This document shows positions 1 through 64,000 of a DNA stretch of 64,000 nt, piece by piece (position 1 is the stretch's first letter; each line of letters begins with the position of its first letter). Below the pieces are notes generated by a model. It worked only from the letters and a program-made list of their open reading frames with translations. It did no database searches and had not been told where the DNA came from. The position numbers were made by a program, and so were the translations under genes. The DNA comes from Xiphydria camelus. Taxonomy: Eukaryota; Arthropoda; Insecta; Hymenoptera; Xiphydriidae. The stretch lies in contig OY783198.1 of assembly GCA_963678675.1 (NCBI GenBank), positions 14,430,311 through 14,494,310 on the forward strand, given 5' to 3'.

Positions 1-48
1 TCTGCCATGCATGGAAGGCACCCTGAAATTCCTCAACGGGAATGTCTC

Positions 49-514
49 TTAGGAACGTTGTAACACGCTTTTAGATGTTTTCCATGGATTCCCAAAATGC
101 TTTCCTTTCAGCTCTCTCTTCAGTCGGGGAAACAAAAAAAAAGTCGCACAGAGCCAAGTCGGAACTGTAAGGGGGCTGGGGGACCACTGGGGTGTTGCTC
201 TCGGCCAGGAAGTTGGTAACGATGAAGGCCGTGTGACTGGGGGCATTGTCATGATGGAGCTTGACCGTGTCTTTGATGTCAACCCTCACGCGCGCGACCT
301 GGCGTTTCAATCTCTTGAGCACCTCCAGGTAAAAGGCTGAATTGACAGTTTCTCCCTGCGGTACAAACTCAAAATGGACGATTCCTCGGGCGCTCCATTG
401 CACCGTGTTACAAAGTCGAAAAACACACTTCACGCGGAGGCACTTCTTTCCACTCAGACTGCTCGGAACAAACTGGCGACCGGCTGTATTGGAAGGGCAG
501 ACCCTCCACCACAT
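49..514 (-). pseudogene. mariner (DD34D) transposase, C-terminal fragment
   Basis: Decayed C-terminal half of a mariner transposase. The frame from 514 to about 145 carries GIVHFEFVPQGETVN, the second catalytic Asp in HHDNAPSH, and the third in SSDLALCDFF. Exactly 34 residues separate these two Asp, the DD34D mariner spacing. After CDFF the homology moves to another frame (LFPRLKRELKGKHF, ending at 49). The shift coincides with a homopolymer tract near 135-145. The N-terminal DNA-binding half and the first catalytic Asp are not recognisable upstream of 514, and no terminal repeats were found, so this is a truncated relic. Confidence 0.85.
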
Positions 515-600
515 TTCCCGACCCGTTTTACCCCGTTGCGATGGATAGTCGCGTTACAATAAAATCATGCGCATTACTTTCATAATGGACCCTGTATGTT

Positions 601-1420
601 AGATCATTATCTTGTTGAAAGATGGTCTTTCGCCAAATTAAATGGTCCGCGCTTCGAACAGCATCATTTCTTCTAATGTATGTGTAACTTATTCCGTTCA
701 CACATTTCTCATATATAATTTGCCAGAATTAATTAATTACCGCAACGGCACGGGTATACTTTCAGACCCTCGTTTCAGTTAGTCAACCAACACTGAGCAC
801 GACACGAAGTGAACTATAGGTACTATTCTCACGGTTACAATGTTTACATCCTATCGGGTACTGTACCTCGAACGACGGCTATTTTAGATTATTTTTAGGA
901 TACCGGTATTCGGCTCAACATACGGTGCTTGAAATGGCAGATATCGCGTGACGCGCAACTTATGGAATCGTAATACTCTTGATTGAATAGACTCGATTCG
1001 AAATATAAAAAAAATTATCGAGTTCTTATTACGAATAAGTTTCAAACATCGTTGGATAGTTTTCGATCGAATCATAAGATTCCAGGTCGGGGTAAAATTT
1101 GCGTTTTAGGGACGGTTAATGTAATAGAGTTAAAGAATGAATTTTCTGGGTTGGGTTGTATTGTTGATCATGTGATCGAAATACGATTCTTTTAAGTTTC
1201 GAATGGTTAATTCGGTTTTTAACACGTTTACGCCGGCGTGTACCACCGGTGGTACACACAATATTTATTTTGTTATACTTACTGCTTGGACAACGCCGCT
1301 CCACGGTGGAGACACTAAATTCAGGCCCTGTCGCGAACGTGTTAAGCAATTTTTTTCGCAGATTCGAAAAATATGAGCAGAATCGTTTACCCCGTGTTTT
1401 TTCATTTTTCTTTTTCGGTC
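601..1420. other. intergenic, no gene recognised
   Basis: Short ORFs on both strands with no recognisable domain. The only structure seen is a small perfect palindrome near 1238-1256 (GTACCACCGGTGGTAC). Confidence 0.5.
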
Positions 1421-1762
1421 TTATTTAAGAGGCCGACACACAACGTCTGGAAATACCCGAAAAATTGTCGCGGCTGTAAAGATATATTTCCAACATAGTG
1501 CATAAGAACCTTTTGTATTTTCGCCACCACACTTAAAAAACATAAATCTAGGGCCCTATAGAAAAATAAATAAATTTCTGAGGTCGCCGATTGATTACAA
1601 CAAAGAAATTTATTAATTTTTTTCTATAGGGCCCTAGGTTTATGTTTTTTAAGTATGGCGGCGAAAATACAAAAGATTCTTATGCACCATGTTGGAAATA
1701 TATCTTTATAGCCGCGACAATTTTTCGGGCATTTCCAGACGGTGTGTGTCGGCCTCTTATAA
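1421..1762. repeat. palindromic (foldback) element, ~340 bp
   Basis: Two arms of about 155 bp in opposite orientation around a ~30-bp loop (near 1578-1606). The outer arms read TTAAGAGGCCGACACACAAC on the left and its near complement ending GGCCTCTTATAA on the right. Inner landmarks such as TAGGGCCCTA occur in both arms. The small ORFs here are artefacts of the repeat. Confidence 0.85.
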
Positions 1763-1798
1763 GCTGGAATTTAAAAATGCAGCTGCTTAGAGTGCTTA

Positions 1799-1977
1799 AG
1801 GCCATCAGACACAAAATCCCTTAAGGCCGTAAGGCGTAAGCGTAAGCGAATAGACCAACCAGGATCAAGTATTCCGTTGTCCGTAACCCCACCACAACGG
1901 AATACTTGATCCTGATTGGTCTATTCGCTTACGCTTACGTCTTACGGCCTTACGGAATGTTGTGTGTGATGGCCTTT
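1799..1977. repeat. palindrome with GGATCAAGTATTCCG core, copy 1
   Basis: Arms of ~83 bp flank a 13-bp loop. The inner core GGATCAAGTATTCCGTTGT and its complement recur at 17558-17703, 38018-38171, 46997-47147 and 57383-57487. The outer arms here (GGCCATCAGACACA, CGTAAGCGTAAGCG) differ from those copies but still match each other. Confidence 0.85.
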
Positions 1978-2047
1978 ACCAGCAAGGACACAAAATATGA
2001 CACAGTACACGGTGCCGAGATGCCTGTTGGAACAGTTTGATTTCTAA

Positions 2048-2214
2048 AGCCTTGTACGCACTGCGCGTTCCAGTGTACGTGAGCCTTCGCACACAAGTAC
2101 ACTTCACTTTGTCGCGACGACCCGCGGCCAGTCGGTATTTAACGCCCATCAAAGGGAAGTGTACTTGTATGCGAAGGCTCGCGTACACTAGAACGCGCAG
2201 TGCGTACAAGGCTT
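2048..2214. repeat. palindromic element, ~167 bp
   Basis: Inverted arms of ~60 bp begin AGCCTTGTACGCACTGCGCG and end with its complement. The loop is ~48 bp. The right end abuts the TTAA used by the next element. Confidence 0.8.
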
Positions 2215-2216
2215 AA

Positions 2217-3266
2217 GGAGGAACATCAGTACTCTACGGGGTGAGGCAAGAGGAGGGAAAGAACAAAGCTTTCGACGCGTATTGCCAATATCAGATAATG
2301 AAATTTTAGTTCACTCAAAAATTATATATACGTTATTAATGTCAAAAAATGTGGCTTATCATTGCACTATTATTGATTTAAAATCAATGTAATATTTACT
2401 TAAATTTCTTACTGTTAAATTTTACATTATTTATTCGAGTACGAAAATGAGAAAAACGTGGCAACACCGCAGTTTTTGACCACGAGGTTGGTATGAGATT
2501 TGTCGGTAAAAACAGTCACTTACCGACATAATTCTACGCGTGACAGCTGCGTACATATTTTGATATTCATAACCTCAAAGCTATATTATTTTTACGTGAG
2601 TTCTATCAGCAGCCAAGTATTGCTTTAAAAATGTATAATATTACGGCACAATGTTATCGTTGGAAAGAAAATTACTCACCATATAATTCACAAATTCACG
2701 TTTTCGAGATTAGACGCTTCGATCTCCCGAATTGACACCAACTCTAACTACCGACTCGACTTCTACCGGTATAAATGAGAGTACCGACCAAGCTCGGCCG
2801 ATGGTAAATTTCAAGGTCCCTGCAATTGTGCGGTGCTGCGCGGGTCATACTGTATTAGTCTCGGGTTTGAATCCTAGCGCACCGTCTGACCTCTCCTCTG
2901 ACGTCACGCGCTATTGCCACGTTTTCCCCTATTCGTTCAAAAATTCCGTTTTCTCGAAACCTTTTACTAAATTACACAAAAACTACTAAGTGAAATTGGT
3001 TTAAACTGTGCAGGATAGAAATTTATAACTACATGCAAAATAAAATGTTTTCTTTTTACCATTTCTTCCATTTTAAGAGCCAATATTATTACTATCAAAT
3101 CATCGGCGCATAAGGTTCCATGTTAATCAGTGACTTTTCAAACGTGAATAAAAAAACGGTTAAGTGAATTTCTTTCAAATTTTTACAGTAGCGTTCTGAT
3201 GATGTGAAGATTATAAGAAAAAAAATCTTAGTAATTGGTCCATTTTCGTTTCACTGATGTTCCTCC
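2217..3266. mobile_element. TTAA-flanked non-autonomous DNA element, copy 1
   Basis: A 1050-bp element with terminal inverted repeats GGAGGAACATCAGT, flanked on both sides by TTAA (2213-2216 and 3267-3270). A TTAA duplication with a purine-rich 5' end fits Kolobok better than piggyBac, which usually starts CCC. A second copy of almost the same length lies at 8591-9642. An 85-codon ORF conserved in both copies (2732-2989 here) overlaps a tRNA B-box-like GGGTTTGAATCC near 2868 and is probably not a protein gene. Confidence 0.85.
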
Positions 3267-3292
3267 TTAAGAATGTCGCTAGAGTCTATTTA

Positions 3293-3608
3293 CCGCATGT
3301 CCGCGATCAAATTTACCATAGGAAAATTGCAAGTTTCGCATGAGCACCCCCGTGGGTCTCCTCGTCCAATAGAATCACCGGAGAAGCGTGATGCGCATGC
3401 GTAGTCATCCGCGAGTGTTGGCGTTGTCAGCAAGTTCAGATCGGTTATTTCGATAACAGATCTGAACTTGCTGACGACGCCAACACTCGCGAATAACTAC
3501 GCATGCGCATCACGCTTCTCCGGTGATTCTATTGGACGAGGAGACCCAGAGGGGTGCTCATGCAAAACTCGCAATTTTCCTATGGTAAATTTGATCGCGG
3601 ACATACGG
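3293..3608. mobile_element. 316-bp palindromic MITE, TA target, copy A
   Basis: Perfect-length foldback flanked by TA. It starts CCGCATGTCCGCGATCAA and ends with the complement. Its whole sequence matches the outer ~160 bp of each arm of the giant DD41D palindrome at 44992-54760, so it looks like an internally deleted derivative. An equal-length copy is at 53677-53992. Confidence 0.85.
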
Positions 3609-4072
3609 TACATCATTCATTTTTAAATTACTATAGTACCAATGCTCTCTTGTACAATAGTTTGCTCTAGTATGTTGTTTAGGACTATAACCAAGTGAAC
3701 GTTAATATACTTTAATTTGTGGATTTGGATGCTATTACCTTCGAATGAATAGGTATTTTTAAGTTTAAAGCAGGAAATATTATCCATACAAAAATAATTT
3801 CCTCTTGTAAGTTGGTAATTCTGTGAAACAACACGCTCAAACTCAGCTTTTTGCTGTGTCGAGTAGTGTCATACTGTGTCGCTGTTGGAACGTTCTGTAT
3901 TGCACACTGTGTCACACTGTACCTTCTGTGTACTTTGTTGGCAAGCACATCAAGCATAAGTGCGTCTCTCTGGCGTTTCGATGACGTCACGATGTTGTAG
4001 AGACAACACGCATTTATATCTTTGCGAATAATTATTTTTTCGGATATTTCCTTTTTCGTGTGATATTGAATA

Positions 4073-4464
4073 GGGTAAACCACCCAGTTATTGGACACCT
4101 TGCAGTTATTGGACAGTCTGATTTAAATAAATAAAAACAAGATTCCTAGTTTTTACTTTAATAAATATCATCAAAAACCGTACCTGGCTTATTGATTCTT
4201 GACTGTCCAATTACTGGATTGAGTATTTCCAAGAAATAAGAACACTGTCCAATAACTAAGTTTTTTGACTTTATCCCAGCTTTTTATTGTTGAAAATTAT
4301 ATTCTTTCCAACTTAAAATTGTAAGTTACTAGAATGTAAAGCCAATATATTTTCAATCTCAAAACAAGCCACCACTCATATCTCTCTAGGTAGAAAAATA
4401 TCTTTTTAACACGGTCTCAAATCTTGTAAAATGCTTAAGTGTCCAATAACTGGGTGGTTTACCC
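4073..4464. mobile_element. 392-bp MITE with TA target duplication
   Basis: Terminal inverted repeats GGGTAAACCACCCAGTTATT / complement, flanked by TA on each side. Subterminal copies of GTTATTGGACA or its complement occur near 4104, 4203 and 4246. TA target and repeated subterminal motifs suggest a Tc1/mariner or pogo-type non-autonomous element. Confidence 0.8.
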
Positions 4465-4548
4465 TATCTATGCAGATTACAAATTGAATTTAAAAATATG
4501 AATATTTTTTTATTTAAAGACCGAATTTGCCTCGAAATGATTAGATGT

Positions 4549-4615
4549 ACAACTTTGCTTCCGCCGTTTTCCTATTGATGGCTTACAAGAAAAACGGTGG
4601 AAGCAAAGCTGTACC
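4549..4615. repeat. short hairpin
   Basis: TACAACTTTGCTTCCGCCG pairs with CGGTGGAAGCAAAGCTGTA across a ~23-bp loop. Function unknown; perhaps a minimal foldback relic. Confidence 0.5.
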
Positions 4616-4977
4616 CCTAATATGTAAATAAAGGTGTTTGTTCTTATCTTTTTCCTACCTACATACATCATAGTCTCGTTTCCAAAAATATTTCAAATTT
4701 AATTTCCTACCTACATCGTCTTTTCGAATCAAATGTCGGACACCGAAGAAAGTAATGAATACAGTTACTGTGACGCACGTAGTCATATTTTTCGCAAAAT
4801 TTAAATCACGTTTTTTCGATTCTTCAGTCTGTATGCGAAGTATTGGGGTGTCATTAATTTCAGTTGTTTTCCATATTCTACATAATCGTCCACTAGAGTC
4901 TTAATAACGGTTACATAATATTAAAAGTAGAAGAAAGATTTGGATTTCAATTAAATAAAATATCATTAACTGCTCAC

Positions 4978-6240
4978 CCGTTTGCATGATAGCTTTCCCC
5001 GTACTCGTGGAACCCTGTTGCTGGTTAGTAGTTAAGGTTGTAGCAGTTGCAGCAGTTGTAGCCAAAGCGACAGGTTGTGTCCGTGCCTTAGCTACTGCCG
5101 CGCATAGCGCTGGTGCTATGTAACCATAGTCTTGTTTATATTCTTCAACGTAATCCGGTGGTGAACGCATTGTCTTTAATACAGGAGCCACTGATTTCTG
5201 AAATCCATGATTTCTTTGGTAATAGTAAGGTTGGGTAAGTTATTCGTCAATAAGGCATAAAAAGAAAAATAATTTACCACCAGCAGTGTTTTAATGTGAT
5301 CAGCGCCATTCTTATCAATACTGGAAAGTGTCGCTCCCTCGATGCACGCCTCAATGCGGTCCGAAATTGACCTAATTTTGGGAATAACCAAAGCCTTCAC
5401 TACCTCTGGTCCTAATTCACAGAGTCCATCGATTGCACCGTAAAGAGAAGCCAAGTGAGTCTGCAATGATATATTGTCCATTTTACGGCTTTACCTCGAC
5501 AACGGAAATGTTTTTCGAAAATAACATTTTCCAAACTGATTTACCTGATTATTTTTCGCTAACGCTTGACTGAACATACGAGTTACTCTTGTTTGCACGT
5601 TATTTGTAGAGGTATTGAAATTTTTGCATATCTGAGCCATTAATCGCGAAGCAAAGTCACGTAAAGCCCAGTGATTATCCATTTCAGGTCTCATACACAG
5701 CTGACGCGAGACTATGCATGTCGCAACGGAAGGTATAAGCTCATGAAGCTGTAATTTGAAAATGTCGGTGAAGGATATTTGAAGCAAGCGTTTACGATAA
5801 GAAACATGTCATTACTCTTGTAGAGAGAGAACATACGTATTTTTCCAAATAGAGACTCGGATTATCGAGCAGCGCCTTCACCATACGCATCAAGTAGATG
5901 AGAAGAGCGAGATTGTTCTGCACCACATTAACTCTCACGCCTTCTGCGATAAAGGTGCACATTCGGGCTAACATTTCATGCAAGCCCGGATCTGCGGATA
6001 GCGACTGAAGAGCCTCAGCACGACGCGCTTCGTCGGATCCGACGCAAGCTTCGGTAATCTCCTTATAATACAATTGCTGTTCTACGCTTAATTCGTGAGT
6101 AGCCAACTGTTTCACGTTAACTGTTTCGACGTTTCGTAATTTCTGGCTCTTACCTCCGCCGCCCGGCTTACCGACCGTCATACTCTGGTTTTTGTTCGTG
6201 AGTTTACTCGTTGGATCTACGCTTTCAACCTTTTGTGCTT
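4978..6240 (-). CDS. Taf6: Taf6 exons 3-6 (HEAT-repeat domain)
   Basis: Exon 3 (6240-5837) begins by completing the split Glu codon and ends LYLEKY before GTATGT. Exon 4 (5748-5545) starts [11 protein letters not shown]. Exon 5 (5460-5278) starts [13 protein letters not shown] after TCATTGCAG; reading through upstream hits a stop, which fixes the acceptor. Exon 6 (5197-4978) runs from [20 protein letters not shown] into an Ala/Thr/Gln-rich tail. The introns are 64-99 bp. Confidence 0.9.
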
Positions 6241-9200
6241 CTATAAATTTTAAAAGAGAACATTGCTAATATATGCTTTAGAAGAAGCAACTATATTATT
6301 TATTTTTATCTGAATGTGATATAGTGCCAAAATTTCAGGGATTAATAATAGTACACGTAAATTAGACATAGAAACATGGAATAGGAGAAATAATTTATAA
6401 AGTTTTCATATTACGTGTACATTTTCCTAATAGGATCAAAACAGGAATAAAACCCTACAAAGTTCCAAATTGTCCAGTGTCCGCAACATCCCTTATTTTG
6501 CAAAAAAAACCATCATCGGATCGTACATTGTGCCGGTTGTTCTCAATTTCCTCGTAAACCCTTGTTCAAACGTAAAAAATGTATAGAACCAAAAATATTC
6601 GCCATTAAATTCTACACAAAAACTGTTCTATAAGCATTTTAGCTAACCCTTACTGAATTCTCGCAAAATACGTTTAAAGTTAAGGATAGTTTTTAGCAGG
6701 CCGTTAAAATATGTCAAGTTCAGCGAGGCGTCAACGCACTTGTGACACAAACTTGTGATATGCGATACGGTGGATTATTTATTATATATTTTCAACAGTT
6801 CTCAATCTACGAAAGAGCAAATTGAAAGTGCTGGTGAGAAATTCACACTTGCGTTATATAAAGCTAAACGGAAAGAAACTTCTTTGAATAGCTACAGATT
6901 TATTTATTTTAATAAGTTGGTTGGCCAATCCAATCATGCCGTAATTTTGTTTAGATTGCCACCAATATCTGCAGCATTAAAACAACATTCTTAGCGGGTA
7001 TTTCACCAAATTCAACCTCGGCGAGGAAATAGATATTTTCGTTATAAGGACGTGAAGCGCCGTTTTTAACGAGTGTGAAATTTTCCGCACGAGCGAAGCG
7101 AGTGCGGCAACCACAAGAGTTAAAACGACGCGAAACGCCCTTATAACAAATTCTATTTTTTGTCATTAAGTGTCAAATACGAGGTTGACGAGGTTGAGGA
7201 CGCCCGTGACACCGAGTTTTGCGCACTGAGTGATGAAAAGGTATACAGCCAACGCAGTGGGGTTGGAAAAAAATGGGCAACATTTTATCACCAGTTTTTA
7301 CTACCGTGGCGCCGGCTCCGATTTCTGTTCTGAAAGTTATATCGTGTAGCTGTAAAAAAGGTTGTGGTAAGCGATGTGCATGTCTTAGACTTGGATTACA
7401 TTGTTCAACCATGTGCTCAAACTGCCATGGACAGGGTTGCTTCAATGCACCACCTGACGAGATATTAAATGAAGAGGATCTAACAAATGAATTAAAAAAG
7501 ACATGTTAGTGGATTAGGCCTATTGGGGACACTACTTTAAAAAAACGCGCCGGGGGCTCTACCTCATAGGTAGTGTGGAAGCGAGCTCAAATTAGAAAAT
7601 GCATAGTTATAATGCTCTAAAATCCCTTTCAAATTTTAACATTTGACTTAGATAATACTTATATGTATAGCGATATTATAGCACTAGAACTATGAAAATC
7701 ACTACAATTAAAGCCACATTTTACATGCTAAAAACTACACCTAACTTTGAACGTTATTTGCGGAAATTCAGAGAGGATTAGCTAAAATGCTTATAGGACA
7801 GTTTTTGTGTAGAATTTAATGGCGAACATTTTTGGTTGTATACATTTTTACGTTTGAACAACAGTTTACGAGGAAATTGAGAAAAACCGGCACAATGTAC
7901 CATCCGGGGGTGGTTTTTTTGCAAAATAAGGGATGTTGCGGACATCGGCCACATGGGAACTTTTTGGGGATTTATTCCTACTCCCATTAGGAACATAATT
8001 TACGTAATATGAAAACTTTATAAATGATTTCTTCTAAAATGTACTATTTCCGTGTACTATAATTTTGAACGTTATTTGTGGAAATTCAGAGGATTAGCTA
8101 AAATGCTTATAGAACAGTTTTTGTGTAGAATTTAATGGCGAACATTTTTGGTTGTATACATTTTTACGTTTGAACAATGGTTTGCGAGGAAATTGAGAAC
8201 AACCGGCACAATGTACCATCCGGGAGTGGTTTTTTGCAAAATAAGGGATGTTGCGGACATCGGCCACATGGGAACTCTTTTTGGGGATTTATTCCTACTC
8301 CCATTATAGGAACATAATTAACGTAATATGAAAACTTTATAAATTATTTCTTCTAAAAAGTAGATACTATTTCCGTGTACTATAAGATACCTTTTTCAGA
8401 GCATTTACAGTAGGTCATCTCATTTCTCAATATCTTATACTTTTCAGAAACCTCATTTCTCTACTTTCAGGCGCCCCATTAATCAACTTTAGAAAAAAGT
8501 TAACCCCTACTACATCTATTTTATTATACGTATAAAACCGCATTCGAGTGTGCGTACACGAGTAGGATTGAATAAAAGGAGGGGCCTTAAGGAGGAACAT
8601 CAGTACTCTATGGGGTGAGGTGAGAGGAGGGAAAGAACAAAGCTTTCGACGCGTATTGCCAATATCAGATAATGAAATTTTAGTTCACTCAAAAATTACA
8701 TATATTGTACATTATTAATGTCACAAAATGTGGCTTATCATTGCACTATTATTGATTTAAAATCAATGTAATATTTATTTAAATGTATTACTGTTAAATT
8801 TTACATTATTTATTCGAATACGAAAATGAGAAAAACGTGGCAACACCGCAGTTTTTGACCACGAGGTTGGTACGAGATTTGCTGATAAAACGGTCACTTG
8901 CCGACAGAATTCTACTTGTGACAGCTGCGTACATATTTTGATATTCATAACCTCAAAGCTATATGTTTACGTGGGTTCTATCAGTAGCCAAATATTGCTT
9001 TCAAAATGTATAATATCACGGCACAATGTTATCGTTAGAAAGGAAATTACTCACCATAATTCACAAATTCACGATTTCGAGATTAGAATCTTCGATCTCC
9101 CGAATTGACACCAACTCTAATTAACGACTCGACTTCTACCGGTATAAATGAGAGTACCGACCAAGCCCAGCCGATGGTAAATTTCATGGTCCCTGCAATT

Positions 9201-12103
9201 GTGCGGTGCTGCGCGGGTCATACTGTATTAGTCTCGGGTTTGAATCCCAGCGCACCGTCTGACCTCTCCTCAGACGTCACGCGCTATTGCCACGTTTTCC
9301 CTTATTCGTTCAAAAATTCCGTTTTCTCGAAACCTTTTACTAAATTACGTAAAAACTACTAAGTGAAAGTGGTTTAAACTGTGCAGGATAGAAGTTTATA
9401 ACTACATGAAAAATAAAACGTTTTCTGTTTACCATTTCTTCCATTTTAAGAGCCAATATTATGACTATCAAATCATCGGTACATAAGGCTTCATGTTAAA
9501 TAGTGAGTTTTGAAACATGAATTTTTAAAAAACGGTTAAGTGAATTTATTTCAAAAGTTGACATTAGCGTTCTGATAAAGTGAAGATTATAAGAAAAAAA
9601 ATCTTAGTAATTGGTCCATTTTCATTTTACTGATGTTCCTTCTTAAGAGCCCGGGCACACAGAGGGCGGTCAGCGTTCAGCGTTCCGCGTTCTGCGTTCT
9701 TTGTAATGAATGGAGTTACAAGTAACAACACGCACTGCCAGTGGTCAGACCGCTGCGGTCAACGAGAACTCTTGCGTTCTGGCGTTCTAATTACAGAAAG
9801 ACAGAGAACGCGTGAACGCCATGTCGAAAACAGAAAAATTAACTAAATTAGTTCGCGAAAGACGTTCGTTATATGACATACGAAAATAAATAAGAAATCG
9901 TTCTTCATCGTCAAGCAATTCAGCAAAAAGAGTATGAAATTCTCCTTCGTCTTCTCGCTTGCTGTTTATTGGGTGCACCCAGTGTTTCCTTTTTCTTTTT
10001 CTCCTGGTCGCCTCCAGGCTCGACAAAAGCAATGCTTCTTCTTCGTCGGAAGATGAACTATCCGAGAGCATGTTTCACGCACAATATTTTGAACAAAACT
10101 GGAACGCTGGTTAAACCGCCGCCTGTGTGCCGTCGGAACGCAGAACTCTGAACGCAGAATGCTGAACGCAGAACGCGGAACGCCAGACCGCGCTTGTGTG
10201 CCCGGGCTCTAAGGTTTCTCGAGCGGTACAGGGGCTTTTTCCCTGCTAAAAATTAGTCCACTAAAGTACAGTAACACTCTAAAGTATGTTCTTCGTGCCA
10301 TGTGGCAACAATGTTTGACGTACAGTAGTATGTGTGTATCTGTGAGTTCAAAAATGGAGCCCAAAACATCTGGTCATGCATCTGTACGTCATGCAACGTT
10401 GCCACATTGACTTATCAAAGGTTAAATTTATAAAGAACAATTAATAAAAAAAATAGCGGGCTTCTTAATGAACGTGAAAATTGGTATGGATGATTTTAGT
10501 TCATTAAACTTGCTGTTCAAAAAATTTCAGAATTTTTTCACTATTTTTCTCAGAAATATCGCGGTTTGTTGGTTATAACCCATAAGAACACATGTCATTT
10601 TGTTATTCAAAAATCTTTGCAACGAGCTTCTTAAAAGACTTGAAAATATAACTGAATTTTTTTTTTACTTCAATCTACCGAATGCAATCATTTTCAAGCA
10701 TTTCTCACTATTTTTAGTATAACGCTCGAGAAACCTTAAGCCCTGTGGTTGGGTACTCCTACTGTATTGAAAAACGGGACACCGTTTGGTCCCGAGTGGG
10801 TGAAAAATGAGGTGATCTACTATACAAGAAAAATGTGGAAGACTTTTTAAAATCTATTCAAAACAAACTGGAAAAGGGGAAACTGGTTTCTCGGATAAAC
10901 GATTTTCCATATGAATCTATATTTCTCTTTCATATATGTATGTACAGTATGTCCCGTAGATAACGCAAGTATTTGAATTTCCCCCACATTTGACTTTGGT
11001 AGTGCTTGGAACGGTGCTGTAGTTAGAGTTGGCTTCAGAAGAGTGCGCTGCGTTCTTACGAGCCGTGTTTCCGAAACCTGTATGATTATTTCTCATCACT
11101 TCTACACATTATTTACCATTATTTACAAATTCAGTTAATTTCGAGGTTAGACGCTTCGATCTCCCGAATTGACAGTTCCCGGGAAATCAGACGTTTTACA
11201 CTTTTCGCTCTCAAAACACAGCTCGTAAGAACGCAGCGCACTCTTCTGAAGCCAACTCTAACTACAGCACCGTTCCAAGCACTACCAAAGTCAAATATCA
11301 GGGAAATTCAAATACTTGCGTTTTATCCATGGGACATACTGTATAGAGTCTAGGAACATGCAAGTTATAAAAATTAGTTTACACTAAATATATATAACAA
11401 GAAATTCAATTCGTGGATTAAACGTGTCATAAATATCAAAAGTCTCACCTTTGGACACCGGTGGTGGATTCTCAGGTATGGTAGGTTGTACGCCATCAAT
11501 ACAAAGCCAATGAGCTCGCAATACAACTTCCAACGGCAATTTTGGCCACGACTGGCTGCCGGATATGGACACGACCTCATTGAGATCGATTTCTTTCTCC
11601 TCCACAAAATGCAATTCACGGCCCCCACCCGAGGCAAATCGAAATGGAATGTGATCTTTGGCGAAGAAGCCGTATGTCGGCTCTATATTCTTAATCTTTA
11701 GGGCATGATCAATATCGTGCGTCGTCATCCGTTGTCGCTTACTGTGACGCATAAATTTTGCCGCATCCTGTAAAATAAGATATCAATAAAAGTAATATCA
11801 TTATATAAAAGCTGATAAAGGAAAGTATCGTGCTAGCAATTTTTGATTCAGGACTTCCTGTCAGTGAAATTCTGGGAAAGTAAAGGTGTGGAAATGATTC
11901 TTTGATAACTTAAGAAAAGGTTCGTAAACGCCAAATCCTTGTACTTGACGAACCTGAATAATTTCCTTAAGTCTGTAGCTGACGTCCTCTGAAAGATCTT
12001 TAGCTGCTTCATCCGGCAAATTACCTACGCCGATGCTCTCCGCGATGACTTTCATAGACTCTTGGGACAATGTAGTCCCATATACAGATTCGTTATCATT
12101 CAT
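4978..12103 (-). CDS. Taf6: TFIID subunit 6 (TAF6), six exons visible, 3' end missing
   Basis: TAF6 is a nuclear TFIID subunit; its histone fold pairs with TAF9 and its HEAT repeats form part of the TFIID core. Visible exons in minus-strand order: 12103-11954, 11767-11449, 6240-5837, 5748-5545, 5460-5278, 5197-4978. All have GT/AG junctions and compatible phases (0,1,0,0,0,1), giving about 493 codons without a stop. N-terminal histone-fold landmarks are [14 protein letters not shown] and [15 protein letters not shown]-domain landmarks are [37 protein letters not shown] and [12 protein letters not shown]. Start chosen at 12103 in a CCAACATGA context. Exon 6 ends in a phase-1 donor, so further exons are required. 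None was recognised between 1 and 4900, so the C-terminus probably lies left of the window. Confidence 0.93.
6360..6670 (-). repeat. inverted copy of the 7749-8390 repeat unit
   Basis: Contains CGCAACATCCCTTATTTTGC and CGCCATTAAATTCTACAC, the reverse complement of sequences in both units at 7749-8390. Confidence 0.7.
7030..7245. repeat. repeat with GCACGAGCGAAGCGAGTGC palindrome
   Basis: Near-identical to 34648-34850 (ATTTTCGTTATAAG...CGTGAAGCGCCG), and to an inverted copy at 34990-35150. Non-coding. Confidence 0.75.
7255..7509 (+). pseudogene. terminal exon of a PIN/CXC-family gene
   Basis: After an acceptor-like GTATACAG, an uninterrupted 84-codon exon reads [15 protein letters not shown] and then a Tesmin/TSO1-like CXC cysteine cluster ([20 protein letters not shown], then [13 protein letters not shown]). 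It ends at 7509. Layout and motifs (WGW, then S.GCKKGC) parallel the exon at 24789. No upstream exons are recognised, so this is a fragment of a repeated, transposon-like family stranded in the Taf6 intron. Confidence 0.65.
7749..8390. repeat. tandem duplication of a ~320-bp unit
   Basis: Unit 1 starts AACGTTATTTGCGGAAATTC and unit 2 starts AACGTTATTTGTGGAAATTC near 8069. Both contain GCAAAATAAGGGATGTTGCG and a CCATTAGGAACATAAT-like end. Non-coding. Confidence 0.8.
8591..9642. mobile_element. TTAA-flanked non-autonomous DNA element, copy 2
   Basis: A 1052-bp second copy of the element at 2217-3266, flanked by TTAA (8587-8590, 9643-9646). The terminal repeat on the right carries one change (GGAAG for GGAGG). 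The internal 85-codon ORF (9105-9362) and GGGTTTGAATCC motif are preserved. Confidence 0.85.
9647..10209. mobile_element. miniature PIF/Harbinger element, TAA target duplication
   Basis: Terminal inverted repeats GAGCCCGGGCACACA / complement, flanked by TAA on both sides (9644-9646, 10210-10212). The subterminal regions are rich in GCGTTC/GAACGC repeats. A 3-bp TWA duplication is diagnostic for PIF/Harbinger. The insertion landed in the TTAA at the right edge of the element at 8591-9642. Confidence 0.85.
9787..10071 (-). pseudogene. Harbinger transposase N-terminal exon remnant
   Basis: Reads [20 protein letters not shown], then [20 protein letters not shown] and [12 protein letters not shown]. 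This matches the start of HARBI1-like proteins (basic KRKxWVHP, then a DDERF...FRMS segment). The DDE nuclease domain is absent, so the element kept its 5' coding exon while losing the rest. Confidence 0.7.
10213..10735. mobile_element. second TTAA-flanked element, 523 bp
   Basis: Terminal inverted repeats GGTTTCTCGAGCG / CGCTCGAGAAACC. TTAA is at 10736-10739 on the right; the left TTAA is at 9643-9646, now separated by the Harbinger insertion. No coding capacity. Confidence 0.7.
10945..11341. mobile_element. 397-bp palindromic MITE with TA target
   Basis: Ends CAGTATGTCCC / GGGACATACTG flanked by TA. The inverted arms are ~128 bp (GTGCTTGGAACGGTGCTGTA in each). Tc1/mariner-type by target site. 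The partial minus-strand ORF here is a repeat artefact. Confidence 0.8.
11449..12103 (-). CDS. Taf6: Taf6 exons 1-2 (histone fold and linker)
   Basis: Exon 1 (12103-11954, 50 codons) ends ATTCAG before GTTCGT. Exon 2 (11767-11449, 319 nt) starts [12 protein letters not shown], as in the family, and ends in phase 1 at AAAG before GTGAGA. The intron between is 186 bp. Exon 2 includes the conserved [12 protein letters not shown] stretch and the [19 protein letters not shown] linker. Confidence 0.93.
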
Positions 12104-12254
12104 GTTGGCAACTATCTTGCATATAGCATCACGGAAAAAAGTTTTTGTCCCGTTTTGAGAAAGATATTAAGATTCCACGTTTAAGTGTTGCGCTAACGTG
12201 GAAAATGAAGGGAAATTGAACCATGTAAAGGTAAAGTATTAAAAAGAATCTTAA

Positions 12255-12337
12255 CCCTAGACCGGTATCGATATTCAATGACACGTTATAATCTGTACTG
12301 GGAATGCGTAAATTTTACGTACGATACCGGTCTAGGG
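12255..12337. mobile_element. piggyBac-type mini-MITE, copy 1
   Basis: An 83-bp palindrome starting CCCTAGACCGGTATCG and ending with its complement. TTAA flanks the left side; the right side is TCAA, one base off. The CCCTAGA start after TTAA is the canonical piggyBac terminus. A second copy with intact TTAA on both sides is at 56644-56728. It lies upstream of Taf6. Confidence 0.8.
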
Positions 12338-12746
12338 TCAAAATAAGAAATGTCTGTTTACAATATCTCTGTTAATAAGAACCGATTTCGCAGTTTAGAA
12401 TTAAAATTGAGATACAAATGAAATTAACTAGATTATATTAATTCATTTGAAATTACAATTTAAACAAAACGGAATATTTCGCAAATTCGCAGACTTAAAT
12501 AGATTATTGCTACAAACCAGTGACGAGTCCTAACCTCTTTTCAATTCGTGCGACCGCAGAATACATACATCTTGTACAATTTGCCACTTACACCGCAAAA
12601 CGTTACTCTATAATAAACATTATTTGGCGAAAATATATTAGGGATATAAAAAATGATAGTTTCCTTTCACTCTTATTTATTTAATTCGATATGAAAACTT
12701 TTATTTACTTACACAATTTTACACGGAAAGAAAAAGACAGACACTA

Positions 12747-12888
12747 AAGCGTCGGTTCTCAGAGCTTCAACGTGTCGCCAGCGACACCTTGGGTAACCAA
12801 TAAGGATAGAGCATTCATTGAGAGCGTTATCCTCATTGGTTACCCAAGGTGTCGCTGGCGACACGTTGAAGCTCTGAGAACGACGCTT
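12747..12888. repeat. palindromic element, ~142 bp
   Basis: Arms of ~62 bp: GGTTCTCAGAGCTTCAACGT and its complement near 12862-12880. The core includes TTGGGTAACCAAT. The loop is ~19 bp. Confidence 0.8.
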
Positions 12889-13165
12889 AAATGTTGATGC
12901 TAATGTTAGAAATTTGAATGAGTAATTAATATATAGAGTATCCCTATAATAGAAACATTTTGCAAAATTAACCAGAAGAAGAATCTGTGGCCCCGGGTGT
13001 ACACCCGGTTTCACGGATTCTGAACATAATGACTTTTCAAAATGTAATTTTAAAACGTAACAGCCAATAGACCTTTTCATTCTGGGCGGAAGTAACTAGC
13101 GCGCCTCATGTGTAACTAAAAAGCCTGGCGCAAAGGTTAAAAGTTTCGGACAGTTTTTAATCGCA

Positions 13166-14012
13166 ATGGTCTCCACGCAACCATTCGTAAACGTGGAATT
13201 ATCAGAGAAAGATGTTCCGGGAGCGATTTTAATGTACAATACAATTGAAGCATACAGTGTACTTCAATTAAAACGTTGGTTTCAATGTAGGAACCAAAAG
13301 ACTGAGGTAAAAAAGCAACATTTAATTGATAGGTTAGGAGACTAGGATGCACTTTTATAATCTCTTAAATTCATTTTCAAAATATTTATCTTATTGCAGA
13401 GTGAAAGTTTGTCTTGAAAGAAAAACGCCTATTGATTCGCATGTCGATCGTGGTAAATGGTTAGAGATAAAAGCTACAAATTTGAGGTCTAATGTCATAT
13501 CACAGTTGCAACAAGGACCAGACTATCCAAGCCATTGGAATACTTTCCCATCTTGTTCAATTCCACATGCATTCAACATTGGTTGTATGTACGAATATTT
13601 TATGAATATTCAGATGATCGATATCAGTAATCCCCAAAATGTTCATGTGAAGAAAATTGATTGTGGAACTTCCAAACCACTCGCGCGAGGAAAAATTGAT
13701 TTGCAGAGTAAACATGTTCAGGATATCATGGACTTAGTTACTGCTGATAAAAAGTTTTATTGTCTGAAAGCAAACATTCAAGCATCTTATAACAAAGATA
13801 TTAGGTATTCAGTGAAAGTCATGTTGGAGTACAAATCCACAAAAATTATTGATGGACAGTGTAATTGCAAAGCATCGTCTCTAGGTAGGTGCAGCCACGT
13901 AGCAGCATTATTATATGCCTTAAAATCTATTAGCAACTCTCTTTCGAATTCGTCCATTGCAGTTTTTTTTTATAGTTTGAGTCGTAGCATTCCGTCGTTC
14001 CATCCTTTTTAG
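13166..14012 (+). pseudogene. SAP-SWIM protein, truncated (YqaJ-partner N-terminus)
   Basis: Exon 1 (13166-13332) encodes a SAP-like helix pair (AILMYNTIEAYSVLQLKRWF, KKQHLID). It joins at GATAG|GTTAGG to exon 2 at 13400 (TTATTGCAG|AGTGAAAG), in phase. Exon 2 ends with a SWIM zinc finger, CNCKASSLGRCSHVAALLY (CxC...CxH). In invertebrate relatives this arrangement is normally followed by a YqaJ exonuclease domain. Here the homology stops just after the SWIM finger, and the last ~28 codons to 14012 are antisense to the THAP gene's last exon. Binding modules remain; no nuclease domain is present. Confidence 0.65.
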
Positions 14013-14718
14013 TGTTTGCACTCCACAATTCCTCTTGTTGGCCTTTATGAGACTCACTCCACAACCCTAAAAATTGAAAACAATAAAACAACATTTAATA
14101 TACTGTAAATTGTTGGCATAGATGTATGTATAATTGTAGAAGAGGTTACCTCTTCTTTCGTTCGTTGCGATTGATGCTCCAGTGTTCCAAAATCATCATT
14201 TGTGTCCTCCGTTTTTGCTGAAGTGGAGGTTGTGTATAATTTCACATCTTTCTGTTCTAAACAAGTACGTATTTTACGCTCTGGCTAAAACAATAAAACA
14301 TTATTTGTACCATTCTTAACTCTTATGATTCACTCCAAATGAGACCACTTACCTTTTTTGTCAATTTCTTGTACTTTAAAAGGGGAACAGGATCTGGATA
14401 TTCTTCACTGGGACCTTTTTCGCCAACAAAATGCAGAGAGCAAATATATGTGTATCTTTAGTAATACACTGTATAGATTTAAATCCTTCATCTGCACGTC
14501 CACATAACCTCACCCACTTGTCACTTTTTTCACATTTATTACATTTCATGATATGTTTTTTAATTGATTCCTTTACATATCCCTTGCGAAACTCAAGACA
14601 AGGTTTCGGGAACGAAATTAAGTGAAAACTTATATTTTTTTAACTTTTTAGAGCATGTGTCACTTTTACACAAACCGTAACAGCATCGTTTAGTAGCACC
14701 TTTACGTTGTTTCTCCAT
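13920..14718 (-). pseudogene. THAP-domain protein, truncated transposase N-terminus
   Basis: Exon 1 (14718-14353) holds a THAP-type C2CH domain: CCYGLCKSDTC, then after a frameshift near 14640, WVRLCGRADEGFKSIQC and HICSLHF. Exon 2 (14284-14150, 45 codons) and exon 3 (from 14066) follow, with clean GTAAGT/TTTTAG-type junctions. Exon 3 reads KANKRNCGVQTLKRMERRNA. No DDE domain follows. It converges on the SAP-SWIM ORF and overlaps it antisense. The homopolymer frameshift and the missing catalytic domain mark a pseudogene. Confidence 0.6.
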
Positions 14719-14934
14719 GCTAAAATGACTTTTACTTTCGAATATTCGATTTATTATTCATTATAAATTATTCAAATTCGCGTCATCAGCTTTGTAATTA
14801 CTTTAATAATTTAATTTAAAAATGTTCCCATCACTACACTTCCAAAAACTGTCCGAAAGTTAATTGGAAGCCGCCATTTTTACTTGCTCATGCGCACAAT
14901 TTTTTTTCCAGAATGAAAAGGTCTATTAGCAATT

Positions 14935-15054
14935 GAGGAGCACAGTTCCAAAACTCGTTTAGTCCATTCGCAGTTTGTCCTATAATTGCTAATAGTTTAG
15001 CGATTATAAGACAAACTGCGAATGGACTAAATGAGTTTTGGAACTGTGCTCCTC
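14935..15054. mobile_element. 120-bp palindromic element, AATT target duplication
   Basis: Arms GAGGAGCACAGTTCC...GGAACTGTGCTCCTC, flanked by AATT on both sides. The empty site TTAGCAATTAAATG is seen in the other palindrome arm (~18827). Ends in GAG...CTC with a 4-bp palindromic target, like 30068-33525. Confidence 0.8.
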
Positions 15055-15721
15055 AATTAAATGTCAAACTTTCATTAGCTAATGCGGCTTTTGCCCTGGC
15101 TAATGAAAGCATGATAATTAATTATTCATTGGTTAGTATATTGAAATATGACATTTTGAAAAGTCACTATGTTCAGAATCCGTGAACCCGGGTGTACATG
15201 GCAAGCCCAGTATCAGATTTACACGGTCATTTATGGAATCCGTTATTTCTCCCCTTTACAATCTGACTTAGTATTCCATGTATAGGGCTCTAGCGTACTT
15301 CCAAAAACGTAGCTTTTGTTTGTGTTACACATGTACATATAGAGAATGTACATCCAAGTTTCGCCAAGAAACTCAGCTTGGTGGCGCTGCTTGTATTTAC
15401 CTTTTGATAACGATTTTCCACGGAAAGAATTTATTTGAATGCTTTGAAATCTACATTCTCTTATAATTGTGGCCATGTTGATTAAATCTCATAGGTAAAA
15501 CACTTCAATTATTATCCAAAATAACGTGTAAACAGCGCTTATACCACGGGCATCTGCTTAATGCTTGGTGCGTGCCACAGATGGCATTCTATCTGTTTTG
15601 TGTAGTTACCCAATCGCCCTCTATAGCTGTATTTATTAAGCTGGCCACTGCGGGGATGGCTTACTCCGATCTGTCTGGCAATTAGCCTTCCATGAAGGAC
15701 GTGGGATTCTAAGTATAGTCT

Positions 15722-16245
15722 GTTAAGTAAGAGCGTGTACGGCGTTATTCATGAAGACATTATTCAACAATGTTTCTTTCGACATACATACGTTTGATAT
15801 GGTCCAAGGCAATGCACAATTTGGTTAATAATGAGTTCAATCACCACCATCGATTATTGCTTGGCATCTCCGAGGCATACTATCCATCAAATTTTCGGCG
15901 TATTTACGGGGAAGTGCCTTCCAAGTGTGTCGAATTTCTCGGGATAGCTTCTTCACAGTGAAGACACGTTTTCGTCCAAGCTTCTGCTTGTTTATGAAAA
16001 CGTGTTCACTGTGAAGTAGCTATCCTGAGAAATTCGACGCGCTTGGAAGGCACTTCCCCGCGAATACGTCGAAAAATGGGTGGATACTATGCCTCGGGGA
16101 TGCCAAGTGATTGTCGATGGTGGTGATTGGACTCATTATTAACATAATTGCGCATTGCCTTGGAACATGTCAAACGTATGTATGTGGAAAAAAACATTGT
16201 TGAATAATTTCTTTATGAATAATGCCATACACGCTCTTACTTAAC
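15722..16245. repeat. 524-bp palindrome (TTAAGTAAGAGCGTG family), copy 1
   Basis: The arms start TTAAGTAAGAGCGTGTACGG and end with the complement. The centre, near 15975, contains AAGCTTCTGCTTGTTTATG. Apparent 60-70-codon ORFs occur mirror-wise in both arms and in copies at 17975-18502 and 55720-55930. They carry no recognisable domain. Confidence 0.85.
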
Positions 16246-16251
16246 TGACTG

Positions 16252-17232
16252 CCCAGGTTGCACACTGACTTTAGAATAACGTCTCAGACGTCATTTTTTG
16301 GTCAGTATAGGGTTTCAGACGTCAATTGTCGTAATATTAACGTCACAGGGACGTCATATTTACGACGTACCTTGGACGTCAAAATTCAACGTCTTTTTGA
16401 CGGAACTTTTCCGTCATTTTTAATGACGAACGAGACTTAGAAAAATTTCGGTCTCCTGCATATAGGTATAGCGACTTGAAAATTTATTTGTGAATAAATG
16501 GACAAAAATTGTAATTTGTTCAATTATTAAATCAATAAATTATTTCATTTGGAGTCTCCAGAGTATGTTGAGCAAGTTATAAACTATACTGTTTATTAAA
16601 AAGCACAGATTATTAAAGTAAATGAAAGACAATCAATTAATGTAGGATGAATAAATATTCATATAATTATCTATTTATTTATTTATATTTATTTATTATT
16701 TATATCTTGCATAAACGCAAATTGATATTAATATCAATTTGCGTCTATGCAAGAATATTTATCAAAAGACAATCATAAATTTAGAAAAATGTTGAGAAAA
16801 GAATAATACAATTATAAAATCTTATTTATTCAAGCTCTTTCTTATTGACAGGAAAAGCAATATACATTTATTCATCAAACTTCATATGAACACCAATAGT
16901 AATAATATTCTTAACCACAAGAGCGCGCAGCAGATGAGGACTCGAGGACACCGACCGATCAACGAAGTTAAGCAGCAAAAAGTGCGGACACTAGTTGGAT
17001 GGGTGACCGCTCACGGTGAAAAGATATACGTCAGACCTAACCTTTTAGAACCGTTATTTTTTACGTCATCACAACGTCCGGTAGAACGTCATTATGACGT
17101 GATTTTTCTGACGTCGTGTGGATGTGCAATTAAGCCGTCTTTGCGACGTTAAAATGACGTCATATTTTTCGTCATCTGACGTCAGAACTGACCTTCAAAG
17201 AACGTCATTTCGACGTTGATGTGCTACCTGGG
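16252..17232. mobile_element. 981-bp element with ACGTC repeats and a 5S-like core
   Basis: Ends CCCAGGTTGCACA / TGTGCTACCTGGG. Against the empty site (CTGACTGTACGTTTGC, complement at ~17958) it adds a TG duplication. Both ends (16270-16430, 17050-17215) are dense in GACGTC, ACGTC and ACGTT motifs. The middle is AT-rich with a 5S rRNA-like block. Superfamily not recognised. Confidence 0.7.
16945..17017 (+). ncRNA. 5S rRNA-like sequence (pol III internal promoter)
   Basis: Matches 5S rRNA landmarks in order and spacing: CCGATCAACGAAGTTAAGCA (box A region) and TTGGATGGGTGACCG (box C region), ~30 bp apart. The 5' third and 3' end of 5S are missing, so this is a captured or SINE3-type fragment rather than a functional rRNA gene. 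Confidence 0.8.
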
Positions 17233-17234
17233 TG

Positions 17235-17970
17235 TACGTTTGCAACCCTTGTTCGCCAAACCGTATTACCTTTCTATTGTTTGTACCTGAGTTTTCATCC
17301 ATATTTTTGTTACACTACTAGTAGTATATAAAACAAAATAACAATAACCTTAGTCGAAAATTAAAAAGGTTAGGTTTGCTCTCTTCTAAAATTAATTACT
17401 GTCGTCACCACTAGAGTACAGTGTGTTCGGTGTTCCAACAGAAATCCCTGACTAGTCAAAGTCCGCACATGCGCACTACGTACAAATCACCAACTGTCAG
17501 GGATTAGTCACGGATTCTCTGCAGGAACAAACTTACTAATCCCAGGGGCCCCTTTCTCAAACTCACTCGCAAGAGAAACGTATACGTTTCTTAGCGAGTA
17601 GACCAATCAGGACCCCCACCACAACGGAATACTTGATCCTGATTGGTCTATTCGCTAAGATGCGTATACGTAACTTTTGCGAGTGACTCGAGAAAGGGGG
17701 CCCTGACAGTTGGTGATTTGTACGTAGTGCGCATGTGCGGACTTTGACTAGTCAGGGATTTCTGTTGGAACACCGAACGCACTGTACTCTAGTGGTGACG
17801 AGAGTAATTAATTTTAGAAGAGAGCAAACCTAACCTTTTTAATTTTCGACTAAGGTTATTGTTATTTTGTTTTATACACTACTAGTAGTGTAACAAAAAT
17901 ATGGATGAAAACTCAGATACAAACAATAGAAAAGTAATACGGTTTGGCGAACAAGGGTTGCAAACGTACA
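17235..17970. repeat. inner palindrome of the 12.9-19.0 kb structure
   Basis: GTTTGCAACCCTTGTTCGCC (17239) pairs with GGCGAACAAGGGTTGCAAAC (17946). The arms include AAAGTCCGCACATGCGCAC and its complement. The smaller core palindrome 17558-17703 sits at the centre. Confidence 0.85.
17558..17703. repeat. palindrome with GGATCAAGTATTCCG core, copy 2
   Basis: The right arm keeps ACAACGGAATACTTGATCC; the left half of the core is shortened. The outer arms, CACTCGCAAGAGAAACGTAT and its complement, differ from copy 1 and are shared with copies 3 and 4. Confidence 0.85.
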
Positions 17971-17974
17971 GTCA

Positions 17975-18502
17975 GTTAAGTAAGAGCGTGTACGGCGTTA
18001 TTCATGAAGACATTATTCAACAATGTGTTTCTTTCGACATACATACGTTTGATATGGTCCAAGGCAATGCACAATTTGGTTAACAATGAGTTCAATCACC
18101 ACCATCGATTATTGCTTGGCATCTCCGAGGCATACTATCCATCAAATGTTCGGCGTATTTACGGGGAAGTGCCTTCCAAATGTGTCGAATTTCTCGGGAT
18201 AGCTACTTCACAGTGAACACGTTTTCATAAACAAGCAGAAGCTTCGACGAAAACGTGTCTTCACTGTGAAGCAGCTATCCCGAGAAATTCGACACATTTG
18301 GAAGGCACTTCCCCGTAAATACGCCGAAAATTTGATGGATAGTATGCCTCGGAGATGCCAAGCAATAATCGATGGTGGTGATTGAACTCATTATTAACCA
18401 AATTGTGCATTGCCTTGGACCATATCAAACGTATGTATGTCGAAAGAAACACATTGTTGAATAATGTCTTCATGAATAACGCCGTACACGCTCTTACTTA
18501 AC
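17975..18502. repeat. 528-bp palindrome (TTAAGTAAGAGCGTG family), copy 2
   Basis: Same family as 15722-16245. The two copies face each other within the giant palindrome and agree closely along both arms. Confidence 0.85.
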
Positions 18503-18684
18503 AGACTATACTTAGAATCTCACGTCCTTCATGGAAGGCTAATTGCCGGACGGATCGGAGTAAGCCATCCCCGCAGTGGCCAGCTTAATAAATACAGCTA
18601 TACATGGAATACTAAGTCAGATTGTAAAGGGGAGAAATAACGGATTCCATAGATGACAGTGTAAATCTGATACCTGGCTTGCCA

Positions 18685-18903
18685 TGTACACCCGGGTTCA
18701 CGGATTCTGAACATAGTGACTTTTCAAAATGTCATATTTCAATATACTAACCAATGAATAATTAATTATCATGCTTTCATTAGCCAGGGCAAAAGCCGCA
18801 TTAGCTAATGAAAGTTTGACATTTAATTGCTAATTGGCTGTTACGTTTTAAAATTACATTTTGAAAAGTCATTATGTTCAGAATCCGTGAACCCGGGTGT
18901 ACA
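18685..18903. mobile_element. GGGTGTACA-family foldback MITE
   Basis: Uninterrupted counterpart of 12999-15203. Starts TGTACACCCGGGTTCACGG and ends with the complement. It supplies the empty sites for the insertions in the other arm. Confidence 0.85.
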
Positions 18904-19009
18904 TCCGGGGCCACAGATTCTTCTTCTGGTTAATTTTGCAAAATGTTTCTATTATAGGTACCCTATATATTAATTACTCATTCAAATTTCTAACATTAGC
19001 ATCAACATC

Positions 19010-19225
19010 TATAGCAGAAATAATGGATTCGGTTTTTGAACAGTAAAAATAACAATTAACAAATTAAGAGGGGGGGGGGGGGGCAGTTTTACTTCGACCA
19101 GGGTGTACACAATATCCTACAACAAATTAGAACAGTTATTTTGGATTAATGCATTTCTCCTATTCCAGCCTTATACCATACTTGTGTGTGTGTGTGTACA
19201 ACGCTTGCGCGCTGGTTATTCTCAA
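19010..19225. other. non-coding, simple repeats
   Basis: Contains a 14-base poly-G tract at about 19070-19083 and a short (TG)n run near 19178. No gene seen. Confidence 0.6.
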
Positions 19226-19366
19226 TGGGTGCTTTCCATTTAACTGACACGAGTCGACACAAGTCGACACAAAATTAAACCATTGGTTCTTTCTGCTGGC
19301 GCCTGCCAATCAGTTGGTGGTTCTAATAGAAGTGTGTCGACTTGTGTCATAAATGGAAAGCACCCA
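19226..19366. mobile_element. 141-bp MITE
   Basis: Terminal inverted repeats TGGGTGCTTTCCATTTA / complement, with subterminal ACACAAGTCGACACA repeats. No target duplication was identified. Confidence 0.7.
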
Positions 19367-19572
19367 GTATAGCGCTATACTGCGTTTATACTGTGTTTGT
19401 AAAACCCACCCTCATTCATACGAGCAGCTAGTACGCCTGCGTCGGACTAAAAGTTTCCTGACAATCTGCAAACTTTTCTGACTGTCAGCAAACTCGTCTG
19501 ACTCCTGCTGGAACAGCGGATTTGGAATCAGTGACTGTCACGTACTTCTTGCTGGAACGCATAGAATCTTAA

Positions 19573-21882
19573 CCCTTTCGCGACGCGAGGCGGCTGTGAG
19601 TGGCCCAACGCGACCCGGCGTTAAGGACGCGAGGCGGCTCCGAGTCGCCCAGCGTAGCGCTATTCTTTTCGCGCTTGTGTGTATGCCATTTGTTGGAGTA
19701 TCGATACGGTTAAGGGCTCCATCTAACGGGAAAAAGACGTACTTCTTGATAGTGTATAGTTTAAGATGCTGGGGAACCGTGGCTTACAGCGACGAGCGGA
19801 GGAAGGAAGGGGAAGGGTGGCGCGACGAGTGTCAACAATACGTATTGTGACAGGTTTACTCAAGCGTGTGCCGGCTGTTTTCTTTTGTTTTTTTTCGCTG
19901 CTTTTGCGGATTTATAAGTATTTTTGAGTGCGTGGGTTTTTATAAAGTGATAGACTGTTTATTCATGGCAAGTAGAGCCAGGTTGTCACAGGCAGAAATA
20001 GAAGCTCTGCTTGATGTGAGTGACGATGATTTTGTTCCTGATGAAGAATCTGAAAGTGAACTAGATGCATCAGATGAAGATGACAATCTTGATGAAGAGG
20101 AGGAAGATGAAGAAGAGAATAATGTACGTGCTGGTGCTGGATGGGATCGGGAAGTGTGAAGAATTATTACTGGGAAAAATGAGAAACCTCCCTAAATTCC
20201 GTTCAAGCCGGAACGCGCAGGTTTGAGTAACGCAGCAGCGAATTGCAAGACTGAGAGAGATTTTTTTGATCTGTTTTTCAACGATGCCCTTCTTAGTGAG
20301 ATTGTGGAAGAAACAAATCATTTTACTCAGGAAAAAATTGAAGCTGCTTCGCCAATTACCCGAAAATCCCAGTGGTATGAATGGGAAGAGGTTAGTTTAG
20401 TTGAAATGCGTGTTTTTCTCGGATTTGTGTTGAATATGGCTCTGAATGAAAAGCCACGCATAGAGGACTACTTTTCTCAAGATATTTTGACTCGACAAGA
20501 ATTCTTTACGTCCATTTTCACCCGTCGCCGTTTTTTTCAACTATTTCGAGGGCTTCATTTAGCGCCACCCGCCCCCCCCAAATCGTGAAAGAGGAGATAC
20601 ACGCCAAACTAGGGGTCAGAAAGTTAGCAATGTAGTAGATCACATCGACCGAAAATGCCGAGAGGTATTTTCTCCTGGACAAGATATCGCCATCGACGAA
20701 TCCACGATAGGCTTTAAAGGACGAGTGATATTCAAATGCTACAATCCGCAGAAGCCAACTAAATGGGGTATCCGGGCATACGTCGTCGCGGATTCAGCCA
20801 CGGGATATATTTCTGGGTTCGTACCGTACTTTGGCAACCCTACGACGGCAAGCCTTATCCGCCCTGACCTGCCCTTCACATCGCGGATCGTTCTTCATTT
20901 GCTCGAGAAAGTGCATGTCGATTGTCCCGCGGAGGGGCGGCACGTCTTTATAGACCGATTCTATACGGGGGTCGATTTAGCTGAGGAGATATTGAAGAAA
21001 AATACGCATATGACTGGAACAGTCACGCCTAACCGCAAAGGTCTTCCAGCGGAGGTAAGTGTATTACCGACGAATTTTGCTAAACTAATTATAATATTTC
21101 CCGTACATAAAATATTTCATTATTTTTAGAGGTAAAAGGCAAACAGCTAGCCAAAAAGAAAAAAGGGCATGTCGTCGCGTTGCGGAAAAGGGATGTCGTC
21201 GTGGTAGGGTGGAAAGACAAACGTCCTGTCCTTGTTTTGACCACCTATCACGGCGATCAAACGCAAATCATTACGCGCCGAAAAGTAGGAGGCGATGAAG
21301 AGGAAATCGTGAAACCGACTGTCGTTTTGGACTATACTTCAAAGATGGGAGGTGTGGATCGTGCTGACCACTTATGCGCATCGTACAAGTTTGCCCGGAA
21401 GTCCAGGAAATGGTGGCGAAAGCTGTTTTTTTGGATTCATGAGATCGCTATAATCAACTCCTTCATTCTGCTCAACTTGCTGCGTTCAGAGAGGCCTAAA
21501 TAAGGTAGATATAAGCAAATATTCCACAAAAAATACTAATAAATAAAAAATATAACCTAATGCATAAATGTTTGTGTATTCCTAGATCGACCATATTGAA
21601 TTCCGGCGAAACCTGATAAAACAATTAGTCGGAGACTGGCGCGTCCAACCAAAGCGTAAGCGTCCACGCTCAGCCGAAGGGGACATCGAGCGCATGAGTG
21701 GACTTTTCCACGAAATCGGGAAAGGAAAATCAAAAGACTGCGTTGTTTGCAGCGACCGAAGTAAACCGGGTGGTCGGAAGCAAAGTAATTTTTATTGTGT
21801 GGACTGTCCAACAAACCCGGCATTGCATGTTGAAAAATGTTTTTCAAGATACCACAAATGCAAAAAATTTCGACTGAACTAG
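19573..21882 (+). mobile_element. piggyBac element, left end and gene; right end not found
   Basis: Begins CCCTTTCGCGACGCG directly after TTAA (19569-19572), a piggyBac-type end. The transposase gene follows on plus. No matching AGGGTTAA end was seen downstream before 22615, so the right end is missing or diverged. The listed end is that of the coding region. Confidence 0.75.
19965..21882 (+). pseudogene. piggyBac transposase, decayed
   Basis: Starts MASRARLSQAEIEALL, then an acidic stretch, then IPFKPERAG and DFFDLFFNDALLSEIVEETN. The three catalytic Asp regions are present: DIAIDESTIGFKGR, HVFIDRFYTG and YTSKMGGVDRADHL. A C-terminal zinc ribbon reads DCVVCSDRS...FYCVDCPTN...CFSRYH. Defects: a stop at 20157, an in-frame stop near 20194, and a frameshift at a C-run near 20575. 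Two intervening segments have splice-like edges (GAG|GTAAGT at 21055 to TTTTTAG at 21130; CCTAG at 21585). The latter follows an in-frame stop (21501). It cannot make a full transposase as it stands. Confidence 0.85.
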
Positions 21883-22614
21883 TGCCATGTTAGATGCGTT
21901 TTTATTAATTTTTTCTTCGATTTCACGATGTGCCATAGTTATTTTATCCGTACTTTTGTTCCTTCGAATGTGCCTTACAAAGTCTCTTTTGTACCAAAAA
22001 TATTCGAGACCAAAGAATACTCCAGAACAATAGTGGACTGTGTTCTGAAATAAAAGGAAACTATGACGTCATGACCGAAGTTTTATTTATGACCTATAAA
22101 TCCTGACCTGAACCTCCGATAGCAATAATGCGTACACCGATGGAAAGCTTATGAAATTTCTAATAAAATGACGTATAGAAAACGTATTTTCCAAAAACTT
22201 TATAGCGACAAAAATTAAGAAAAACTTCTTTTTTCGAAAAAAAAACTAAAAAAAAAACTAAACAGGTTTTTGAACCGGTCTAAAAATATTTAAAATGGAA
22301 AAAAAGGCACTTCAAAAGGAATAGGCATGTACCTAGCATCATTAGCTTCATGACTAAAAAAAATGTAACGAGATAACTTGAAAAATAAAGAAGTTATGAG
22401 ACGAAAACTGGAATAGTGCACCGCTGCGGTCGGGGGAGCCCTAAAACCAGTGCCTCGGTATCGGCGCGCTTCGGGCGTCAAGCGGAGTTGCGTATAGTAC
22501 AGTAAAATTAAACATGAAAAGGGGGTGAACGCTGCATCAAATCAGGTATTTTTGTTTTTTGATATGTTGTTTATGATGAAAAGAGGATGTTAAATCCAAG
22601 TTTTCGACCTCGGC
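21883..22614. other. no gene recognised
   Basis: AT-rich with homopolymers. A ~75-bp segment at 22535-22612 (TTGATATGTTGTTTATGATG) is repeated directly at 22913-22988. Confidence 0.5.
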
Positions 22615-22741
22615 AATGAAACATTGAAACTATTATTTTATTCGGTAATGTAAACTACTTTTTATAACAAGAAGTGGTTGCAATCAAATGAAAAAAAGAA
22701 TTAATAAAGAAAGAAGAAAAAAAGAAAAACAACAAGATTTG

Positions 22742-22800
22742 AACCCACGACATCGAGACTCCCAGCCCGGCAACTTGACCGTTGCGCTACCGAAGCATTG
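22742..22800 (-). other. tRNA-like sequence, left arm
   Basis: Reverse strand reads box A-like TAGCGCAACGGTC and box B-like GGGTTCAAATC about 48 bp apart. The possible anticodon loop is CTGGGAG, but the stems pair poorly, so it is tRNA-derived rather than a working tRNA. Mirror copy at 33886-33950. Confidence 0.6.
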
Positions 22801-23564
22801 GTGACATAAGGTTTGTTCCTGCAGGAGTCAGAGACTGTCAGCGGACGTTAGGCGCATGCGCATTAACCCTTACTAGTCCAATCAAATCATACATTGAGCG
22901 ATGCATCAAATCAGGTATTTCTACTTTTTTGATATGTTGTTTATGATGAAAAGAGGATGTTAAATCCAAGTTTTTTCGACCTCGGCAGATGACCGGATCA
23001 TTGTCAAAAATCAAGAAAATCTCGAAATTTTTTACATTTTTTCAGTTCTTGTCGATTTTGACTCGGAAGGACTGGTTTTTCATAAAAGATCATTGTAACC
23101 ATTTTTGAAGTAGATTAAATTTGCAATAATTTGAGATCTGAACGGTTATTGTAGCTCCAATAGTTTCGAAGATACAGCTTTTCAAAATTTGGCTAATTTT
23201 TGAAGTTACATGATTTTTATCAAAATTTCACAATTTTCAGTGCCGCTCATGTATCTGAAGGCCCAGTATATTGTTTAGAAACCCTCTCCCACCCGTTCAC
23301 TCTCCTAGGATCTCAGGAGACTTCAAAGTGACCCTTCCCCCTCAATCACTTGAGCAAAAAATGAGTTATTATTTGTATTTTTATTTACAGACGTGGGTAT
23401 GTGTAAAAATCAAGGTATTGACAATTACTTACGATGTCTTTAATTTTTTTGTGATTATCATTATCATTAATATTATATTAAAAAGAAATACTTGTATAAT
23501 ACGTCGATGAAAAATAACTGAAAATCTGATATCAATTTTGAAGATGTGTTTATTTTAATCAAAT

Positions 23565-23782
23565 TTTGCCCTCTTTGATGGACCTGGTTGGTCCAAGACG
23601 TCGTCTCCTGAGATGTCAGGAGGGTTTTCAAGAATACCCGAGACGGGCACCCACAATTCTTCGTTTAATTCATCTTCGTCTGGCAGGTCATCCATGGGTG
23701 AATAATCGAGGTTTAATGTGACCTCAGGAACGTTGTCACATGAGACTCCCTCACAGTGGATGCAAACTACGGAGCACTTCAG
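23565..23782 (-). pseudogene. inverted copy of the PIN/CXC gene's last exon
   Basis: Reads SVVCIHCEGVSCDN and ends PGPSKRAKFD with a TAA, matching the exon split at 25093/29562. The match to the other arm stops abruptly after 23782, where the opposite-strand gene fragment begins. It shows the empty site of the copia insertion (AAACGAAGAATTGTGG in reverse). Confidence 0.8.
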
Positions 23783-25093
23783 TGGACAGTAGATGGTGAA
23801 CATTTGCTCCACAAAGTTATATGGCCTAAAAACTCCTCATTTGAGGTAATAGCTGCTAGGTATATCCAATACCTCACTACTCACTATGGACTCAATGTCA
23901 CAGTAGTTTTTTATGGCTATCCGACTGAGGCTGCAGAGAAAAGCACGGAGAGCTCTGAGCGTATTCGCAGATCCAAGGCTGCTCTATTCCCTCAAATTTT
24001 ATTTGACGCCAGTACAGTTGCTCAAGTGTCTCAAGAAAAGTTCCTATCCAACGAAAACAATAAAATTCGGTTCATTGACTTCTTGAAGACACAAATGGAG
24101 AAACACCATATTCCAACATTACAGGCTACAGAAGATGCCGATAGATTGATAATAACAACAGCAATCTCTTTCTCCACTACTCACGATGTCGTAATTGTTG
24201 GTGAGGATGTGGACTTGCTAGTCTTGCTCACAGGCATCACACCACCAAACCGTCGGAATATATTTTTTACAAAATATGGACGAGGTCTACATGATGTGAC
24301 CTACACCAACACCTCTTTCAAATATGATTGCATTAATCCTCAACTCCTTCTTGTCATCCATGCCTTCAGTGGATGTGACTCCACGTCTTCATTCTTTGGG
24401 CAAGGGAAAACAAAAATTGTCACCGCGTTTCAAAAACATCGAGACCTTGATCACACTGCTGCTATTTTCTTGAACGGCAACGCCAACCCAGATGATATTG
24501 CAGCTGCAGGCGAGCGTATCGCAATTGCTCTTTATGGAGGACTGCACAAAACGCAGGACCTGGACGATTTGAGATACAATTTGTTCACAAAGGCTGCGGC
24601 AAAAACAAACATCAACCTAGCGAGATTGCCTCCTACCCAGAATTCAATCAGATTTCACTCGCTGCGCACCTATCATCAGGTAAAATAGCCTTTGAATACC
24701 ATTCAGCTACCTGCATATTTGCTTTTTGATTGCTTTGGTAAGATATTGATGATTTAACTTGATTTGTACGCATTTTCTTTTTTCACAGGTCCAGAAGTGG
24801 TTAGGAGTTGAGAAGGAGCCTCTTGACTGGGGGTGGCTGCGCACTTCCCAAGATCTCAGCCCTTAGATCATGACAAAAGACGCGGCGCCACAACATCTCC
24901 TTGAGCTCATCTCCTGCGGCTGCAAAAAAGGCTGCAGCAGCATCATCTGCAGCTGCAGGAAGTTTGGACTGAAGTGCTCCGTAGTTTGCATCCACTGTGA
25001 GGGAGTCTCATGTGACAACGTTCCTGAGGTCACATTAAACCTCGATTATTCACCCATGGATGACCTGCCAAACGAAGATGAATTAAACGAAGA

Positions 25094-25273
25094 TGTGAAG
25101 ATTTATTTAAGTAAGGTACATATTTGTTACATATTGCTCGGCTGCTGGTCTCTTACGCACTCTCTCTCCATGCCCGTCTCTACCTGTCTCCTCACTCTCT
25201 CCCCTCCATTTCCACGCATGCGCACCATCCTGTCTTTCCTCTATATAAATTTGCTACAGGTATATACTCAACA
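25094..25273 (-). repeat. copia 3' LTR
   Basis: TG...CA bounded, 180 bp. A TATATAG box-like motif (25244-25250, reverse strand) is present. The adjacent purine-rich GTGAGGAGGCG (25274-25284, minus) is the likely polypurine tract. Confidence 0.93.
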
Positions 25274-25305
25274 CGCCTCCTCACATTTATATAGTGTCAT
25301 TTTAA

Positions 25306-28300
25306 TCAGTTTAGATTCAGCATCTCTCGAAACTTTTCAAATTTTTCTCGACACAATGCCTTAGTAAAGATATCAGCTACATTTTCATCACTCTCAATCT
25401 TAACTACGTCTACAACTTTTTCTTTTACACAGTCATGTATATAATGATAGTGAACCTCTATATGCTTTGAATTCTTCGTAAAATTACCATTTCTCGCTAT
25501 ATCTATTGCACCAGAATTATCCTCATATACAATAATTGGTTTCGTTAATTCAACCTTGAAAAACTCTAACAATTTTTTTACAAGCTTCAATTCACTTACT
25601 GCTTCTGACAACGCTACATACTCTGCAAAAGTCGATGCTTTTGTAACACTCTTTTGTTTTCTCGATTTCCAATATACTACATTGCCCCATAATCTTAACA
25701 TATACCCAGTCGTGGATTTTCTATCCAAATTATCGCCGGCCCAATCGGCATCAACATAACAATCTACAACATTCATACTCTCACCCTTTTTATAAACCAA
25801 TTCCAAGTCTTTGGTTGAATACAAATACTTTAAAATCCTCAAAGCATACTTGTAGTGTGTCTCATTATAACATTCTTGAAACCTGCTTAGATAGTTTACG
25901 CTAAAACTTATATCTGGCCTTGTAGCCGAACTTATATAGAGTAACGCTCCAATTAAATTTCTGTATTTAATATTTCTCTCACAGTTATCCGCCCTTTCTA
26001 TTTTCAAATTCGCTTCCATGGGCGTATTATACAGCTTACTATTTTCCAAATTATACTTTCTAACTAGTGACTCGATATATTTGATTTGGTTTAATTTCAT
26101 CTTCTTTCCACTCGGCTCATACTGCACTGTAATTCCCAAATACTCTTTAATTTCTCCGAGATCTTTCATTTTAAATTTCTTTGATAATAGCAATTTAATT
26201 CTCTTAATCTCCTTCTTATTTTCACCACAAACCAATAAATCATCAACAAAGATTAATATGTAAATAGTATCGCTTCCATTTCTATAAGTATACAAACAAG
26301 GATCAATCTTGCTCTTTTCGAAACTCACACTCATCAAAAACTCATCTAAGCACTCATACCAAGCTCTTGGGCTCTCTTTTAAGCCATACAATGCTTTTAC
26401 TAATATGCAAACTTTATTTGAACCGTCTTCGTACCCTTTAGGTTGTTTCACGTATACCTCAGAGTTCACTCTACCATTCAAAAACGCAGTCTCAACATCC
26501 ATGTGTTCAATGTTCAGGCCCATTTGACAACAATATGCTAACAAAATTTTTAAAGTTTGCATCTTAGCTACAGGAGAATAAACATCATTTATTTCCTCAG
26601 TTTGTTGGAAGCCTCTAACAACTAATCTCGCTTTATACGTATCATCAGATTTTCTCGTATATACCCATTTTACATTCAACACTTTATTATTGTTTGTATT
26701 CTCAACTAACTTCCACGTGTTGTTTTTATTTAAACAATCAATTTCTTTGTTCATCGCTTTTCTCCAAAGATCACTCTCATTACTCTCAACCGCCTCCTCA
26801 AATGTATCAGGTGTGCTTGTATTACAAAAATTTGCAAAAATCTCACTATTATAAACATAGTATTCATTTAACTTCTTTGGTGGGTTTCTAGTTCGATCAG
26901 ACCTACGGGCAATTTCGTTTAAACTCTCATCCCTACTTTCGCTCATACTCTCGAAAGTTTCATTCAATGAATCATCATCCGACTTTTCGTCATTTTCATT
27001 ATTCGTATCATTATTCTCGTTACTCTCATTATCGGATTCCTCACTATCTAGACCGATACATTTTACATTTTCCTCAACGAACTCTACATGTCTAGCGACA
27101 ATTACTCTACAGTTTAGAAGTACGCGATACCCAACGTTACTATAACCAATTAGAATTCCCACATCAGCCTTTTTATCCCATTTTGATTCTCTTTTTAGCT
27201 CCGGTATTCTAACAAAAACCTTACTACCATATAAACGTAGATTCGATACATCCGGTCTCTTTCCGAAGAATATTTCAAACGGTGTCTTTTGCTCGATGGT
27301 TCTTGATAACGTACGATTCTTCAAATAGGTTGCCGCGCATACTATTTCAGGCCAGTACCGTCTATGTACATTAGCTTCTGCCAATAAGCAACGTGATACA
27401 TCCATTATTGTTCTATTAAATCGTTCCGCAGTTCCATTTAGCTGATGTACATAGGCAGGGCAATTATTAATAACAATTCCCTTTTCTCTTGCAAATCTAA
27501 ACATTGTACCATTCAAGTATTCTTTACCATTATCACATCTCAAAATCTTAATTCTCTTTCCTGTTAAATTTTCACATTCATTTACATATTCAATCAAACA
27601 ATCACACACTTCCGCTTTAGATTTTATAGTATACACTTTAGCGATTTTACTATAATCATCAATAAACGATAGAAAGTATTTCTCGCCTTGATACCCTACC
27701 GTTTTAAATGGTCCACACACGTCAGTGTGAACGATCTCTAAAATATCGTTCGCTCTCTCTCTATTATTTTCAAATGGTAAATCATGCATTTTGCTCTCCG
27801 TGCACGTTCTACATTTCATAAATTCCGATTCGATTTTACTTGGCATGCCATTTAACAATTGTTTCTTACACAGAGTGTCCAAATATCCAAAATTCACATG
27901 ACCCAGCAAGCGATGCCATTTCTCTTTCTCACTCACACTTTTTGTATTCTTATTTGCTACATTAACGCGCGATACAATATTCGTAGTTGACTCATCTGAT
28001 TTCAATTTACTTTTCATGATATATAATCCGTTCTCTTTCACAGCTACTGCAGTTACTTTACCAACACTATCAACAATTTTCGCAATTTTTCCTTTTGAAA
28101 CAATCGTATTCCTTTGTGTTATCTTGCTATAGCTTACTAAATTCGACTTCATATCTTTGACAAAGAAAACGTTCTCCATTTTAATCAAATTTCTTTTCCC
28201 AAAACTCTTAAAATAACTCTGTACATTACCGATTTTTGTTGCTTTTACATTTCTATTGTCACCCAAATACACATTTACGGGCTCTTTGAGTACAACATAC

Positions 28301-29295
28301 CTGTCAAACAAACTCTCATCATTTATAATATGATCTGTACAACCGCTATCTAGAAGCCACTGTATTTCATTTCCGTCTCGGCTACTTGACTGATTCTTCT
28401 GTGCCGCATTGTGCGCAACCGTCGTTGTCCACGCGCTGTTTTGTCCTCCATACGCCTGCTGCTGCTGATTCGTCTGATGTGTGCTTGACTCGCGCTGTCC
28501 CGAACGGAAACCACCGCGCCCTCTATAGCTTCCTCTTCCGGCTCCCTGCCGGCCTCGTGGTGCTCGCCATGTGCCTCGTCTACCCGACGCTTGACCGCCA
28601 TTTTTGCACTGCCTCTGAATATATCCTGTCTCTCCACAGCCGTAACATGTCTGATCTCTTTGTAACTTGTTTACGGTGAACACACTTGACTTTTTTTCAG
28701 AATTATCGTCTTTTTTATTTTTTATTTCAGCCATTTGTATTTTATTCTTCACATAATCAGCCGTCTGATCTTCTTCTTTGAGTGTATCAATCAAATCACC
28801 AATATAACTATACGACTCAGGCAACGTGTTTAACATATAAATCAGTTTCTCTTTCTCTGTTACCTTTGCACCAGCGCTTTTCAATTCGTTTACGGCCTTT
28901 TCAAAATCACTAAAGAACGTCGCCGTATCATTATAATCCTTGAGCTTTATCTTTTCCAGCTTATTTCTGCACACAATTTGTAACGCCGTTGACTCCTTTA
29001 GATACAAACTGTCCAGCTTTTTAATTATTTCGTACGCCGTCGTTTTCTCGCACACAAATTCTAACTGTTTATCCGATAATGCACTATACATATAATTTAT
29101 TGCCTTTAAGTCGTTTTCATCCCACGGATCTGCGTCTTCCTCCGTTTTTTCTCTCATAATTGCAGCTTCACATTTTTTCATTTTCAAAAACATTATGATT
29201 CGTTTTTTCCACATCCCATAATTCTCCCCATCGAACACGGGTATTCTTATCTCATTTTTCGCCATCTTGTGTCGCACGTGCTTTCCTACGTACAC
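25306..29295 (-). CDS. copia Gag-Pol polyprotein, 1329 codons
   Basis: A single open frame in the order Gag, protease, integrase, RT, RNase H, typical of Ty1/copia. Gag starts near MAKNEIRIPVFDGENYG (residue 11, a likelier start than codon 1). The zinc knuckle (about residues 217-230) reads CYGCGETGYIQRQC, with Tyr where CCHC has His. Protease DSGC is near 317. Integrase has HRLLGH and CRTC (HHCC), then VHTDVCGP, LRCDNGKEY and GTAERFNRT for the DDE triad (about 460-625). RT has FVDDLLVCG near 1020. RNase H has DADWAGD, FAEYVALSEA and YEDNSGAID (from ~1180). The knuckle change is the only conserved-residue loss noticed. Confidence 0.95.
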   Translation of the reverse strand: MYVGKHVRHKMAKNEIRIPVFDGENYGMWKKRIIMFLKMKKCEAAIMREKTEEDADPWDENDLKAINYMYSALSDKQLEFVCEKTTAYEIIKKLDSLYLKESTALQIVCRNKLEKIKLKDYNDTATFFSDFEKAVNELKSAGAKVTEKEKLIYMLNTLPESYSYIGDLIDTLKEEDQTADYVKNKIQMAEIKNKKDDNSEKKSSVFTVNKLQRDQTCYGCGETGYIQRQCKNGGQASGRRGTWRAPRGRQGAGRGSYRGRGGFRSGQRESSTHQTNQQQQAYGGQNSAWTTTVAHNAAQKNQSSSRDGNEIQWLLDSGCTDHIINDESLFDRYVVLKEPVNVYLGDNRNVKATKIGNVQSYFKSFGKRNLIKMENVFFVKDMKSNLVSYSKITQRNTIVSKGKIAKIVDSVGKVTAVAVKENGLYIMKSKLKSDESTTNIVSRVNVANKNTKSVSEKEKWHRLLGHVNFGYLDTLCKKQLLNGMPSKIESEFMKCRTCTESKMHDLPFENNRERANDILEIVHTDVCGPFKTVGYQGEKYFLSFIDDYSKIAKVYTIKSKAEVCDCLIEYVNECENLTGKRIKILRCDNGKEYLNGTMFRFAREKGIVINNCPAYVHQLNGTAERFNRTIMDVSRCLLAEANVHRRYWPEIVCAATYLKNRTLSRTIEQKTPFEIFFGKRPDVSNLRLYGSKVFVRIPELKRESKWDKKADVGILIGYSNVGYRVLLNCRVIVARHVEFVEENVKCIGLDSEESDNESNENNDTNNENDEKSDDDSLNETFESMSESRDESLNEIARRSDRTRNPPKKLNEYYVYNSEIFANFCNTSTPDTFEEAVESNESDLWRKAMNKEIDCLNKNNTWKLVENTNNNKVLNVKWVYTRKSDDTYKARLVVRGFQQTEEINDVYSPVAKMQTLKILLAYCCQMGLNIEHMDVETAFLNGRVNSEVYVKQPKGYEDGSNKVCILVKALYGLKESPRAWYECLDEFLMSVSFEKSKIDPCLYTYRNGSDTIYILIFVDDLLVCGENKKEIKRIKLLLSKKFKMKDLGEIKEYLGITVQYEPSGKKMKLNQIKYIESLVRKYNLENSKLYNTPMEANLKIERADNCERNIKYRNLIGALLYISSATRPDISFSVNYLSRFQECYNETHYKYALRILKYLYSTKDLELVYKKGESMNVVDCYVDADWAGDNLDRKSTTGYMLRLWGNVVYWKSRKQKSVTKASTFAEYVALSEAVSELKLVKKLLEFFKVELTKPIIVYEDNSGAIDIARNGNFTKNSKHIEVHYHYIHDCVKEKVVDVVKIESDENVADIFTKALCREKFEKFREMLNLN

Positions 29296-29360
29296 GGCTC
29301 ACTTGCTAATTATTTAATCACTTTACTATTTAACCACTATACTACTTGACCACTTAACCA

Positions 29361-29376
29361 CGGACCTCTGCTACCA
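29361..29376 (-). other. copia primer-binding site
   Basis: TGGTAGCAGAGG immediately inside the 5' LTR is complementary to the 3' end of initiator tRNA-Met, the usual copia-type primer. Confidence 0.85.
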
Positions 29377-29556
29377 TGTGAAGATTTATTTAAGTAAGGT
29401 ACATATTTGTTACATATTGCTCGGCTGCTGGTCTCTTACGCACTCTCTCTCCATGCCCGTCTGTACCGGTCTCCTCACTCTCTCCCCTCCATTTCCACGC
29501 ATGCGCACCATCCTGTCTTTCCTCTATATAAATTTGCTACAGGTATATACTCAACA
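29377..29556 (-). repeat. copia 5' LTR
   Basis: 180 bp, identical to the other LTR except two substitutions (TCTGTACCGG against TCTCTACCTG). It acts as promoter for the minus-strand transcript. Confidence 0.93.
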
Positions 29557-30734
29557 GAAGAATTGTGGGTGCCCGTCTCGGGTATTCTTGAAAACCCTCC
29601 TGACATCTCAGGAGACGACGTCTTGGACCAACCAGGTCCATCAAAGAGGGCAAAATTTGATTAAAATAAACACATCTTCAAAATTGATGTCAGATTTTCA
29701 GTTATTTTTCATCGACGTATTATACAAGTATTTCTTTTTAATATAATATTAATGATAATGATAATCCCAAAAAAAATTAAAGACATCGTAAGTAATTGTC
29801 AATACCTTGATTTTTACACATACCCACGTCTGTAAATAAAAATACAAATAATAACTCATTTTTTGCTCAAGTGATTGAGGGGGAAGGGTCACTTTGAAGT
29901 CTCCTGAGATCCTAGGAGAGTGAACGGGTGGGAGAGGGTTTCTAAACAATATACTGGGCCTTCAGATACATGAACGGCACTGAAAATTGTGAAATTTTGA
30001 TAAAAATCGTGTAACTTCAAAAATTAGCCAAATTTAGAAAAGCTGTATCTTCGAAACTATTGGAGCTGAGTCAAGCCATGTCAAGTCGGACTCGAAATTT
30101 CCACTAAATCGCGGATTTCGGAAATAATAACTCTATTGCGAAGGGAATATGGCACTTACGTTACCGTATTAATATTTCGTGAAAATTCTGTTATTTGTTA
30201 ATGTTATTAACAATCAAACTTTGAAGCGCAATTAAAATGAAAAATCGTTTTCTCTTAAACTGCTTTAGATAATTACTTGAAATTTTGCACACTGATAAAG
30301 CAATGTTTACACTATCGAATAAATATTTGCTTAAGGTGAAATTGTTTTAAAAATGTATTTTGCATTAATTTTTTTAAAACAATTGCAATTTTTCTTGCGG
30401 TCTTCACGCTATAAAAAAATGAAACTTACATCAATTCATGCGGCAAACGTTGGCCTTTTATAATCTGCAAAGAGAACTTTGTACTTTTTCTCCATTCCGG
30501 AGATACGAAATTGTTTGTTACGCGGTGCGCTCGTAGATCGCGCGGCGCGCTCCGCTACTGGCGTCCGCGGCAACTTGATGGCCGCGCAAACTTGAGCAAA
30601 AACCGTTTGAACTTGCATGAACATGATTTTCCGAGTTTGGCAAACATAGACAGTTTTCTTGTCAGTTTGCTGATGGTGCTCGTGCGGTATACTTGCTTAA
30701 AAACTATTCGGTGTTTCAATATCATTAAGTGAAT

Positions 30735-30954
30735 ATGGTTCGACCGAAGGAATGTTGTAATCCTTTGAAAAGGAAAGGTCATAACTGTGTTCGTCATAAG
30801 TTGTTCCTCGCGCGTTACTGCCAAGTGGAATAAAAAATTCGAAGAATACATTGATCGATATATTTGTCAAATATGTCGTAAGGACATGTATATTGATGTT
30901 AAAATTGCTTCAAATGTAGAAAATGAAGACCCAAGCACCCAAGACCCAAGATAG
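30735..30954 (+). pseudogene. cysteine-rich N-terminal exon of an element protein
   Basis: Starts MVRPKECCNPLKRKGHNCVR. After a frameshift it continues WNKKFEEYIDRYICQICRK, a CC...C...CxxC pattern like a zinc-binding module. A mirror copy lies on minus at about 31945-31733 with the same frame break, so the defect predates or was copied between the arms. No catalytic domain is present. Confidence 0.45.
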
Positions 30955-31136
30955 TTAATACCGATAATTAATTGCTATACTGTAATACCTTCCAGGGAAC
31001 GAATTGAATTTTTAACTGAATGTAAATATTGGATTTGAACAGTGAACAGTTATAATTACTTGGAAGTTTATTCGTGGTTCACTATTAAAGAAGGTGTTAC
31101 AGTATAGCAATTAATTATACAATAAAATATAAAAAT

Positions 31137-31730
31137 AACACAGGTTTACAACAAAAAAAAAGTCCGGACTATTTGACCGGACCATGGTATTCCGAGGTAT
31201 TTTTGCGTCCTGAATCCGATCCTGAGGTCATCTGAGCCCCATCACGTCAGAAAAACGAGATTTCGAAATAAATAAATAAGGAAATGGGACTGCCCTGAGC
31301 AGCACCCAGAGCATGACTCCAAGGTTCTAAGGCCATTACGGTCAGTGCTGGGTCCACTGTCAAAGTGAACGGATCGCCGGAATTGGATGCCTTGACAGGG
31401 AGATCGTAATCCGCGAGATACAACGATCATGGCAACATTTTATCCACTGGGGTGGTTCTGTGATAGTCCCGGTCGAGATTTAGGACTCCATTCCAATGTT
31501 TGGAAGGTATTCAAGACCTAAACAGCTACCCTCCAACTCAACAGGTCGCTTGAGAAATTGTCCCGGATCCAGTTCCAAAAAATGGTCATTTTAACCTCTA
31601 AATGACCTTGAAATCTCATTTTTCTGACGTGATGGGGCTCAGATGACCTCGGGATCGGATTCAGGACGCAAAAATACCTCGGAATACCATGGTCAAATAG
31701 TCCGGACTTTTTTTTTTGTAAACCTGTGTA
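31137..31730. repeat. inner palindrome, ~594 bp
   Basis: ACACAGGTTTACAA...AAAGTCCGGACTATTTGACC at the left and its complement at 31690-31730. The arms are ~125 bp with a unique middle. It sits at the centre of the 30068-33525 element. Confidence 0.75.
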
Positions 31731-32559
31731 ATTAGTAAACTCACTTCGTGCTTGGGTCTTCATTTTCTACATTTGAAGCAATTTTAACATCATTATACAT
31801 GTCTTTACGACATATCTGACAAATATATCGATCAATGTATTCTTCGAATTTTTTATTCCACTTGGCGGTAACGCGCGAGGAACAAGTTATGACGAACACA
31901 ATTATGACCTTTCTTTTTCAAAGGATTACAACATTCCTTCGGTCGAACCATTTTCACTTAATGATATTGAAACACCGAATAGTTTTTACGCAAGTATACC
32001 GCACGAGCACCATCAGCAAACTGACAAGAAAACTGTGTATGTTTGCCAAACTCGGAAAATCATATTCATGCAAGTTCAAACGGTTTTTGCTCAAGTTTGC
32101 GCGGCCATCAAGATGCCGCGGACGCCAGTAGCGGAGCGCGCCGCGCGATCTACGAGCGCACCGCGTAACAAACAATTTCGTATCTCCGGAATGGAGAAAA
32201 AGTACAAAGTTCTCTTTGCAGATTATAAAAGGCCAACGTTTGCCGCATGAATTTATGTAAGTTCCATTTTTTTATAGCGTGAAGAACGCATGAAAAATTG
32301 CAATTGTTTAAAAAAAATTAATGCAAAATTCATTTTTTAAAACAATTTCACCTCAAGCAAATATTTATTCGATAGTGTAAACATTGCTTTATCAGTGTGC
32401 AAAATTTTAAGTAATTGTCTAAAGTAGTTTAAGAGAAAACGATTTTTCATTTTAATCGCGCTTCAAAGTTTGATTGTTAATAACATTAACAAATAACGGA
32501 ATTTTCACGAAATATTAATACGGTAACGTAAGTGCCATACTCCCTTCGTAATAGAGTTA

Positions 32560-33461
32560 TGTAGGAGGGGTAATATGTACAGAGCGCGAATAAACTAGGA
32601 ACTAAGGTTTATTCGTGATCTGGAATACAAAATGGTAGCGTAAGCGTGTGGAAAGAGAAGATCCCAGGAGGGATCGAGCTCGGAGAAGCGTCGGAGGGGG
32701 CTGCCGGTCGGGCTGCTCGTAGGCGGTGCGGGTCGTCCTCAGGAACGGCTGCGTCGGTCCTGGCGTGCCGGAACTGCTCGAAGGCGGTGCGGGTCGTCCT
32801 CAGGAACGGCTGCGTCGGTCCTGGCGTGCCGGGGGCTGCTCGCGTCCCGGGAATCGTCGTCAGGCCGGAGGCGAAGGTAACTCGTCCGCGTAGAAGGTCG
32901 CCGGGTAGGCGAGGCGACGTGAGAACGTCGGCTGGAGCGGCGAGGACGCTAGGGTGTTCGTGGAGCGAAAACTGCCGCTAGCGAACCTCAAGCCGGGACG
33001 GCGTAGGGCCGTCAGAGATCTGCGCGCGAGAGGGTGTTCGCTGAGCGAAGACTTCCCTCTCGGTTGCTCGAGAGTCGATCGGTGAACCACGAGAGCTGCG
33101 ATGTTCGCTGAGCGAAAACTGTCGCCGCTCGTGTGGAGGCCGTTCGACTACTAGGGTGTTCGCTGAGCGAAAACTTCCCTAGGGCGTTCGACTGAGACTT
33201 CCGAGGGATAGTGGTGTTCGCTGAGCGAAAACTTCCACTACCGTGACTCGAGATGGTCTGGCGGCGATGGCTCGCCGGCCGTCTAATATACCCCGTTTGC
33301 GGACCTTGCCGAAAGCCCGCTGATGACCGATGACCGTTAGGTCCTCGGATGACGCGTCCTAACTACCTGCGCGTCCCTTATGACGCGCTCGGGGCTGTCT
33401 CCAACCCTTGAATCGTCGGCAGGCTGACGCATGCCGACTCGGCTGCGATCCACGCGTTACA
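32560..33461. mobile_element. solo LTR, 902 bp, GTTA duplication
   Basis: Starts TGTAGGAGGGG and ends GCGTTACA, flanked by GTTA (32556-32559, 33462-33465). The empty site (GAGTTATTATTTCC, reverse at ~30120) is preserved in the other arm. Much more GC- and CpG-rich than its surroundings. It includes a ~57-bp direct duplication (GGCGGTGCGGGTCGTCCTCA at 32721 and 32783) and five hairpins. No internal retrotransposon sequence remains. Gypsy- or Bel-type cannot be decided. Confidence 0.85.
32950..33245. repeat. five hairpins with a conserved core in the solo LTR
   Basis: Core GTGTTCGCTGAGCGAAAACT (TTCGC/GCGAA stem, TGA loop) at 32954, 33034, 33101, 33156 and 33214. Flanking bases differ but pair: AGAGGG/CCCTCT, CTAGGG/CCCTAG, TAGTGG/CCACTA, and GAGCTGCGA against TCGCCGCTC. 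Confidence 0.75.
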
Positions 33462-33885
33462 GTTATTATTTTCGAAATCCGCGATTTAGTGGAAATTTCG
33501 AGTCCGACTTGACATGGCTTGACTCAGCTACAATAATCGTTCAGATCTCAAATTATTGCAAATTTAATCTACTTCAAAAATGGTTACGATGATCTTTTAT
33601 GAAAAACCAGTCCTTCCGAGTCAAAATCGACAAGAACTGAAAAAATGTAAAAAATTTCGAGATTTTCTTGATTTTTGACAATGATCCTGTCATCTGCCGA
33701 GGTCGAAAAAACTTGGATTTAACATCCTCTTTTCATCATAAACAACATATCAAAAAAGTAAAAATACCTGATTTGATGCATCGCTCAATGTATGATTTGA
33801 TTGGACTAGTAAGGGTTAATGCGCATGCGCCTGACGTCCGCTGACAGTCTCTGACTCCTGCAGGAACAAACCTTATGTCACCAAT

Positions 33886-33950
33886 GCTTCGGTAGCGCAA
33901 CGGTCAAGTTGCCGGGCTGGGAGTCTCGATGTCGTGGGTTCAAATCTTGT
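33886..33950 (+). other. tRNA-like sequence, right arm
   Basis: TAGCGCAACGGTC then GGGTTCAAATC, the mirror of 22742-22800. See that entry for why it is not a working tRNA. Confidence 0.6.
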
Positions 33951-34137
33951 TGTTTTTCTTTTTTTCTTCTTTCTTTATTAATTCTTTTTTTCATTTGATT
34001 GCAACCACTTCTTGTTATAAAAAGTAGTTTACATTACCGAATAAAATAATAGTTTCAATGTTTCTTATAGTTTTACATTATTTTCTTCCTTATTGAGGTG
34101 AACCAATATTATTTGTAAGAACAGTTGGAAACATCGT

Positions 34138-34440
34138 TGCATTTTTTTACTCTTACATTTCGTCATTGGAATTTTTGGCTTCCGAAGATTTTGTTCATAA
34201 TTTTGGATGATAATTGTCGAAAAAACATTTGAAGCACACTGTATTTTGACACCATGAGCATTTATTTTGACGAATGGGACTTTGCCTCACGCACATTTAC
34301 ACTTTAAAACCGTTATAGAAAAGCAAATTTCATTGTTTCATTCAGTGTTTCAAATGTTTTTTCGACAATTATTATCATCCACAATCGTGAACAAAATCTT
34401 CGGCAGCCAAAAATTCCCATAAAGAAATGTAAGAGCAAAA
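34138..34440. repeat. palindromic element, ~300 bp
   Basis: GATAATTGTCGAAAAAACATTTGA-type sequence near 34208 pairs with CAAATGTTTTTTCGACAATT at 34348. The outer arms are diverged. The following sequence to 34600 (GCATAGATTCAACGTTATTGA) recurs inverted at 60583-60607. Confidence 0.6.
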
Positions 34441-34647
34441 AAAATGTCAAATTTCGTAGGGGTTTCGTAGCATCGCGACCATGAATACCTACGTTTGCAT
34501 TGATTTGTGCATTCAGTTTCATGTTCAGTTGCATAGATTCAACGTTATTGATGAAAGAATTTGTCTAATAAGAATCCAGCATTCAGGTATGTAAGACGAA
34601 GCCAGCCACGCCTTCGTCAATGTACTATCAACCATCACATCTAATAG

Positions 34648-35150
34648 ATATTTTCGTTATAAGGGCGTGAAGCGCCGTTTTTAACGAGTGTGAAGTTTTC
34701 CGCACGAGCGAAGCGAGTGCGACAACCACACGAGTTAAAACGACGCGAAACGCCCTTATAATGAATTCTATTTTTTGTTACTAAGTGTGAAATACGAGGT
34801 TGACGGGGTCGAGGACGTCCGTGAAACAGAGTTTTACGCACTGAGTGACGAAAACATCATTTTTGTCACTCAGTGTCAAATACTCGGTTTCATGGGCCTC
34901 CTCAACGCATGTGAAATCATCTTTCATACACCAATTCGTGAAAAGTTGCGCAGTGCGTGAAATAACCTACGCAGTGCGTGAAATCGTCAACCTCGTATTT
35001 GACACTTAGTGACAAAAAATAGAATTCGTTATTCGGTTGTTTCACGCCGTTCTAACGAGTGTGATTGCCGTACTCGCTTCGCTCGTGCGGCAAACTTCAC
35101 ACTCGTTAGAAACAGCGCTTCACGCCCTAATAACGAAAATAACTATTATG
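34648..35150. repeat. palindrome with GCACGAGCGAAGCGAGTGC motif
   Basis: The left half matches 7030-7245 directly and the right half (34990-35150) is its inverse. The centre is near 34900. Confidence 0.75.
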
Positions 35151-35224
35151 TTTCGTCGCACGGTAGACGAAACTTGGAAGGCCGTTTCGTACCGTTTAAG
35201 TTTCGCAATCATAAATATGTACCT

Positions 35225-35340
35225 CACCATCAGCGAATCGGTACGTTTCGTCAACAATTGGGCCGCGAATGCACTCGCGGTCTCGCACCTCCCCGGCAAT
35301 TACCGGACGATCAGAGCAAACTGGACGATCAGAGTTGATT
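35225..35340 (-). repeat. repeat unit shared with 60768-61080
   Basis: GAATGCACTCGCGGTCTCG and CCGGACGATCAGAGCAAAC are the complement of sequence in both tandem units at 60768-61080. Confidence 0.65.
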
Positions 35341-36374
35341 TCACCGCCTACTCATACCCAGTGCAATCAGCGCATAAATTCGTCCGATTTTGGCAAAAAT
35401 CCTGAATTACGCTCTTTTTAAGTAACCACAAAAATTATCGTCCAACCAATAGCAAGCGAAATAATAACGAGAAGCCAATTTTTTGATCTTTGACTCCCGT
35501 ATAACTTTTGAAGCGTACACGATATCGATTGGGACTTTTTACACGTTATTTACAATATAATGCTTCAATGAAGGTGTATGCAAAAATCCAGTTTACTGCG
35601 AATTTTTTAGAAGTAACGCCTTATTTCCACCTTAAGTTACTGGGCTATTAATAATCTTCAAATTCTATTTCCATTGGTTCATCTTTATCGTAATTAAACA
35701 CGTCTTCTGAATGCTCTGGAGTATCCTCAATCGTATCTTCCAACGCAGTGTATTTTCACTAAATCGAGATGATTCTTCCATGTGAAATTATTGGCGGAAC
35801 CCAACAACACTTTCGTGCGTTGAGATGAATGTAAAAAAATGAATGTGATATTGTGTTTAATGACGATGAGGATGAACTAATGAAAATAGAATTTGAAGAC
35901 TATTAATATGTATTTCAATCATAGTATTACGTTTTTTACTTTCTCTTGTACTTTTTCTCTAAGTAAATATTAATTGATTTTTTGCAATAGTATGTCCAAT
36001 AAAACTCCGACATTTCTTACTATTGTAAGGTGAATTATTCGATTTGATTTAAACATTCCTTCTATTTCCTTGAATCACTATTATGTGGATAATTAATAAA
36101 TTATAAAAAAAAGGAAATCTGCAATTTCTCTTAGTCAATATAAAAAGCAAAAAAAGGTGTGAGTGCCGTTGTACTCACGGAGGATGTGTAAACATCTTAC
36201 AATTATCTGCGGTCCGAGTTTAATTGGGGAATATGACGTCGTAGTTCGACATAAAGAAGTTTAATTTTTTCTATAATAAAATATTTATTATTATTATATA
36301 TTAGATTTATAACTTACTAGTCCGTCCCGGCTTCGCACGGGTAGATTGTGGATTAATTTTGTCCGTCCACCATT
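35341..36374. other. element relics, no intact gene
   Basis: A diverged inverted pair at ~35640-35770 and 35830-35905 each encodes the short acidic C-terminal tail EIEFEDY or KIEFEDY before a stop, on opposite strands. This suggests a decayed protein end copied in both arms. The rest is AT-rich and unassigned. Confidence 0.45.
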
Positions 36375-36770
36375 GTTTAAATACATTTTTAATACAAAAC
36401 TTTTAGTATTTTTCCCGGGCTACGCAATGGTCATATTGGATTTGACCTTGACCATGACCTTCAAGGTTATATCAAGGTCAAATTAATTTTTTTTCACGTT
36501 CAAATGTGTCCTTGATTATTTTTTTCATGTTACCTTTATTGTCAGCGAAGGTCAATTTCGACTTTTTGAACACCCTGTATAAGATTTACTAACTCAGAAA
36601 CCTTCGCGGGCATGCGTCCAACCATTCCCCAAAGTTTCATCGCAATCGGATGAACGGTTTAGGAAGGCATTTGATATTACCTTAAAGGTCACGGTCAAGG
36701 TCAAATCCAATACGACCACTGGGTAGCCAAGGGAAAATCCTTAAAGTTTTGTATTAAACATTTTTCTCTA
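36375..36770. repeat. palindromic element, ~395 bp
   Basis: TTGGATTTGACCTTGACCAT pairs with a GGTCAAGGTCAAATCCAATA arm at 36690. TCATCGCAATCGGATGAACG in the loop resembles sequence common in insect repeats. Family not recognised. Confidence 0.65.
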
Positions 36771-37226
36771 AAATGTTTTCCCGTTGAGATAATCCAGCTT
36801 GCGCGAATAGTATGCGCAGTAGCGCCACACACACACTGACGCAGTCACATCTACATGACTTACGTCTGACGCTCAATTTCCCAGGAAGGTCGTACCGCAG
36901 AGCCATAGCATAGATGTTTACACATCAAAAATTTTCCTGAGTAACATTTTTTTAAAATTTATTCTCTCATTTTTGTACTTAACCCTCCGTTACTCCCTAG
37001 AAACCTACGACCTTAGGTGGTCGTATGACGAGCGCTGAGTCGCCGTGCTAAACGGAGCACGCTGTTGCCACATTAACTTACACATTGTAAGTGCGTCGTG
37101 ACAACACTGTATCTCGAGCGTTTGTCGGAGAGCTACTCGCACTGGGCGGCTCGGCGCCGCTTTTCTGTTCGCTCGGACAAGTAGTCGAGCTAAGTGATCT
37201 AACAAGGAGAGGCTGCGAGTTTCGGA

Positions 37227-37972
37227 ACAGGCATTTTTACGGTTTTTTCTCCCTTAACAAAACCCCAAAATATTTTTTTCCGAAAACGCCTTAGAAATAA
37301 AAAAAATCACATCAAAGAATTCCATGATTGGTATGTATAAGTTCCGAAAATCTGGTCTCAGGAGTCCTCGCGTGGCTCATTCGGTAGCGTGCGAGACTCG
37401 CACTCGGTGGGCATGCGTTCGAGTCCTAAGTGTCCTTTTTTTTTAACAAAATTATTTTTAATGCAATGTCCTTTGACAGTATGCAATAAATTTTCATAAT
37501 TAAATGGATTGAATTAAAAACGAAATGAAAAGCAATGCTATTGCACATTAAAAAAAATATTCAATCTTCAATCATTGCTTGTAGCAGAGGGAAATGACAA
37601 GCAATGATTGAAAATTGAATATTTTTTTTTAATGTGCAATTGCATTGCTTTTCATTTTTTTTTAATTCAATCCATTTAATTTTGAAAATGTATTGCATAC
37701 TGTCAAAGGACATTGCATTAAAAATAATTTTGTTAAAAAAAAAATACACCGAGACTCGAACGCGTGCCCCGCGCGTGCGAATCACGGACGCTACCCGATG
37801 AGCCACGCGACGGTTCCTGAGATTAGATTTTTGGAACTTATACATACCAATCACATGGAATTCTTTGATGTGATTTTTTTTATTTATAAGGCGTTTTCGG
37901 AAAAAAATACTTTGGGGTTTTGTTAAGGGCGTCAATCCCTACTGACAGAAAAAAATCGTAAAAATGCCTGTA
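37227..37972. repeat. 746-bp palindrome carrying tRNA-like sequences
   Basis: ACAGGCATTTTTACG pairs with CGTAAAAATGCCTGT. The arms run inward to ~37590, with AACAAAACCCC/GGGGTTTTGTT and a poly-T stretch. Each arm holds one tRNA-like sequence, so the two face each other. Confidence 0.8.
37370..37435 (+). other. tRNA-Arg(TCG)-like sequence
   Basis: D-arm-like TGGCTCATTCGGTAGCG, anticodon stem-loop CGAG-ACTCGCA-CTCG (loop anticodon TCG), and B-box-like GCGTTCGAGTCC. The acceptor stem and T stem do not pair properly, so it is a tRNA-derived module. Mirror copy on minus at 37744-37812 with the same loop. Confidence 0.6.
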
Positions 37973-38017
37973 TGACCTTATAGTACATAGCGCGCCATTC
38001 ATTCAGCTTAGGTGCTG

Positions 38018-38171
38018 GGCCCCCTTTCTTGAGTCACTCGCAAGAGAAACGTATACGTTTCTTAGCGAGTAGACCAATCAGGACCCCCAGTACAACGGAA
38101 TACTTGATCCTGATTGGTCTATTGGCTAAGATGCGTATACGTAACTTTACGAGTGACTCGAGAAAGGCTCC
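38018..38171. repeat. palindrome with GGATCAAGTATTCCG core, copy 3
   Basis: Same outer arms as copy 2 (CTCGCAAGAGAAACGTATAC) and right core ACAACGGAATACTTGATCC. A short (CT)n run follows at ~38258-38271. Confidence 0.85.
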
Positions 38172-38271
38172 CCTGACGCATGCGCGCTCCACCAGACCGG
38201 TGGGAACGGAGCGGACATATATTTCTGTCCTTCGGCCCGTGGTTGTCAAATAAGAACTCTCTCTCTCTCTC

Positions 38272-39140
38272 CCCGAAACTTTAATTAAACGTATCTCGAA
38301 AAATATAGCCTGTTCGAAAAAGTCACCCAGAACTTTTCTGAAGGTGATTTTACGAGGAATCGAATGGTGATTTTTAAAATTTTGTCAAATTATGTTCTTG
38401 TACAAATTTTAAAATGTAAAAATTTTGAAGAACGATACTGTTAATACAAAATGCTTAAAATTAAAAAAAATTCTCTGAGAATGTAGATTCAACCTTTCTA
38501 CGTGAATTGATATAAAAGAAAGTAACAAATATGCATTTTTCAATTTCTTACGATTTTTTAAAGTCTTCGAATTATTTCAACATCTTCATCCCCTCATAGC
38601 GCTTAGGATATTGCATAAAAGTGAAAAAGTCATATAACCTTTTTTACGTATTTTTACCTACTCTACAACTTTTATTTAAACAATTTTTTCATTTTCTTTA
38701 GTCTTCGCGAAATATTTTAAAACAATGGTGTCTGGGGGTGGTTTTTATTGTTTTTCTCGGCTTCCGAGGGGTTGTGAATCATGGAATTTTGGGGATAGTT
38801 TTGAAACACCTTCATGTAACTTCAATCTCAAATTCAGCCAGGAGACTCAAAATGTTAGGTTCAGAGCTATTTTTACTGGACTAGTACCCGTCATGCGCAG
38901 TAGAGAAAGTCCGTTCCAACCGTACGGCTGGACGGTCACTGTACGGTGTTGGCAGCGTTCCAACCACCGCTGGGATCGTGAGTGGAACGGTTCCTGTACC
39001 GTCAATCCGATGCTTGGTCCTGAGCGTGAACTGTGTGGACTGACATGCGCACTACGGCGATTAGTTTGCCTGGCGCGGTCATTTAAATACTTTTGAGAGA
39101 TTTGACGTTTTCTATCTCCGTAATTTTTTTTGCAAGTTAT
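38272..39140. other. no gene recognised
   Basis: AT-rich to 38720, then more GC-rich. Only small non-homologous ORFs are seen. Confidence 0.4.
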
Positions 39141-39144
39141 TAAA

Positions 39145-39257
39145 ATGACGTCTGACGAAGGCGATAGTGACGTGTCGGATATATCGGATATGCCCGACAC
39201 AAGTGACGATAATATCGAATTATACGAAAATAGGGTTAGAAACCAGGATTATTTAGG
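39145..39257 (+). CDS. candidate first exon, acidic N-terminus
   Basis: From ATG, 37 codons of acidic residues (DEGDSDVSDISDMPDTSDDN, then NRVRNQDYLG) end at a consensus donor TTTAG|GTAAGTG. No downstream exon was confidently joined. It could be a host gene exon or an element exon. Confidence 0.3.
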
Positions 39258-40680
39258 TAAGTGACAGGTTATTGAGGTTAAGTTTAGAACATCTTTGTTG
39301 GAAAACTTTGATAGAAAATCATTCAATTTGATTGAAAGACTATAACGAAGGTGGATTAAATTTGATTTGATGAGATAGAAGTTTCTACACAAAATTATGC
39401 TCCGGGAGTCGCCACGTCGAGCATACCTGCCAAGGAGGAAGAATCTCCCGAGGAATCGAAGGAAACAAAACAAAAGAACGGGAAAAAAGGGAGGCGTAAC
39501 AATAGCGAGGAGGTGGATGCCGGTACGACTAGTTAGGTATCCGCTAGACACACTAACAAAGTTGGTCTATCTAGTTAGACATTTGAGGTTAGGTTTCCTC
39601 CCAGTTCCCTGCCAGTTCACCCGCGTGTCGTCAAAAGAGGAAGAAGGCTCTTAAAGGGAGAAACAAGCCTAGAAGGGGAAACAGAAGCTAAAGGAATGTA
39701 TTCTGGAAGGAATAAGAAAGAAGCAATCAACTAAGGGACGAGAGTGTCGGCTCGGAAGCTTTGCTGAACGCACCGGCAAGGAGGGGAACGCTTACGAGCA
39801 ACCAAAAGGGAAAACCAAATATGGAACAAGATATTAGTATAAAGGTAGGTCGTACTGATCCAACTAGGTAAGGAGCGCAACAAGAAGACGTGAGATTTGC
39901 TCCGGAAACGTGCCGAGCGTATTTGCTGAAAAGGAAGAATTCTCCAAGGAATCGAAGAAAGTAAAATGACTAAAAAGGGCTCCGAAACAATAGCGAGAAG
40001 GAGGTGGAAGCCGGAACGACCAGCCCCTCGTCAGACATACTAACAACAAATCCACCCGCGTACCAGTCGCGCGCGAGCAATGCACGGGATACCCGATGAG
40101 GAACCGGAATCTTATTTTAAAAAAAGTAGAGGTACTCGGCGGCTGTAGTCGGCAGCTATTACGGTCATTATAAGACTCCCAAGGTACCGGCAAGGAGGAA
40201 GACGCTGATAAAGGAATAAGGTAGGAGAAATAATCAACCAGGGGATACGATATCAATTTAAAGGCAAGTAATGCTAATTTAACCAGTTAAGTAACGCAAG
40301 AACAGGACGATAGATTGCTCTGGGAGACGCCACGCTATGCGTACCTGAAATAAAGGAAGAATACCTCGAGGAATCGAAGGAATTAAATTTCACGGACTGG
40401 AATGGGAGCTGGAACAATAGCGAGGAAAAGGTGGAAGGAATAAGGGATAAGCATGTAACCGACCAAGTAAGTAACACGACGCGAGAGCTAACAAAAGCCC
40501 TTAGGTATTGAACGAGAACTGGAATAAACGCGAAAGGCTCCACGGGAAGGATGGAGCAAAGGATGCGAGTTGCAACAGTTCGTAGGAAGGTAACGAAGAA
40601 GAAGAGCTCCAGCTTTGAAGATGCATTCGGCCTCCCATGGGCGTCAGGAAGGAAATGAAATGGACTAAGTAGGCAACGCG
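39230..40680. repeat. three diverged tandem units of ~420-500 bp
   Basis: Units recur at about 39398, 39898 and 40316, each with CTCYGGRAR...CGYGCC-type starts, an AGGAAGAATMYCYCRAGGAAT segment and nearby splice-donor-like GTAGG/GTAAG. They are degenerate, with no shared open frame, so likely decayed duplicated exon-intron units. Confidence 0.5.
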
Positions 40681-40709
40681 TAGGGGGAATTAATGAAATG
40701 AAATAATAG

Positions 40710-41200
40710 CAATACCAATTTATACCGATTGAAAAATTGTAAAACCGATTTCGTCTTTGTTAAAACTGCGTAATTTGTTTCAGATGCAGGCGATTGGTGA
40801 TCAGAAGAAAAAAATTCAAATGGGCAATTGATAGAAGGAAGACATATCGAAATGGACAGGCCAGCAGGAGATCCAGACTCGAGGCATACATGGAAAAAAA
40901 GGATATTTCTCGATTGAGGTAAGACATTTATGAAATGAGAATGCAGCAATACCAACCTATACCGATTGAATGGTCGTGACATCTATTGTCTTTGTTAATA
41001 GGAACAGCATTTGGGCTTGACAACCAGCACTGCAGGAGAACTTGGAGGTCGAGGACGAGGGAGATTAACGTGGCATACCAACAGACTTGCGTGTGCAAAT
41101 TGATGTGTTTCTTTAATTTCATGACGAATGGAAGAGTACAAATTATACTTATTTTCATAGTAGTTGGTAAAATACTCTTAAAATACTTAAACTTATGAGG
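40710..41200 (+). other. repeated intron-exon units, unknown transcript
   Basis: Two segments share AATACCAAYYTATACCGATTG followed by TCTTTGTTA, then acceptors (TTTGTTTCAG at ~40783; TGTTAATAG at ~41001). Between them an exon-like 130 bp ends ATTGAG|GTAAGAC. No protein homology is seen. Confidence 0.4.
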
Positions 41201-41889
41201 CATTCCATGTCAACTTTTAGTAGTAGAAACTTTTGGGTCTCCGATTTAGTTGTTCATTTTTTCCAAGTATCTTTAATCAATATAAAAACTGGCCTACATT
41301 TTCAGAACGATTCCGTAGGTCGTTGAGCTGTTATTAATTTTTTTTCATCGCGATTTACGGCTTCAATTAACAAAATATGGAAGAAATGATCCATATGAAA
41401 TATTTGTAATTTTTGGTAATTTCGAAAAAAAAATTATTTCTTTATATTGCGTTTTTTTTTTATTGAAAATGGAGATAAAAAGTGTTGTATCTCAAAACCG
41501 ACATTTCTAATTTTCATGATTTTTTGTACCCTACATTTCAACATCTTTTACGGTAATTTCGAGAGCATTTAGAAAGTGGGGCCTCCCATAGACATTTGTT
41601 AATGAATTTTTTAGTGATTTGAAATGTCAGAATTGACTTTATTCATGCTAGCTTAGAATAGATGTTTTCTAAGCGAGTTTGATTCTCAGCAGTGCAAACA
41701 TCGCGCCTGCGCATTAAACCGATCCCAGTAGTTCCGCGACAGTTCCAGAACCGTACAGGAATCGTCGCTTGGAACAAACCTTGTAGTCGTACTGGCAAAA
41801 GAGTGGTCTTCGGGAGAGCTCGGAGCTATGCTCCCCCACCATGTGGCGTCTCCCGCTCTGTTTTTGTCGCATGCGCGTAGCGGTGTTAA
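41201..41889. other. no gene recognised
   Basis: AT-rich, homopolymer-rich spacer left of the Kolobok-like insertion. Confidence 0.4.
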
Positions 41890-42171
41890 GGGGTAAGGCC
41901 ACCATGTGCGTCAAGAAAGAAGGACGATTTTGTGCATTTTTTTTTAGGAGTAGTGTAAAAGCTATAGAATTTTCTTATAAAGTACTTTATCAAGTATCTT
42001 CAAAGCTACTAAAAAATATTTTGTTTTTAATTTTTGGTTAAGAAATGGCCGTTCCAGGGTCCGGTTTCTACGATGAATTTTTTGTGGAGGTCCAAAACGG
42101 GCGAACCGGCTGTACCCACAAGCGTGAACCTAGAACAAAAATCCAAAGATTTTTCTTTAATATATATCATA

Positions 42172-42331
42172 AACTAATAGACCACGTAGGGGATTTTGAA
42201 AATATTGATTTTTCGAGAAATGGTGAGTATATAAAAGAAAAGTTCACGTTTTCGCATAAGAATTTCATACATAATCGTTTATAAAACAAAAAGTTTACAA
42301 CTTATCAAAAAACCCCTACGTGGTCTATTAG
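42172..42331. repeat. small inverted-repeat element inside the Kolobok-like element
   Basis: AATAGACCACGTAGGGG (42172) and its complement at ~42315-42331 enclose ~125 bp. Confidence 0.6.
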
Positions 42332-42484
42332 ATTATATAGGTATAAAGATACCCTCAAAATTGCAAGGCAATCGATAAAGATTTGTAGCCGCTATCGGTT
42401 CGCCCGATTTGAAATTTCGTGTTCTGAGAAAAACGCGTTTAAAGTTTTAAGTAACATTTTACGGTCGAAAATTATAGTATACCT

Positions 42485-44311
42485 TTAATCCGCGATGCCT
42501 GCACCGTATAGTTGGCCTTCTATGTTAATGTTGAGTTCTTCTTCTTCTTTTCTGGCTGATTTTGCGGCAATTCGAGCTGTTTTTGCAGCCTCAGTCAGCG
42601 ATCGGTTCGAAAAATCGACGCGGAGTTCGTCCGCCTCAACGCAGAAATTGTAGCAATTCCTTCCAACTGTCATGTCCAACTGTCGTATAACTTGCATTAT
42701 ACTACAAATTCCATCGTTGAAAGTGCACACGGCAAGATTCTCAGCAATATCCAGTACGGTTTTTCCGCTTGACGTAGATTTTGGGGACATTGACCACACC
42801 GTTGCGTTGAAACTTTCATTGCTATTTTGCGTAAAACCACCTAAGCATCGATTTAGAAGGTCGTCGCTGCTCAACTCTTCGTAGATTGGTTTAATTGCGT
42901 CAAAAACTGTTTTCGATAGAGCCGGCTTGTGTAAAAAAGTACTAATTGATGTATTGGTGGCTTTTGCCTTTTGCCACGAACACCATGAATTTTCACCAGC
43001 TGGACACTTGCTGTGTTGAGGATTTTCATTCGTTGACAGCTTGTGATATAACGTCGCCCAAATTTCATTTCTCATTTTTTCCACAGAGTCGTGATTTCTG
43101 CGAATAGCCAAACCATAATAAATTGAGAGCTCGTCGACAAGTTTATTTGTTAATTTTCCTTTTCCGCCGAGACCGCGTACGTTCTTTTTTAAATTTCTTA
43201 GTCTAGTGCCCATTCTTTTCTGCACGTGATCGATACATTCTTTTTTATGTATAACAAAGCTTTCATATGGTTCAGACTTCAAAAGACCTGTAAAGGTTTT
43301 ACTATCGCCATCTCCAATGTAACTGCCGTATTTTACTTGATATAAAGTTTCAGAGCGCTGAAACATTTCGATAACTGCATCTACCTCCATTTTACCAGCC
43401 GACCCCGTGTGATTTATTTGACAATCATTTTGATGTATTTCAAGCCACTCATCATACTCTGCAGTATCACTTATTTTTCTCCAATATTCGCACGCCTTGC
43501 AGTAACTGGATTTTATAATTATATCGATTACTTTCCCAGTATTCCATCCGATCAAAGACACCAAACCGAACAATGATGAAAATCCCCGCTTTCTCCACGA
43601 ACCGTCTCCTGATACTATCAATTCATTTGGTAAACCTTTTCTTGCATTTTCTTCTTTTTCTATTTTTACTGCATTTTCCATGCTAGCCTTGGAAACGCGT
43701 TCAGTAGCATCACAAATAATGTTGACTACTTTATCATAAAATGAGTGAAATATTGGCCGAGGAAGTTCCATAAAAGCACAGAACTTCTTCATTCCGTGTA
43801 AACCTACTCCAAGCAGTCGCATGGCTATAATAATTCTTCTATTGATGTCATATGCTTTGTTATTGATGAGTGGACAATTTGGAATTTCAGTTTTCGCACA
43901 CTTTTCACAAGATAGAACTATTTTAAAACCAAGTCCGCGTATACTACTTTCAGTAAATGTGACGCCTGAGTCGCATATTTTACACTTCACTACTGACGAA
44001 ATTGTTGAAAAAACAGCCACAAAATTGATGAAACGATAACCGAACGATGCATCAACTTCGATATTACGAGCATCGCCACTTAGCTTCAATTTCCTAGCGG
44101 ACGTGCCGACGCTTTCGGAGGAATCGAGTGCCTCCGCTTCATAACGGTTTGCAGGTCGCTTTCGTGACATAGACGGCTTTTTAAACAAACTTCTTCCACC
44201 TCGTTTAGCTTTATAGCCATCATATTTCGATTTATCACACATTTTATTCACTAATTTCAGTAACTCGTAGTAAAAAGATAAACTGATGAAACACGAAGCA
44301 AAATCACGCAC
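42485..44311 (-). CDS. Kolobok/Mutator-like DDE transposase, intact 608 codons
   Basis: Cut-and-paste transposase acting on TTAA sites. Codon 1 is at 44311; MCDKSKYDGYKAKRG at codon 24 (44242) is an alternative start. A basic N-terminus is followed by zinc-binding CKICDSG...CEKCAKTEIPNCPL (about residues 105-145). The first catalytic Asp is in SGDGSWRKRG (~233) and the second in SYIGDGDSKTF (~335). Next is ECIDHVQKRMG (~355), the C(2)H motif found between the second Asp and the Glu in Kolobok, MULE and hAT-like transposases. The final Glu cannot be fixed by eye. No stop or frameshift was seen, so the element may be autonomous or recently active. Confidence 0.85.
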   Translation of the reverse strand: MRDFASCFISLSFYYELLKLVNKMCDKSKYDGYKAKRGGRSLFKKPSMSRKRPANRYEAEALDSSESVGTSARKLKLSGDARNIEVDASFGYRFINFVAVFSTISSVVKCKICDSGVTFTESSIRGLGFKIVLSCEKCAKTEIPNCPLINNKAYDINRRIIIAMRLLGVGLHGMKKFCAFMELPRPIFHSFYDKVVNIICDATERVSKASMENAVKIEKEENARKGLPNELIVSGDGSWRKRGFSSLFGLVSLIGWNTGKVIDIIIKSSYCKACEYWRKISDTAEYDEWLEIHQNDCQINHTGSAGKMEVDAVIEMFQRSETLYQVKYGSYIGDGDSKTFTGLLKSEPYESFVIHKKECIDHVQKRMGTRLRNLKKNVRGLGGKGKLTNKLVDELSIYYGLAIRRNHDSVEKMRNEIWATLYHKLSTNENPQHSKCPAGENSWCSWQKAKATNTSISTFLHKPALSKTVFDAIKPIYEELSSDDLLNRCLGGFTQNSNESFNATVWSMSPKSTSSGKTVLDIAENLAVCTFNDGICSIMQVIRQLDMTVGRNCYNFCVEADELRVDFSNRSLTEAAKTARIAAKSARKEEEELNINIEGQLYGAGIAD

Positions 44312-44776
44312 GCGGCGTCCGTCTGACAGCTAGAATGACTTTACATAAAATAAATGGCCGAATAGTACTGCTAATAACACGAGCCTCAACTCCGATAATA
44401 CGTCTCAACATGCATTTAATTAACAGTTAGCCCACTAATCGGGGAGATCTCCCTATTCAATGTAGTTTGGCTCGCCCGAGCGCGGTGGAAACCGTATAGT
44501 TGGCTATGGCGCTAAGTGTTAATGCGCCGCGCGGCGTCTCTGTAAATTGACGTAAACGACCGATTCGAAATTTTTTTTGACTACGAAACCTTTTTTTTCT
44601 TATTCTTGAGGGTTTAAGGAAGGTTTTAAGCTAATAAAAAAAAATCGATTTTTGAAAAGTTCCATGGTGGCCTTACCCCTTAATGTATTACTCCGCCAGT
44701 GAACCCATTGGGGATCAGGGGGGAGCGTGAATTTTTGTCGTTAGGGGCGCCACCGAGACAGAAATTTCAACTGTAC

Positions 44777-44991
44777 TACACCTTTGAGCTCAGATTCTAA
44801 TCATGGGGCATTTTCAAAATGTAATTTTGAAACGTAACAGCCAATTAGCAATTAAATCTCATACTTTCATTAGCTAATGCGGCCTTTGCCCTGGCTAATG
44901 AAAGCATGATAATTAATTATTCATTGGTTAGTATATTGAAATATGACATTTTGAAAATTCCCCATGATTAGAATCTGAGCTCGAGGGTGTA
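44777..44991. mobile_element. GGGTGTACA-family foldback MITE, variant arms
   Basis: The outer arms TTTGAGCTCAGATTCTAATC / complement differ from other copies, while the core GCTTTCATTAGC...AATTATTCATTGGTTAGT is retained. Its right end (GGTGTAC) overlaps the TA at the start of the next element. Confidence 0.8.
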
Positions 44992-45299
44992 CCATATATC
45001 CGCGATCAAAGCACCCATAGCAAAATTGCGAGTTTTGTATGAGCACCCCTGTGGGCTCCTCGTCCAATAGAATAACCGGAGAAGCGTGAATGCGCATGCG
45101 TAGTCATCCGCGTGTGTTGGCGTTGTCAGCAAGTTCAGATCGGTTTCCGTGGAATGTTTTGATCAAGGAGGCGTATTAGGTTAAATAGGCATATTAGGTT
45201 AAGAAAGTGTTATTTAACGCGAGCGCGAGTTAATTAGAAGATTGTCGTGAAGAAACTCTTAGAAGTAAGAGCTTACGGGAAGAAAAAGATATCGAGCTT

Positions 45300-45850
45300 T
45301 CCGCAAGGAAGGGTAAGTGTAATACTTAATGTAATGAAAATAATATCAAAAGGTATGTGGATCGAAAAGTTTTATTATTTTTTCATATCCTTGTATTTCA
45401 TATGGTTACAGGTCTAGCGCTCAGTCGTGCAGCCGTCATGGAACAATTGCCTTGAGGAGCTAGGCAATGCCCAACGACTCGAGGTACACGACTGCTTTGT
45501 CGACTTGGAGGCGAGCGACAAAGGGAAGAAGACTAGAGCTATTCGTCATTGCAGCTGCTCAGCTATCAAGTGAGTAATATTCCTGAGCTTCCAGTAGCCT
45601 TTGACACACACACAAATCAATTAATATTTCATAAGATATATTAGATCGGGTTTGCATTTCAGGTTAGACGATTGAAATTTGGTACCCCACAGTTTGCATC
45701 ACAGAGCAGTTATCCAATCATCACTGAAGAGTACCACAAGTGAGTAACGTCCCTGAGCTTAACAATAATCAGCGAAAAAAAATTAATATTCTTTGAAGAG
45801 TATTATATCGAATTTGCATTTCAGATCAGAGGAAGGAGCGTAAAATCTGG
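45300..45850 (+). other. spliced non-coding exon units in the left arm
   Basis: GAAGG|GTAAGTG donor (~45311), then GGTTACAG|GTCTAGCG...TATCAA|GTGAGTAA, then CATTTCAG|GTTAGACG...CCACAA|GTGAGTAA, then CATTTCAG|ATCAGAGG. Two successive introns share GTGAGTAAYRTYCCTGAGCTT and ATTTGCATTTCAG. No long frame, so likely a spliced 5' leader reading toward the transposase. A mirror copy lies at 53105-53520. Confidence 0.5.
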
Positions 45851-46603
45851 TGCCCGACAGGCTATGTCGTAGGACCGTGCCGAGCAATCCAGTCGTCATT
45901 GAAGATTTGGCTCCACATCTCACGAAGACTCTTCGACAGCGATATCCAACGTTTGAGAGAGATGTGCATGTTTTCTCTGGTGCATCGACAATGCAATTTC
46001 TATAATACCGCTCTACACGATGTTATTCCTTTTCGATTCTTTTTTACATTTCACGTTTTGTTGCTATCTACATTCTGGTGATATTTATATATACTTTAAT
46101 CTTCATCTAATTATATCTTTATTTACAATGTTCCTTTTAGTCTATGAGATTTTGTTTGTTTTCCTCTGCATCTCTATATCTGTATATTAACTATTTTAAA
46201 TCTGGCTAATAAATTAATTTTTCCATATTTGAGGTATTTTAGCTCCTTGGTTCCATTAATTCCTTTTCTTCCTTTTCTCAATTTAGCCAGTAAGATTTTG
46301 TTTGTTCTTTTTTCGTATCTCTCTATGTGTGTATATTATCCTTCTTTAATCTGGCTAATAAATTAATGTTTCCGTATTTCATTTCTGGTTACAAAACTGT
46401 GGAGTATATTTCCGTCGGCAGGTAGGAGGGAAGGGATTAATTTTTATTTTAATGCTCCGAATTGTTTTTACGGGTGAATTTTATAGTGGCACTGAAAAGA
46501 GCCATTTTTCGCGCCACTAAAAAAACAAAAGATCAGCGACGCTGATTTAATCCGAAAATTTTATCTCGATTATTGACAGCGTGTCTTACCGAGTGCGATC
46601 GTT

Positions 46604-47852
46604 TTGATTATTAATTGGTTTTTAATAGCGAAAATTGTTCGTTATACAAATGAAGAGAAAGCAGATCTCATGCTCTTACTAGGGCACTGTAGCCTGAGGG
46701 AAACGAGTAGGATTTTCCGACAGCGTCATCCGATGAGACCAGGTCCTAGCACGTCCATGCTCCGCAAACTGCTAAGCAAATTCCGTCGGACGGGTTCAAC
46801 GACGAACCTTACAGGTTTGGGACGTCCTTCCATCAGGGACCCAAACTGCGAGGCAGTCGTCCTCGGTTCCGTTGCAGAGGAAATGCAGTTATCGGTGAGG
46901 CGTATTGAGAGGGATACTGGGATATCGAAGACGACAGTTCACAAGATCCTCCGGCAACATCGTAACAAACCGTTTAAGGGTCGTGTTCACCAGAGCCCCC
47001 TTTCTCGAGTCACTCGCAGGAGAAACGTATACGTTTCTTAGCGAGTAGACCAATGAGGACCTCCACCACAACGGAATACTTGATCCTGATTGGTCTATTC
47101 GCTGAGTTGCGTGCACGCAAAGATACGAGTGACTCGAGAAAGGCCCCGCAGGCCCTTACGGTGAACGACGAGGCGTGTCGTTTGACATTTTGCCGGGAGA
47201 TCTTGAGAAGAGTAGCCGCTGACCAAACGTACGTCGCTAAAATTTGTTTTAGCGACGAATGTACGTTCTGGACAAATGGTGAAGTTCGCTCGCATTATTA
47301 CCGGTATTGGGCGACGGAGAACCCTCACATTCTGCTACCATGTCGACATCAGGGTGCTGGCAAAGTCAACGTGTGGGTCGGTATGTGGAGGGACGTCATC
47401 ATTGGTCCAATTTTCTTTCAAGGCAACATGAATGCCGAGAGATATTTGGCCATGATGGAGGAGGAGGTCCTTCCGACACTTGTGAATGTTGCTGGAGAGG
47501 AAGACGTCATCTTCCAGCAGGATGGTGCTCCAGCGCATACAAGTGTTCGTGTCCGCTAGTTCCTTGATATAGTTTTCGGAGAAAACTGGATAGGACTGCG
47601 TGGACCGACGGAATGGCCTCCCAGATCTCCGGACCGCACTCCTCTCGATTTTTCCTCTGGGGCTACCTGAAGAGAAGAATCTTCAACAGGCCGCAAATTA
47701 ATGGAACCGAGGAGTTTAAGAACCTCATTCGTATGGAGTGTGCAGCAATAACGGCAGAGACCCTAAGAAAGGTCCGCCCAAGCTTCCACAGAAGAGTTAC
47801 GATGGTGTGCCAGCAGAATATCAATGGTGGCCATATTGAACACTTGTTATAG
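46604..47852 (+). pseudogene. DD41D transposase 1, interrupted
   Basis: Part 1 (46604-46996) has the paired-like HTH region (YTNEEKADLMLLLGHCSLRE, GRPSIRD, TGISKTTVHKIL). A 151-bp palindrome then interrupts. Part 2 (from 47148) has the first Asp in CFSDECTFW, then KVNVWVGMW and the second Asp in FQQDGAPAHTS. An in-frame TAG sits at 47557. The third Asp is in TPLDFF, 41 residues after the second, giving DD41D (rosa-like). A 1-nt frameshift near 47650 precedes LWGYLKRRIFNRPQINGTEE, and the stop is at 47850-47852. Not functional as it stands. A histone-type stem-loop follows. Confidence 0.85.
46997..47147. mobile_element. palindrome with GGATCAAGTATTCCG core, copy 4, inside a transposase ORF
   Basis: Arms CTTTCTCGAGTCACTCGC / complement. 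The flanks CACCAG and CAGGCC are consistent with a CAG duplication, and removing the insert restores reading frame between GRVHQ and ALTVNDE. This is good evidence that this family transposes. Confidence 0.8.
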
Positions 47853-47914
47853 AAGCTTCGCCGCCGTCTGATCGATCCAGTCGGCACTCACGTTTTCAAT
47901 GGCGCGAAAAAAAT

Positions 47915-47930
47915 GGCTCTTTTCAGAGCC
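47915..47930 (+). terminator. histone-type mRNA 3' stem-loop
   Basis: GGCTCTTTTCAGAGCC is a perfect match to the replication-dependent histone stem-loop (GGYYCUUUUCAGRRCC). A-rich sequence precedes it and ACCA follows. It lies 62 nt after the transposase stop, a typical histone spacing, with no AATAAA between. The mirror site in the other terminal repeat (46484-46503, minus) has one mismatch in the stem. No clear purine-rich U7-type downstream element was seen. Confidence 0.75.
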
Positions 47931-48162
47931 ACCATAAAATTCGCACGTAGGAACGAATCGGGGTGTTAAAATAAAAATTAGTCCTTTCCCTCCTACCTGT
48001 CGACGAAAATATACTCCACGATTTTCTAATCAAAGATGAAATATGGAAAAATTAATTTATTAGCCAGATTTAAAATAGTTAATATACAGATATAGAGATG
48101 CAGAGGAAAACAAACAAAACCTCATAGACTAAAAGGAACATTGTAAGTAAAGATATAAAGTT

Positions 48163-48292
48163 CCCTCCCTGGGGACTGCATGACCTTGACGCTGGTGGGA
48201 GGGCTGGTAGGGCTCGATGAACCTTGAGTGGAAGCCAAAGGAGAAATCTGAAAGCGGAAGATCAAGGGGAGAGCCTGACTAAGAAGCAGTCC
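48163..48292 (+). ncRNA. HDV-like self-cleaving ribozyme candidate
   Basis: Double-pseudoknot read by eye. P1 is CCCTCCC (48163-48169) with GGGAGGG (48197-48203). P2 is GGACTGC (48173-48179) with GCAGTCC (48286-48292). P3 is ACC (48183-48185) with GGT (48194-48196), around an 8-nt L3. P4 is closed by GGCTC (48211-48215) and GAGCC (48271-48275). J4/2 reads TGACTAAGAA, with the expected active-site C (48279) followed by TAAG, as in the antigenomic HDV ribozyme. Predicted cleavage is 5' of 48163, exactly the element boundary. Confidence 0.75.
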
Positions 48293-48398
48293 AAGAACAG
48301 CGTAGGGAAATGACGACCCCCATTGCTCAGGTATACTTCGGTATTACCTGCAAGCAGTCACCCAAGCCAAGGCGTTAGATTACCGTGCCGAAGGCTGA

Positions 48399-49544
48399 AT
48401 GGTACCGGGGTATGGTATCGTGAACGGTGCCCTTGGGGCAACAGGTCGAACCCCATTGTATCTAGACCTTACCTGGGCATTCGAGGCTCTACCCAGGCGG
48501 ACAGTATATTTCCTCGGTACTCGTGGGATTTTCATGGCAGAATCTTTAAAAAATCTTTTATCTCAGGGGTCCACTGGAAACCTGAAGGAAAAATCAGTAG
48601 AGGAGGGCGCGAAAACGAACTTCTCTATAGTACTGGGGGGTAACACCCAGGGAAAAGCCACAGTAACTGATGGGAAAATAGAGGAGGTCACCAAAACGGT
48701 GGGAGACCTCTCTCTGGAAAAGAAGAAGCCCAGTGGGGCTCAGAGGAAGAAGTGGAGACGTGAGAGGGAAGAGGGTGAAAGGCTGAAACTCTCTGGCGGT
48801 GAGAGGGGGAAGCAGAAGACCCCAGCTCCAAAAAGAACGAGACCGGCGGAGGAGACTCCTCCGTCGGGGGACCAACACAGAAAGCGCGCCAAGAGGCATG
48901 AGTTCTCCGGATCTCATGCTGATGTGGTGGCCGGACTTCCACGGATGGTTATCGCACAGCGAGGATTGGAGAAGGGTCTCACGGCGGAACAGGCGGAGCT
49001 CGTAATTGAGGCGATGCTTGGGGCCATCGATGAGATCGAGGATGGAGGGTTCATTCTGAAATTTCGGGAGACCCATTATTTCCGGGAGACCGTTAGGTTA
49101 ACCTGTGCGGATGAGCAGTCGAAGGAATGGCTGAGGGAGAAAGCACCGCTCTTCGGGGGGTGGGAAGGAGCGGATCTGATTGCCATGGGTTTAGATGAGC
49201 TACCAAAGCTTGTCAGGACCATGGCATACTTCCCTCACCCCGGTAAAGAAGTGGAGGCGAGGACGCTTCTCAATAGAATTGAGAGGCAAAACCCGACCCT
49301 CTCTCTAAAGACGAGGAAATGGCAGGTATACGAACCGCCCAGCGTTTGCGGGGAGTCGAATACGGTCAGACTCGTGTTAGGAGTCGAGGAAGAGGCCATC
49401 AATGAGATGGAAAAGATGGGAATGAAGCCCTACTGTGGAGTCGGAAGGGCATCCTTCCAGATTCTAAGGCAGGGGACGAAGAAGGATCGTGGGGAGGAAA
49501 ATATGAACCTGGACCAGGATCAGGTGAGTGCACAAGATGGCTAA
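48399..49544 (+). CDS. LINE ORF1 (381 codons), nucleic-acid-binding protein
   Basis: A first region of low complexity, then a strongly basic stretch (QRKKWRREREEGERLK, APKRTRPAEETPP, HRKRAKRHE; residues ~105-170). A conserved-looking C-terminal region follows (VIAQRGLEKGLTAEQAELVI, LKFRETHYFRETVRLTCAD, SVCGESNTVRLVLGVEEEA). The latter resembles DUF4780 seen in insect LINE ORF1 proteins; assignment from memory. No CCHC knuckle was seen. It ends 8 bp before ORF2 opens. Confidence 0.75.
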   Translation: MVPGYGIVNGALGATGRTPLYLDLTWAFEALPRRTVYFLGTRGIFMAESLKNLLSQGSTGNLKEKSVEEGAKTNFSIVLGGNTQGKATVTDGKIEEVTKTVGDLSLEKKKPSGAQRKKWRREREEGERLKLSGGERGKQKTPAPKRTRPAEETPPSGDQHRKRAKRHEFSGSHADVVAGLPRMVIAQRGLEKGLTAEQAELVIEAMLGAIDEIEDGGFILKFRETHYFRETVRLTCADEQSKEWLREKAPLFGGWEGADLIAMGLDELPKLVRTMAYFPHPGKEVEARTLLNRIERQNPTLSLKTRKWQVYEPPSVCGESNTVRLVLGVEEEAINEMEKMGMKPYCGVGRASFQILRQGTKKDRGEENMNLDQDQVSAQDG

Positions 49545-49552
49545 ACGCCTGA

Positions 49553-52500
49553 GTGATTCAAATTAATCTACACCGCGGTCCAGCGGCTGCGGGGTTGTTG
49601 AAACGTAAGATGATTCGTGAGGGCATCGACATTGCTCTGATTCAGGAACCTTGGGTCTTCAAGGGACGGATCAGAGGGGATGGTGTGGATCATGGGGAAT
49701 TGTTTTACTGTATGAAGTCTGATTGCAGACCGAGAGCAGCAGTTCTGGTAAGAAACGCTGCGGCGATGCCGCTGGGGGAGCACATTAGTGCGGTCCAAGC
49801 GGCTGTCAAGATGAACATCGTGGAGGGAGGAGATCTCAAGGAGGTTGTTGTGGCGTCAGTCTACATGCCCTTTGAGGCTCTGGACCCTCCATCGGAGGAT
49901 TTCCGCAGGCTGGTGAGGGACTGCGAGAAAAATGGCTGGAACATGCTGGTGGGATGCGACGCGAACAGCCATCACACGGTATGGGGCAGCACTGATGTCA
50001 ACAAGAGAGGAGAGTCTCTCTTGGAGATACTTATGGACATATCGCTGGACATAATTAACAGAGGTAGGTCCTATACCTTTAAGAATGCAAAAAGGGAAGA
50101 GGTGATTGACCTAAGATTATGCAGCTCTCGGTTTAGCGCAAATGTTGAGGGATGGATGGTATCGGATGATCCGTCATTGTCGGATCATAGGTCCATTAGA
50201 TTTGATGTCATGGGTGACATCACGAGTAGTAAGTCTAGGTGCTTCAGGAACCCGCGTAACACGAGGTGGGAAATTTTTCTGGAAGACCTGGAGCAGAAGA
50301 TGCTTTCTTTTCCGAGGAGGTACGGCACTCCCGAGGAGATCGACCGGGCAGTGCGGATTGTGACTGACGCTGTGCGGGAGTCCTTTGAGGGAAGCTGCCC
50401 ACTGAAGGAAAGAAAGATAAATGAGGTGTCGTGGTGGAATGAGGAGTTATCGAAACTACGACAAGAGGTGAGGAAAGCCCGCAACAGGGCTAGAAATATT
50501 AGACTGCAGAGAGACTTAGAGAAATCTAAGGATCTTCAAAGGCGGTATAGGTTTAAGACTAGGGAAGCGCAGAGGGTCTCATGGAATGGATTCCTGAAAA
50601 GAATGGAAGATATTCCTGAGACGGCCAGACTCTGCAAGCTTCTATCTAGAGAAGGACCAGCTGCCACTGGCTCCTTCCAGAAGAGTGATGGGAAGTTCAC
50701 TCAATCCTGGGAGGAGGAGGTGATCGAGCTGTTGAAGAAACATTTTCCTGGATACATGAGATTGGAAGGGGTGGAGCTGGACAGGGAGTCTCCCAATCTT
50801 TTTGGGAGCGCGACCTGTGATTGGTTCGCGGCCTCCAAGATCGTGACCCAGGAAAAGGTGAGGGAGGCGATAAAGAGTTTCGATCCCTATAAAAGTCCGG
50901 GGGAGGATGGGATCTATCCTATTCTCTTGCAGAAGGGGGTAGATATCCTGGCAGGCCCCCTGACAAAGATATACCGGGCAAGTGTTGCCACAGGGTATGT
51001 GCCGGCAGCTTGGGGAAGGACCAAGGTGGTCTTTATCCCGAAACCAGGCAGGGGTGACTACACGAAACCGGGTAGTTTCAGGCCAATCAGTTTAACATCA
51101 TTCCTTTTAAAGGTTCATGAGAGACTGATTGAGAGGTTTATCAAAGAGGGGGCGCTCGTGGAGTATCCTCTCCATCCAAGACAGTTTGCCTATCAAGCAG
51201 GGAGATCCGTTGAAATGGCATTGCACTGTTTGGTAGGCAGAGCTGAGAAAGAAATGCAAGATGGGGACATAGTGTGTGGACTCTTTGCAGACATAGAGGG
51301 GGCCTTTAATTGGACCTCTTATGAGGTAATTGATCAGAGCGCTGAGAGACACGGGGTGCATCCAACGATTAGACGATGGATTGCATCCATGTTGAAGATC
51401 AGGAGGCTCTCGGTTCAGAGAGGAGACTTCAGGATGGGAGTGGCGGCTGTCAGAGGATGTCCGCAGGGGGGGTTTTGTCACCTCTTCTGTGGAATCTGGT
51501 GATGGATGAGCTTATTCGCAGACGGGAGGAGGCTGGAATATACGCCCAAGGATATGCAGATGATGTATGTGTCCTTGTGGCTGGGAAATTTGCAGATGTG
51601 GTGAGGGGACTGATAGTCACCTCACTAGATGTGATAGGGCAATGGTGCGAGAGGACGGGCCTATCCGTGAATCCGGAGAAAATAGAACTGATCCTCTTCA
51701 CCAGAAGGAGGAAACTAGACGGTTGGAGAAATCCAAACTTCCTAGGAGAGGAATTGATTCCGAAAAGGGCAGTGAAATATCTGGGAGTATTCCTAGATGA
51801 GAAGCTGAACTGGAGTAAACACGTGGACTACATCCGTAGTAAGGCCTGCTCAATACTCTGCGTTACCAGAAGGATATGCGGGAGAACGTGGAGGAGAGCC
51901 GGGCAGAAAATAGCTGGGGAGAAACTGGATCACGTGAGGGCCATGGCCCACAGAGCTATTACGGGAGCAATGAGGACGACGCCGATCTCGGCTCTGGGGA
52001 TGCTTGTTGGGCTCCCCCCAGTGAGGATCGAGGTGGAAGCGTCGGCCATGCTCGCGGCGTACTGGGTAAAACTGAACGGGGAGTGGAGGGGATCTGGAGT
52101 GGGACACTCGAAGATCCTTACTCTGCTGGAAGACAGGATACCAGGAATAAATGGCTTGCAGGATTATATCCGATGCAAGCATAGGTACAACCGTAAATAC
52201 GGAGTGGAATATCCAGAGAGGGCTCAGTGGAAGGATGAAAAACGACTCCTGGGAAGAGCTGATCAGATCTGGTTCACGGACGGATCAAAAATTAACGAAG
52301 CGGTGGGATCCGGTTTTCATAAGCAGAACTCCAAGAAGGAATGTAGTTTCAGATTGGAGGAACACTGCACTGTCTTTCAGGCGGAGCTAATGGCCATACA
52401 CGTCTGTGCACGGGATGTGGTGCAGGAAGGGGTATGGCATAAGCGTATTGTGATCTGCTCAGATAGTCAGGCTGCCTTGAAGGCTCTTGAAAATCTGAGT

Positions 52501-52935
52501 ATGAGAACAGAGATTATCGCGAGGAGAGGAGCCGAAGGGTCACTCTACCTTCCGGGCACGGAGGTCGGAATGCCAAGACAGGCTGTCAAACGCTGTATCA
52601 AGGAATGGATCATTGAAAGAATGAACCAGGACTGGAAGGCGGCGGAAGGTATGAGACAATCCAAGATATTCATTAAAGAATGGAGCAGGAAGCGTACAGA
52701 TGAATTGATGAAGCTAGACAAAATGTCAATGAGGACTATGGTATCCATATATACGGGACAGTGTAGGCTTCGTAGACATATGAACATACTGGGCCAATCG
52801 GTCGAGGTAGACTGCAGGTTATGCGGAGAGGCCGAAGAGACGCCTGGGCATATTATCGATGATTGCCCAAGAATTGGGAGGAGAAGAACGGGAATCACGG
52901 GAAGGAACTTCCTTAGAGAAGAGGAATGTGGATAG
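49553..52935 (+). pseudogene. LINE ORF2: endonuclease, reverse transcriptase, RNase H
   Basis: Frame 1 (49553 to ~51472) has the APE-type endonuclease (INLHRGPAAAG, IQEPWVFKGR, GCDANSHHTVWGS, DDPSLSDHRSI) and the start of RT (SPGEDGIYPILLQ, FRPISLTSFLLKVHERLIER, DIEGAFN). At CCGCAGGGGGGG (51462-51472) one G appears missing, and RT continues in another frame (GGVLSPLLWNLVMDEL, GYADDVCVL), open to 52935. RNase H shows WFTDGSKI, FQAELMAIH and ICSDSQAAL, but the conserved GH...GNE...A tail is missing between IIARRGAEG and PRQAVKRC, suggesting a deletion. A C-terminal CRLCGEAEETPGHIIDDCP zinc motif is present. Confidence 0.9.
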
Positions 52936-53676
52936 ATCACTGTCGGGGAGATCAAGAGCTTGATTAAAGATCTTGATCTCCCTTGGCGGTGAGAGGTCCA
53001 CTAAAACAATGAATGGAAGATAAAAAGGGCTTTAGTCTACTTATCGTTTCCCCAGGGAGGGCCCATTACTATAATAATAATAATAATAATAAAGATATAA
53101 AGTTTGTTCCTGATGATTGGATAACTGCTCTGTGATGCAGACTATGGGGTACCAAATTTCAATCGTCTAACCTGAAATGCAAACCCGATCTAATATATCA
53201 TATGAAATATTAATTGATTTGTGTGTCACAGGCTACTGGAAGCTCAGGAATATTACTCACTTGATAGCTGAGCAGCTGCAATGACGAATAGCTCCAGTCT
53301 TCTTCCCTTTGTCGCTCGCCTCCAAGTCGACAAAGCAGTCGTGTATCTCGAGTCGTTGGACATTGCCTAGCTCTTCGAGGCAATTGTTCCATGACGGCTG
53401 CACGACTGAGCGCTAGACCTGTAACCATATGAAATACAAGGATATGAAAAACTAATAAAACTTTTTGATCCACATACCTTTTGATATTATTTTCATTACA
53501 TTAAGTATTACACTTACCCTTCCTTGCGGAAAGCTCGATATCTCTTTCTCCCCGTAGGCTCTTACTTCCAAGAGCTTCTTCACGACAATCTTCTAATTAA
53601 AATAACTCGCGCTCGCGTTAAATAACAACACCTTCTTAAGGCCCTTGCACACTGGACGCGTCAAGCGCCAAGCGTA

Positions 53677-53992
53677 CCGTATGTCCGCGATCATTTGAAC
53701 CATAGGAAAATTGCGAGTTTTGCATGAGCACCCCTTTGGGTCTCCTCGTCCAATAGAATCACCGGAGAAGCGTGAATGCGCATGCGTAGTCATCCGCGAG
53801 TGTGGCGTCGTCAACAAGTTCAGATCGGTTATCGAAATAATCGATCTGAACTTGCTGACGACGCTACACTCGCGGATGACTACGCATGCGCATTCACGCT
53901 TCTCCGGTGATTCTATTGGACGAGGAGACCCAAAGGAGTGCTCATGCAAAACTCGCAATTTTCCTATGGTTCAATTGATCGCGGACATACGG
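53677..53992. mobile_element. 316-bp palindromic MITE, TA target, copy B
   Basis: Same length as copy A (3293-3608), flanked by TA. Its two arms share private variants (GCGTGAATGCGC, ATTGAACC-like) not found in copy A. Confidence 0.85.
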
Positions 53993-54062
53993 TACGTGAC
54001 GCTAGACGCTTTCCAAAAATTGAACGGTGTTGGATTTTGGACTAGCAGCGAGCAGCGGCCTA

Positions 54063-54290
54063 GTTACACCCGTGGTCACGGATGTAACGGATTCTGTCGC
54101 TGGTGACTTTTTTAAATGTTATTTTTAAACGTACTAACCAATGAAAAATTAATTCTCATGCCCTTATTATCTACGGTGGCGTCTACTCTCGTTAATGAAA
54201 GCATGAGGATTATTAATCATTGGTTAGTACGTTTAAAAATAACATTTTAAAGAAGTCACCAGCGACAGAATCCGTGAGCACGGGTGTACA
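54063..54290. mobile_element. GGGTGTACA-family foldback MITE
   Basis: Arms ACGGATTCTGTCGCTGGTGA / complement. Core GTACTAACCAATGA and GAAAGCATGAGGATTATTAA. Ends CGGGTGTACA. Confidence 0.8.
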
Positions 54291-54760
54291 AACTAGCCTA
54301 ACCTCGCATTTGGTTCAGATTGGGTTTGATATTTTACGTCGATTAACATTTCATGTGCAAAAATGAAAAAAGAACAACCAGCGATGGAGATATAAAATTG
54401 CCAAAATGATTAATTTTCGTTTCCATGCGAAGTCTTCTTTGGGTGATAGTACATTACGAAAATGTCAAGGTTATGGTTTTGGCACGCTGAAGCGATCAGT
54501 GTGAACGGTCACCAATTCAAGCAGCAAGCAGCAAGTGCTCGCTGCTCGACGCTTGGCGCTTGACGCGTCCAGTGTGCAAGGGCCTTTAACCTAATACGAC
54601 TTCTTAACCTAATATGCCGATTTAACCTAATACGCCTCCTTGATCAAAACATTGCACGGAAACCGATCTGAACTTGCTGACAACGCCAACACACGCGGAT
54701 GACTATGCATGCGCATTCACGCTTCTCCGGTGATTCTATTGGACGAGGAGCCCACAGGGG

Positions 54761-54970
54761 TGTACATACACCCGCAGCCACAGTATCTGTCTCTGGTGAC
54801 TTTTTTTAATGTTATTTTTAAACGTACTAACCAATGATTAATAATCCTCATGCTTTCATTAACGAGAGTAGACGCCACCGTAGCTAATGAGCACATGAGA
54901 ATAAATTGTTCATTGGTTAGTACGTTTAAAAAAAGTCACCAGCGACAGATACCGTGGCCGCGGGTGTACA
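54761..54970. mobile_element. GGGTGTACA-family foldback MITE, tandem copy 1
   Basis: Arms CCACAGTATCTGTCTCTGGT / complement. It truncates the giant palindrome's right arm and shares TGTACA (54965-54970) with the next copy. Confidence 0.8.
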
Positions 54971-55186
54971 CCCAGGGACACGGCATCTGTCGCTGGTGCT
55001 TTTTTTTAAACGTTATTTTTTTAAATGTACTAACCAATGAATAATTAATTCTTATGCGCTCATTAGCTACAGTGGCGTCTACTCTCGTTAATGAAAGCAT
55101 GAGGATTATTAATTATTGGTTAGTACGTTTAAAAATAACGTTTAAAAAAAGTCACCAGCGACAGATACCGTGTCCCCGGGTGTACA
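54965..55186. mobile_element. GGGTGTACA-family foldback MITE, tandem copy 2
   Basis: TGTACACCCAGGGACACGG...CCGTGTCCCCGGGTGTACA. Same family and nearly the same arms as 56859-57077. Confidence 0.85.
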
Positions 55187-55719
55187 TACAATATCGCCAA
55201 CTGCCACACAGTTCTCATATATCCTGATCCCCATTTCATTCAAATTTGAATTTGAATTTCATGTTACTCATGAATGATGATATGCGCTGCTATAATAAGA
55301 ATGAGTTAATTTAGAATGAACTAATTGAAGAAAAGAAATTACAACTGAATGATGTCATGGGGAGAAAAAATTTACATTCTTTTATGTTGTAAAATTAAAA
55401 AATGTAATCTCAACGATAGATTTTCGAGATATTTACTCATAATAATGTCAATGATAATGATAATATGTCGTCATTCTTTGACTTCTTAGCCTCCTCTGAA
55501 AAAGCTTCGTCTTCCTAGTTGATTCAGATAGTTTAGAGCGTTTAGAGACACTTTTGGAGGTTTTGTATATTCTTTCCACTAATTACTTGATCGTAAATTT
55601 GATAAATGGTTTATCTTTGGTAAGGATAGAAAGGAAGAAATAAGTACAGAAAGAACATAATGTATCCTTTTGTTATTTATATAAACTATAGGCAATTGAA
55701 ATAAAGTATATGAAAAACC
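55187..55719. other. no gene recognised
   Basis: AT-rich, no long ORF, no repeat recognised. Confidence 0.5.
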
Positions 55720-55930
55720 AAACATGGAAGGCACTTCCCCGGCGAATATGTCAAAAAATCGGTGGACATTATGCCCCTTGGAGATGCCAAGCGATTATCG
55801 ATGGTGGTGATTGGACTCATTATTAACACAATTGCGCATTGCCTTGGAATATGTGAAACGTATGTATGTGGAAAAAAAGATTGTTGTATAATTTTTTTAT
55901 GAATAACGCCGTACACGCTCTTACTTAACA
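55720..55930. repeat. single arm of the TTAAGTAAGAGCGTG palindrome family
   Basis: GGAAGGCACTTCCCC...CACGCTCTTACTTAA matches the right half of 15722-16245. The opposing arm is absent. Confidence 0.75.
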
Positions 55931-56643
55931 TGCTGTACCTAACGGGACCGAGCGGTGGTTGTCAGGATTTCCTAGAAGGATTGCTTTTCCGATAGACTAT
56001 CGGTCGGAATTCGTCGCTACTTCTCATTACAAGTGGATTAAGTAGCCGATGGCTAGCGATGCTTATCAAAGTGATTTCGATGATGCGTAATTCATTAGGA
56101 GCCGTCCGGCAATTAGCCTTCCGGGAAAGGTACGGGACTGCGAGCGCATTCACAGCCCCTGCTTGGTCTTAACATTTTCATAACTTCAATTTTGAAAGTA
56201 AGAAACGATAAATTATACATTTAAGGGGACCGGTTTATTCACCCACTGGTAAATTTACTTCAAAAATAATTTCTGTTGAAGCAATTGTTACTACGCACGC
56301 GCGGCTTCTAGTACGGCCTTGTGTCTCATTGATTTCAATCTAAATTTCACACAACCGAATATCTCTATTTCTAAACGTCAGAACGATTTCATTCACAAGG
56401 AAAATTTATCAATTTTTTTATAATCTAAAATCTGACAAAATTTGTACAAAATTGCTCGAAAAGTGCTATAGCCCTCCAAGTACCTTGAACAAACCCCACA
56501 CGATTTAGATCACACACAATATACGTAAAATACATTTATAGATATCTAATTCCATTATTTTTATGCTCCAACTGCTAGACTACAGATTTCGAATCATCAG
56601 TATATATGTAATTTTTTAATAAACAATTCATTGTTGTATTTAA
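55931..56643. other. no gene recognised
   Basis: A small inverted TTCCGATAGACTATCGGTCGG near 55987 is the only structure. The rest is unassigned. Confidence 0.4.
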
Positions 56644-56728
56644 CCCTAGACCTGTAACGTACGTAAAATGTATGCATTTTCCAACTACAGATAATAACGT
56701 ATCATTGAATATCGATACCGGTCTAGGG
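56644..56728. mobile_element. piggyBac-type mini-MITE, copy 2
   Basis: 85 bp, CCCTAGACC...GGTCTAGGG with TTAA at 56640-56643 and 56729-56732. Inverted relative to 12255-12337 over the interior (TGAATATCGATACC). Confidence 0.85.
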
Positions 56729-56858
56729 TTAACGGATTGAAATGCGCGCGGAAAAGCCTAGGCAGTGGTGGTGCCGCCAAGTGGTAAAGTTTGGCAGTCC
56801 GGATCCCCATTCAAAAAAAGGGGGACTACTTCATGTGGCGGAAGCAAGACTTTGCCAG

Positions 56859-57077
56859 TGTACACCCGGGGACACGGTATCTGTCGCTGGTGACTTTTTA
56901 AAACGTTATTTTTAAACGTACTAACCAATAATTAATAATCCTCATGCTTTCATTAACGAGAATAGACGCCACCGTAGCTAATGAGCGCATGAGAATTAAT
57001 TATTCATTGGTTAGTACGTATAAAAATAACGTTTAAAAAAAGTCACCAGCGACAGATACCGTGTCCCCGGGTGTACA
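56859..57077. mobile_element. GGGTGTACA-family foldback MITE
   Basis: The cleanest copy: TGTACACCCGGGGACACGG to its complement, with core ACTAACCAAT...GCTTTCATTAACGAG. Confidence 0.85.
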
Positions 57078-57382
57078 TATACTCGAAAATTTGATGTGCG
57101 CATGCCTAACTCGCTTGGTGGAGGAAGACACATAGTGGGGGAATGTTGCTCCGAGCTTTCCCGAAGAGCATTCTTTCGCCAGTACGACTATAGATACTAA
57201 ATTTAGATACTCTCTCTAGTCGGGGATGCAGCGACACTTTTACCGTGGTCATTTCACCAAGGCTGGTTTTCATTCACATGATAGATTCCATACTGTGTGT
57301 GAGCGAAATGCTTGTCAGCTGCCGCACCGGCGATAGGCTAGGCAAGTATCTCTAGTGGCGCCACGAGGTGGTCGCAGTTCGT

Positions 57383-57487
57383 AACTTTGGGGTGATAAGT
57401 GACCAATCAGGATCAAGTATTCCATTGTGGTGGGTTACAGACAACGGAATACTTGATCCTGATTGGTCACTTATCACCCCAAAGTTT
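57383..57487. repeat. palindrome with GGATCAAGTATTCCG core, copy 5, short arms
   Basis: AACTTTGGGGTGATAAGTGA with its complement outside, and the shared core inside. The loop (GGTGGGTTACAGAC) is the reverse of copy 1's loop. The outer arms match no other copy. Confidence 0.85.
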
Positions 57488-57902
57488 CGTGGACTATCCA
57501 CGAGGTCGCGCGCGCGTCAATAATTTGAGATATTTGCCTAGTCTATGGGGGTGAGTACCATACCGGGTGTTAGGCTATGTTGTGGCCATAGGACGATATG
57601 GTACGTAGCGATTTGTAGACTCTAGGTTGTACGCTATTGGTCGGAGACGCAAGCACGCCGAACGATTGGCTCTGCTATCGTCGACAGACGGCAATCGTCG
57701 CAAGAGAAGTTCCCTAAGGCGTAGGCACCTAGTAGACGAGAAAGTATGGCGGTTGACAGATACGTTTGTTTACAAAATGGAATTTTTCGGAGCAATTGTA
57801 CTTTTTGGAAATAAAGCGAGATTTTCAAAGTTAATAAAATATTTCTATTCTATAAATCGAAATAATGAAGGAAGGGTGATAAATCTTAGGTTAAATGTAA
57901 AA

Positions 57903-58600
57903 TAATTAACGAGTTGTAGAGACAAGTGAACCAACGTGGAAGATTACAGTGACCAGGCAGTTCTCAAGATTTTTAAGTAGGGTAAGTGTAACGATAAATC
58001 AAGAGGAATAACAAAAATGAATTGTTTTGAAGTCATTCAATTTCTTTATACTTTATAAAGGCAACAATATTACAAAAATTATTCGTAGAATTAGAGAAAG
58101 TGATGAGTTCTTCATGGAAATGACTTCGAGTATGGACGAAGCAAGACGACGCTAAACCAATGGATGACGGAAGAGTTCGACAATGTGCATCAGCCTCCAC
58201 GGAGAAATGTGCCGAAGACGAAGGACGATTGGTGTGCCGCTCATGAGTTTGAAATAAATGAAACGTAAGGTATTATTCATACAGAAAAAGAATGTAGAGT
58301 GCAGGTATTTAATTTACCAGTACGACACACATTACCATCCGCTAACCAACGATATGGAATTTTTCAGCAAGTATCGATAACCAGGACCATGGTGAAGGAC
58401 TTTATGTTTTGCAACTGTGCCTGCGATCGGCAACCTGATCGAGTGCTTTGTAAGAGCCTGGGTTGGTGCCTCCCGCAGTAATGTCAGATTGCTCCAAATT
58501 GAAATCCTCCCTCGTTTCACTCTGCCATTCAACAACGAGCATCAACTCCCCCGGAGGACACGAAAAGCTGTAACATCAGGAAGACCGTGAAAGGTTAATA
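57903..58600 (+). other. spliced exon-like units in the left arm
   Basis: AAGTAGG|GTAAGTGTAA (57979), then CTTTATAAAG|GCAACAAT...AAATGAAAC|GTAAGG (58265), then AATTTACCAG|TACGACAC to CGTGAAAG|GTTAAT (58596). The first donor matches the one at 45311 in the other DD41D element (GG|GTAAGTGTAA). Frames are short and broken. Confidence 0.4.
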
Positions 58601-58679
58601 AAATTATGGAAAACGATACCACGAATGTAAGCAAATCCTTTTCATAACATTTTGTGGAAAACTCACCGTTGCTTCATCT

Positions 58680-59841
58680 TTACAGGAGACGTTCTAAATG
58701 ATTTCCTTGCTCAGCCGAGCAATAATCCAAACGATCGTGGAATGCTGAGGTCGCATTTTGGATCGCTTCCGGGGGGATCTCTTCACAAATCTCCATTATT
58801 TCCCAGTCGAGGTCCTCGATGGTCAGGAGTGGGTGACGCTCATTATACAACTGCTCCTTCACGTAGCCCCAGAAAAAATAATCCATCGGCGTCAGGTCGG
58901 GCGATCGCGGCGGCCACGAAATTGGACCTCTTCTTCCGAACCAGCGGTTGGGGAATTCCTCGTCCAGGAATCGCTGGACTTGTATCGTCGAGTGTGCGGG
59001 ATCGCCGTCGTGTTGAAAATACACATGGGCCCCGATCTGTAAGTAACAGTAATTAAATAGTCGATTTACAATAGCTTACCACAGGACTGTAATAACGTGA
59101 CTGCATTGTACTGATACTTACTTCTTCTTCGATGTTTCGAAGCGACGGTACTGCTAAATATCTCAGAATGTCGAGATACATCTGGCCGTTTAAATTTTCG
59201 CGAAAGAAAACCGGCCCTATAATTCGGTTACCGATTATTCCAACCCAGACGTTTACTTTCACGGGGTACTGGGTCCTTACGTCCCACGGTATCCTGGGAT
59301 TTTCTCTTGCCCAATATCTCACATTTTGTCGATTAGGTCCATGTACCGCGAAGAAAGTACATTCATCGGTAAAGCAAATTCTCTCCGACAGGTCAGGCTC
59401 AACGTTTATTCTCTCCATCATTAATTCAGAGAATGCCATCCGATTATCATCATCGCCTGGTGTCAGTTTCTGATGGCAATGAGGTTTATAGGGGAAATAT
59501 TTATTATCCCGCAAAACCTTCCACGCCGTCCACTTAGAGATGCCGAACTCTCGGGCTACCCTAGCCACACTTGTTCGAGAGTTATTCTCGACGCTCGCGC
59601 ATATTACAATCTTAGTCTCTTCGTCCAATTCTCTCGTTGGGCGACGGATTTTCGCATGGTCGCTGCTCAAACATCCCGTATTGTCGAATCGCTCAACAAG
59701 TTGTCTTATTGTTTCCTTGCCCGGTATCGGCCTGTCAGGATACTCGGCAGCAAAATGGTCCCTGACACTGCGAAGGCTCTCACCTCGCAAATACCTCTTG
59801 ACGATTAACACCTTTTCTCGTATCGTGTATGTTTTCGGCAT
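58680..59841 (-). CDS. DD41D transposase 2, intact (358 codons, one intron)
   Basis: Exon 1 is 59841-59122 (240 codons), with donor GAAGAA|GTAAGT. Exon 2 is 59036-58680, with acceptor TTACTTACAG|ATCGGG, phase 0. The HTH region includes IREKVLIVKRYLRGESLRSV and RRPTRELDEETK. Catalytic Asp are in CFTDECTFF, QHDGDPAHS and LTPMDYFFWGY, with 41 residues between the last two. WPPRSPD precedes the third. No stop or frameshift was seen. Start at MPKTYTIREK. A Tc1/mariner-superfamily DDD transposase expected to cut at TA. It reads outward from the palindrome centre. Confidence 0.88.
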
Positions 59842-60767
59842 TTTTTTGACAATGTCTAACTTTCACAATAATCACTGATAATTCAAAATTTATCCTGCAC
59901 TTCAATGTACTGGATATGCAAGTGTTATACTACATGTACTAGTCTACACTAAACTACACTGCACTAGAATTCACAATACATTAACTAAACACAGCAGACT
60001 CAAACTCTTAACTCTACTGCAGTCAGAAGGTACGTGTTTTCAGCACAGAGATCTGTGGAAGACTACACTCGAAAACTAAACGACTACCTGGGTACTTGTA
60101 TACCTGGGGATCAGTGTGGTGGCCACACCATGAGCCATCGCCTCGACTGTCTGGTCGCCACATGGTCGGGAAAAATACTTTCGTTGGAAATAGTCCAGAA
60201 AAAACTCCGTTAAAATTGAAAATTATAACAGCAGGGTGAAAACTTACTAAAAATTATGTTTTGGTGTTATTAATAGAGGGAACATGTTAAAAGAAGTATC
60301 ACCCCCGGGAGAAAATGTATGTATTGTTCAAAAATCGGGTTTTAACAAATAATTTTAAAAATACGTGACCCATTGAAAAATAGCTTAAACAAAATAAAAC
60401 AAAGAAAGATTATGACAATTTCAACCCTATCTTCAACCCCTAAAAAGCTAGGAGCTCCAGATGAGTTGGAATTTTCAGATATTAATGAAAAATCTAAAAA
60501 TTAACATTTTTACAATTTTTCTTGTTTATAACTTGTTTACATACCTGAAAGCCGGGTTCTCATTAGTCAATTTCATTGATCAATAACGTTGAATCTATGC
60601 AACTGAACATGGAATTAAATACACAAGTCAACGCGAACGTTTGTTCTCACGGGCAAGCACTACTGTTCAATGCAATTGAAACAATTTCGTTAATTAACCA
60701 GAAGGTGACCTTTTACCTGGGAGGCATTGTAAATAAGATAATGCATATTGCCAGGCTTGCTAGGTTG

Positions 60768-61080
60768 ACGAGGTATTAGGCGTTATGACGGTCCCCATTA
60801 AAGTGAGGCACCGTCGAAGACGGTTTGCTCTGACCATCCGGTAATTGCCGGAAAGGCGCGAGACCGCGAGTGCATTCGCGGCCCACGTGTTGCCGAAAAG
60901 TGGAAATTTGCCTAGCGGTGAGATCAACCTTATTAGATAGGTTGGCGAAGTATTTGGCGTTATGACGGTCCCGATTAGATGAGGCACCGCCGAAGACGGT
61001 TTGCTCTGACCGTCCGCTAAGTGCCGGGAAGATGCAAGACCGCGAGTGCATTCGCGGTCCACGTTTTGCCGAAACGTTCA
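60768..61080. repeat. two tandem ~183-bp units at the palindrome centre
   Basis: Units start GGCGTTATGACGGTCCC near 60779 and 60959. Each contains GAAGACGGTTTGCTCTGACC and a GAGTGCATTCGCGG box. The same unit occurs inverted at 35225-35340. Confidence 0.8.
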
Positions 61081-61664
61081 GATTCTGCAATGGAACAGTT
61101 ACTCCACAACGCTGGCAGCAACCTTCTGTCTCACTGACAGAATTTTTTTTCTTTCAGAAACAATTCGGAATAAACGATGGTATAATTAAAAAAAAAAATT
61201 TTTATTGCAAATTTCTATGTAACTTCCAGCATTGAAAAATTTAAAACTCAATAATTTGTAAACAATACTGAAAAAAGAATTGACTTCTCTATGAAAAAAG
61301 ATGAGATTTTTTAAACAGGTTAAAAACAAAAAAAAATGGTAAAAATGTTAATTTTTGGATTGTTTATGAATATTTGAAAATTCCAATGCATCTGGAGGTC
61401 CTAGCTTCTTAGGGGTACGTAGGGTAAAAAGTGTCATAATCTTTTTTGTAGATAATTGTATTATCTACAAGTTTTGTCTAAGCTGTTTTACAATAGATCG
61501 CGTATTTTTCAAATTGTTTGCGAGAAACCGATTTTTCAGAAATAAATACATTTTTTACACCCTTCCCCGGGGGGTGATACTTCTTTTAACATGTTCCCTC
61601 TATTAATAACACCAAACTTAACTTTTGGCAAGTTTTCACCCTGCTGTTACAATTTTCGATTTAA

Positions 61665-61946
61665 CCCTCAATCGGTACGGTGGTTAGAAACGACATAGAA
61701 GGTACGGTCGGGTCGGATGCGACCCGAGCTTTCTTTGAGGTTTTTAATAGAAATAAGTAGCATTTTCATTGTGTAACATTTTTTTTTCATTGAAAGAACC
61801 TTTTTCACGTACACAGCTAACTAATTCCCAATTCATTTCAAAGTAAGAAGACTAGAAAAAAGCTTTGGAAACTTGAAAATAATACCTACTTCCATCATCA
61901 CTCTGACGCTCGGGTCGGATCCAACCCACACCGTACCGTTTAAGGG
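61665..61946. mobile_element. 282-bp piggyBac-type MITE
   Basis: Starts CCCTCAATCGGTACGGTG and ends CACCGTACCGTTTAAGGG, with TTAA at 61661-61664 and 61947-61950. The left arm of the palindrome has the empty TTAA near 60211. The GGGTCGGATGCGACCC palindrome recurs inside. Confidence 0.85.
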
Positions 61947-62204
61947 TTAAACGAACGTCTGTTCCCTTTTCCTGTACTTTCCAGACAGAGCCATAAAGTA
62001 ATAAATTGTCCCTCTCCCACAGGCAAAAACAAAAGTACAAGGTAGTTGAATTTTGAACGAAAATAATTTAACAGGAATCCAACACACCTCCTCAAAATTC
62101 AATCGCTAATGATTTTAGCCACAATGCTTCCCTCACTGCTTCGAATCAGTGATTATTGTCAAAGTTAAAGAGATTGTTCAAAAATACCGAAAACTTACAC
62201 GACT

Positions 62205-63018
62205 GGAGAAAAGGTGTTAATCGTCTCGAGGTATTTGCAAGATGAGAGCCTTCGCAGTGTAAGGGACCACTTTGCTGCCGAGTATCCTGATAGGCCGATA
62301 CCGGGTTGAGAAACAATCAGACAACTTGTTAAGCGATTCAAAAGCACGGGATGTTTGAACAGTGACCACGCGGAAATTCGTCGCCCAACGAGAGAATTAG
62401 ACGAAGAGACCAAGATTTTAATCTGCGCGAGTGTCGAGAACAACTCTCGAACAAGTGTGGCTAGGGTAATTGAGATATTGGGCAAGGGAAAATCCCAGGA
62501 TACCGTGGGACGTAAGGACCCAGTACCCCATGAAAGTAAACGTCTGGGTTGTTATAATCGGTAACCGAATTACAGGGCCGGCTTTCCTTCACGAAAATTG
62601 GAACGGCCAGATGAATCTCGACATTCTGAGATATTTAGTAATACCGTCGCTTCGAAACATCGAAGAAGAAGTAAGTATTAGTAGAACGCAGTCACGTTAT
62701 TACAGTCCCGTGGTAAGCTATTGAAAATCGACAATTTAATTACTGTTACTTACAGATCGGAGCCCAGATGTATTTTCAACACTCCCGCGTACTCGACGAT
62801 ACGAGTTCGGCGATTCCTGGATGAGGAATTCCCCAACCGTTGGTTAGGAAAAGGGGTCCAATTCCGTTGCCGCCGCGATCGCCCAACCTAACGCCGATAG
62901 ATGTAACAGTTTTTCGTGTCCTCCGGGGGAGTTGATGCTCGTTGTTGCGACCTCAGCATTCCACGATCGTTTGGATTATTGCTCGGCTGATCAAGGAAAT
63001 CATTTAGAACGTCTCCTA
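62205..63018 (+). pseudogene. decayed mirror copy of DD41D transposase 2
   Basis: Keeps RRPTRELDEETKILICASVE, then jumps to ENPRIPWDVRTQYP: about 220 nt, including the first catalytic Asp, are missing, with a frameshift. The intron is kept (GAAGAA|GTAAGT near 62669). Exon 2 is badly broken (CCCAACCTAACGCCGATAG in place of the third Asp region). Opposite-arm partner of 58680-59841. Confidence 0.8.
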
Positions 63019-64000
63019 TAAAGATGAAGCCACGGTGAGTTTTCCACAAAATGTTATGAAAAGGATTTGCTTACATTCGTGGTATCGTTTTCCATAATTT
63101 TATTAACCTTTCACGGTCTTCTTGATGTTACAGCTTTTCGTGTCTTCCAGGGGAGTTGATGCTCGTTGTTGAATGGCAGAGTGAAACGAGGGAGGATTTC
63201 AATTTGAAGCAATCTGACATTACTGCGGGATGCACCAACCCAGGCTCTTACAAAGCACTCGATCAGGTTGCCGATCGCAGGCACACTTGCAAAACATAAA
63301 GTCCTTCACCATGGTCCTGGTTATCGATACTTGCTGAAAAATTCCATATCGTTGGTTAGCGGATGTTAATGTGTGTCGTACTGGTAAATAAATACCTGCA
63401 CTCTCTACATTCTTTTTCTGTATGAATAATACCTTACGTTTCATTTATTTCAAACTCATGAGCGGCACACCAATCGTCCTTCGTCTTCGGCACATTTCTC
63501 CGTGGAGGCTGATGCACATCGTCGAACTCTTCCGTCATCCATTGGTTTAGCGTCGTCTTGCTTCGTCCATAGTCGAAGTCATTTCCATGAAGAACTCATC
63601 ACTTTCTCTAATTCTACGAATAATTTTTGTAATATTATTGCCTTTGTAAAGTATAAAGAAATTGAATGACTTCAAAACAATTCATTTTTGTTATTCCTCT
63701 TGATTTATCGTTATACTTACCCTACTCAAAAATCTTGAGAACTGCCTGGTCACTGTAATCTTCCACGTTGGTTCACTTGTCTCTACAACTCGTTAATTAT
63801 TTTACATTTAACCTAAGATTTATCACCCTTCCTTCATTACTTCGATTTAACTGTATTTTTACTTTTTATTAATAAGCGCGTTCGAGGATCGAAATAAACG
63901 CGAAGGAAATCGTTTCGTGAATAGAAATATTTTATTAACTTTGAAAATCACGTTTTATTTCCAAAAAGTACAATTGCTCCGAAAAATTCCACTTTGTAAA

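Follow-up and report, generated by a model that had tools for sequence, protein, structure and literature searches.

Histone-type 3' end signals behind the transposase genes of a DD41D element and a pogo-type transposon in Xiphydria camelus

A DD41D transposon of the hymenopteran Xiphydria camelus carries, behind its transposase gene, what looks like a complete histone-type 3' end, with an A-rich flank, a stem-loop, ACCA, a spacer and a downstream element. The best explanation for this arrangement, to which we assign a probability of about 65% from the sequence evidence, is that the transposase mRNA undergoes histone-type 3'-end formation. In metazoans, ends of this type are, as far as is known, almost confined to the mRNAs of replication-dependent histone genes. 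A second transposon of the same genome, of the pogo type with a DDE_1 domain, carries such an end as well, which points to acquisition of the signal by two superfamilies.

Results

The window, that is, the whole stretch of 64,000 nt analysed here (assembly GCA_963678675.1, contig OY783198.1, positions 14,430,311 to 14,494,310 of the forward strand), contains a dead copy of the DD41D transposon. Its transposase gene (46604..47852, plus strand) is broken into three open reading frame pieces, is interrupted by a 150-nt palindromic insertion (46999..47148, coordinates by arithmetic from the alignment) and ends at a TAG stop (47850-47852), so that the preliminary description of a transposase gene closed by a histone stem-loop stands for the stem-loop and needs correcting for the gene. 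The perfect stem-loop described there, GGCTCTTTTCAGAGCC, lies 62 nt past the stop (47915..47930, plus strand), with a 6-bp stem and a TTTC loop, and is followed directly by ACCA (47931..47934, plus strand), as is the case for the majority of histone ends examined here. The element has a stem-loop of the form GGCYCTTTTCAGRGCC in sense orientation behind its stop, which is what a histone-type 3' end has. The interval between stop and loop is free of AATAAA, as had been noted, but a possible ordinary poly(A) signal of this sequence is found 40 nt 3' of the loop (47970..47975, plus strand).

The stem-loop belongs to the right inverted-repeat arm (47904..48158), in which two repeat pairs overlap. 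The left arm (46111..46514), with a 60-nt internal duplication, holds an imperfect copy reading GGCTCTTTTCAGTGCC on the minus strand, where a single mismatch disrupts one stem pair; the one-mismatch copy had thus been recognized correctly, but it occupies 46488..46503 rather than 46484-46503. Farther out on the left side of the element, a stretch (44988..45730) shares homology with the terminal TIR region found in the young copies of 4 kb described below. Taken alone, the evidence for the stem-loop from the window is weak, because its 2 matches at no more than 3 mismatches, against 0.38 expected, are reached in 6 of 100 shuffles.

Palindromes similar to the 46999-47148 insertion occur at 17575 and 38046, and the core GAAACGTATACGTTTC is present at three places in the window. 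Neighbouring stretches at 42485-44311 and 25306-29295 (both minus strand) and at 48399-52935 (plus strand) contain a Mutator-like transposase, a copia-type polyprotein, a DUF4780 protein and a non-LTR-type endonuclease/reverse transcriptase.

The genome (357 Mb in 38 contigs) contains 29 occurrences of the exact 16-mer and none of its reversed control. With the surroundings of every site inspected, all 29 occurrences are accounted for: 12 lie in histone loci or their relics and 17 in copies of the DD41D element, which bears out the earlier assignment of the signal to the element itself. Ten of the histone-locus matches come with H2B products, and the other two are a decayed H2B-like relic (L028) and a decayed H2A-like relic (L019). 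Those H2A and H4 genes of the histone loci that were inspected together with their products carry GGCCCTTTTCAGGGCC, a CCC/GGG stem. The likeness of the stem-loop to that of histone genes is real and not a product of chance.

Measured against the Rfam histone 3' end model (RF00032, gathering score 34 bits), members of the DD41D family score 28.8-33.1 bits, including 31.6 for the intact copy L009 and 29.0 for the window site, all below the gathering score. Host histone ends in the same loci score 25.7-35.8 bits, with several H2B loci (32.0-33.6) also falling below 34, and the scores of the element thus lie within the host range. A covariance model trained only on 14 histone ends from this genome (R1) gives 27.8-38.1 bits for gene-type ends of the element, 37.9 bits for the window (over 47905-47959), and still 26.4 bits for the imperfect 5' copies; histone ends resembling the training set reach 49-74 bits, and three histone-locus stem-loops with no close relative in training reach 34.6, 34.0 and 15.9 bits. 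At the level of sequence, the histone-type nature proposed in the preliminary description is well supported by the host H2B 16-mer, the A-rich 5' flank, ACCA, the sense strand and the position 61-62 nt past the stop (61 nt in L009).

The downstream element is less distinct. Host histone genes carry a motif near +13 to +16 past the stem-loop (ACGAAGAAC, ACGATGGAA, ACGTTAGCT, TCGTTGGAC and others), and the window has a candidate, ACGTAGGAA, beginning at 47945; at +14, the motif of the element reads ACGTAGGAAC in the window (47945..47954, plus strand), ACGTAGAAAC in L009 and ACGTAAGAAC in L029. A profile of the 32 nt past histone stem-loops, aligned from the stem-loop end and compared with random genomic 38-mers, yields p = 0.001-0.007 for the DD41D element, or 0.016-0.11 once the random sequences are supplied with ACCA as well. 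The corresponding values are 0.001-0.002 and 0.02-0.027 for a more diverged lineage of the element, at most 0.001 and 0.002-0.013 for two left-out histone-locus ends, and 0.006 and 0.09 for the imperfect 5' copy of the window. A genuine H4 gene (L087) scores only 0.02, or 0.2 with ACCA given, so a weak profile score does not exclude function. A position weight matrix test of the DD41D downstream element gave p = 0.02-0.06, an unconstrained local-alignment test was not significant (p = 0.08-0.77), and a sequence-only model of the downstream element (R2) found no match in 6 loci. Motif frequencies were post hoc, chosen after the data had been seen, and the statistics for the DD41D family are only suggestive. 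The reported lack of a clear downstream element is therefore relieved in part, by a candidate motif at histone spacing whose statistics are modest.

According to PMC7026596, U7 pairs with the downstream element and processing in Drosophila is absolutely dependent on SLBP. We regard ACGTAGGAAC and ACGAAGGAG as candidate sequences for such U7 snRNA pairing. The RNA-binding domain of a host SLBP is present (PF15247, above cut-off, in two exon-like matches on contig C14). U7 snRNA was not found, with six matches to Rfam RF00066 at 20.3-22 bits against a cut-off of 34; two pattern searches combining an Sm site with the predicted anti-downstream-element sequence gave 103 places, of which 100 were listed, and 16 places, and none was accepted among 8 drawn from the first search and judged by eye and by Rfam.

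The intact copy L009 confirms the DD41D label, with 41 residues separating the second and third catalytic Asp. The transposase has a DUF4817 helix-turn-helix above cut-off and a DDE_3 match (E 6.3e-5, 23.3 bits) below the curated cut-off of 28.6 bits. Five copies at 98-100% protein identity, plus one at 89%, show no stop across 352 residues. Seven loci (L032-L038) are closely similar young copies, 6 of which can be traced end to end, with common termini starting TACCGTATGTCCGCG and differing flanks; TA at both element ends would fit a TA target site. The element at L038 is about 4.0 kb long, and its inverted repeats measure 1377 nt and are 99.2% identical: its right end, including the end of the open reading frame, has been duplicated onto the left, so that the previous left end is now internal. 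Derivatives of about 320 nt are built from the terminal 157 nt, 6 of them with exact termini at both ends, and the stem-loop lies outside them. The stem-loop is therefore unlikely to serve as a transposition site and, provided that these derivatives are mobilized by the same transposase, would be dispensable for transposition.

The outer arm of the element (L038 2972-3900; window approximately 45567-45833) shows two apparent exons with splice sites, encoding a short protein (LEASDERKKTWSYPSLQLLGYQ, VRQERLKFGIPYAMSQGG) with no Pfam match. At C14:11068141-11070792 and elsewhere, relatives at about 50% identity are found in pairs, two complete transposase genes facing in opposite directions at a distance of about 540 nt, which look as if inverted repeats had expanded over the gene.

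Conservation of the stem-loop was counted from a DNA similarity search with the L009 3' end (36 matches) rather than from exact 16-mer finds alone, with inspection of all matches spanning the stem-loop site and of diverged ones. On the gene side, the exact stem-loop is present in 4 out of 5 young intact copies, and in the fifth (C20:13967764), the loop-closing pair is changed from U-A to U-G with pairing kept. The exact stem-loop is retained in 17 of the 20 gene-type ends spanning the site, 13 of 14 young and 4 of 6 older, although these copies are related by descent and the counts are not independent; the older exact ends are those of the window, L012, L029 and L014, and the stem is broken in L076 and L078. 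None of 11 5'-type copies has a perfect stem: 4 read GGCTCTTTT(T)CAGTGCC, and 7, which are relics inside young copies, read GACTCTTTTCAGTG with a deletion. Intact DD41D ends display a single version of the stem. An exchange of T-A for C-G at the fourth stem pair distinguishes H2B from H2A/H4, and also the DD41D element from the pogo-type family, both being comparisons between lineages rather than within one.

The 36 matches include a more diverged lineage, L080, L081a and L081b (the latter a 26-nt fragment), and a search starting from this lineage gave 22 matches and led to L082. The lineage is 77-80% alike at the end of the open reading frame, with a 3' untranslated region that is mostly hardly alignable. 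The stem-loop site reads GGCTCTTTTCAGAATC in L081a and GGCCTTGTTCAGAGCT in L080, is present in a shortened form in L082 and is deleted in L081b (R1 scores of 18.9 bits for L081a and 13.9 bits for L082). That the site can still be read here indicates that the signal is as old as the clade and has decayed in old copies.

To cover loci with related transposases, we sampled 20 further loci from 116 protein matches, 19 at 40-53% protein identity and L061 at 82%, in which the stem-loop site is deleted. With E values of up to 5 allowed, RF00032 matches none of the 20, and the best 16-mer within 600 nt past the stop agrees at no more than 11 of 16 positions; in 8 of the 19 relatives at 40-53% identity, AATAAA occurs no farther than 300 nt from the stop. 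The stem-loop is hence specific to one clade, being absent from these relatives and lost in some dead copies. Its absence from other copies, which the preliminary description had named as evidence that would speak against its reading, accordingly holds for the 40-53% relatives and some dead copies, but not for the young ones. Elsewhere, homologues of the transposase number 1283 proteins, the best 120 of which are 36-43% identical.

A genome-wide search with RF00032, in which 75 of 48060 candidates were scored, gave at least 68 matches. By position, these 68 comprise 18 in the DD41D element, 11 in one dispersed family, 5 other dispersed sites, L086, L028 and 32 on C17, a contig that holds histone loci and whose matches were assigned by position rather than each inspected. 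The dispersed family (L083) has its 11 copies on C1, C10, C21, C24, C28 and C29, which are 98-100% identical over 161 nt of the 3' end and score 32.8-33.8 bits, under the gathering score. All 11 carry GGCCCTTTTCAGGGCC, which stands 31 nt past a stop and is followed by ACCA and by ACGAAGGAGTAC at +14; in the copy whose end was read, the downstream profile is better than all 3000 of 3000 random draws, whether or not ACCA is given.

Upstream and on the same strand, each of the 11 copies has a DDE_1 domain (PF03184; 5 full matches and 6 partial ones covering 56-177 of 177 positions), at a distance of 395-396 nt in ten copies and 714 nt in one, where an element end of roughly 320 nt is inserted between DDE_1 and the 3' end. 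In two copies, DDE_1 lies within an open frame of 521 aa. The protein C-terminus, read in the 411-nt end of one copy, is QKKITDFF, which has the form of a PCNA-box (PIP-box). Distance and frame arithmetic link this tail to DDE_1, its stop being calculated to lie in frame with the domain at 396 nt; the 56-aa tail has no Pfam match and no homologue. PMC5371812 gives the PIP-box as Qxx[I/L/M]xxF[F/Y] and reports that the Drosophila POGO transposase binds PCNA, with unclear functional relevance.

The best RF00032 matches of the genome, at 36.5-41 bits, are dispersed sites at C1:14803530-14803690 (L084) and C28:17497880-17498040 (L085), and by score, those at C1:17173663, C6:13168353 and C10:23409267 are perhaps of the same kind. 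Sites of this kind follow an apparent decayed coding stretch (L089) with a weak DUF1759 match below cut-off. At C21:6160520-6160680 (L086), a lone GGCTCTTTTTAGAGCC has a strong downstream profile, with 0 of 3000 random draws as good. The L084/L085 kind and L086 may be further transposons with histone-type ends.

Discussion

Should the transposase mRNA be processed in the histone manner, host SLBP and U7 snRNP would cut the pre-mRNA a few nucleotides past the stem-loop and leave an mRNA without a poly(A) tail. Limitation of such an mRNA to S phase would follow from the known behaviour of histone mRNA, and transposase would then be made mostly in S phase, presumably the time at which a cut-and-paste element gains copies, either by moving between replicated and unreplicated DNA or through repair from the sister. 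The suggestion of histone-like processing made in the preliminary description is strengthened by the second, independent transposon that ends in a like manner. A histone end in a single transposon might have been captured by accident. It is difficult to account, in the absence of a function, for two superfamilies that each have their own versions of the stem and downstream element right behind the stop of the transposase, and the sharing of one signal between them favours histone-type 3'-end formation. We consider it somewhat better than an even bet that at least two DNA transposon superfamilies independently took up the histone 3'-end pathway, giving tail-less, S-phase-limited transposase mRNAs, with the PCNA-box of the pogo-type family adding a tie to replication at a second level. 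In the DD41D case, the H2B version of the stem suggests that the signal may derive from an H2B gene.

Alternatively, an ancestor of the element may have captured, or by chance made, an H2B-like end that has since been inherited along with the inverted repeat, with the mRNA polyadenylated at a downstream AATAAA. We hold this to be unlikely, although several observations fit it. The stem is the H2B version (of the 12 exact matches at histone loci, 10 are clearly H2B, and the H2A and H4 genes inspected have CCC/GGG); the stem-loop lies within the inverted repeat and would be copied with it; and it has been lost in some old copies. AATAAA follows the loop by 130 nt in L009 and by 40 nt in the window copy, so that ordinary polyadenylation is possible. 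Against this stand the retention of a perfect stem in 17 of 20 gene-type ends but in 0 of 11 5'-type copies, their relatedness by descent notwithstanding, and the unrelated second transposon, whose own CCC/GGG stem and different downstream element past the stop would require two accidents.

It is improbable that the palindrome is instead a binding site for the transposase or a host factor in the inverted repeat, with only an incidental likeness to histone ends. Tc1/mariner transposases do bind their own repeats, and a similar sequence is present in both repeats of the element; yet the palindrome is broken in all 11 5' copies and lies outside the short derivatives with the same termini, the match extends beyond it to the loop and flanks, the 29 exact genomic copies are all in histone loci or the DD41D element, and the second family comes from another superfamily. 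A chance match, for which the shuffles of the window alone would leave room, is strongly disfavoured and very nearly negligible, given that 357 Mb holds no exact match outside histones and the DD41D element, that the reversed control gives none and that the second family has 11 copies.

Histone-type 3'-end formation of the transposase mRNA, which we favour over these alternatives, would set the element apart from its known relatives. It resembles DD41D (Visitor, VS) Tc1/mariner elements in the 41-residue spacing of the last two catalytic Asp, with a transposase of 352 aa, and differs from them in its histone-type 3' end. In bees, DD41D/VS elements of 1024-2258 bp are described in PMC8472432, whereas the young copies here reach about 4.0 kb, and their inverted repeats, 1377 nt in length, take in the end of the open reading frame. 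Like host H2B genes, the element has the identical 16-nt stem-loop, an A-rich flank, ACCA and a short distance from the stop, and it shares with histone genes a candidate downstream element at +14 (most histones, +13 to +16). Unlike histone genes, it encodes a transposase, its downstream element is weaker, and the distance from stop to stem-loop is 61-62 nt, against 19-47 nt in the histones measured.

Pogo elements are not known to us to end in this way. The second family resembles pogo/Tigger-type elements in its upstream DDE_1 domain (PF03184) and in QKKITDFF, which fits the pogo PIP-box form as given in PMC5371812, and differs from them in ending in a histone-type signal. The openly available part of the literature, outside which most subscription papers lie, listed no transposon, pogo included, described as carrying a histone stem-loop.

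If histone-type processing is confirmed, selfish DNA would possess a simple switch at the RNA level, restricting transposase to the part of the cell cycle when cut-and-paste elements can gain copies, and these elements would provide a natural test of the SLBP and U7 requirements in a non-histone gene. Such elements would also be invisible in poly(A)-selected RNA-seq, which would bias measures of transposon activity.
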